NCBI GenBank assembly: GCA_903842505.1
Contig: CAIMMI010000012.1
Coordinates: forward strand, 1-32,849
Direction of reading: 5' to 3'
Source of the DNA: an uncultured Verrucomicrobiota bacterium
Lineage (GTDB): Bacteria > Verrucomicrobiota > Verrucomicrobiia > Limisphaerales > UBA9464
Length of the DNA: 32,849 nt
Shown here: positions 1 to 32,849 of the stretch, piece by piece
How the letters are laid out: each line of letters opens with the position of its first letter
How positions within the stretch are numbered: the stretch's first letter is position 1
Position numbers and translations under genes: made by a program
The notes under the pieces: generated by a model
What the model saw: the letters and a program-made list of their open reading frames with translations, nothing else
Told to the model about the DNA's origin: nothing
The model's database searches: none

Positions 1-1
1 C

Positions 2-124
2 GTCGCGCGTCATGCCATCCATCCGGTTGTCAGCCACCGGTTCAAGCTGGACGACGTTGCGCAGGCGTTTGCGTTGATGGAAGCCGGCGGTCAGTTCGGG
101 AAGATCGTCATCGAACTGGAGTGA
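2..124 (+). CDS. Zinc-type alcohol dehydrogenase / quinone reductase, C-terminal end (partial)
   Basis: This is the last 40 codons of a gene entering from the left edge and ending with TGA at 122-124. The peptide reads HPVVSHRFKLDDVAQAFALM and then GGQFGKIVIEL. That is the conserved C-terminus of zinc-containing alcohol dehydrogenases and NADPH:quinone oxidoreductases (MDR superfamily): a phrase of the type P-V-x-x-x-F-x-L-x-x-x-x-x-A, followed by the final G-K-I/V-V strand. The Rossmann core and catalytic residues lie outside the window, so substrate and cofactor cannot be judged. The gene converges on the minus-strand cyclophilin gene, with about 130 bp between them. Confidence 0.75.
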   Translation, partial: VARHAIHPVVSHRFKLDDVAQAFALMEAGGQFGKIVIELE

Positions 125-228
125 GCCCGGAAACGGCGGTTTTCCTGACAGGCGACGCAGGTGAATTGGGGCTTGGATCGGCTCTTCAGTCCGCACCCTG
201 CAGGGCTGCCCGATTGCGAATGGGCTCT

Positions 229-256
229 CCGGACTCCGGCGGATGCCGGGTTCCGG
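229..256. terminator. GC-rich hairpin between convergent genes
   Basis: A 12-bp stem (229-240 with 245-256) with one mismatch and one possible G-U pair closes on a GGAT loop. It begins one base beyond the stop of the minus-strand cyclophilin gene and about 100 bp after the plus-strand dehydrogenase fragment. It could stop transcription from either side, but no clear T-tract follows on either strand, so it is at best a non-canonical terminator. Confidence 0.35.
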
Positions 257-257
257 C

Positions 258-1187
258 TCAGTAGGTGGCGCGGACCCGGTAGAAGCGGTTTGGATCGCCG
301 CTGGGGTCGACGACGGCGGTGGGATACGTCTTCGGAGCGGAATTGTTCGGGAGGTCCGGGCCGGCGTACACCGTAGCCGGGATCGCCGAGGGGGGCAGGT
401 TGGTCAACGACTGCCATTTCGGGGGGAATTCCGTGGTGTACTCCACGTAGTTGGTCCGCCCAGCGACCGGGTTCCAGGTGACTTCCGTCAGGCCGTCCTG
501 GCGGTTCCGGACCCGGACCCGGAGCAGGGTGACGTCGCAGTAGACGAGGTCATCCAGGGAGACAAACCGGGTGCCATCGGTTCGGGTGGCGAGCTTGAGG
601 AGCGGCAACTCGCCGAAAGGAGATCCCGCGTTGACGATCAGGTTGGGGGCGTTGGTGGGAGTGGTCGCTGCCACGTAGCGGGTGAAGCTGTTCCAGGCCG
701 AAAGCGTGTTCGTCCCGTTGATGACTCGTCCGAACACGGTGAATCCGCCTGAATTGGCGGTGCTGTCGAGGCTCGTGTTGTTCTGGAGGTTGATGAAGAA
801 CTGGGAATTGGCGGAGTTGGGATCGGCCGTCTTGGCCATGGCGATCGTTCCGGCAACGTTCGAGAAGAAGGGGCCGACGCCGTATTCGTTGGTGATGTTG
901 GCGCGGGTTGTGACGTTGGCGACGGTGTTGGAAGGTGTGCCTGGGTTGGCGACCCGGAATCCTCCGCCCTGGATCACGAAGTTTGGCACCGCCCGGTGGA
1001 AGAACATGTCCCGGTAAGCTCCGTCGGCGACGTACCGGACAAAGTTGGTCGAGGTGATCGGCTTCTGGGCGTCGTACAATTCCACTTCGACATCTCCCAG
1101 GACCGTCCGGAACTGGACGACGGTGCCGGCATTCAGACTGAGGGTCGCGAGGGCGATCAACGCGACGGCAAGGCGGGATCGGTGCAT
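258..1187 (-). CDS. Secreted cyclophilin-type peptidyl-prolyl cis-trans isomerase with C-terminal extension
   Basis: The 309-residue protein should catalyse cis-trans isomerisation of X-Pro bonds outside the cytoplasm. It opens with a short signal peptide (about residues 1-20, hydrophobic run AVALIALATLSL, probable cleavage near NAG). The cyclophilin domain follows, roughly residues 22-190. It contains FFHRAVPNFVIQGG, with the catalytic Arg and the Gln of the active site, then GTIAMAK, NSANSQFFINL and FTVFGRVI. The last ~90 residues are not cyclophilin. They look like a small beta-rich domain (TEVTWNPVAGRTNYVEYT, ending RFYRVRATY), a tail style I associate with secreted verrucomicrobial proteins. 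The gene follows the inositol-monophosphatase-like gene by 8 bp and is the last of the minus-strand run. Confidence 0.88.
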   Translation of the reverse strand: MHRSRLAVALIALATLSLNAGTVVQFRTVLGDVEVELYDAQKPITSTNFVRYVADGAYRDMFFHRAVPNFVIQGGGFRVANPGTPSNTVANVTTRANITNEYGVGPFFSNVAGTIAMAKTADPNSANSQFFINLQNNTSLDSTANSGGFTVFGRVINGTNTLSAWNSFTRYVAATTPTNAPNLIVNAGSPFGELPLLKLATRTDGTRFVSLDDLVYCDVTLLRVRVRNRQDGLTEVTWNPVAGRTNYVEYTTEFPPKWQSLTNLPPSAIPATVYAGPDLPNNSAPKTYPTAVVDPSGDPNRFYRVRATY

Positions 1188-1195
1188 GGCGTGAT

Positions 1196-2029
1196 TCAGG
1201 ATTTCTTCTTGCGGGAAGAGGGCGCGGGGCGGATGGCGTCGGCTGCGATGCGGGCGAGCCCCTCATGGATGAGCCCGTTGTTGGAGTTGAGTGAGTACTT
1301 GTAGTCCTCACCCGGCAGCGCGTTGATCTCGAACCGTCCGCCAGCCCGTTGGAGGATCAGGCCTCCGGCCGCGATGTCCCAGAGGCGGATGCCCGCCTCG
1401 ATGTAGCCGTCGAACCGGCCATCGGCAACGTAGGTCAGCGCCAGCGCGGCGGAACCCATGAGGCGGATCTTGCGGACCTCGTGGACGAGTTTGCCGAAGA
1501 CCGGGAGCATGAGGTTCAGTGAGCCCGTGCTCTTGGCAAAGCCCATGGAAACAATGGCTTCACCGAGGGTCTTGCGGGAACTCACCCGGATCTTGCGTCC
1601 GTTCATCCGCGCGGGTCCGGTGGCAGTGGCGGTCCAGGTCTCGTCCATGAACGGGTCGTGAACGACGCCAGCAACGGTCTCGAAACCGTCGTTGCCGCGG
1701 ACCTGCAGGGCGATGCTGACGCAGGCATGCGGGATGCCGTAGGCGAAGTTGACGGTGCCATCGATGGGGTCAACGACCCAGCGGGCGGCGGCGGCCTCGG
1801 CGGCTTCGTCGCGACCCTCCTCGCCCAGAACCGGGATCTCCGGGAAATCGGTTGCGAGCATCCGCGTGATGAGCTTCTGGCAGCGGACGTCCAGTTCGAG
1901 CTTGATGTCGTGAGGCGTGGATTCGTTGACCTTCTTGGTACGCCGAAGGTGGGCGCGCATCAGTTGGCCGGCAGCATGGGCTGCGGCTTCGGAGGACTTC
2001 AGGGCGGAGAGGACCGAGGAGGGCTTCAT
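1196..2029 (-). CDS. Inositol monophosphatase family protein
   Basis: The 277-residue protein belongs to the Mg-dependent, Li-sensitive phosphatase superfamily (inositol-1-phosphatase, SuhB, CysQ relatives), which hydrolyses small phosphate monoesters. The metal-binding motifs are all present: GEEG at 69-72, DPIDGTVNF at 87-95 and WDIAAGG at 217-223. Length is typical of the family. The ATG at 2027-2029 was chosen because family similarity begins just after it. Upstream codons in the same frame overlap the antiporter gene and look like its shadow. No clear Shine-Dalgarno sequence precedes it. The C-terminus ends in a basic RKKKS tail. Which phosphate ester it uses cannot be read from the sequence. 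It lies 55 bp after the antiporter gene and probably shares its transcript. Confidence 0.88.
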   Translation of the reverse strand: MKPSSVLSALKSSEAAAHAAGQLMRAHLRRTKKVNESTPHDIKLELDVRCQKLITRMLATDFPEIPVLGEEGRDEAAEAAAARWVVDPIDGTVNFAYGIPHACVSIALQVRGNDGFETVAGVVHDPFMDETWTATATGPARMNGRKIRVSSRKTLGEAIVSMGFAKSTGSLNLMLPVFGKLVHEVRKIRLMGSAALALTYVADGRFDGYIEAGIRLWDIAAGGLILQRAGGRFEINALPGEDYKYSLNSNNGLIHEGLARIAADAIRPAPSSRKKKS

Positions 2030-2084
2030 TCCAGGGAAATGATGGGGAGGATACGGGAAAGAGGACAAATCCCAAGGCTGAAGA

Positions 2085-3818
2085 CTAGGGCAGCACCTCG
2101 TGACGTTGGGCGAGGGACTCGATGAGTTGGGAGCGCTTCTCCTCGATGAATCCTTTCTCGGCGGCGCGGAGGGCTTCGAGAAGGTCGCGGCCTTCGAGGA
2201 GTCGGCCCATGCACACGTAGGACGCACCGGCCTTGATGAGGAGGGGCGCTTCGCCGAGGACTTCCGCCGGAGCGATGATCCGGGCCTTGGGATTCACCTC
2301 GCGGAGGCTGCGGACCAGCTTTTCGTTGGTGATGCCCTTGAGAAGGCTGTTGGGCACGGTGCAGATGAGCACCTCGGCATGGGCGATCCCGACGTGGAGC
2401 AGGGTGTCGCGCTGGCTGATATCGCCGTAGATGACCGGGATGCCGCGGGACTTCAGTTCGGCGTGGACGACGGGATTGAAGTCCACGACGGCGATATCTT
2501 TCAGGAGGTGCGGTGCGTTCCGCTCGATTTCGGCTAGGAGGGAACTTGCGGTCTGGAAGAAGCCCAGGAAGAGGATCCGGGCCCCATGACCCTGACCGGC
2601 TGCATCCGCGGCGTGGGCCGGGTGAGAGTCGTCGAGATCCCGGAGACCGACGCGCTTGAGGCGGGGGATCAGCCACCGGATGAGGCCATCGGAGCGGACC
2701 ATGCCGAACGATGAGACCGTGGCGAGCATCACGAAGGCCAGGGACGTCATGTCCTTCGCGAGCGGGCCTACATGCTGGAACTTGTCACTGGCGCCGAGTT
2801 CGAGGAGGACGAGGGAGAACTCGGAGACCTGGGCGAGGTTGATGGCGGGGAGCAGGCTGGCGCGGAGGCCCTGCCGGAGGCGGTAAAGCGGGGTGAAGGT
2901 CGTGACGACGCGACTGACGACCGTGAAGGCACCCAAGGCCAGTGCCCAGCCGACAACGATCAGTCCGGGCATCTGGATCTTCATCCCGAGGCCGACGAAA
3001 AAGAGGGTGACGAAGAAATCCCGGAGGCTCGTGACCTTGGCGGTGACATCGAGGGCGTAGGGAAACGTGGACAGGGCGACGCCGGCGACCAGCGCTCCCA
3101 TCTCGCGCGACAGGTGCAGCCGCTCCGCAAATTCGCCCACGAGGAAGCACCATCCGATGGCGCCGACGAGGACGAGTTCCGGGAGGCGCGCTACCTTGAG
3201 GAAGAGCGGGGGAAGGATGTACTTGCTGACGAGGAGGGCGGTTCCAACGAGAATTCCAACCCGGAGCAGGGACATCAGCAGGACGCTGAAGGCGAGTTGG
3301 TTCAGGTTGGGCTGGACCGCGAGGAACAGGATGGCGAAGAGATCCTGCAGAACGAGGACACCGAGCGTCACGCGACCCGGCAAGGTGTCGAGTTCCCGCT
3401 TCTCATAGAGCACCTTGACGATGATGACCGTGCTGCTCATCGCGGCGGCAGCTCCGAGGTAAAGCGCGTCCCAGCTTCCCGCACCCAGCTTGAATCCGAG
3501 CATTCGGAACACGGCCGTGCCGAGGGCGAAGCCGCCGAAGATCTGGACGAGGGCGGTGACCGTGATGGATTTGCCGGCGCTGATGATCTTTTTCAGGTCG
3601 ATCTCCAGGCCGATCATGAAGAGCAGGAAGATCAGGCCGAGTTCGGAGATCGTGGCGATGGATTCCTGGTTGGTAACCCAGGAGAGTGTCGAAGGTCCGA
3701 GGATGAAGCCAGCGGCCAGGTAGGCCAGGATGATGGGTTGCCGGGCGATTTGGGCCGCGAGTCCCAGAAGCCAGGCGGCGGCGGTACACAGGGCAATGTC
3801 TCGGATGAGCTCGTGCAT
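2085..3818 (-). CDS. CPA2-family cation/proton antiporter with C-terminal TrkA-N-like domain
   Basis: The 577-residue inner-membrane protein resembles KefB/KefC-type monovalent cation/H+ antiporters. Residues 1-390 hold about 12 hydrophobic segments with family phrases such as AYLAAGFILGP, ELGLIFLLFMIGLEI and LGVLVLQDL; the Q-D at 158-159 is the conserved pair of the transport core. Residues ~412-545 form a TrkA-N/RCK-like regulatory domain with an acidic residue at the end of strand 2 (VVDFNP) and the YGD phrase. The expected glycine-rich nucleotide loop is replaced by LGFFQTASS, so NAD binding is doubtful. The start is the first ATG (3816-3818) after the preceding gene's stop, giving a 25-bp gap. 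Ion specificity (K+ or Na+) cannot be decided. Confidence 0.9.
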   Translation of the reverse strand: MHELIRDIALCTAAAWLLGLAAQIARQPIILAYLAAGFILGPSTLSWVTNQESIATISELGLIFLLFMIGLEIDLKKIISAGKSITVTALVQIFGGFALGTAVFRMLGFKLGAGSWDALYLGAAAAMSSTVIIVKVLYEKRELDTLPGRVTLGVLVLQDLFAILFLAVQPNLNQLAFSVLLMSLLRVGILVGTALLVSKYILPPLFLKVARLPELVLVGAIGWCFLVGEFAERLHLSREMGALVAGVALSTFPYALDVTAKVTSLRDFFVTLFFVGLGMKIQMPGLIVVGWALALGAFTVVSRVVTTFTPLYRLRQGLRASLLPAINLAQVSEFSLVLLELGASDKFQHVGPLAKDMTSLAFVMLATVSSFGMVRSDGLIRWLIPRLKRVGLRDLDDSHPAHAADAAGQGHGARILFLGFFQTASSLLAEIERNAPHLLKDIAVVDFNPVVHAELKSRGIPVIYGDISQRDTLLHVGIAHAEVLICTVPNSLLKGITNEKLVRSLREVNPKARIIAPAEVLGEAPLLIKAGASYVCMGRLLEGRDLLEALRAAEKGFIEEKRSQLIESLAQRHEVLP

Positions 3819-3843
3819 GGTCGGCGGACTGCATCCGGCGTCT

Positions 3844-6800
3844 CTACAGCTTGGGATCCAGGGACTGCCGGATGAAATCGAACCTCGTATCCGACTTGAG
3901 CTGGGTGCGGAGGTTTGCGCCGGCCGGGTTGGTGGCGAGGCGTGAATCACTGAGTTGAAAGGCCTTCCGGAGGTTTCCGGCGGCGGAGCTCGACTTGCCC
4001 AGAACCGCTTGGACAGCGGCGAGCTGGTACCAGGCCTCCGGGCTGTCCGGCACCAGTCTGGCGTATCGTTCCATGGTGGTCTCGACACGATCGACCCGCT
4101 GCAGTTGCTGGTACGCCTGAGCCAGGGACGCAAGGGTGCGAAGGTCGGCCTCCGGCTTGGCCAGCAGGCTGTCGAGCACGGCGACGCCCTCGTTGCTCCG
4201 CCCCGTGTTGAAAAGGCTGCTGGCAACGTTGAACGCCGATTCCAGATTGGTCGCCGAAGCGGCAGCGACGGCGGCCGCCGCAGGTTGTGACGGTGTGCCA
4301 ACACCGGCAGCGGGAATGGGTGAATCCTTGTAGGGCTCAAGCTGCTTCAGGAGGTCGCGAATGCCCGCGTTGTCTGGGTCGATCTCGTAACAGGTGGCCA
4401 CGACCCGGTAGGCGTCCGGATACCGCCCGAGGCCCGCCAGCAGGGAGGCGTAATTGAAGACGGTTTCGGGGCTGTACGGGCAGAAGGCGAACGCCTGCTT
4501 CATCGCAAACTCCGCCTCCTTGATCAGCTTGGCCTGATAGGCCGGATCCCTGGCCTCCTGCGCCCGCCATCCGTAGACGGATTTGCCGATGGCATTGCGG
4601 AGTTTGCTGAAGGCCTTCTGGGCGTTGTCGTCACGGACGAAGCGGGCATCCCCCTTGAACACGGAGTAGTCCCGAAGCCGGTACGTGCGGACGGCGAACT
4701 CGCAGACTTCCTTTACCGGGGTTTCGTAGGTGATCCAGTTGCCGATGAACCGTTCCGAGTACTGGGACCAGTATTCATGGTCCCGCTCGATCTGGTCGTC
4801 GGTGAGTTGCGCAACGGGTTCCCGTTCGATCTTGAGGATGATGCCGTAGGGCACGAGATGCGGGTACATCCAGTCGAGCGCGAAGCTCTCCTCGACGTAG
4901 AAGGAGTGATCCGGGTTCTTGTCGAAGATGACCTTCGTGAGGAGGCCGTTGATGGACATCACCGCGGTCTGCCCGGATACCGAGACGCGGCCGTCGGGCA
5001 GTTGGGTCAGGACTTCGCCGGGCTTCAACTGGCGGGACTGGGCGCGACGCTGCGCGTCGATGCTGTACTCCTCGAAGCAGCGGCGGAGATCCTCCGGAGT
5101 CGGAGTCTGGATCTCACGGTCCGGGTAGAGTCCGCCAAGACTGGGTTTGATGAGTCCCGGGTAAGTCTCCTCAATGAGGAGTCGGTTGAGACGGATCCGG
5201 TTGTGGCCGGTCGGATTCTGGGCAGCGAATCGGGCAACGTGATCCGACAGCTTGACCGCCGCGAATCGGGTCGGTTCAAAGCAGGATGGACCTTCGATGA
5301 AGCGATTGAGCGCTTGGATCAGGGCGGCGGTGTCGCCGTTGCCCGCCGAGCCCAGCTTCTCCTTGAGGTATGCGGAGAAGGGATCGGCTCCCGCAGAAAT
5401 CCTGGCCTTCAGGGCGGCCGCGTCCTTGAGATCGTCCGTCTGGAAGTAGGAGGAGCCCGCCCGACGTTCCTTCTCGATGGAATCGCCCATGGCCGTCATC
5501 CAGCGGTCGATGGGCGCCATCAGGCTGGCGGAAAAGTTGGTCCGTCCCCGGGAGATGGAGACCGCATCATTCAGCGCGGAGTAGAAGAACGGCGGATCCT
5601 CCTGGGCACTCCGGTTGTAGTGAGCCCGGATGTAGTCGAGGTACGTATTGTCCGCGAGGGCGTTCTGGGTGATCAGGTAGACGTCCCGTCGGTCGAACCC
5701 GGGATTGCGACGGTGCTGCGGCGGAATGAAACTCTCGCAGAAGATCATGTACGTCGGGCAGAAGCGGCCTGGATCCGTGCCGCCGAAGAGCACGGTGTGC
5801 TTGTCCATCGACGGATAGAGCGGCTTGCCGTCCTTGCCCTTGGGGGCCGGTGCTGCGGAGGTGTTCGCACCCGGTTCAAACATGTCGTGGCCGAACCAGA
5901 ACCCGAAGTAGTGGTTCCGCTGCTCGTTGTCTGCCCAGTGATCGACGATCGAGTCGGCTGGAATCAGCGTGAACAAGGCAAGCACCAGCCCCAGACGGGT
6001 TCGGCTCGAAGGATCGACTGGAAAAGGCGCTGACGAAACGCTGGACACGGCACCGGCAAACGCAGTCGTTGTTTTCTGCCAGAGCAGGAGGAGCAGCAGC
6101 AGGACACAAGCAATCCCCAGGCTGATCCCGGCGGCGAGTCGAGGCAGGAAGAAGACGTTCTTCTCGGGATTCAGGACCTCGATCAGTTGATAAAGATTCA
6201 GGGAGACCGCGATCGTGGCCCCTGCCAGCAGGAGGGTCCGCCACTTCTGGTAGGCGTGCTGCAGGAGCACTCCCACAATGGCGATGCCGTACCCGACGAC
6301 CATGGCGATCATCACGTGCGACGAGGTGTAGAAGACCTTGACCAGTTCGCGCGACTGTTTGTCGGTCTGGGCGTTCAGCAGGTAGATGAGCAGGAACGCC
6401 AGGCAGAAATAGGTCGTGCTCAGCCCGATGAGCCAGCCTCTCTCCCTCGGCCTGAAGCGCTTGATCAGCAGGAACGGAACGATGGCGAAGATCAGGTTGG
6501 CGAGGTTGAACTCCTCTTTGACGCCTCCGAAATACGCGCTGATTTGGTCCAGCGTGATGCCGGGAGTCGTCTTCTCGTACTGACCCCGGGTGAATGCATG
6601 GACGAAGCCGTCCCACACGCGCGGATAACCCCAGTTCAGCGGCGGGTTCGTAACCGACGCCAATGGCATGTAGAAGTAATGGGCTGCACCGACCCCGAAC
6701 GAAATTCCAGACAGCAGGACGATGTGCAGCCGGGTCGCGATGGCACCCGTCAGGACCGCGGTCCAGATGGTTCCGATCGCCGAGAGGATGCCGACGAGGT

Positions 6801-7659
6801 TGAAGATCAGCAGCAGGGCCGGATTGTCGGCGAACGTCCGGATCTTGCCGCTCGCGTGCAGGCTGAGGCCAAGGATCCAGAAGGCGGTGTTCAGCAGGAG
6901 GAAGTCGCGGCCAACCCGCCGATCCGCCATCAGCACAAAGATCTCCAGTCCCATGGCGGCGACGATGAGTGTCTGGTGATTGCAGAGGCAGATGCCGAAC
7001 AGGAAGCACGCGATGTACAGGTGACGTCTTTGATGCGGAAACCAGGTGTATTTCTTGAGGCAGAACAGCACCCCCATGAGCGACCACACGGCGATGGTGT
7101 ACACTTCGACGATGACGGCTTGGCTCCAGATGTAGCCGTTGAAGCCCAGCAGCATGCCGGACACAAAACCCGTCACCAGCGAGATCCATTTGTCCAGGGT
7201 GACGTCACGGTCCTTGAGAAGGTCGACGGAATCCAGGATCAGTGCCGATCCACGGGAAACCAGCATGGCCACCATGCCGGCGGACATGGCGGCCGCGAAG
7301 GCCGACGAAACGGCCACCCGCCAGGCAATGTTCGAGAAGGGCAGGATCTTGGTGAAAAGCCAGGTGTACACTGTCCAGATCGGGTAGCCCGGCGGATGCG
7401 GAACACCTGCGTACATCGAGGCAACGGCGAGTTCCCCGGAGTCCTCCAGGGTCATGTCCGGGGCAATTGTCAAAAGGTAGCCCGCCATCACGATGATGCT
7501 GACCAGCACGAAGGCCAGCCAGTCTACCGGTCGGAACAGACGGCTCAACGGAGGCGGCGGCTCGATCTTGCCGCCGACGCCACCTCCGGCGACGGAACTC
7601 ATCTTGGGGACGGAGGCTGCGCCGGATGGGGCGCTCGGATTGGAACTCGCTTGTGCCAT
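3844..7659 (-). CDS. DUF2723 membrane glycosyltransferase-like protein with C-terminal TPR region
   Basis: The 1271-residue protein has an N-terminal proline/glycine-rich cytoplasmic stretch (1-40) and a first transmembrane helix at about 47-66. The DUF2723 signature follows: LEDSGELAVA at 71-80 and PHPPGYPIW. About ten more membrane spans run to roughly residue 560. DUF2723 proteins (human TMEM260 group) are GT-C-fold glycosyltransferases related to protein O-mannosyltransferases, with an acidic pair near the first extracytoplasmic loop; here it is E72-D73. A long extracytoplasmic part follows. From about residue 1090 it carries TPR-like helical repeats (for example EAWYQLAAVQAVLG and DLRTLASLAQAYQQLQ). 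Donor and acceptor are unknown; a lipid-linked sugar donor and protein acceptor would fit. It sits 30 bp downstream of the sigma factor/small membrane protein pair. Confidence 0.85.
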   Translation of the reverse strand: MAQASSNPSAPSGAASVPKMSSVAGGGVGGKIEPPPPLSRLFRPVDWLAFVLVSIIVMAGYLLTIAPDMTLEDSGELAVASMYAGVPHPPGYPIWTVYTWLFTKILPFSNIAWRVAVSSAFAAAMSAGMVAMLVSRGSALILDSVDLLKDRDVTLDKWISLVTGFVSGMLLGFNGYIWSQAVIVEVYTIAVWSLMGVLFCLKKYTWFPHQRRHLYIACFLFGICLCNHQTLIVAAMGLEIFVLMADRRVGRDFLLLNTAFWILGLSLHASGKIRTFADNPALLLIFNLVGILSAIGTIWTAVLTGAIATRLHIVLLSGISFGVGAAHYFYMPLASVTNPPLNWGYPRVWDGFVHAFTRGQYEKTTPGITLDQISAYFGGVKEEFNLANLIFAIVPFLLIKRFRPRERGWLIGLSTTYFCLAFLLIYLLNAQTDKQSRELVKVFYTSSHVMIAMVVGYGIAIVGVLLQHAYQKWRTLLLAGATIAVSLNLYQLIEVLNPEKNVFFLPRLAAGISLGIACVLLLLLLLWQKTTTAFAGAVSSVSSAPFPVDPSSRTRLGLVLALFTLIPADSIVDHWADNEQRNHYFGFWFGHDMFEPGANTSAAPAPKGKDGKPLYPSMDKHTVLFGGTDPGRFCPTYMIFCESFIPPQHRRNPGFDRRDVYLITQNALADNTYLDYIRAHYNRSAQEDPPFFYSALNDAVSISRGRTNFSASLMAPIDRWMTAMGDSIEKERRAGSSYFQTDDLKDAAALKARISAGADPFSAYLKEKLGSAGNGDTAALIQALNRFIEGPSCFEPTRFAAVKLSDHVARFAAQNPTGHNRIRLNRLLIEETYPGLIKPSLGGLYPDREIQTPTPEDLRRCFEEYSIDAQRRAQSRQLKPGEVLTQLPDGRVSVSGQTAVMSINGLLTKVIFDKNPDHSFYVEESFALDWMYPHLVPYGIILKIEREPVAQLTDDQIERDHEYWSQYSERFIGNWITYETPVKEVCEFAVRTYRLRDYSVFKGDARFVRDDNAQKAFSKLRNAIGKSVYGWRAQEARDPAYQAKLIKEAEFAMKQAFAFCPYSPETVFNYASLLAGLGRYPDAYRVVATCYEIDPDNAGIRDLLKQLEPYKDSPIPAAGVGTPSQPAAAAVAAASATNLESAFNVASSLFNTGRSNEGVAVLDSLLAKPEADLRTLASLAQAYQQLQRVDRVETTMERYARLVPDSPEAWYQLAAVQAVLGKSSSAAGNLRKAFQLSDSRLATNPAGANLRTQLKSDTRFDFIRQSLDPKL

Positions 7660-7689
7660 GGGAAAATCAGATTCGGATGCCGAAGCAGT

Positions 7690-8016
7690 TCAAAGGGTGC
7701 CTTGGGAGGCGTTGGTGGAGGGAAGAATCGGAAGGTTGGTCACCGTGAAGCTGGCGACGGGAAGGCAGTTCTGCGCAACCAGGGCGGAAATGCCCGCCGC
7801 CCGATTGCCACTGTCGGGGACAACCGTTGCCACCGCGGGGGACCAGGCAATCGTGACGGCGCAAAGCCACACGGAAGTCACCACAAGGCAGACCCGGATC
7901 CATGGCTCTCGAAGGCGGGCGGACGCCGCACCTTCACTGGACGGTTGAAAAATGCGTCTGCGGAGGGAATCAGACGCCGGCTTGGGCTTCCAGGATGGAA
8001 TTTGTCCGTTGCTCAT
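7690..8016 (-). CDS. Small single-span membrane protein, partner of the ECF sigma factor (function unknown)
   Basis: The 108-residue protein has a basic, proline/serine-rich N-terminal ~38 residues, one hydrophobic segment at about 41-60 (VCLVVTSVWLCAVTIAW) and ~48 residues that would lie outside the membrane. I do not recognise a family. Its ATG overlaps the stop codon of the sigma factor gene (ATGA, 8013-8016), which implies translational coupling. That is the usual position of an anti-sigma factor gene. However, the cytoplasmic part is short for a known anti-sigma domain and has no HxxxCxxC zinc motif, so the anti-sigma role is only a positional inference. Confidence 0.55.
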   Translation of the reverse strand: MSNGQIPSWKPKPASDSLRRRIFQPSSEGAASARLREPWIRVCLVVTSVWLCAVTIAWSPAVATVVPDSGNRAAGISALVAQNCLPVASFTVTNLPILPSTNASQGTL

Positions 8017-8543
8017 GGGGTAGGGCAGGGAAAGAAGCTGGGATCCTCGGTAAGCTTCAGTTGGCGCCGAAGACGGTCCATTCCATAACGGAAGCGTCCT
8101 GCGGCGGTGTTTGGGCTGACCCCGGTCACTTCACCCACCTCGTCAAAGGTCATCCCGTGCCAGAACTTCAAGACGATGACTTCCCGCTGTTCCGCCGGCA
8201 GATTCGCCAGGACGTTCATCGCGGTCCGTTCGGCCGGATGCGGATCCTCTGCGGGTTCGAACCAGTCTCGGCTTTCGAGCTCGCGCGCCAGGCGTCGCCA
8301 GAGGCTTCGCTTGCGGTTCAAGGCATGATTGCGAAACGCCCGGACCAGGTAGTTGGCGGGCTTTCGCGGGGGGGCCGGCCGCTGGAGGAGTTGTGCAAAG
8401 ACGTCCTGAACGGAGTCTTCAGACTCCGAATGTCCCAGTCCCAAGGCTCGGCCATACAGGATCAGGCAGGCCGCGTGGGCCTCGAAGAGGTCCTCAGCCC
8501 AGTGTCTCCCGTGCTCGTTGCCGTCGGCCATTTCGAAGACCAT
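8013..8543 (-). CDS. ECF-type RNA polymerase sigma factor (sigma-70 family)
   Basis: The 176-residue protein has the two-domain plan of extracytoplasmic-function sigma factors. Region 2 lies at about 15-80 and contains the core-binding and -10-recognition phrases SEDSVQDVFAQLL and NYLVRAFRNHALNRKR. Region 4 lies at about 110-165 (LPAEQREVIVLKFWHGMTF, then EVTGVSPNTAAGRFRYGMDRLR), a helix-turn-helix for -35 recognition. No region 3 and no long C-terminal extension are seen. The first ATG (8541-8543) and a second in-frame ATG four codons later are both possible starts. It overlaps the small membrane protein gene by 4 bp and follows the AbrB gene by 26 bp, so it may control this cluster. The signal is unknown. 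Confidence 0.88.
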   Translation of the reverse strand: MVFEMADGNEHGRHWAEDLFEAHAACLILYGRALGLGHSESEDSVQDVFAQLLQRPAPPRKPANYLVRAFRNHALNRKRSLWRRLARELESRDWFEPAEDPHPAERTAMNVLANLPAEQREVIVLKFWHGMTFDEVGEVTGVSPNTAAGRFRYGMDRLRRQLKLTEDPSFFPCPTP

Positions 8544-8569
8544 GACACCGGCTCGGCCTTTTTTGTATG

Positions 8570-8866
8570 TCAGCGACGAAAAATTTCTCTGAATCCCGGA
8601 GGAAGTCTTTCGCGATCGTCCCTCCCCATCTGAACCGCGGTGACCGGGTCTACGTCGGGAACGGATCCGGTCCAGACAAGAATTCCCCCCTTTCTCCGAA
8701 GGTGCTTTCCGCCGGAAGGCTTGGCCTTCGAGGGCTCGGGCTTCAGTGGGCGCAGGAGGACGCCCTCGGCGGTGCGCTCCAGGGCGAAGGATTGCCCTGG
8801 TAGGAAACCCAAGTCTTTGGGGAGCGTGATGCGCCTTCTGTCGTCAATGGTGGCCTTAGCCTTCAT
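8570..8866 (-). CDS. AbrB/MazE/SpoVT-type DNA-binding protein (orphan antitoxin-like)
   Basis: The 98-residue protein begins with an AbrB swapped-hairpin domain: ATIDDRRRITLPKDLGFLPG, followed by the short strands FALERTAEGVLLRPL. This fold is the DNA-binding half of many VapB/MazE-type antitoxins. The C-terminal half (PVTAVQMGRDDRERLPPGFR) resembles the toxin-neutralising tail seen in VapB proteins. No PIN-domain or MazF-type toxin gene follows; the next gene is the sigma factor. The start codon overlaps the stop of the truncated recombinase gene (ATGA, 8863-8866), so the two are read from one message. It may be a surviving antitoxin or a free-standing repressor. Confidence 0.7.
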   Translation of the reverse strand: MKAKATIDDRRRITLPKDLGFLPGQSFALERTAEGVLLRPLKPEPSKAKPSGGKHLRRKGGILVWTGSVPDVDPVTAVQMGRDDRERLPPGFREIFRR

Positions 8867-9693
8867 GGCTGGCGTTTAACCCACGCCTCCAGTATGGGCA
8901 AGGACGGCAAGAGGGCAGGGGACGGGTCTAGGACTGGGGTGGAAGGGGATTCGGGATCGTTCCCGGCGGCTTGGGCCTCCCGAGGGTTCACGCGCTCCCG
9001 GTAGTGCCTGACCCATGGCACCAGGCGCGGAGAATGGCGCTGGGTGGCGTCGAGAAGGTCTCGGACTTCGGATGCGGTCAGGATCCCCGGGGCTTTGTCG
9101 TCGAGGATGGGGGCTTCGGTCGAGTGGACGGGGTTATCGTCCCGATAACCTTTCCGGACGCACCAGGAGAAGAAGGAGCCAAGGTCCGACCGGTAGCTCT
9201 TCCGGGTGGCTGGTCGGTAACCGTTCCTCCCAAGGAACTCCTCCACGACATCGGTTCCCAATTCAGCAATGGGAAGGTCCCGCCGATTCGGGAGCAAAAG
9301 GCGCATGGTGCGCTCAAGCTTTGCCAGGTACCGCTGGCGACACCCCTTCGAGGCCTTCGCCTGCACGAACTGCTCTGCCGCCTTGCCTGCCGTGACGCTG
9401 AGCCTTCCGGATGGCCTCTTGGCGAGAGCCGCCGGGACGTTTGCCGGATCAATTCCGTTCTCTTCCAGCCATCGCCCGAGCCGAAGGAGCTTTTCCATCC
9501 GGTCGGGCGGAATGAACGCGGACCGGAAGCCCACGTCCTTGGAATTCGCGTAGGCCTTCCGGACGTACTTTTCAGCTTCGTCCTGGGTGGCGAAGAACAA
9601 GCGCTTCCGCTTGGCCGTCATGCTGGCGGGGATATCCACGAGCCACTGGGGCTTTCCGTGGTTCATCACCTCTCGGATTCGGGGTGAGTTCAT
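8863..9693 (-). CDS. Truncated tyrosine recombinase/integrase (arm and core-binding part only)
   Basis: The 276-residue product resembles the N-terminal part of phage-type tyrosine recombinases. An arm-like N-terminus (PQWLVDIPASMTAKRKRLFF) comes first. A SAM-like core-binding domain follows at about 100-192 (ATRKSYRSDLGSFFSWCVRKGY, DNPV), and then the usual entry into the catalytic domain, ILTASEVRDLLDATQRHSPRLVP (204-226). After that the sequence turns into a proline-rich tail, and the catalytic R...HxxR...Y set is missing. It is therefore very unlikely to recombine DNA and is probably a remnant. The ATG at 9691-9693 was chosen because upstream in-frame sequence runs into the tRNA genes. 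Its place 160 bp from the 3' end of tRNA-Leu fits an old integration site. Confidence 0.65.
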   Translation of the reverse strand: MNSPRIREVMNHGKPQWLVDIPASMTAKRKRLFFATQDEAEKYVRKAYANSKDVGFRSAFIPPDRMEKLLRLGRWLEENGIDPANVPAALAKRPSGRLSVTAGKAAEQFVQAKASKGCRQRYLAKLERTMRLLLPNRRDLPIAELGTDVVEEFLGRNGYRPATRKSYRSDLGSFFSWCVRKGYRDDNPVHSTEAPILDDKAPGILTASEVRDLLDATQRHSPRLVPWVRHYRERVNPREAQAAGNDPESPSTPVLDPSPALLPSLPILEAWVKRQP

Positions 9694-9852
9694 GGCGCTG
9701 GCTTGCTGCCAAGCTGCTGCCACAAAAGGAGCGTCAAAGACCGTTTGAACCTGTCCGGAGACGTGAAAGCTCCGTGGGTGCCAGATCGTGAGTTTCGCCC
9801 GCAAATTGGGCTCTTTCTGAGGGTTTCCGGACGAATTTCCGGAACCCGTGTT

Positions 9853-9937
9853 TGGTGCGCACGGCAGGACTTGAACCTGCACGCCGTAAGGCACTACCAC
9901 CTCAAAGTAGCGCGTCTGCCAATTCCGCCACGTGCGC
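9853..9937 (-). tRNA. tRNA-Leu (anticodon GAG)
   Basis: Read on the minus strand, this folds as a class II tRNA. The acceptor stem is GCGCACG/CGTGCGC and the D arm is GGCGGAATTGGCAGACGC. The anticodon stem CTACT/GGTAG carries loop TTGAGGT (anticodon GAG, with T33 and G37). A long variable arm (TGCCTTACGGCGT) and the T arm GCAGG-TTCAAGT-CCTGC follow. The discriminator is A, and the CCA end (9853-9855) is encoded in the DNA. It reads CUC and CUU leucine codons. It lies 40 bp downstream of tRNA-Pro, with a small CCTCC/GGAGG hairpin in the spacer. Confidence 0.95.
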
Positions 9938-9977
9938 AATAAACATCCTCGTCTGAGGCCTCCGTTAGGAGGGCGGA

Positions 9978-10055
9978 TGGTCGGGGCGGTGAGATTTGAA
10001 CTCACGACCTCTTGTACCCGAAACAAGCGCGCTAGCCATGCTACGCTACGCCCCG
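9978..10055 (-). tRNA. tRNA-Pro (anticodon CGG)
   Basis: Read on the minus strand, the acceptor stem is CGGGGCG/CGCCCCG and the D arm is GCGTAGCATGGCTAGCGC. The anticodon stem CTTGT/ACAAG carries loop TTCGGGT (anticodon CGG, with T33 and G37). The T arm is GTGAG-TTCAAAT-CTCAC. The discriminator A is followed by an encoded CCA (9978-9980). It reads the proline codon CCG and is the upstream member of a two-tRNA transcript with tRNA-Leu. Confidence 0.95.
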
Positions 10056-10234
10056 AACCGAATCGCGGTCAGAAGATGCGGAACGTGGCTCACGACTGCA
10101 ATGGTTTTCTTCGGTTTGTCGGCGGGAGTTCCAAAGGCCCTATGAGAAGGGAACAACATGAGACCGGTTCAAGAGGATTTGTCGCGCATATCGGACCAGC
10201 GGTTTTCGGGTGGGTTCGGGGGCGTGGCGACAAC

Positions 10235-10263
10235 CCAAAATGGGCGCATGGCAGGGCAAATGA
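10235..10263. repeat. Imperfect direct repeat, copy 1
   Basis: CCAAAA (10235-10240), a 10-base spacer, then GCAGGGCAAATGA (10251-10263). The same two blocks with a 9-base spacer recur at 10730-10757. The 13-base block is exact. Its meaning is unknown; it could be a residue of a dispersed intergenic repeat. Confidence 0.4.
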
Positions 10264-10729
10264 AGCCGACGGTTCAACTTTGCAAGGCGCCGATGGGACT
10301 CGAAGGCGGCCAAGCCATCGGTATGGCGGACAATGAGACGAAATTGCCTTACCAAGGCCTTCCGGAAGCTTTGGAACTCGGAACAACAGGCCCTGATGGT
10401 GATCGCTGCCAAGAGCCCGTGGGGAAGAGCCTGAAGCGTTCTGGTCTCAAGCGAGGGTCCCTCGAAATAGTTGCCGCCGAATCACGTCGAAAAGTTCGCG
10501 GGCGGCGGTGGCATCGAGTGTCCCCCGCGGATCCGCCTCGAGAGTCGGATGCTCGAATTCCGGATGCAGGCCCTTGGTGAGTTCCTGCGTCTTCTCAGAA
10601 TGCCGTTGGCAACGTCGCCTGCCGCCGCGGCGAAGCATTTCCTCGGCCCGCCGTTTGGTGACTTCGATCCACCTCTATCGAATCGCCCGACTGCTCAGTG
10701 GCAGTGGATCGCTGAACGACCGGCATGGG

Positions 10730-10757
10730 CCAAAAACGAATGGTGCAGGGCAAATGA
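10730..10757. repeat. Imperfect direct repeat, copy 2
   Basis: CCAAAA (10730-10735), a 9-base spacer, then GCAGGGCAAATGA (10745-10757), matching copy 1 about 490 bp to the left in the same orientation. Confidence 0.4.
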
Positions 10758-11082
10758 CCGGCGAGGACGCGCACCTGAGTGGCCACCCCCGATCATCGGT
10801 CGGCACCTGTCGCCGATGATTCACCTGCAGAACCAGGCCTCGACAGGTGCTCAAACGCTGATCGACCCGGAGGACCAGACGAAAAATCCCAAGAATCGAG
10901 CCCTGCCATCCACAGCCTCGTCCAAGCCCACGCGAACCCGCCGCCAGCTTGGCCTGATCGGGGGCGCGTCCTTCAGCGGATACGGCAAATACAGCAAAAA
11001 TCGGGTGCAGAACGAATCATCCACCCGGTGATGTGCCACCCCAAGCTCCGGAAATATCCCGATCCCCCAACCTGCAAAAAGG

Positions 11083-11111
11083 ATGACATTTTGGGTGCGG
11101 GTAAAAATTCT
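11083..11111 (+). promoter_or_regulatory. Possible promoter of the ribosomal operon (weak)
   Basis: ATGACA (11083-11088, five of six matches to the sigma-70 -35 box) lies 17 bp before AATTCT (11106-11111, only three of six matches to -10). A second weak candidate is TTGCGA (11124-11129) with TAATCT (11146-11151) at 16-bp spacing. The operon must start in this region, but neither candidate is strong. Confidence 0.2.
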
Positions 11112-11206
11112 TCAAAAAAAGCGTTGCGACTTCGGCGGCGATTCCTAATCTCTGCGCTCCCGTTTCGCCTCTAACAAGGCTGAACGATGAGCCCGGCCGA
11201 TAACCA

Positions 11207-11223
11207 AGTTGCTCCAAGCAACT
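11207..11223 (+). promoter_or_regulatory. Leader hairpin upstream of rplB
   Basis: A perfect 7-bp stem, AGTTGCT (11207-11213) and AGCAACT (11217-11223), closes on a CCA loop about 55 bp before the rplB start. It is in the untranslated leader and not followed by a T-tract, so it is not a terminator. It could be a binding site for autogenous control by a ribosomal protein, which is inference from position only. Confidence 0.35.
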
Positions 11224-11277
11224 GGGAGTGATGGCTGAGTGCACGACGGCGAGTGCTGCGTGTCCATTTTTGAACTT

Positions 11278-12132
11278 TTGCCTGTGAAAACATTTAGGCC
11301 TCTAACGCCTTCGACGCGTTACATGACGTACGCCGATTTTTCGGACATCACGAAGAGTCGTCCTGAAAAGTCGCTGGTTTATACCCGCAAGAAATCTGGC
11401 GGCCGTAACAGCTACGGCCGCGTGACCGCCCGAGCAATCGGTGGCGGTCACAAGCAGAAGGTCCGGGTGGTAGACTTCCGGCGCAGCAAGGTGGGTATTG
11501 AAGCCAAGGTTGTCGCGGTGGAGTACGACCCCATCAGAAGCGCACGTCTGGCGCTGGTGGAGTACACCGACGGTGATCGTCGCTACATCATCTGCCCTGA
11601 GGGCTTGAAGGTGGGCACGACGATCATGAATGGCCCCTCGGCCACTCCTACCGTCGGCAATTGCCTTCCCCTCTCCGCCATCCCGATGGGTGTTACTGTG
11701 CACAACATTGAGTTGGTGCCTGGTAAAGGTGGGCAGATGGTTCGGTCTGCCGGTTCGGGAGCGACCCTCATGTCTCGGGACTCCGGCTATGCGCAACTTA
11801 GATTGCCCTCCGGCGAAATTCGTCGCGTTCACGAGAACTGCGTTGCGACCATTGGTCAGGTTGGCAATACGCAACACGAGAACGTTGTCCTCGGCAAGGC
11901 TGGGCGCAGCATTCACCGAGGCCGTCGTCCGATGTCCCGTGGTATGGTTCGCAATCCAGTGGACCATCCCAATGGTGGCGGTCAGGGCAAGTCCAAGGGT
12001 GGTGGCGGTCGCCAGCACCTGGTGTCTCCGTGGGGTGTCCTTGCAAAGGGATATCGCACCCGAGAGAAGCGGAAGATTTCCAACCGGTTCATCCTGGTTC
12101 GCCGGGACGGCCGACCGATGAAGCTCAAGTAA
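11278..12132 (+). CDS. rplB: 50S ribosomal protein L2
   Basis: The 284-residue protein organises 23S rRNA near the peptidyl-transferase centre. It carries [19 protein letters not shown] and the C-terminal [19 protein letters not shown], followed by SPWG. The functionally important His of the DHP phrase is kept, while the second His of the common HPHGGG motif is Asn. The likely start is TTG at 11278, giving M-P-V-K-T-F-R-P, which matches the family N-terminus. No ATG fits, and no Shine-Dalgarno sequence is visible. L2 is the first gene of this operon; rpsJ, rplC, rplD and rplW, normally upstream, are missing. Confidence 0.95.
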
Positions 12133-12136
12133 GCAT

Positions 12137-12418
12137 ATGGGACGTTCTCTTAAGAAAGGGCCGTTTGTGGATCAGCACCTGATGGACAAGGTCCAGAAGG
12201 CGCGGGCTGCAAAATCCAAGGCTCCCATCAAGACATGGTCGCGTCGCTCGACCATCACCCCCGACTTTGTCGGGCTCACCGTCAACGTGCACAACGGACG
12301 CGTGTTCAACCCTGTGTTCATTACCGAAAACATGGTCGGCCACAAGTTGGGTGAGTTCAGCCTCACCCGCACATTCAAGAAGCATGGCGCGCATACCGCC
12401 AAGGCGGAAGCCAAGTAG
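12137..12418 (+). CDS. rpsS: 30S ribosomal protein S19
   Basis: The 93-residue protein has the usual length and the conserved start [15 protein letters not shown]. The core is [22 protein letters not shown] and the end is the phrase [18 protein letters not shown]. With S13, S19 sits in the head of the 30S subunit near the A-site tRNA. It starts 4 bp after rplB with no Shine-Dalgarno sequence, so translational coupling to rplB is likely. Confidence 0.97.
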
Positions 12419-12429
12419 CAAGGAACCCC

Positions 12430-12762
12430 ATGGAAGTGCACGCAATCTACAAAAATTTCCGCATGTCCCCGCAAAAGGTGCGGGAGGTGGTGCGTCAGGT
12501 GCAGGGCATGAACGCAGTTCAGGCTCTCGCTGTACTGAAGGTTGTTCCTCGCAAGTCCGCCCGAGCGGTTGCGAAGACTCTTCAATCGGCTATCGCCAAT
12601 GCGGAAAACAACCATGGCCTAAAGGCCGAGACCCTCAGGGTTTCTGGCGCCTTTGCTCAAACCGCCGGATCCTTCAAGCGCTTCGTTCCGAAGGCTCGCG
12701 GTTCCGCTGGCCCAATCATCAAGCGCAACAGCCACATCAAGATCGTCCTCAGCGACAACTGA
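12430..12762 (+). CDS. rplV: 50S ribosomal protein L22
   Basis: The 110-residue protein has the family phrases MSPQKVREVVRQVQG and AVAKTLQSAIANAENNHGL, and the extended beta-hairpin ending in PRARGSA-type sequence (here VPKARGSAGPIIKRNSHI) that lines the exit tunnel. AAGGA lies a few bases before the ATG, a usable ribosome-binding site. It overlaps neither neighbour (11 bp before, 4 bp after). Confidence 0.97.
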   Translation: MEVHAIYKNFRMSPQKVREVVRQVQGMNAVQALAVLKVVPRKSARAVAKTLQSAIANAENNHGLKAETLRVSGAFAQTAGSFKRFVPKARGSAGPIIKRNSHIKIVLSDN

Positions 12763-12766
12763 TCCT

Positions 12767-13432
12767 ATGGGCCAAAAAACCAATCCGATCGGCTTCCGCA
12801 TTCCGGTCAACCATGACTGGCGATCCAAGTGGTTCGCCAACAAGAGGGACTTCAGCGGCCTCCTCGTTGAGGATCAACTCATCCGCTCGATCCTGAAGAA
12901 GAAACTGGAGAGCGCCTCTGTTCCGCGCATCAATATTGAACGCGCTGCCAACCGCTGCCGCGTAACAATCTTCACCGCCCGTCCCGGTGTCGTTATTGGC
13001 CGTAAAGGGTCCGAAATCGACCGGCTCAAGGAAGAGCTTTCTAAAATCACCGGCAAGGATATCTACGTCGATATCCAAGAGGTCAAGCAGCCCGACCTGG
13101 ATGCCCAGTTGGTCGCCGAGAACGTAGCCCTTCAACTCGAGCGGCGGATTAGCTTCCGTCGTGCGATGAAGAAGGCCATCCAAATCGCGATGGACCTCGG
13201 AGCTAAGGGTATCAAGGTTCGCTGTGCTGGTCGCCTTGGCGGCGCTGAGATTGCTCGGGTCGAGACTTACCACCAGGGAAGCGTTCCGCTTCATACACTT
13301 CGTGCAAACGTGGACTTTGGCTTCGCAGAGGCGAGGACGGTCTACGGAAAGCTCGGTGTAAAATGCTGGATCTGCAAGGGAGAGCCCAAGCGAGCGGAGC
13401 GCAGGCCTGAACCGATCACGAAGCCTGCTTAA
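12767..13432 (+). CDS. rpsC: 30S ribosomal protein S3
   Basis: The 221-residue protein starts with the family hallmark MGQKTNPIGFR. A type II KH domain carries GVVIGRKGSEIDRL (GRKG at about 78-81), and the C-terminal domain includes GRLGGAEIAR and the YGKLGVKCWI phrase. S3 lies at the mRNA entry channel and has helicase activity with S4. The ATG at 12767 is 4 bp after rplV and has no Shine-Dalgarno sequence. A longer in-frame start inside rplV was rejected because it lacks family similarity. Confidence 0.97.
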   Translation: MGQKTNPIGFRIPVNHDWRSKWFANKRDFSGLLVEDQLIRSILKKKLESASVPRINIERAANRCRVTIFTARPGVVIGRKGSEIDRLKEELSKITGKDIYVDIQEVKQPDLDAQLVAENVALQLERRISFRRAMKKAIQIAMDLGAKGIKVRCAGRLGGAEIARVETYHQGSVPLHTLRANVDFGFAEARTVYGKLGVKCWICKGEPKRAERRPEPITKPA

Positions 13433-13476
13433 GCGAACGATCGCTCTAACGCACAATCTAGGATAAAGGATTTCAT

Positions 13477-13896
13477 ATGGCCCTGATGCCCGCACGGGTA
13501 AAGTACCGCAAGATGCAGAGAGGCAGCCGAACCGGTCTTGCCTCTCGTGGTAACACCGTTGCTTTCGGAGAGTACGGTCTCCAGGCGCTGGAGCGCTGCT
13601 GGATGGACACCAAACAGATCGAGGCTGCTCGCGTTGCGATCACCCGATACATGAAGCGACGCGGCAAGGTCTGGATCCGGATTTTTCCAGATAAGAGCTT
13701 CACCAAAAAGCCCCTCGAGGTTCGAATGGGTACAGGAAAGGGCGGTGTTGAATCCTGGGTTGCTGTCATCCGGCCGGCTAGTGTGCTTTTCGAGATTGAT
13801 GGTGTTCCTGAAGCGATCGCCCGCGAGGCGATGCGCCTGGCGGCCACCAAGCTTCCCATCTCAACCAAGTTCATTTCCCGGCATAAGCTCGGTTGA
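13477..13896 (+). CDS. rplP: 50S ribosomal protein L16
   Basis: The 139-residue protein has the conserved [36 protein letters not shown] and [15 protein letters not shown] phrases. L16 contacts A-site tRNA and helps assemble the 50S subunit. AAGGA ends 6 bp before the ATG at 13477; a second ATG three codons later is a possible alternative start. The 44-bp gap after rpsC is among the longest inside the operon. Confidence 0.97.
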
Positions 13897-13908
13897 TTAA
13901 TTTATCCC

Positions 13909-14118
13909 ATGGCTACCAACGCTTTCAAAGAGATGTCCGCACAGGAGCTCACCGCCAAGGGGCGGGAATTGCGCCTGGAACTTTTCAACATGCGGCTGCA
14001 AAAGGCTACCGCTCGCCTTGAGAAGTCGCATCGCATTCAACAGTTGCGCCGTGATATCGCACGCTGCGAAACCCGGTTGTCCTCCTTGCGGGTGACGTCG
14101 GATGGCAAAAAGGCTTAA
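13909..14118 (+). CDS. rpmC: 50S ribosomal protein L29
   Basis: The 69-residue two-helix protein reads MSAQELTAKGRELRLELFNMRLQ, then the KSHRIQQLRRDIARCETRL helix typical of L29. L29 sits by the exit tunnel and helps dock trigger factor and SRP. No Shine-Dalgarno sequence precedes its ATG. It lies 12 bp after rplP and 11 bp before rpsQ. Confidence 0.95.
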   Translation: MATNAFKEMSAQELTAKGRELRLELFNMRLQKATARLEKSHRIQQLRRDIARCETRLSSLRVTSDGKKA

Positions 14119-14129
14119 CCCTCTGGTAT

Positions 14130-14417
14130 ATGGCTGAAATTTCCGAAGTTCGTGGCCACCGCAAGGAGCGGGTGGGAGAAGTGGTCTCCAGCAAGATGCA
14201 GAAGACGATTGTCGTCCGCGTCGAGCGTCGCTTCAGGCACACCCAGTTCAAAAAGATCGTGACGAGCTTCCAGAAGCTCTACGCTCACGACGAAACCAAT
14301 CAGGCTAAGGTCGGAGATTTGGTTCGGATTCAAGAGACTCGTCCGCTGTCCCGCACGAAGTGCTGGCGGTTGATGGAGGTTCTGAATGCGGATGGATCCT
14401 CGAAGACGGCTGTCTGA
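14130..14417 (+). CDS. rpsQ: 30S ribosomal protein S17
   Basis: The 95-residue OB-fold protein contains the family phrase KERVGEVVSSKMQKTIVVRVERRF, and later GDLVRIQETRPLSRTKCWRL. S17 is a primary 16S rRNA binder. No Shine-Dalgarno sequence is visible. The protein has a short C-terminal tail (NADGSSKTAV) beyond the usual end. Confidence 0.96.
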   Translation: MAEISEVRGHRKERVGEVVSSKMQKTIVVRVERRFRHTQFKKIVTSFQKLYAHDETNQAKVGDLVRIQETRPLSRTKCWRLMEVLNADGSSKTAV

Positions 14418-14447
14418 CGTTCTAACCAGACCTCAAGGGGATTCATC

Positions 14448-14813
14448 ATGCTTCAAATTCGCACAAGTCTTGATGTTGCGGACAATACCGGGGCCAAGGT
14501 CGCTTGGACCATCGGTGTCTTGGGTAGCAACCAGGTTTATGCCGGGGTCGGCGACATCATTAAGGTCCATATCAAGGAGGCCGCTCCTGACGGTTCAGTG
14601 AAGAAGGGCGATGTTTGCACGGCGGTTGTCGTCCGAACAAAGCAACCCATTCGCCGATCGGATGGCTCTTACCTCCGGTTCGACCGCAACGCGATCGTTA
14701 TCATCAATGCGGAAGGCGAGCCGAAGGGAACCCGCATTTTTGGTCCTGTCGCTCGCGAACTTCGCGAGAAGCGGTTCATGAAGATCATCTCGCTGGCGCC
14801 AGAAGTCATTTGA
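14448..14813 (+). CDS. rplN: 50S ribosomal protein L14
   Basis: The 121-residue protein is near the standard length of 122. Family phrases are [32 protein letters not shown] and [31 protein letters not shown]14 lies at the intersubunit face. AAGGGG precedes the ATG by a suitable distance. The 30-bp gap marks the point where the spc operon starts in E. coli, but no promoter or terminator is evident here. Confidence 0.97.
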
Positions 14814-14835
14814 GGTTCGAATATCAGCCAAGGTT

Positions 14836-15144
14836 ATGGCAAAATTTCATGTCAAGAAGGGTGACGAGGTTATCGTCATCGCCGGGTCGGCAAAGGGCCG
14901 GCGCGGGACCGTTTCCAAGGTGGTGACGTCTGAAGAGGCTGTCATCATCGAGGGGAATGACGAGCGCTCCAAGGGTCAGGAGGATCGCACCAGGCTGGTA
15001 AAGCCCGTGCTCCATTATCTTCGTAAGAGCCAGCAGAACCCACAGGGTGGATTGCTTTGGCTCGAGGGACCTGTCCATGTGTCGAACGTTATGAAGGCCG
15101 ACGAGTTCGAGCGTCGCCGTGCAAAGAAGACCGCCAAGAGCTAA
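14836..15144 (+). CDS. rplX: 50S ribosomal protein L24
   Basis: The 102-residue protein opens with the KOW motif (KKGDEVIVIAGSAKGRRGTV), and later has GGLLWLEGPVHVSNVM. L24 is an early assembly initiator at the tunnel exit. The segment NDERSKGQEDRTRLVKPVLH differs from the usual basic linker, but length is normal. AAGG lies just before the ATG. Confidence 0.96.
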   Translation: MAKFHVKKGDEVIVIAGSAKGRRGTVSKVVTSEEAVIIEGNDERSKGQEDRTRLVKPVLHYLRKSQQNPQGGLLWLEGPVHVSNVMKADEFERRRAKKTAKS

Positions 15145-15147
15145 GCC

Positions 15148-15687
15148 ATGAAGCCCCGTCTCCAGGAGAAGTACGAGAAGGAAGTTCGCCCCGCGCTGGT
15201 TACCAGCCGAGGTTACAAGAACGTCCACCAGGTCCCCAAGATTGAGAAAATCGTGATCAATATGGGGGTCTCGACGTCCCGCGAAAAGGGTGCGCTCGAG
15301 GAAGCCGTAAAGGATCTGACCGCGATCACCGGACGCAAGCCAGTGATCAATAAGGCCAAGAAGAGCGTCGCGAATTTCAAGCTCCGGATGGGCCAGTCTG
15401 TTGGCTGCCGGGTGACGTTGCGTCGTGAAGTCATGTACGAATTCTTTGACAGGCTGGTGGCTACCGCCCTTCCTCGGATTCGTGACTTCCGTGGCATCAG
15501 CCCTCGGCAGTTTGATGGTCGCGGTACCTATTCACTGGGCCTTCCCGACCAGACCACGTTTCCAGAGATTGAACTCGATAAGATCAAGTTCAACCAAGGC
15601 ATGGACATCACGATCGTGACCTCAGCAGATACGGATGCCGAGGCCTGTGAGCTCTTGAGGCTCATGGGAATGCCTTTCTCCAAGTAA
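15148..15687 (+). CDS. rplE: 50S ribosomal protein L5
   Basis: The 179-residue protein has the expected length. Conserved segments are [49 protein letters not shown], then [20 protein letters not shown], and the end [11 protein letters not shown]5 binds 5S rRNA and P-site tRNA. It starts 3 bp after rplX without a Shine-Dalgarno sequence, suggesting coupled translation. Confidence 0.97.
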
Positions 15688-15709
15688 TCCAAAAGAACTT
15701 TTCCAGAGT

Positions 15710-15979
15710 ATGGCCAAAAAATCATGGTTGGCGCGCGACAAGAAAAAAGCCGCGACGGTCAAGAAATACGCTTCGATCCGCGCGGAGTTGAAGGCTAAGG
15801 GCGATTATGTTGCTCTGAGCCAGCTCCCTCGGAATGCCAGCCCGGTTCGGGTTGTCAATCGATGCAAGATCAGTGGGCGGCGGCATGCGTTCATCAGAAA
15901 GTTCGGTGTCTCCCGTCTCACCTTCCGTGAACTTGCCCTGACTGGTCAGATTCCGGGGGTCATCAAGGCCAGCTGGTAA
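15710..15979 (+). CDS. rpsN: 30S ribosomal protein S14 (long, zinc-free type)
   Basis: The 89-residue protein is the long form of S14: [27 protein letters not shown], then [20 protein letters not shown] and the end IPGVIKASW. The paired CxxC zinc ligands of the short form are absent, with only a single Cys in RVVNRC. S14 helps assemble the head of the 30S subunit. No Shine-Dalgarno sequence precedes the ATG. Confidence 0.96.
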
Positions 15980-15992
15980 GGAACCCTACGTC

Positions 15993-16379
15993 ATGCACGA
16001 TCCGATTTCAGATCTACTTACCCGCATCCGGAACGCGGGAATGGCCAGGCACGCCAAGGTTACCATCCCGCACTCCAAACTGAAGGAGTCGGTGGCCGCT
16101 ATCCTCAAGCAGGAAGGTTACGTGGCGGATGTGACTGTGGAGGGAGCAACCATCAAGTCCATCATTGTCTCGCTGAAGTATGACCAGAAGAGGCCGGTAA
16201 TTGTCGGCCTGCGTCAGATCAGCACTCCGGGTCTCCGCCGCTACGTCCGTAGCACCGAGATACCCCGTGTGCTTGGCGGAATGGGAGTTGCCGTCGTATC
16301 GACCTCCCGAGGCGTCATGTCCGGCCAGGATGCCAAGAAGCAAAATCTGGGCGGCGAACTCGTTTGTTACGTTTGGTAA
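15993..16379 (+). CDS. rpsH: 30S ribosomal protein S8
   Basis: The 128-residue protein starts with the family phrase DPISDLLTRIRNA. It carries PHSKLKESVAAILKQEGYV, then STPGLRRYVRSTEIPRVLGG, and ends with the GVMSGQDAKKQNLGGELVCYVW region (STSRGVMS is the rRNA-binding loop). S8 is a primary 16S rRNA binder and represses the spc operon in E. coli; whether that holds here is unknown. AAGGA precedes the ATG. Confidence 0.97.
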   Translation: MHDPISDLLTRIRNAGMARHAKVTIPHSKLKESVAAILKQEGYVADVTVEGATIKSIIVSLKYDQKRPVIVGLRQISTPGLRRYVRSTEIPRVLGGMGVAVVSTSRGVMSGQDAKKQNLGGELVCYVW

Positions 16380-16388
16380 GGAGTACCT

Positions 16389-16925
16389 ATGTCAAGAATC
16401 GGAAAACAACCCGTTGAGGTGCCTGCCAAGGTTAAGGTTTCCATCAACGGAAACGTGATCTCTGCAGAGGGACCGAAGGGCAAATTGGATCTGAATCTTC
16501 CCCGGTTCACGGCCGCGAAGGTCGAGGGAACCAAGGTGTTGTTGACCCGGGCTTCTGAATCTGCTGAAGCCAGGGCGATGCACGGTCTGGCACGAGCCTT
16601 GGTCAACAACATGGTTCGTGGCGTGAGCGACGGCTTTCAAAAGAAGCTTGAGATTCAGGGTGTCGGCTTCAAGGCCGCGGTCCAGGGCAACATTGTCAAT
16701 ATGTCGCTTGGGTTCAGTCATCCGATTCTTTACCCGATCCCTGCTGGAATTAAGGTGGTGGTCGAAGAGAACACCAAGATCAGCATCGATGGCGCCAGCA
16801 AGGAAACCGTGGGACGCGTCGCTGCCGAACTTCGGAGTTACTACCCCCCTGAACCTTACAAGGGTAAGGGTGTTCGTTACGCTGGGGAGCATGTCGTCCG
16901 CAAGGAAGGCAAGACCGTTCAGTAA
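16389..16925 (+). CDS. rplF: 50S ribosomal protein L6
   Basis: The 178-residue protein is typical in length. It starts [20 protein letters not shown], has [19 protein letters not shown] in the middle and ends with the conserved [22 protein letters not shown]6 lies near the GTPase-associated centre. A clear AAGGAG sits about 6 bp before the ATG. Confidence 0.97.
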
Positions 16926-16954
16926 ACCCTTCAAAGTCTAGCTTTCGCTGCAAC

Positions 16955-17317
16955 ATGAGACCCGAGAAAAAAATCATCCTGGCCCAAAAGCGCCGTTGGC
17001 GCGTTCGCCAGAAGCTGTCCGGCACGGCCCTAAGGCCCCGCATGGCTGTGAAGTTCACCGGAGCGCATATTTACGTTCAGTTCATTGACGATGGCGCAGG
17101 GCTGACAATCGCATCCGTTGGCACTCGTGACAAAGTTGCTCCCAAGGAGGTTCGGGGTGCAAACGTTGCGAATGCCACTCTGACCGGCAAACGGGCTGCG
17201 GAGGCTGCAAAGGCAAAGGGTATCGAAGCTGTGGTTTTTGATCGGGGAGCTGCCCGGTACCATGGCAAAGTGAAGGCGCTGGCGGATGCTGCGCGCGAAG
17301 CTGGTCTCAAATTCTGA
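16955..17317 (+). CDS. rplR: 50S ribosomal protein L18
   Basis: The 120-residue protein shows [19 protein letters not shown], and later [20 protein letters not shown] and [17 protein letters not shown], all standard L18. It binds 5S rRNA together with L5. A 29-bp gap without a Shine-Dalgarno sequence separates it from rplF. Confidence 0.97.
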
Positions 17318-17331
17318 TCTGGAGGTTTATC

Positions 17332-17994
17332 GTGGCTGACGAAATCGAGAATAAGAACGCTGGAGCTCCTGCCGCACCTGTGGCGGCCCCTGTAGCTTCT
17401 GCCCCTGCTTCCTCTCCGTACCAAGGTGGTGCGTCGTATGGTGGCGGACGATTCGAGCGCGGCGACCGGCCTCGGAGGCGTCGCGGGCCTGATGGCGATG
17501 GTGATTCCAAGCGGGACGATTTGGCTGAAAAGGTGATTTTCATCAACCGCTCCGCCAAGGTAGTCAAGGGCGGCCGTCGATTCAGCTTCAGCGCTCTTGT
17601 AGTTGCGGGTGATCGACACGGCCGCGTGGGATTGGGACTTGGGAAGGGAACTGAAGTTTCTGACGCCATTCGCAAGGGCGGCGACAATGCTAAGACCGGG
17701 CTTCGTCCTGTCAGCCTTGTCGGAAACACGATCCCTCACGAGGTTTACGCAGCTTTCGGTGGGGCCAAGGTCCTTTTGAGGCCGGCCTCGCCGGGTACCG
17801 GGTTGATTTGCGGCAAGACCGTCCGTGCGGTGGTCGAGTCTGTTGGAATCCGTGATATCCTGTCCAAGTCGCTGGGTTCCAAGAATGCGGCCAATGTGGC
17901 GAAGGCTACTTTGAAGGCACTTCAGCAATTGCGCACGCGCGAGACTATTTTGCGCAGTCGTGGCTTGGAGCAACGCGTCAAGAAAACCATCTGA
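17332..17994 (+). CDS. rpsE: 30S ribosomal protein S5 with N-terminal extension
   Basis: The 220-residue protein is about 50 residues longer than the usual ~165. Homology starts near residue 62 ([20 protein letters not shown]). [21 protein letters not shown] and [21 protein letters not shown] follow. Residues 1-61 are Ala/Pro-rich, then Gly-rich, then a basic RPRRRRG cluster. The start is GTG at 17332 with GGAGG upstream, so the extension is probably translated. S5 takes part in decoding fidelity at the mRNA entry channel. rpmD (L30), often next after rpsE, is absent: rplO follows after 5 bp. Confidence 0.95.
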
Positions 17995-17999
17995 TTTAT

Positions 18000-18446
18000 A
18001 TGCGACTTCACGATCTCAAACCTCGGCCTGGCGCCAAACACCGTCGTAAGCGGTTGGGTGCAGGCGAGTCCAGCGGCCATGGTAAGACATCCGGGCGCGG
18101 AGGTAAGGGCCAGAGCGCCCGCTCCGGCAGTTCGATCCGGATTGGTTTCGAAGGTGGTCAGATGCCGTTGATTCGCCGCATTCCAAAGCGGGGTTTCAAC
18201 AATAAGGCTTTCGGTACGACCTATCTTCCCGTCAATCTGACGAGCCTCAATTTGTTTGAGGAAGGCGCCGTTGTGGATGCCGCCGCACTGAAAGCGGCTG
18301 GGATTGCCAAGGGCACAAGCGATGGCGTCAAGATTCTTGGTACGGGTGAGTTGACCAAGAAGCTCACGGTTCGGGCGTCTGCCTTCAGTGCTGCGGCCAA
18401 GGCTGCGATCGAGAAGCTGGGCGGCACCGCAGAAGTAGTCAGCTAA
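18000..18446 (+). CDS. rplO: 50S ribosomal protein L15
   Basis: The 148-residue protein has the L15 hallmark N-terminus: LHDLKPRPGAKHRRKRLG, then GESSGHGKTSGRGGKGQ and GGQMPLIRRIPKRGF. A globular C-terminal domain ends AAKAAIEKLGGTAEVV. L15 is a late-assembly 50S protein. It starts 5 bp after rpsE and has no Shine-Dalgarno sequence. Confidence 0.97.
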   Translation: MRLHDLKPRPGAKHRRKRLGAGESSGHGKTSGRGGKGQSARSGSSIRIGFEGGQMPLIRRIPKRGFNNKAFGTTYLPVNLTSLNLFEEGAVVDAAALKAAGIAKGTSDGVKILGTGELTKKLTVRASAFSAAAKAAIEKLGGTAEVVS

Positions 18447-18460
18447 AATCCTGGATTCCC

Positions 18461-19834
18461 ATGCTGGGTCAGATCTTCCAAACATTTGCCAACTGCTTCC
18501 GGATCCCGGAGCTGAGGTCGCGCTTGGTGTTCACCGGGCTCGTTCTCTTGGTGGCGCGCTTGGTTGCGCTGACCCCTATTCCAGGTCTGGACGGCCGTGC
18601 GCTGAACGACCACTTCGAGAAAACCTCGGGTCAGGGTGGTGTAGTCAGTTTCTACTCTCTTTTCACCGGAGGGGCCTTGGAGAAATGCTCCGTAGGTTCG
18701 TTGGGAATCATGCCGTACATTTCGGCAACGATTATCATTCAGCTGTTGTCGGCTGTTCTTCCGGGATTGGCGAAACTCGCCAGGGAAGAGGGCGGGAGGG
18801 CCAAAATCATAGCGTACGGGCGATACCTTACCGTGCTCCTTTGTCTTGGTCAGGGCTTGGTCATGGCCATCGGATGGGAAAACGCGAAAGAAGCGTTCAA
18901 CTACGATGGCGGGAGGGTGGTTCTTATCGATAACCGTTGGGTCTACCTTTTCCAGACGGTTACCATCCTCACTGCGGGCACGTTGATGTTGATGTGGTTG
19001 GGCGAGCAGATTTCGGAAAGGGGGATTGGGAATGGGGTTTCGTTGTTGATCACGATTGGGATCCTGGCCCGGTTGCCTTTGGCGATGACTTCGCTTTGGA
19101 CCGGTTTCTTTCCGCCCGAGGGAATTGAGGCGAGGTTCCGTTGGCCGCATGCGATCCTGCTTCTCGCATTGCTGGCGATCGTGATTACTGGAGTGATTTT
19201 GGTGACCCAAGGTCAGCGTAAGATTCCGGTGCAGTACGCCCAGAGAGCGGTGGGTCGGAAAGTGTTTGCCGGTAGCACGTCTTATATGCCCTTGCGGGTG
19301 AACTATGCCGGTGTGATGCCAGTGATCTTTGCGCAGGCGATCCTGATGTTCCCTGGGTTGCTTTTTGATAAACTCGGTGCCTCGGCCAACTTGCCGTTTT
19401 TCAGTGAGCTCGGGCGGTTGATGCGGCCGGACACGATCTTCTATCTCGTTGCCGAGTCTCTGATGATCATTTTCTTCAGCTACTTCTGGGTGGCTACCCA
19501 GTTTAACGAGCTACAGATCGCCGACGACCTGAAGAAGCACGGTGGATATATCCCCGGAGTTCGGCCTGGTGTTGCAACCAGCGACTTCCTGCACCGTTCC
19601 ATGTCTCGGTTGACTTTGGCTGGGGCAGTTTTCCTCGCGATCCTGGCAGCCATTCCGACGTTGATGAACTTCACCATGAAGATCGACTTCAATGTCGCCA
19701 CGTTTTTTGGAGGAACCTCTTTGTTGATCACTGTGGGTGTCTTGTTGGATACGATGAGGCAGATGGAGAGCCACCTCTTGCTCCGGCAGTATGATGGGTT
19801 CTTGAAGAAGGGACGCGTCAAGGGCCGGTCCTGA
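18461..19834 (+). CDS. secY: Protein translocase subunit SecY
   Basis: The 457-residue protein has the ten-helix SecY plan. Family phrases include RLVALTPIPGLDG in the first segment, LGIMPYISATIIIQLL, then LARLPLAMTSLW, GQRKIPVQYAQRAVG and ADDLKKHGGYIPGVRPG. It ends with LLRQYDGFLKKGRVKG. SecY is the central pore through which unfolded proteins cross or enter the inner membrane. The ATG at 18461 lies 14 bp after rplO, with no Shine-Dalgarno sequence. An 81-bp gap with a hairpin separates it from map, and adk, often found here, is absent. Confidence 0.97.
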   Translation: MLGQIFQTFANCFRIPELRSRLVFTGLVLLVARLVALTPIPGLDGRALNDHFEKTSGQGGVVSFYSLFTGGALEKCSVGSLGIMPYISATIIIQLLSAVLPGLAKLAREEGGRAKIIAYGRYLTVLLCLGQGLVMAIGWENAKEAFNYDGGRVVLIDNRWVYLFQTVTILTAGTLMLMWLGEQISERGIGNGVSLLITIGILARLPLAMTSLWTGFFPPEGIEARFRWPHAILLLALLAIVITGVILVTQGQRKIPVQYAQRAVGRKVFAGSTSYMPLRVNYAGVMPVIFAQAILMFPGLLFDKLGASANLPFFSELGRLMRPDTIFYLVAESLMIIFFSYFWVATQFNELQIADDLKKHGGYIPGVRPGVATSDFLHRSMSRLTLAGAVFLAILAAIPTLMNFTMKIDFNVATFFGGTSLLITVGVLLDTMRQMESHLLLRQYDGFLKKGRVKGRS

Positions 19835-19871
19835 GTCAGGATTTGTCACTTAGTTCTTTGTAATGCAATCC

Positions 19872-19905
19872 CGGGGAGCTGTCGCCTGTTGATGGGACAG
19901 CCCCG
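19872..19905 (+). promoter_or_regulatory. Hairpin in the secY-map gap
   Basis: CGGGG (19872-19876) and CTGTC (19879-19883), separated by an AG bulge, pair with GACAG (19896-19900) and CCCCG (19901-19905) across a 12-base loop. The stem ends 10 bp before the map ATG. No T-tract follows (AAAATAG instead), so it may modulate map translation or act as a processing site rather than end transcription. Confidence 0.4.
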
Positions 19906-19915
19906 AAAATAGCCG

Positions 19916-20686
19916 ATGGCCAAGCCTGTTCCAAAAACCGCAGCGGAGATCGATTCAATGCGGTTGGCGGGTAGGATGGCGATGCGGGTGTTGCGTCGGG
20001 CCGCGGGTGCGGTCGGACCGGGAATAACCACTGGAGAGTTGGACCAGTTGATCGGGCGATGGATTGCGGAGGAGGGCGGAACCAGTGCCTTTTTGGGCTA
20101 TCGAGGTTTCCCTGCTAATGCGTGCATCTCGGTCAACGAGGAGGTCATTCACGGGATCGGTGGAGTCCGGAGGCTTCAGTTTGGTGATCTAGTCAAACTA
20201 GACATCGGAGTGAGGGCTCGGGGTTTCGTTGGTGACGTGGCGATGACCGTGGCCTGCGGCGGATGCAGTCCGATAGCCCAGAAGCTCCTGGACGTAACAA
20301 TTCAGGGGTTGCGGGAGGGAATCGGGCAGGTCCGCGGTGGTTCAACCACGGTTGACGTAGGAAGGGCCGTTCAACGCGTCGTTGAGGCCGCCGGATTCGG
20401 TGTCGTGCGTGAATTTTGTGGGCATGGGGTGGGCAGGAATGTCCATGAAGAGCCGCAGGTTCCGAACTACGTCGACCTGCGGAACTCGGTGAGGCTCAGG
20501 CCCGGAGTGACGATTGCAATCGAGCCCATGGTGACGGTGGGTTCTCCTTCCGTAAAAATCTTGGATGACGGATGGACGGTGGTTACGCATGATAGGCAGC
20601 TCTCCGCTCACTTTGAGCACACAGTGCTCGTGACGGAGGGTGGGGCAGAGATTTTGACAGATGATGGAATGCCTCCTCTGTATTGA
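19916..20686 (+). CDS. map: Methionine aminopeptidase, type I
   Basis: The 256-residue enzyme removes the initiator Met from new proteins. The five metal ligands are visible: D96 and D107 (KLDIGVRARGFVGDVAMT), H170 (GHGVGRNVHEEPQV), E203 (AIEPMV) and E234 (HFEHTVLVTE). The substrate-pocket histidine H79 lies in VIHGIGG. Length matches the type Ia form without an N-terminal zinc finger. The ATG at 19916 has no Shine-Dalgarno sequence and follows a hairpin. Its place between secY and the alpha-operon genes is common in bacteria; infA, often next, is not here. Confidence 0.96.
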   Translation: MAKPVPKTAAEIDSMRLAGRMAMRVLRRAAGAVGPGITTGELDQLIGRWIAEEGGTSAFLGYRGFPANACISVNEEVIHGIGGVRRLQFGDLVKLDIGVRARGFVGDVAMTVACGGCSPIAQKLLDVTIQGLREGIGQVRGGSTTVDVGRAVQRVVEAAGFGVVREFCGHGVGRNVHEEPQVPNYVDLRNSVRLRPGVTIAIEPMVTVGSPSVKILDDGWTVVTHDRQLSAHFEHTVLVTEGGAEILTDDGMPPLY

Positions 20687-20714
20687 GAGAGGTCGGAACG
20701 GAGACTTTTAGAAG

Positions 20715-20828
20715 ATGAAAGTTCGAGCGTCGGTAAAGAAGCTTTGCGAAAACTGCAAAGTGGTGCGGCGGAAGGGTGTGATCCGTGTGATCTGCTCCAA
20801 TGCTCGGCACAAACAGCGTCAGGGCTGA
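20715..20828 (+). CDS. rpmJ: 50S ribosomal protein L36
   Basis: A 37-codon gene reads [20 protein letters not shown], then [16 protein letters not shown]. It has the complete zinc ribbon of the C+ form: C11, C14, C27 and H32. L36 is a small late-assembly protein of the 50S subunit. It lies 28 bp after map and 15 bp before rpsM, with AGAAG directly before the ATG as a weak ribosome-binding site. Confidence 0.97.
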
Positions 20829-20843
20829 AATCAAGGAACTGCC

Positions 20844-21239
20844 ATGCCACGTATTCTGGGTGTAGATATTCCGGGTGATAAGCGCGTCGATATTGCGCTG
20901 CGTTACGTCTACGGACTGGGTCCGGTCAATTCGCGCGACATTCTGGCTCGGGCGAACATCGATCCTGCTCTGAGGGCGAAGAATTTGTCCGAGGCGCAGC
21001 TGTCGCAGATCGTGAATGCGATCCAGGAGGGCAAGTATGTCATCGAGGGCGATCTGCGCCGCGAGATTGGCATGAACCTGAAGCGTCTGCAGGCGATCAA
21101 GTCTTACCGCGGTGTGCGTCATCTCAAGGGCCTTCCGGTCCGTGGGCAACGCACTCAGACCAACGCACGGACCCGCAAGGGACCGCGTCGTACGGTCGGC
21201 GTTCAGCGTAATCCGAACGCCAAGGCCGGAACCCACTAA
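20844..21239 (+). CDS. rpsM: 30S ribosomal protein S13
   Basis: The 131-residue protein starts PRILGVDIPGDKRVDIALRY. It contains IKSYRGVRHLKGLPVRGQRT and NARTRKGPRRTV, ending in a basic tail that reaches the P site. S13 bridges the 30S head to the 50S subunit. AAGGA lies about 7 bp before the ATG. Confidence 0.97.
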   Translation: MPRILGVDIPGDKRVDIALRYVYGLGPVNSRDILARANIDPALRAKNLSEAQLSQIVNAIQEGKYVIEGDLRREIGMNLKRLQAIKSYRGVRHLKGLPVRGQRTQTNARTRKGPRRTVGVQRNPNAKAGTH

Positions 21240-21257
21240 ACCACTTTCAAGGACGAT

Positions 21258-21869
21258 ATGGCTGACGAGACGAAGCCCAAAAAGGCTCCAGCGAAGAAGG
21301 AAGCTGCCGAAGGCGCAGCTGCAGCTGCCTCTCCGGCACCTGAAAAGCCCACAAAGGCGAAGAAGGCCCCTGAAGCTGCTGCCGGTGCGGCAGGAAACGT
21401 GGCGGCGGCTTCTGCTGCGGCCCCGGGCGCTCCGGCGCCGGCTGCGTCCGCGCCTACGGCTGCAGAGCTGTTGGGTGAGGACCCCAAGGCCCAGAAGATC
21501 ATCCGGGCCAAGGGTGCCAAGAACATCGCCAGCGGAGTGGCGAATATCCTCGCAACCTTCAACAACACCCAAGTCACGATTACGGACATGCAGGGCAACA
21601 GCCTTGGGTGGAGCACATCCGGGCGTGTTGGGTTCAAGGGTTCACGCAAGAGCACGGCCTTTGCGGCTCAGCAGGCGGCTCAGGACGCCGCGCGTCAGGC
21701 CATGGCACATGGCTTGCGCGAGGTTGAAGTTCGGGTGTGTGGGCCTGGTTCTGGCCGCGAGTCGGCGATTCGCGCGCTCCAGGCAATCGGTCTGGAGATC
21801 ACCGCAATTAAGGATTCTACACCGATTCCGCACAATGGTTGCCGGCCTCGGAAGAAGCGCCGCGTGTAG
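21258..21869 (+). CDS. rpsK: 30S ribosomal protein S11 with long N-terminal extension
   Basis: The 203-residue protein is about 75 residues longer than the usual ~129. The conserved S11 core begins around residue 78 and includes [37 protein letters not shown] and [20 protein letters not shown], ending [15 protein letters not shown]. Residues 1-75 are low-complexity Ala/Pro/Lys sequence starting [24 protein letters not shown] stands about 5 bp before this ATG, and no good start lies at the core boundary, so the extension is probably made. S11 lines the mRNA exit path on the 30S platform. Confidence 0.95.
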
Positions 21870-21890
21870 TCTCAACTTCGATATCATCAC

Positions 21891-22499
21891 ATGGCACGTT
21901 ATACTGGTCCCCGCGTTCGCATCAGCCGTCGGCTGGGCGTACCCATCTTCGGTTCCTCCAAGTACTTGGAGCGCCGGCCTTATCCTCCGGGCATGCATGG
22001 CCCGAAGTCTCGCCGCAAGAACAGCGACTATGCTGTCGGTCTTCTTGAGAAACAGAAGTTGCGTTTCTTCTATGGGCTTCAGGAGAAGCAGTTCCGGAAC
22101 GTCTACGAGCGCGCGTTGCGCATGCGTGGGGTTACGGGTGAGAAGATGCTCCAGATTCTTGAGACCCGGCTGGACAACGTGGTCTACCATTCTGGTTTCG
22201 GTTTGACCCGGCCTGGTGCCCGGCAGTTGGTTGGGCATGGGCACGTTCGGGTGAATGGTCGGAAGGTTGATGTCGCCTCGTTTGTCGTGAAGGTGGGCGA
22301 CGTGATCGAAATCAAGGATCACACCAAGAGCAAGTCGGCGGCTCGGAAGAGCCTTGAGGGATCCACAGCTCGTGTGGTTCCGGATTGGATTGCCGTCGAC
22401 CGCGAGAACTTGAAGGCGACCTTGTTGCGGATTCCGACTCGCGACGAGATCAATCCAATCGCCAATGAGCAGGCGGTTGTCGAGTTCTACTCCCGCTAA
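21891..22499 (+). CDS. rpsD: 30S ribosomal protein S4
   Basis: The 202-residue protein has the S4 plan. The N-terminal segment ARYTGPRVRISRRLGVPIFG is followed by YPPGMHGPKSRRKNSDYAVG. The S4 RNA-binding domain carries RLDNVVYHSGFGLTRPGARQ and GHVRVNGRKVDVASF. The protein ends AVVEFYSR. No zinc-binding Cys cluster is seen. S4 starts 30S assembly and represses the alpha operon in E. coli. No Shine-Dalgarno sequence precedes the ATG. Confidence 0.97.
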   Translation: MARYTGPRVRISRRLGVPIFGSSKYLERRPYPPGMHGPKSRRKNSDYAVGLLEKQKLRFFYGLQEKQFRNVYERALRMRGVTGEKMLQILETRLDNVVYHSGFGLTRPGARQLVGHGHVRVNGRKVDVASFVVKVGDVIEIKDHTKSKSAARKSLEGSTARVVPDWIAVDRENLKATLLRIPTRDEINPIANEQAVVEFYSR

Positions 22500-22509
22500 A
22501 CCTTAAACC

Positions 22510-22528
22510 TCCGGCGAGGTTCGCCGGA
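22510..22528 (+). promoter_or_regulatory. Hairpin in the rpsD-rpoA gap
   Basis: A perfect 7-bp stem, TCCGGCG (22510-22516) and CGCCGGA (22522-22528), closes on a 5-base loop. It begins 11 bp after the rpsD stop in a 103-bp gap, the longest inside the superoperon. Only AATGCAATTATAT follows, with no T-tract. It could attenuate or process the transcript and set the rpoA level apart from that of the ribosomal proteins. Confidence 0.45.
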
Positions 22529-22602
22529 AATGCAATTATATGGGGAATCGCCTGCCGCGGGTGGTGTGGCGACTCTCAGTTTGAAATTGCAGATTGTACA
22601 TT

Positions 22603-23616
22603 ATGCCTGTTCGTCTTGGTCGTTTTGAATTGCCTAAGCGTCTGGTCAAGGACGAGTCCTGTTCGACGGAAACGTACGCCCGTTTCGTGGCTGAGCCCTT
22701 CGAAACCGGTTACGGTCATACCGTTGGCAACTCGCTCCGGCGCGTTTTGCTGTCCTCGCTGGAGGGTGCCTCCATCACGTCGGTCAAGATCGATGGGGCG
22801 ATGCACGAGTTCACAGCGGTGGACGGTGTGGTTGAGGACGTCACCGATATCGTGCTGAACCTCAAGCGGGTGAAGTTCAAGGTTCACTCCCGTGAGACGC
22901 AGACCCTGTTGCTGTCCGTCAACAAGGAAGGTGCCGTGACCGCGGGAGACATCGAACTCAACCAGAATGTTGAGGTCGTGAATCCGGGGCAGCATATCTG
23001 CACCTTGGACCGCAAGAAGAAGTTGGAGATGGAGTTGGAGGTCAAGGTTGGCCGTGGTTTCTGTCCTGGCGACGAGAACAAGAAAGTGGATCAGGCGATC
23101 GGTGTGATTGCCATTGATTCGCTCTTCTCTCCTGTGGCGCGGGTTCGCTATTCCGTGGAAGCAGCCCGTGTCGGGCAGCGTACGGACTATGACAAGTTGA
23201 TCCTGGAGTTGTGGACCGACGGACGGCTTTCGCCGGACGATGCGTTGACGCAGGCTTCGGCGATCCTTCAGCATCATCTCGACGTGTTTGTCGGGTATGA
23301 CAAGAATGCGGTTGAGTTCGAGGAAGAGGCGAAGCCGCAGGACGACGAGAAGGCGAAGCTCAAGAAGTTGCTCAACATGTCGGTCAACGAGATTGAGCTG
23401 AGTGTTCGGGCTGCCAACTGCTTGAACAACGCCAATATCACCACGGTGGGACAGTTGGGCATGAAGACTGAGCAGGAGATGCTCAAGTACCGCAATTTCG
23501 GCAAGAAGTCGTTGAACGAGATCAAGGAGAAGCTGGCCACGCTCGGTTTGGCTCTGGGTATGACCTTTGAGCCTGGCCTCCTTGAACCGCAGCCCGAGCC
23601 GGCCAACAAGCTTTAA
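22603..23616 (+). CDS. rpoA: DNA-directed RNA polymerase alpha subunit
   Basis: The 337-residue protein has both alpha domains. The N-terminal dimerisation part carries EPFETGYGHTVGNSLRRVLL and later GVIAIDSLFSPVARVRYSVE. The acidic linker is EFEEEAKPQDDEKAK. The C-terminal domain carries LSVRAANCLNNANITTVGQL and YRNFGKKSLNEIKEKLATLG, which binds UP elements and activators. The ATG at 22603 was preferred over the TTG three codons earlier because family proteins start at this point. No Shine-Dalgarno sequence is present. rplQ follows after 12 bp. Confidence 0.97.
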   Translation: MPVRLGRFELPKRLVKDESCSTETYARFVAEPFETGYGHTVGNSLRRVLLSSLEGASITSVKIDGAMHEFTAVDGVVEDVTDIVLNLKRVKFKVHSRETQTLLLSVNKEGAVTAGDIELNQNVEVVNPGQHICTLDRKKKLEMELEVKVGRGFCPGDENKKVDQAIGVIAIDSLFSPVARVRYSVEAARVGQRTDYDKLILELWTDGRLSPDDALTQASAILQHHLDVFVGYDKNAVEFEEEAKPQDDEKAKLKKLLNMSVNEIELSVRAANCLNNANITTVGQLGMKTEQEMLKYRNFGKKSLNEIKEKLATLGLALGMTFEPGLLEPQPEPANKL

Positions 23617-23628
23617 TTCCCCAGTACC

Positions 23629-24117
23629 ATGCGACACCTGAAGCGCAACACGAAGTTCGGGCGGAACAGCGAGCACCGCAATGCGATGCTCACGAACCTG
23701 GCCTCGAACGTCATCAAACACCAACGCGTCACGACCACCATCACCAAGGCAAAGGTTGTACGCCAGGTGGTCGAGAAGCTGATTACTCTCGGCCGCCACG
23801 CCATTGGCGCGACCAAGGAGAAGAACGTTCACCTCCGTCGTCAGGCGGCCGCGAAGCTGCGTACGCAGCCCCGGTCCCTGTTCCGTGGTACGCCTACCCG
23901 CAAGGGCAAGGTGGCACGTGAAGAGTGGCGCGAGGAGAATGATCTCGTGCACATCCTTTTCGACAAGATCGCGCCGGTGTTCAAAGACCGTGCGGGTGGT
24001 TACACACGGATTGTGAAGCTTGGGCAGCGTCAGGGTGATGCGGCGCAACTCGCGATCATCGAGTTGGTCGAGTTTCCCCAGACGGGAGCAGCGGTTGCCG
24101 CTCCTGCGCAGTCCTGA
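23629..24117 (+). CDS. rplQ: 50S ribosomal protein L17
   Basis: The protein has 162 residues. The conserved ~120-residue core begins MRHLKRNTKFGRNSEHRNAM and contains TNLASNVIKHQRVTTTITKA and GGYTRIVKLGQRQGDAAQLA. The C-terminal ~20 residues (FPQTGAAVAAPAQS) are an Ala-rich tail, milder than those of S5 and S11. A central insert (GTPTRKGKVAREEWREENDL) is also present. L17 sits at the tunnel exit. This is the last gene of the superoperon, followed after 43 bp by a strong terminator. Confidence 0.96.
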   Translation: MRHLKRNTKFGRNSEHRNAMLTNLASNVIKHQRVTTTITKAKVVRQVVEKLITLGRHAIGATKEKNVHLRRQAAAKLRTQPRSLFRGTPTRKGKVAREEWREENDLVHILFDKIAPVFKDRAGGYTRIVKLGQRQGDAAQLAIIELVEFPQTGAAVAAPAQS

Positions 24118-24160
24118 TAGTCGCGCTGGGCTGCTGGAAGGCGGCTCTAGCTGTTAGAGG

Positions 24161-24194
24161 GAGCGGGTGGTCTTCGGACCCCCGCTCTTTTTTT
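24161..24194 (+). terminator. Rho-independent terminator of the ribosomal superoperon
   Basis: GAGCGGGTGGTC (24161-24172) pairs with GACCCCCGCTC (24177-24187), an 11-bp stem with one bulged T on a TTCG tetraloop. A run of seven T (24188-24194) follows immediately. This is a textbook intrinsic terminator on the + strand, 43 bp after rplQ. Confidence 0.92.
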
Positions 24195-24290
24195 GTTTGG
24201 GTTCAAAGGCCCCTTGCTTCGGGTCGCGGAAGCCTCACAACGTATTGCGCATAACATTTTCCCGTTCACCCGGTCCAAGCCCCATCTGCC

Positions 24291-25289
24291 ATGACCACTG
24301 AGGAAGCCATCAGCCAGTTCCGAGAGACTTACGCCGCGATTCGAGCCGAGATTGGTCGGGTCATGGTGGGACAGGATTCCATTGTTGAGGGGACCCTCAA
24401 CGCGATTTTTGCCGGTGGGCATGTGTTGCTGGAGGGTGTGCCGGGGTTGGGAAAGACCCTGTTGGTCCGCACGTTGGGTGAGGTACTGGATCTGAGTTTC
24501 AGTCGAGTTCAGTTCACACCGGACCTGATGCCGGCAGACATTCTCGGGACCAATCTGGTGATGGAGTCGCCGGACGGGAGAAGGCAGTTCCAGTTCCAGA
24601 AGGGGCCGATTTTTGCCCATCTGGTGTTGGCGGATGAAATCAACCGGGCGACGCCGAAGACGCAGTCGGCGATGCTGGAGGCGATGCAGGAGCGGCAGGT
24701 GACTGCAGGGGGTGAAGTACGGCCGCTTCCGCAGCCATTCTTTGTTCTGGCGACGCAGAATCCCATTGATCAGGAGGGCACCTACCCGCTTCCGGAGGCC
24801 CAGTTGGATCGGTTTTTCTTCAAACTGATTGTTGGTTACCCGACGGCGGAGGAATTGACCGAGGTGCTGAATCGGACGACCGAAGGTGTGAAGGTTACGC
24901 CGAACAAGATGCTGGATGGGGCGGGTCTGGCGGAGTTGCAGAGACTGGTGCGGCAGGTGCCGATTGGTACGCATGTGAAGGACTACGCGGTGCGATTGGT
25001 TCTGGCGACGCATCCGAAAACGGGGACGGCGTTGCCGATCACCAATCAGTACCTTCGGTTCGGGAGCAGTCCGCGTGGTGGGCAGGTTCTGGTGCTGGCG
25101 GCCAAGGTGCGTGCGTTGACCCAGGGGCGGTTCAATGTGAGCTACGACGACATCGCAGCCGTTGCGGCGTCGGCCCTGAGACATCGGCTCATCGTCAATT
25201 TCGAGGCGGAAGCCGAGGGGATCACGACCGATCACGTGATCCAGCAGATCCTGAAGGATGTTCCCCGGGACGCGGGTGGAGCGGTCTGA
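24291..25289 (+). CDS. MoxR-family AAA+ ATPase
   Basis: The 332-residue ATPase carries Walker A GVPGLGKT (49-56), Walker B LVLADEIN (111-118), the MoxR phrase RATPKTQSAMLEAMQERQV, sensor 1 FFVLATQNPIDQEGTYPLPE and the EAQLDRF segment. MoxR proteins act as chaperones or remodelling ATPases with VWA-domain partners, often in metallo-enzyme maturation or stress responses. The gene opens a new operon 97 bp after the ribosomal terminator. No Shine-Dalgarno sequence lies before the ATG. The DUF58 partner follows after 19 bp. Confidence 0.93.
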   Translation: MTTEEAISQFRETYAAIRAEIGRVMVGQDSIVEGTLNAIFAGGHVLLEGVPGLGKTLLVRTLGEVLDLSFSRVQFTPDLMPADILGTNLVMESPDGRRQFQFQKGPIFAHLVLADEINRATPKTQSAMLEAMQERQVTAGGEVRPLPQPFFVLATQNPIDQEGTYPLPEAQLDRFFFKLIVGYPTAEELTEVLNRTTEGVKVTPNKMLDGAGLAELQRLVRQVPIGTHVKDYAVRLVLATHPKTGTALPITNQYLRFGSSPRGGQVLVLAAKVRALTQGRFNVSYDDIAAVAASALRHRLIVNFEAEAEGITTDHVIQQILKDVPRDAGGAV

Positions 25290-25308
25290 TTTGGTCGAAG
25301 GGGCCACC

Positions 25309-26235
25309 ATGGCTGGAATCCTGACACCGCAAGTGCTGAGGCGACTGGAGCAGTTCCAGTTGATCGCAGCGCGGCGGGCAAAGAGTTCTGCGAAGGGGGA
25401 GCGCCGCAGTCGTGCCAGGGGGCAGAGCGTCGAATTCGCTGATCATCGCAACTACGTCCTCGGGGACGACCTGCGCTATCTGGACTGGAATCTGTTTGGT
25501 CGACTCGATCGGTTGTTCCTGAAGCTTTATGAGGAGGAGCGTGAGCTTCCGGTGCGGATCTTCCTAGACGCGAGCGAGAGCATGTTGTTTGGAACACCTT
25601 CGAAGTTTGATTTCGCGCGACAGGTTGCGGCGGCGATTGGTTATGTGGCCCTCTGCGGGTTTGACCGGGTTTCGGTTCATGTTTTTCCAGACCTGACGGC
25701 CCAGAAGGAGGCCGACCTGACGCAGTACAACGCGCAGCTCGCGATTCGGGGAGCGCTTCGGAGTGTGCGGGGCAAGAAGTCCTCGCTGGAGTACTTCACG
25801 AACCTGACGGGGCTTCGGGGCGGAGGTGTGGCGGACTTCAACGGTGCGATGAAGCGTGGGGTTCTGGAGTCCCGGCAGGCTGGAGTTGCGGTGGTGCTCA
25901 GCGACTTTCTGGATCCGGCCGGGTATGAGCCGGGTTTGATGGCCTTGGTGGGACGGGGGTTTCAGGTGAACGCCATCCAGATCCTCTCCCCTGAAGAGTT
26001 GGATCCGTCCGCGTTCGGTGATCTCCGGTTGGTCGATTCGGAGACGGGATCCCTTCAGGAGGTCACGTTTGGCAAGTATCGGCTCGCTGCGTATCGCCAG
26101 ACGGTGGCGAACTACGTGCAGCGGCTTCGCGAGTTCTGTCAGGGGAGGGGGGCCAACTTTTTCAGCTGCAGTTCGGGAGAATCCATCGAAGACCTTTTGT
26201 TGCGACAATTGAGGTCGGCTGAGATGTGGGGCTAG
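25309..26235 (+). CDS. DUF58 domain-containing protein (MoxR partner)
   Basis: The 308-residue cytoplasmic protein has the DUF58 hallmark GQSVEFADHRNYVLGDDLRY, then LDWNLFGRLDRLFLKLYEEE. It continues into a VWA-like fold with a MIDAS-type DASES at 87-91. No membrane span is seen. DUF58 proteins nearly always accompany MoxR ATPases. The ATG at 25309 was chosen because AAGGGG stands 6-7 bp before it; an in-frame start 51 bp upstream would overlap the moxR-like gene and adds unrelated sequence. sorA follows after 11 bp. Confidence 0.92.
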   Translation: MAGILTPQVLRRLEQFQLIAARRAKSSAKGERRSRARGQSVEFADHRNYVLGDDLRYLDWNLFGRLDRLFLKLYEEERELPVRIFLDASESMLFGTPSKFDFARQVAAAIGYVALCGFDRVSVHVFPDLTAQKEADLTQYNAQLAIRGALRSVRGKKSSLEYFTNLTGLRGGGVADFNGAMKRGVLESRQAGVAVVLSDFLDPAGYEPGLMALVGRGFQVNAIQILSPEELDPSAFGDLRLVDSETGSLQEVTFGKYRLAAYRQTVANYVQRLREFCQGRGANFFSCSSGESIEDLLLRQLRSAEMWG

Positions 26236-26246
26236 CGAATGGAAGT

Positions 26247-27491
26247 ATGAGCTCGAAGGAACCAATGCGGGTACGGGACTTGAACCGACGGCGCTTCATC
26301 CGTGTAGCGGCGGGGGTGGCGGGAGGAATGGCTGCAGTCCCTGGGCTGATCGCGAACGAGACCTACGAAATGCCATTCGAGAATGGCAGCCGGGAACTGG
26401 TTCGGTATCCGGAGAAGCGGCCCCTGATCCGTCTGACGAGTCGCCCTCCCCAGTTGGAGACACCGATGGCGGTGTTCAACGAAGGGATCCTGACGCCCAA
26501 TGATGCCTTCTTCGTTCGTTATCATCTGGCTGGTTCACCCCCGTCCCGCGACGTGTTGACGCCGGACGCCTTTCGGTTGCAGGTCGTGGGTGCCGTCCGC
26601 AAGCCCATCGAGATCAGCATCGCCGATCTCCTTCGACGTTTCGAAGTGACGGAGGTGGTCGCGGTGAACCAGTGCTCGGGAAATGGGCGTGGCCTGTTTA
26701 CGCCGCGGGTGGGTGGCGGGCAGATGGGAAACGGGGCCATGGGATGCGCGCGGTGGAAAGGGGTGCGGTTGGTGGATGTCCTGAAGGCGGCCGAACTCGA
26801 GCCTGCTGCGAAGCAGGTGCTGTTTGACGGCATGGACAAGCCCGTGACGGCGACGATTCCCGACTTTGTGAAGTCGATCGAATTGGACCAGGCGCTGGAT
26901 CCGGATCTCCTGTTGGCGACGGAGATGAACGGCCAACCCCTGCCGTGGCTCAATGGATTCCCGCTGCGTCTGGTTGTGCCGGGGCACTATGGGACCTATT
27001 GGATCAAGCATCTTCACCAGATCACCGTGGTGGATTCGAGCTACAAGGGCTATTGGATGGATCCCGCCTACCGTATTCCCGACGATCCCTGTGCGCACAT
27101 CGAGCCCGGTTCCAAGCCCAGGCGCACGGTGCCCATCAGTCGGTTCAACGTACGTTCGTTCATCACCAGTCTTGCCGAGGGAGTCCAGGTGAGGTCGGGA
27201 GAAAAGCAGCGCGTTCGGGGAATCGCCTTCGATGGTGGGTCTGGCATTCGTGAAGTGACGTTTTCGGATGATGGGGGAAAGACCTGGCGTGGTGCGGAGT
27301 TGGGGCGGAGCGAGGGACGGTTTGGTTTCCGGGAATGGACGGTTGACTGGAAGCCTGCCGGTCCGGGTGAGCGGACCCTGTGGGCCAAGGCGACCAATCG
27401 GTTGGGGGAATCCCAACCGTTGGAGGCCTTGTGGAACCCCGCTGGCTATATGCGGAACGTGGTGGAGCCTGTGAAGGTGAGGATCGTATGA
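26247..27491 (+). CDS. sorA: Periplasmic sulfite dehydrogenase, molybdopterin subunit (SorA-like)
   Basis: The 414-residue protein is a sulfite oxidase-family molybdoenzyme that should oxidise sulfite to sulfate in the periplasm. A twin-arginine signal (NRRRFIRVAAGVAGG, about 13-27) fits Tat export of the folded Mo-cofactor protein. The molybdenum-binding Cys is C143 in VVAVNQCSGNGRG. Other family phrases are GCARWKGVRLVDVL, GFPLRLVVPGHYGTYWIKHL and the C-terminal dimerisation-domain phrase GIREVTFSDDGGKTW. ATG 26247 has GGAAG close upstream; ATG 26265, preceded by AAGGA, is an alternative. The stop overlaps the sorB start (ATGA). It lies inside a MoxR-type operon, which is unusual. Confidence 0.9.
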   Translation: MSSKEPMRVRDLNRRRFIRVAAGVAGGMAAVPGLIANETYEMPFENGSRELVRYPEKRPLIRLTSRPPQLETPMAVFNEGILTPNDAFFVRYHLAGSPPSRDVLTPDAFRLQVVGAVRKPIEISIADLLRRFEVTEVVAVNQCSGNGRGLFTPRVGGGQMGNGAMGCARWKGVRLVDVLKAAELEPAAKQVLFDGMDKPVTATIPDFVKSIELDQALDPDLLLATEMNGQPLPWLNGFPLRLVVPGHYGTYWIKHLHQITVVDSSYKGYWMDPAYRIPDDPCAHIEPGSKPRRTVPISRFNVRSFITSLAEGVQVRSGEKQRVRGIAFDGGSGIREVTFSDDGGKTWRGAELGRSEGRFGFREWTVDWKPAGPGERTLWAKATNRLGESQPLEALWNPAGYMRNVVEPVKVRIV

Positions 27492-27802
27492 ACCCACGAT
27501 GGCTTGGAATCCTTGCGGGAGTCCTGATCGCGGCCGTGGACTCTCCGGCGGATGAATGGAAGCTGCCGCCCGAGACGATAGCCCTCAAGCCTGGCAAGGG
27601 GCGCGAGGTCGTCCTTGGACAATGCGCGATGTGCCATTCGTTGGACTACATCACGACGCAGCCCCCGCTTCCCAAGGCTGGGTGGGTAGCCTCGATCGAG
27701 AAGATGCGTTCGAAGTACGGTGCGCCGGTTCCAACGAACTCGGTGGCACTCCTTGCGGATTACCTGACGGAGCAATACGGAAAGCCCGCCGCCAAGCCGT
27801 GA
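27488..27802 (+). CDS. sorB: Sulfite dehydrogenase cytochrome c subunit (SorB-like)
   Basis: The 104-residue protein has a short signal peptide (hydrophobic WLGILAGVLIAAV, residues 5-17) and one c-type heme site, CAMCH at 46-50. SorB-type phrases follow: SLDYITTQPPLPKAGW and MRSKYGAPVPTNSVALLADY, then LTEQYGKP. In SorAB enzymes this subunit takes electrons from the Mo centre of SorA and passes them to another cytochrome c. Its ATG overlaps the sorA stop by 4 bp, and the VWA gene follows after 7 bp. The small size is right for the family. Confidence 0.9.
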   Translation: MNPRWLGILAGVLIAAVDSPADEWKLPPETIALKPGKGREVVLGQCAMCHSLDYITTQPPLPKAGWVASIEKMRSKYGAPVPTNSVALLADYLTEQYGKPAAKP

Positions 27803-27809
27803 TCCTGCC

Positions 27810-29660
27810 ATGCGCTTCCTGACTCCGCTTGCATTCTGGTTCGCGTTGGCCCTGCCGGCGGTGGTCGTCTTTTACCTGCTCAAGCGCAAGCGAGTGACCC
27901 GGGTTGTTCCTTCGACCCTCCTCTGGCAGCGATTCCTGGCGGAGACGCAGGCCAGTGCTCCCATGCAGCGACTGCGCCACAATTGGCTCCTGCTCCTCCA
28001 GTTGCTGTTGTTGCTGCTCCTGGTGCTGGCACTGGCCCGACCCTATTTTGCCGGCAAGGCGGGACTGGGTCAGATGCAGGTGGTCGTATTGGACGCGAGT
28101 GCGTCGATGCAGGCCACCGATGAAACGCCGTCGCGATTCGAGCGCGCGCGCAAGGATGCGCTTGCCTTGGTGGACGCCTTGGCGGTTGGGAAGGGAGGGC
28201 AGATGGTGGTCCTGGTTGCGGGTGCCAATGCCGAGGTTCGACAGAGCGCCACCTCGGAAAAGGCGTCGCTTCGTCGGGCGCTGGAAGGAGCCCGGGTTAC
28301 GGATTCCCCGACACGATTGGCGGAGGCCCTGAGGGTTGCGGAAACCCTGATTCGGGATCGCCCCGATGCGGAGATCCATTTGTTCAGTGATGGTGCCATC
28401 CCGGAGTTGGCCGAGTTCGAGACGCGTGACCTGAGGCTCGTCTATCACAAGGTTGGCAAAGGTGCGCGGAATGCGGGGATCGTGGCCTTTGACGTGAAGC
28501 CCAATCCTGAGGACCCAGCCAAGCGTGCGCTGTTCCTGAGCGTCGCGAATCACCGGTCGGAGTCTGTGGATGCGCGGATCGAGTTGGCCTTTGATGGCCA
28601 GTTGATTGAGACGAAGGCGGTGATGCTGGAGGCCACCAACACGACGCCGGTGGTCTTCATTGCATCGCAGGCGCGCGATGGGGTCTATACCGCGCGGTTG
28701 GTCGCGGAGGATGACCTCGCTGCGGACAATCAGGCGAGCGTGGTTTCCCTCATGCCGCAGCCGGTGCGGGTCCTGCTGGTTTCGCGCGGAAACCGTTTTC
28801 TCGAGAAGGCCCTCGCGGCGGCCGGCGTCAATGTCGAACTGAGCCTGGCTGCGGACCACAGTTCGGCGGACGCGGGTCGGCATGACGTTGTTGTGCTCGA
28901 CGACGTGGTTCCTTCGGAGTGGCCCAGGGGCAATGTGCTCGCCATCCATGTTGCGCCTACCAATTGGTTCGAGGCGCCGATCGGTGAGATCGAGTCGCCT
29001 CCGATCGTGAACTGGCGCAACACACATCCGTTGCTCCGTTTTGTCTCGTTCGACAGCGTGCAGATTGCCAAGGCGCAGCAGGTGAAGTCGCCCGCTTGGG
29101 GCGTGTCGTTGGTTGATGCGCCGCAGTCGCCGTTGGTTATTGCCGGGGAGATGGGTCGGCAGCGGGTGGTGTGGGTGGGATTCGACACGCTGGAGAGCAC
29201 CTGGCCGTTGCGAATCAGTTTTCCGATCTTCCTTGCGAACGTGGTGGATTGGTTGAACCCGGCGACGGCGAAGGCGGAGCAGTTCCTCGTCAAGTCGGGG
29301 GACGCGTTCCGTCTGCCACTGGCCGCTCCCGTGACGAGCGGGTCAGTTACTGGGCCGGATGGCAAGGTGCAGACGGTCACCCTGGCGCCTGAGGCGTCCG
29401 AGTTCGTGTGGTCGGACACGGGCCGGCAGGGCATCTACCGGGTTCAACTGGGCACCAACCAGTTGGCATTTGCCGCCAACCTCCTGGATGCCGCGGAGAG
29501 CAACATCCGTCCGCGGGAGACTCTGGATCTGGGTCGTTTCACGCAGGTGAAGGCGACGACCGAAAAGGATGCGAACCTGGAGTACTGGCGATGGTTCGCC
29601 CTGGCCGGCCTGGCGGTGATGTTGGGCGAATGGTGGTGGTTCCACCGCCGAACCGCATGA
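27810..29660 (+). CDS. BatA-like VWA membrane protein
   Basis: The 616-residue protein starts with a BatA-type membrane segment (FLTPLAFWFALALPAVVVFY, then STLLWQRFL). A second hydrophobic helix lies at about 59-76. A VWA domain follows with the MIDAS motif DASASM (95-100) and the phrase HLFSDGAIPELAEF. Residues ~225-580 are predicted extracytoplasmic beta-rich sequence, including a glutamine-amidotransferase-like stretch with VVVLDDVVPSEWP. A last transmembrane helix lies near 592-608. Such proteins work with MoxR and DUF58 proteins, here split from them by sorAB. The stop overlaps the start of the next gene (ATGA, 29657-29660). Confidence 0.88.
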   Translation: MRFLTPLAFWFALALPAVVVFYLLKRKRVTRVVPSTLLWQRFLAETQASAPMQRLRHNWLLLLQLLLLLLLVLALARPYFAGKAGLGQMQVVVLDASASMQATDETPSRFERARKDALALVDALAVGKGGQMVVLVAGANAEVRQSATSEKASLRRALEGARVTDSPTRLAEALRVAETLIRDRPDAEIHLFSDGAIPELAEFETRDLRLVYHKVGKGARNAGIVAFDVKPNPEDPAKRALFLSVANHRSESVDARIELAFDGQLIETKAVMLEATNTTPVVFIASQARDGVYTARLVAEDDLAADNQASVVSLMPQPVRVLLVSRGNRFLEKALAAAGVNVELSLAADHSSADAGRHDVVVLDDVVPSEWPRGNVLAIHVAPTNWFEAPIGEIESPPIVNWRNTHPLLRFVSFDSVQIAKAQQVKSPAWGVSLVDAPQSPLVIAGEMGRQRVVWVGFDTLESTWPLRISFPIFLANVVDWLNPATAKAEQFLVKSGDAFRLPLAAPVTSGSVTGPDGKVQTVTLAPEASEFVWSDTGRQGIYRVQLGTNQLAFAANLLDAAESNIRPRETLDLGRFTQVKATTEKDANLEYWRWFALAGLAVMLGEWWWFHRRTA

Positions 29661-30676
29661 GCAAGGGATCCCGAAACCTCTCCAATGCGCTGCTGCTGAT
29701 CTTCTCGGTGGCAATCCTGATTGGACTGCTCGTGTTGGCCCTCCTCGGGGCTGGCTTTGGAGGGGTGTATCGTGGCGATCCCGGTGTCAGGAATCGTTCC
29801 AAGGCATCCGCGGCTGCGCTGGTCCTGTACTGCGCACAGGATCAGGACTTCGCCGAAAAGGTCATCGCCGAGTTTTCCCGCAAGACCGGGATCGAAGTCA
29901 GGGCGGTGTATGACAGCGAACTGACCAAGACGGTTGGTCTTGCCAACCGATTGCTGGCCGAACGCGACAACCCACGCGCGGATGTCTTCTGGGGCAACGA
30001 GGAACTCCGTACCCGCCAGCTGGCGGACCGGGGCGTCTTCGGGACGAACCGAATCGGTGTTTCCGATGCGGGTTGGGTGGCCTTTGGTGCCCGTACCCGA
30101 CGACTCGTCGTCGATCCCCAAAGACTGCCGGAGAAGGATCGTCCGACGAGCCTGATTGAACTGACGAATGCCCGGTGGAAGGGGAGGGTTTCCCTGGCGG
30201 TGCCGACGTTCGGGACGACCTCGACGCATTTCCACGCCCTGCGGGCTGCATGGGGGGAAGTGGCTTGGCGTCGATGGTGCGAGGCCCTGGCAGCCAACAA
30301 GCCTTTCCTTGAACCGGGCAACTCGCATGTGGTCCGGCGCGTGGCGCGTGGTGAGGCGCTGGTTGGCATTACGGATTCCGACGATGTGACGGTCGCGAAT
30401 CGGGGCGGTGCGCGGGTAGAGGCACTGCTGTTGGAGCGGGATTTTCTGGTCATTCCAAACACGGTTGCCTTGGTGCGACCGGCCGCTCCGGAGTCGCCGG
30501 CGCGGCAGTTCCTGGGGTTCGTGTTGTCCGCCGGGGTGGTACAGGAATTGGTGACAGCCGGCGCCCTCGAAAGTCCGGTTGCTCCGGTTGGGGCATGGCT
30601 TCGACCGGACTGGAGACGAGTACTCGGGGATCTGGACATGGGCATCGGGGAATTGGAATCGAGGTTCCGGCGATGA
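29657..30676 (+). CDS. ABC transporter solute-binding protein, iron(III)-type, membrane-anchored
   Basis: The 339-residue protein resembles FbpA/AfuA-type binding proteins: LVLYCAQDQDFAEKVIAEFS, TGIEVRAVYDSELTKTVGL, ADVFWGNEELRTRQL, then FGTTSTHFHALRAAWGEVAW and VGITDSDDVTVANRG. Instead of a cleavable signal it has a long hydrophobic N-terminal segment (about 11-36) and no lipobox Cys, so it is probably tethered by an uncleaved helix. The substrate could be ferric iron or another small anion or polyamine-like ligand. ATGA overlaps at both ends link it to the VWA gene and to the permease gene. Confidence 0.82.
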   Translation: MSKGSRNLSNALLLIFSVAILIGLLVLALLGAGFGGVYRGDPGVRNRSKASAAALVLYCAQDQDFAEKVIAEFSRKTGIEVRAVYDSELTKTVGLANRLLAERDNPRADVFWGNEELRTRQLADRGVFGTNRIGVSDAGWVAFGARTRRLVVDPQRLPEKDRPTSLIELTNARWKGRVSLAVPTFGTTSTHFHALRAAWGEVAWRRWCEALAANKPFLEPGNSHVVRRVARGEALVGITDSDDVTVANRGGARVEALLLERDFLVIPNTVALVRPAAPESPARQFLGFVLSAGVVQELVTAGALESPVAPVGAWLRPDWRRVLGDLDMGIGELESRFRR

Positions 30677-32849
30677 CTCCCTACTGGAATACCGTCTGGG
30701 TATCCGCTGGCGCCGCGGTGCTGGCGACGGGGATGGGTTGGGTGGTGGCGTTGGCGTGGTTGGGGAGCGGCGCCCGGTTGCGGCGAAGCCTGATGGGGGC
30801 GTGTGCCGTGACGCTGGGATTGCCTCCGTTCCTCTTGGCCAACTGTTGGCTCGAACTGACGGCTGGGTTGCGTCTGGAGTGGGGTGCCCAACACTCGGCG
30901 ACCGCCATGTTGCCGCTGACCTCGCTGGTACTTGGAGCCATGCTGTGGCCGATCCCGGCTCTCGTTGCCATCGCCGCATGGAGCCGGGTCGAGTCCTCAA
31001 CGCTCGAGTCCTTCCCGGGTCTGCGAGCGGGGAGTCTGCTCCGGCATGTCCTCTGGCCTGCGACCGCTGCGGGCAGCGGATTCGCGGCGCTGCTCAGTCT
31101 GTTTTTGGCCGCATCGAACTTCACCATTCCGACGCTCTTTCAGGTTCGGGTCCTTCCGGAGGTCCTGTGGGTGCGCTTCAATACCCAATTGGATGTTGGG
31201 GCTGCATGGCGGGAGGGATGGCCCTTGGTGGCCGGTGGAATCCTGGCATTGGCGCTGGGATGGAATGGGCGAGTGCGATGGCCATTCGAACGGGGATCCG
31301 CGGCACCTCGCGACTGGAGGCGGTCGCTGGGGTGGTGTTGGGGTGTCGCGTTGGCCGGCTTGGGGGTTGTGCTCGGGCTTTCGCTGGGCATTCCGTTGCT
31401 CCGCCTGGTCCAGTCCCCGCGCACCTGGGCCGAACTGGTTCCTGCCGTCCGTGCTGGATCGGGAGCCCTCTGGACCTCGGCTTGGATCGCGGCTTCGGTC
31501 GCGGCCGTCCTCTTGGTCATCACGCTCGGGTTGGCGCGGAAGGCGGACTGGTTCCGTCGGATCGGGCCGTTGGCTTGGCTCTGGTTCCTGACGCCCGGAA
31601 TCCTGACGAGTTCGCTTTGGGTCCCCATTCTCGCGAAACCGGTCGCTGCTTGGGTGGCCGATTCGGCGCTGGCTTACTGGCTCGTACTGATCCCGCGCTA
31701 TCTGGCCCTGGCGTGGTCGCTCGCAACGGTGGCCGCCAGTCGAGTGGATCCAACCGTTGTCGAATCGCTCCGGATGGCCGGTTGTGGAGCGGTTCGGTCG
31801 TGGTTGGTTGGAACGTGGCCGCAGATGCGGGGGCTGTGCCTGGCTGGGGCCTACGCGACGTACCTGCTCGTCCTCTGGGATGTTGAATCGATCCTGCTCG
31901 TCATGCCGCCCGGGCTTGAGACTGCGGCGGTGCGGGTCTTCAATCTGCTTCACTACGGCCACGCGGGTCAGGTGAACGCCCTTTGCCTGGCGTTGCTGGG
32001 GTTGGCCGTGCTGCCTTTGGCTCTGTGGGCGGTGGGTTCACGCATCCGGATGCGCGCGGGTTGGGTGGCGGCGGGTGCCCTTATGGTTGCCGGTTGTTCC
32101 GGGGATGAGGATCGCCAGTCCCGGTATCCGATCGAGAGTCGGTGGTTCAGCCACACCCAGATCATTGGCCGACGGGGCGTGGCGCCGGGCCAGTTCAACA
32201 AGCCGCGGTCGCTCGTCTGTGACCGCGACGACAACCTCTACGTTGCCGACGTCACCGGACGGATCCAGAAGTTCGATTCCAACGGCCGATTCCTCCTGCA
32301 ATGGCAGATGCCGCAGACGGACCTCGGGAAGGCCAAGGGAATGGGGTTGGATCCCGAGGGTCACGTCCTCGTGATCGAACCGCATTACATGCGGGTCAAC
32401 CATTTCGACGGCAATGGTCGGTTGCTGGCGCAGTGGGGAACCCGTGGAACGAATGCCGGCTCGTTCATCCTGCCGCGCGATGTCGTCGTCAATTCGCGGG
32501 GCGAGTACTTCCTCAGCGAGTACACGGTCGTGGACCGGGTCCAACGGTTTGGTCCGATCCGCTTCGGGAGCAATTCGGTCCCCCTCGAAATGCCGCGTTT
32601 CGAAGCGGTCTGGGGGCAACCGGGTGATGCCGCAGGCCATTTCAACCGGGCGGAGGGGCTCGGCATCGGGCCGAGGGACGAGGTCTTCGTCGCGGATTCG
32701 TGCAACCACCGCGTCCAGGTCTTCGACCGTGAGGGCAGGCTCTTGCGGACACATGGCAAACCGGGGTCCAATGCCGGGCAGTTCAGCTATCCCTTCGACA
32801 TTGTCGTGGACGCCCGGGGCAGCCAGTTCATCTGCGAATTCGGCAACAG
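30673..32849 (+). CDS. ABC permease (iron-type) reading in frame into an NHL-repeat lipoprotein-like domain (partial)
   Basis: From ATG 30673, which overlaps the previous stop, a single frame stays open to the window edge (725 codons, no stop). Residues 1 to about 458 are an FbpB-type double permease with about ten to twelve hydrophobic segments. It has EAA-like loops at ESFPGLRAGSLLRHVLWPAT and VVESLRMAGCGAVRSWLVGT. From M460 the sequence looks like a separate lipoprotein: MRAGWVAAGALMVAGC, with lipobox Cys 475. NHL/beta-propeller repeats follow (GQFNKPRSLVCDRDDNLYVA, AGSFILPRDVVVNSRGEYFL, and FNRAEGLGIGPRDEVFVADS, then GQFSYPFDIVV). Either this is a true fusion or the NHL protein starts internally. 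The ATP-binding subunit is not in the window. Confidence 0.75.
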   Translation, partial: MTPYWNTVWVSAGAAVLATGMGWVVALAWLGSGARLRRSLMGACAVTLGLPPFLLANCWLELTAGLRLEWGAQHSATAMLPLTSLVLGAMLWPIPALVAIAAWSRVESSTLESFPGLRAGSLLRHVLWPATAAGSGFAALLSLFLAASNFTIPTLFQVRVLPEVLWVRFNTQLDVGAAWREGWPLVAGGILALALGWNGRVRWPFERGSAAPRDWRRSLGWCWGVALAGLGVVLGLSLGIPLLRLVQSPRTWAELVPAVRAGSGALWTSAWIAASVAAVLLVITLGLARKADWFRRIGPLAWLWFLTPGILTSSLWVPILAKPVAAWVADSALAYWLVLIPRYLALAWSLATVAASRVDPTVVESLRMAGCGAVRSWLVGTWPQMRGLCLAGAYATYLLVLWDVESILLVMPPGLETAAVRVFNLLHYGHAGQVNALCLALLGLAVLPLALWAVGSRIRMRAGWVAAGALMVAGCSGDEDRQSRYPIESRWFSHTQIIGRRGVAPGQFNKPRSLVCDRDDNLYVADVTGRIQKFDSNGRFLLQWQMPQTDLGKAKGMGLDPEGHVLVIEPHYMRVNHFDGNGRLLAQWGTRGTNAGSFILPRDVVVNSRGEYFLSEYTVVDRVQRFGPIRFGSNSVPLEMPRFEAVWGQPGDAAGHFNRAEGLGIGPRDEVFVADSCNHRVQVFDREGRLLRTHGKPGSNAGQFSYPFDIVVDARGSQFICEFGN
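32050..32849 (+). CDS. Alternative reading: separate NHL-repeat lipoprotein with internal in-frame start (partial)
   Basis: If translation restarts at ATG 32050, the product begins with a 15-residue hydrophobic signal and the lipobox V-A-G-C, then SGDEDRQSRYP and at least three NHL-type repeats. That is a complete lipoprotein architecture for the outer face of a membrane. There is no Shine-Dalgarno sequence, and no stop codon ends the permease before it, so this start would be nested inside the longer frame. It is listed separately because the lipobox would be meaningless in a fused protein. Confidence 0.45.
   Translation, partial: MRAGWVAAGALMVAGCSGDEDRQSRYPIESRWFSHTQIIGRRGVAPGQFNKPRSLVCDRDDNLYVADVTGRIQKFDSNGRFLLQWQMPQTDLGKAKGMGLDPEGHVLVIEPHYMRVNHFDGNGRLLAQWGTRGTNAGSFILPRDVVVNSRGEYFLSEYTVVDRVQRFGPIRFGSNSVPLEMPRFEAVWGQPGDAAGHFNRAEGLGIGPRDEVFVADSCNHRVQVFDREGRLLRTHGKPGSNAGQFSYPFDIVVDARGSQFICEFGN

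Follow-up and report, generated by a model that had tools for sequence, protein, structure and literature searches.

The window analyzed here, an entire contig (C12) of 32,849 bases, ends within a gene that encodes an ABC transporter permease of the FbpB type and, in the same frame, an NHL-repeat lipoprotein. This permease-lipoprotein fusion is real, and within one order most of the members found to have the locus keep the fused state. On the strength of the sequence comparisons, we consider it quite probable that the single gene specifies a membrane polyprotein in which Lgt and LspA, acting at an internal cysteine, would release an NHL lipoprotein from an FbpB-like permease.

The frame contains no stop codon from 30673 to 32847 on the forward strand and remains open up to the contig end, the gene being interrupted by the contig edge. 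The last 119 bases of C12 exactly match the start of the reverse-complemented contig C317, and reading on into C317 yields a chain of 796 amino acids, of which the last 71 are encoded on C317 and whose terminal TGA overlaps the start codon (ATG) of the next gene, which encodes a vWA protein. The permease part, with its two halves, covers residues 1-455 (30673..32037, +) and is followed by a basic linker (SRIRMR) and an internal lipoprotein signal peptide (residues 456-474, 32038..32094, +), the lipobox cysteine Cys475 in LMVAGC (TGT, 32095..32097, +), and the first part of the NHL propeller (32098..32849, +), the rest of which lies on C317. The open frame from 30673, Met460 (ATG, 32050-32052) and the lipobox cysteine are thus placed as in the earlier note on this DNA.

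The N-terminal part is an FbpB-type, two-half type I importer permease, as indicated by both profile and fold matches. In a profile search with alignment A2, it matched 9j4r_A, “Iron ABC transporter permease”, over profile positions 2-423 (E 6.7e-30), and the relative L074 matched the 9j4r FbpBC structure in Foldseek (E 5.1e-13). The Pfam domain BPD_transp_1 was found in 32 of 57 fusion members; it was not detected in the window's own permease at E<=1, nor in the permease of the relative L222 at E<=0.001. The NHL domain was identified by Pfam in the window protein (E 7.6e-12) and in all 57 fusion members, and the propeller part showed fold matches to TRIM/Thin NHL structures as well as profile and fold matches to the extracellular NHL propeller of PknD (1rwi/1rwl). 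These matches bear out the earlier description of an FbpB-type permease running in frame into an NHL lipoprotein. The AF2 model of L074 consists of two confident parts with a poorly predicted stretch between them, at the lipobox (mean pLDDT of 55 for residues 461-470 and 40 for 471-480).

The fusion gene lies in a cluster that starts with a MoxR AAA+ ATPase (24291..25289, +; AAA_3, E 1.5e-63) and includes, on the same strand, a DUF58 protein (25309..26235; DUF58, E 7.1e-28), a BatA-type vWA membrane protein (27810..29660; BatA, E 9.6e-15, and VWA_2) and the solute-binding protein of the importer (29657..30676; SBP_bac_11, E 5.6e-13, and SBP_bac_6), the stop of which overlaps the permease ATG (ATGA). 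The gene downstream of the fusion, on C317, encodes a vWA/GATase1-like protein, and the ATP-binding subunit gene that the earlier note proposed to look for to the right of the window is absent there. Among 98 neighborhoods, in which some genomes are represented twice and some are cut by contig ends, the solute-binding protein gene was present in 87, the BatA-type vWA gene in 78, and MoxR in 45, with most neighborhoods extending no more than 8 kb upstream. The clustering of MoxR, vWA proteins and a propeller resembles the MoxR-vWA-beta-propeller ternary systems described in the portion of PMC7159879 consulted, but here an importer is present, and MoxR fits AAA_3 (212.9 bits) far better than bpMoxR (46.8 bits against a cut-off of 27, E 2.4e-12).

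A first search matched 70 of 96 genomes, the source genome included, and most of the strongest matches spanned both halves without a stop, which rules out chance as well as faulty assembly. When 179 loci, from relatives picked by match and with some genomes counted twice, were re-read by a script, 163 were fused in one frame, 4 were split, and 12 contained one part only, so that orthologous loci do not always carry separate genes, the pattern that the earlier note had set against a fusion. The 163 fused loci comprise at least 96 distinct frames, a lower bound because the 120-residue reduction key lumps rows lacking “KPR”. The fused state was also found in two single-contig genomes, G504 (L231) and G529 (L232), and in the single-cell genome L151. 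In a set of 293 genomes, 159 matched, and one match spanned both halves in 113: 85 of these had no stop, 14 had a stop yet proved fused on re-reading, one (G592) was split, and 13 had a single stop. As for the other matched genomes, 8 were cut by contig ends and 38 showed separate halves or one half.

In the split relatives (L034-L036 and L049), the same lipoprotein is encoded from its own start, with ATGA or GTGA overlaps and a GGAGG site. A tree of the NHL part was built by a quick method from 62 fused rows together with 17 rows labeled split. Of the 96 fused rows, 2 were too short, and from the remaining 94 the first 30 and thereafter every other row were taken; among the split rows, L037 and L042 are truncated at the ends of their contigs and might in fact not be split. 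In this tree, the split genus g3 sits next to fused rows within the family of the window, and 10 state changes are required, two being forced by the starred branches.

The junction contains one strictly conserved residue. Cys475 is invariant in alignments A1 (37 rows) and A2 (57 rows), and no other column of residues 430-490 is invariant in either; Gly474 is kept in 96% of the 57 A2 rows, and no other A2 column from 453 to 485 exceeds 49%. All 96 distinct fused frames contain a lipobox-type cysteine, preceded by Gly in 88, Ser in 5 and Ala in 3; in these frames, it was taken as the last cysteine preceded by Gly, Ala or Ser, a rule on which the A1 and A2 columns do not depend. The linker varies in both length and sequence across the 96 frames, and because the cysteine is retained while its distance from the QVNAL motif ranges from 36 to 113 amino acids, it is under selection of its own. 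The linker preceding the signal peptide is positively charged in 46 of 46 cases (net +1 to +13) and is thus probably cytosolic, in agreement with the earlier suggestion that a former signal peptide follows a permease ending in the cytoplasm. The cysteine follows a hydrophobic stretch, as in Sec/SPII lipoproteins; the signal peptide is N-terminal on its own chain in the split L034-L036 and L049, and internal, after the permease, in the fused loci. Counting against cleavage by LspA, Leu occupies lipobox position -3 in just 19 of 45 cases, although lipoboxes of the form “[FLYT]GC” are reported for Verrucomicrobia in an excerpt of PMC10260701. The genome encodes both LspA (PF01252, 119.5 bits) and Lgt (PF01790, 212.7 bits).

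Taken together, the invariant internal lipobox and the presence of LspA and Lgt suggest that the chain is cut and that the propeller becomes an ordinary lipoprotein. The single frame encodes, in succession and without a stop, the permease, the basic linker, the lipoprotein signal peptide and the NHL propeller. Given that the permease C-terminus would lie in the cytosol, the signal peptide is expected to insert as one additional span, with the cysteine at the outer face, where Lgt would add diacylglycerol to Cys475 and LspA would cleave before it. The products would be a permease extended by one short helix and, detached from it, a propeller held in the membrane by its lipid.

The same open frame and topology would also allow the propeller to stay tethered outside an uncut chain, with the cysteine either carrying lipid as an additional anchor or serving some other purpose, and there are known importers that carry fused outer domains (PMC8025302, in the part consulted). 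Nevertheless, a transporter channel permanently carrying its own propeller, as envisaged in the earlier note, seems unlikely, because an invariant lipobox with glycine before the cysteine is an Lgt/LspA site in a genome with both enzymes, and the split relatives produce the propeller as a free lipoprotein. Lipoproteins modified by Lgt are normally cut.

The nested in-frame gene that the earlier note offered as an alternative, with the lipoprotein made from an internal start and the read-through chain as a by-product or second product, is likewise disfavored by the sequences and appears improbable. It agrees with the window itself, where Met460 suits a short signal peptide, and with an in-frame ATG in the range of 13-40 codons before the cysteine in 29 of the 96 distinct fused frames, the window among them; however, the other 67 have no ATG in this range, 24 have none of ATG, GTG and TTG, and the absence of a permease stop from at least 96 distinct frames would be left unexplained. 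A Shine-Dalgarno match of at least 5 bases was found at the candidate internal start in only 3 of 96 frames, a weak argument because other starts in these loci mostly lack one too (4 of 27 have a match, as do 14 of 46 permease starts, a share that is if anything high since Shine-Dalgarno sites helped to select these starts). In a separate fusion of the lipoprotein to an ATPase, both sequences (L222 and L247) retain an ATG ahead of the signal peptide, which fits a nested start in that fusion. Finally, although the contig breaks within the gene, an assembly artefact (indel, chimera or missed stop), including the hidden stop considered in the earlier note, can be dismissed with near certainty: sequencing error and chimera are ruled out because at least 96 distinct frames show this fusion, as do two single-contig genomes and L151.

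Relatives outside the order point to the origin of the polyprotein gene. When the window and L034-L072 were scanned for ATPase motifs, no linked ATPase was detected; the same scan did reveal ATPases outside the order but overlooked that of L222, and the search was repeated by BLAST. With three ATPases as queries against 141 loci, BLAST gave matches in 9. Eight of these loci are from outside the order, and the remaining one is the fused locus L085, where an ATPase is encoded on the opposite strand at a distance of about 5.3 kb. The nearest PF00005 among the matches listed was 58 kb from the locus in G529 and about 297 kb in G504. Outside the order, L221 encodes, in succession, a permease, an ATPase, a lipoprotein and a vWA protein; L222, a binding protein, a permease and an ATPase with the lipoprotein; and L225, a binding protein, a permease and an ATPase. 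In L222, as in one relative (G692), ATPase and lipoprotein half form a single chain. A search of the genomes of the order for an orthologue of the L221 ATPase returned generic matches alone, with at most 44% identity among the matches listed, compared with 45% for the ATPase of G292, which is encoded beside its permease. Because the ATPase lies between the two halves in relatives outside the order (L221 and L222), loss of the intervening ABC ATPase gene probably created the permease-lipoprotein fusion, although the time of this loss is unsure because the L221 row falls inside the order, on a long branch of the NHL tree. The permease would then rely on an ATPase encoded elsewhere. The sequences make it rather likely that all these elements hold jointly, that is, that LspA serves as a polyprotein protease, that permease and lipoprotein are made 1:1 and split at the internal lipobox, that the ATPase gene was lost, and that in another family the lipoprotein was independently fused to the ATPase.

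Among the papers listed by a literature search, none dealt with such a permease-lipoprotein fusion. One close parallel is the FbcH cytochrome b/c1 of Bradyrhizobium and relatives, a polyprotein cut by signal peptidase: in both cases, a polytopic and an exported protein share a conserved frame and meet at an internal signal peptide. The difference is that FbcH involves ordinary signal peptidase and a cytochrome product, whereas here the lipobox predicts signal peptidase II and a lipoprotein product. A “cytochrome b/c1 subunit” is named in the portion of PMC12456017 consulted. FbpBC of Thermus thermophilus (9j4r) shares the two-half FbpB permease, and a solute-binding protein gene is adjacent here, but the present cluster lacks an ATPase gene and adds a propeller lipoprotein to the permease C-terminus. 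PknD also has an NHL propeller outside the membrane, but it is a kinase sensor, without a permease or a lipobox junction. OpuA is an importer with a fused substrate-binding domain, and so is GlnPQ (PMC8025302, in part). As in these two, an extracytoplasmic domain is found within the permease chain, but here the fused domain is NHL and is set off from the permease by a lipobox, and the binding protein has a gene of its own.

If the polyprotein reading is correct, LspA would process a signal peptide located behind a multi-span membrane protein, so that a lipoprotein need not begin its chain, and predictors that read N-termini alone would miss such lipoproteins. The locus would also show cleanly how two genes can merge into a polyprotein gene through loss of the one that separated them, with the split relatives as natural controls, and the importer would have to borrow its ATPase.

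The frame that opens at 30673 on the forward strand runs without a stop codon to the final base of the window, which is one whole contig (C12) of a 5.2 Mb assembly in 362 contigs. Window positions 32731-32849 overlap exactly, over 119 bases, with L033 3259-3377, the start of the reverse-complemented contig C317; the assembly break between C12 and C317 falls inside the fusion gene. Read through this overlap, the complete fusion protein comprises 796 residues, so the open frame described in the earlier note extends beyond the window. Its TGA overlaps the ATG of a gene for a large vWA/GATase1-like protein; thus, the gene that directly follows is not the ATP-binding subunit gene for which the earlier note had advised looking to the right.

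The permease half resembles FbpB, the permease in the ferric importer structure 9j4r, both by profile (E 6.7e-30) and by fold, and the other half is an NHL propeller in 57/57 members, with the NHL domains of TRIM/Thin and PknD among its closest structures. The description of an FbpB-type permease running into an NHL-repeat domain is therefore borne out. Pfam BPD_transp_1 was detected in 32 of the 57 members, and a search of the window's own protein with this model gave no match. For L074, a full-length relative with 61% identity to the window protein, the AF2 model has a mean pLDDT of 90.2 and a pTM of 0.84, the weak spot being the junction (pLDDT 55 at residues 461-470 and 40 at 471-480).

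The window protein has matches in 70 of the 96 genomes searched (its own included), and the majority of the strongest cover both halves without a stop. Script reading of 179 loci (L002-L031, L034-L152 and L182-L211, some genomes being included twice) identified a one-frame fusion in 163, representing at least 96 distinct sequences, split genes in 4 (L034, L035, L036, L049), and a single part only in 12, several of these at contig ends. Orthologues are thus not always separate, the arrangement that the earlier note had named as refuting a genuine fusion. The fusion and its lipobox are also present in two single-contig genomes (G504, G529) and in the single-cell genome SCGC AAA164-E04 (L151). 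Across the order, 159 of 293 genomes have a match at E <= 1e-60; in 99 of these, both halves lie in one frame, stop-free or so on script reading, and 13 further genomes have both halves in one match with a single unplaced stop. In the phylum sample, 62 of 387 genomes have a match at E <= 1e-20, and no joined permease and propeller outside the order appeared among the matches listed. Of 80 named records, two are titled just "bacterium" and the others Verrucomicrobia or members of this group (Pedosphaera, Limisphaerales, subdivision 3, etc.). Six records titled Akkermansia muciniphila that carry the fusion locus (L073, L086, L092, L110, L114, L150) look mislabelled.

Between the last permease helix and the propeller, sequence and length vary freely, the lipobox Cys lying 36 to 113 residues beyond the QVNAL motif. 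Cys475 is invariant in two alignments of fused proteins (37/37 rows of A1, 57/57 of A2) and Gly474 is kept in 96% of A2 rows; all other A2 columns from 453 to 485 are conserved at 49% or less. In all 96 distinct frames, the junction has a Cys directly after a small residue, which is G in 88, S in 5 and A in 3; [FLYT]GC-type lipoboxes have been reported in Verrucomicrobia (PMC10260701). The net charge of the linker is positive in 46/46, as expected for a cytosolic loop ahead of a signal peptide. The very long linkers of L047, L048, L050 and L198 look like translated interspersed repeats, in frame in the cytosolic linker.

The frame is open and the internal lipobox is conserved. The fusion is best read as a polyprotein: a single chain would be inserted in the membrane, lipidated by Lgt at the internal lipobox and cut there by LspA, to give the permease, with one more helix at its C-terminus, and an ordinary lipoprotein. 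All three steps are proposed on the basis of what is established for Lgt and LspA, both encoded in the window's genome. Possibly, in some species, the lipoprotein is instead translated from its own start nested in the frame. The window has an ATG at M460, so such a start is possible in this species, as the earlier note had suggested; a start used in this way would, however, be expected to be kept, but 67 of the 96 distinct frames lack an ATG 13 to 40 codons before the Cys, and 24 lack ATG, GTG and TTG alike. In the same range, only 3/96 have a Shine-Dalgarno match of at least 5 bases, weak evidence by itself because other starts in these loci often have none. In the four split loci, a stop is present, the genes overlap at ATGA or GTGA, and there is a GGAGG site. 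It is also possible that the fusion stays uncut. Closest in working to the proposed polyprotein is FbcH, a cytochrome b/c1 polyprotein that is processed by signal peptidase, although here the cut site is a lipoprotein site. GlnPQ is an importer with fused binding domains (PMC8025302), whereas in the window's cluster the binding protein is encoded by a separate gene. The portions of the literature searched yielded no description of a permease-NHL lipoprotein fusion.

In the order, genes for the binding protein, permease, propeller and vWA proteins are clustered: among 98 neighbourhoods, 87 contain the binding protein, 89 a downstream and 78 an upstream vWA gene. Between the DUF58 and vWA genes, at 26226-27802, the window also encodes a molybdopterin (sulfite-oxidase-like) enzyme and a small protein, probably a cytochrome c, for which there was no Pfam match; both genes occur in 12/98 neighbourhoods. 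The MoxR protein (24291-25289) exceeds the cut-off of bpMoxR, the model for MoxR-vWA-beta-propeller ternary systems, but AAA_3 fits far better.

Outside the order, the operon carries an ATPase between the two halves. In G099 (L221), the permease gene is followed in turn by genes for an ABC ATPase, a propeller lipoprotein that has a signal peptide of its own, and a vWA protein; in G292 (L225), genes for a binding protein, a permease and an ATPase lie side by side. In G330 (L222), binding protein and permease precede a single 596-codon frame (5464-7254) comprising an ABC ATPase, an internal signal peptide (LILSSC) and an NHL propeller. The same frame, with 66% identity and LVSC, lies on the minus strand of L247 (G692); it is matched in 2/6 genomes of family f86 and is a second, independent fusion, the lipoprotein being joined to whatever gene precedes it. 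Both frames keep an ATG (GMKV), so that a nested start is possible in the ATPase-lipoprotein fusion.

Within the order's cluster, BLAST found no ABC ATPase; at one fused locus (L085), an ATPase lies on the opposite strand, 5.3 kb away. Judging from these gene orders, the neighbouring permease and lipoprotein genes are most simply explained as having been joined when the ATPase gene was lost; in the tree, the branch of the L221 row is long, which leaves the dating of the loss unsure. Separate genes also occur in some lineages of the order: a genus with this arrangement (g3) adjoins fused rows within the window's family (SH-aLRT 92, inside a starred clade of the tree), G592 has stops between the two halves, and family f2 has them apart. 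In G512 (L228 5350-7985), the insert between permease and lipoprotein holds an AAA ATPase, a second gene and a prepilin-like gene, the first two resembling RloA/RloB. No ABC ATPase gene lies beside the genes for the importer permease and binding protein, either at 29657-32849 of the window or in the two single-contig genomes (L231, L232); the importer would need a shared ATPase encoded elsewhere.
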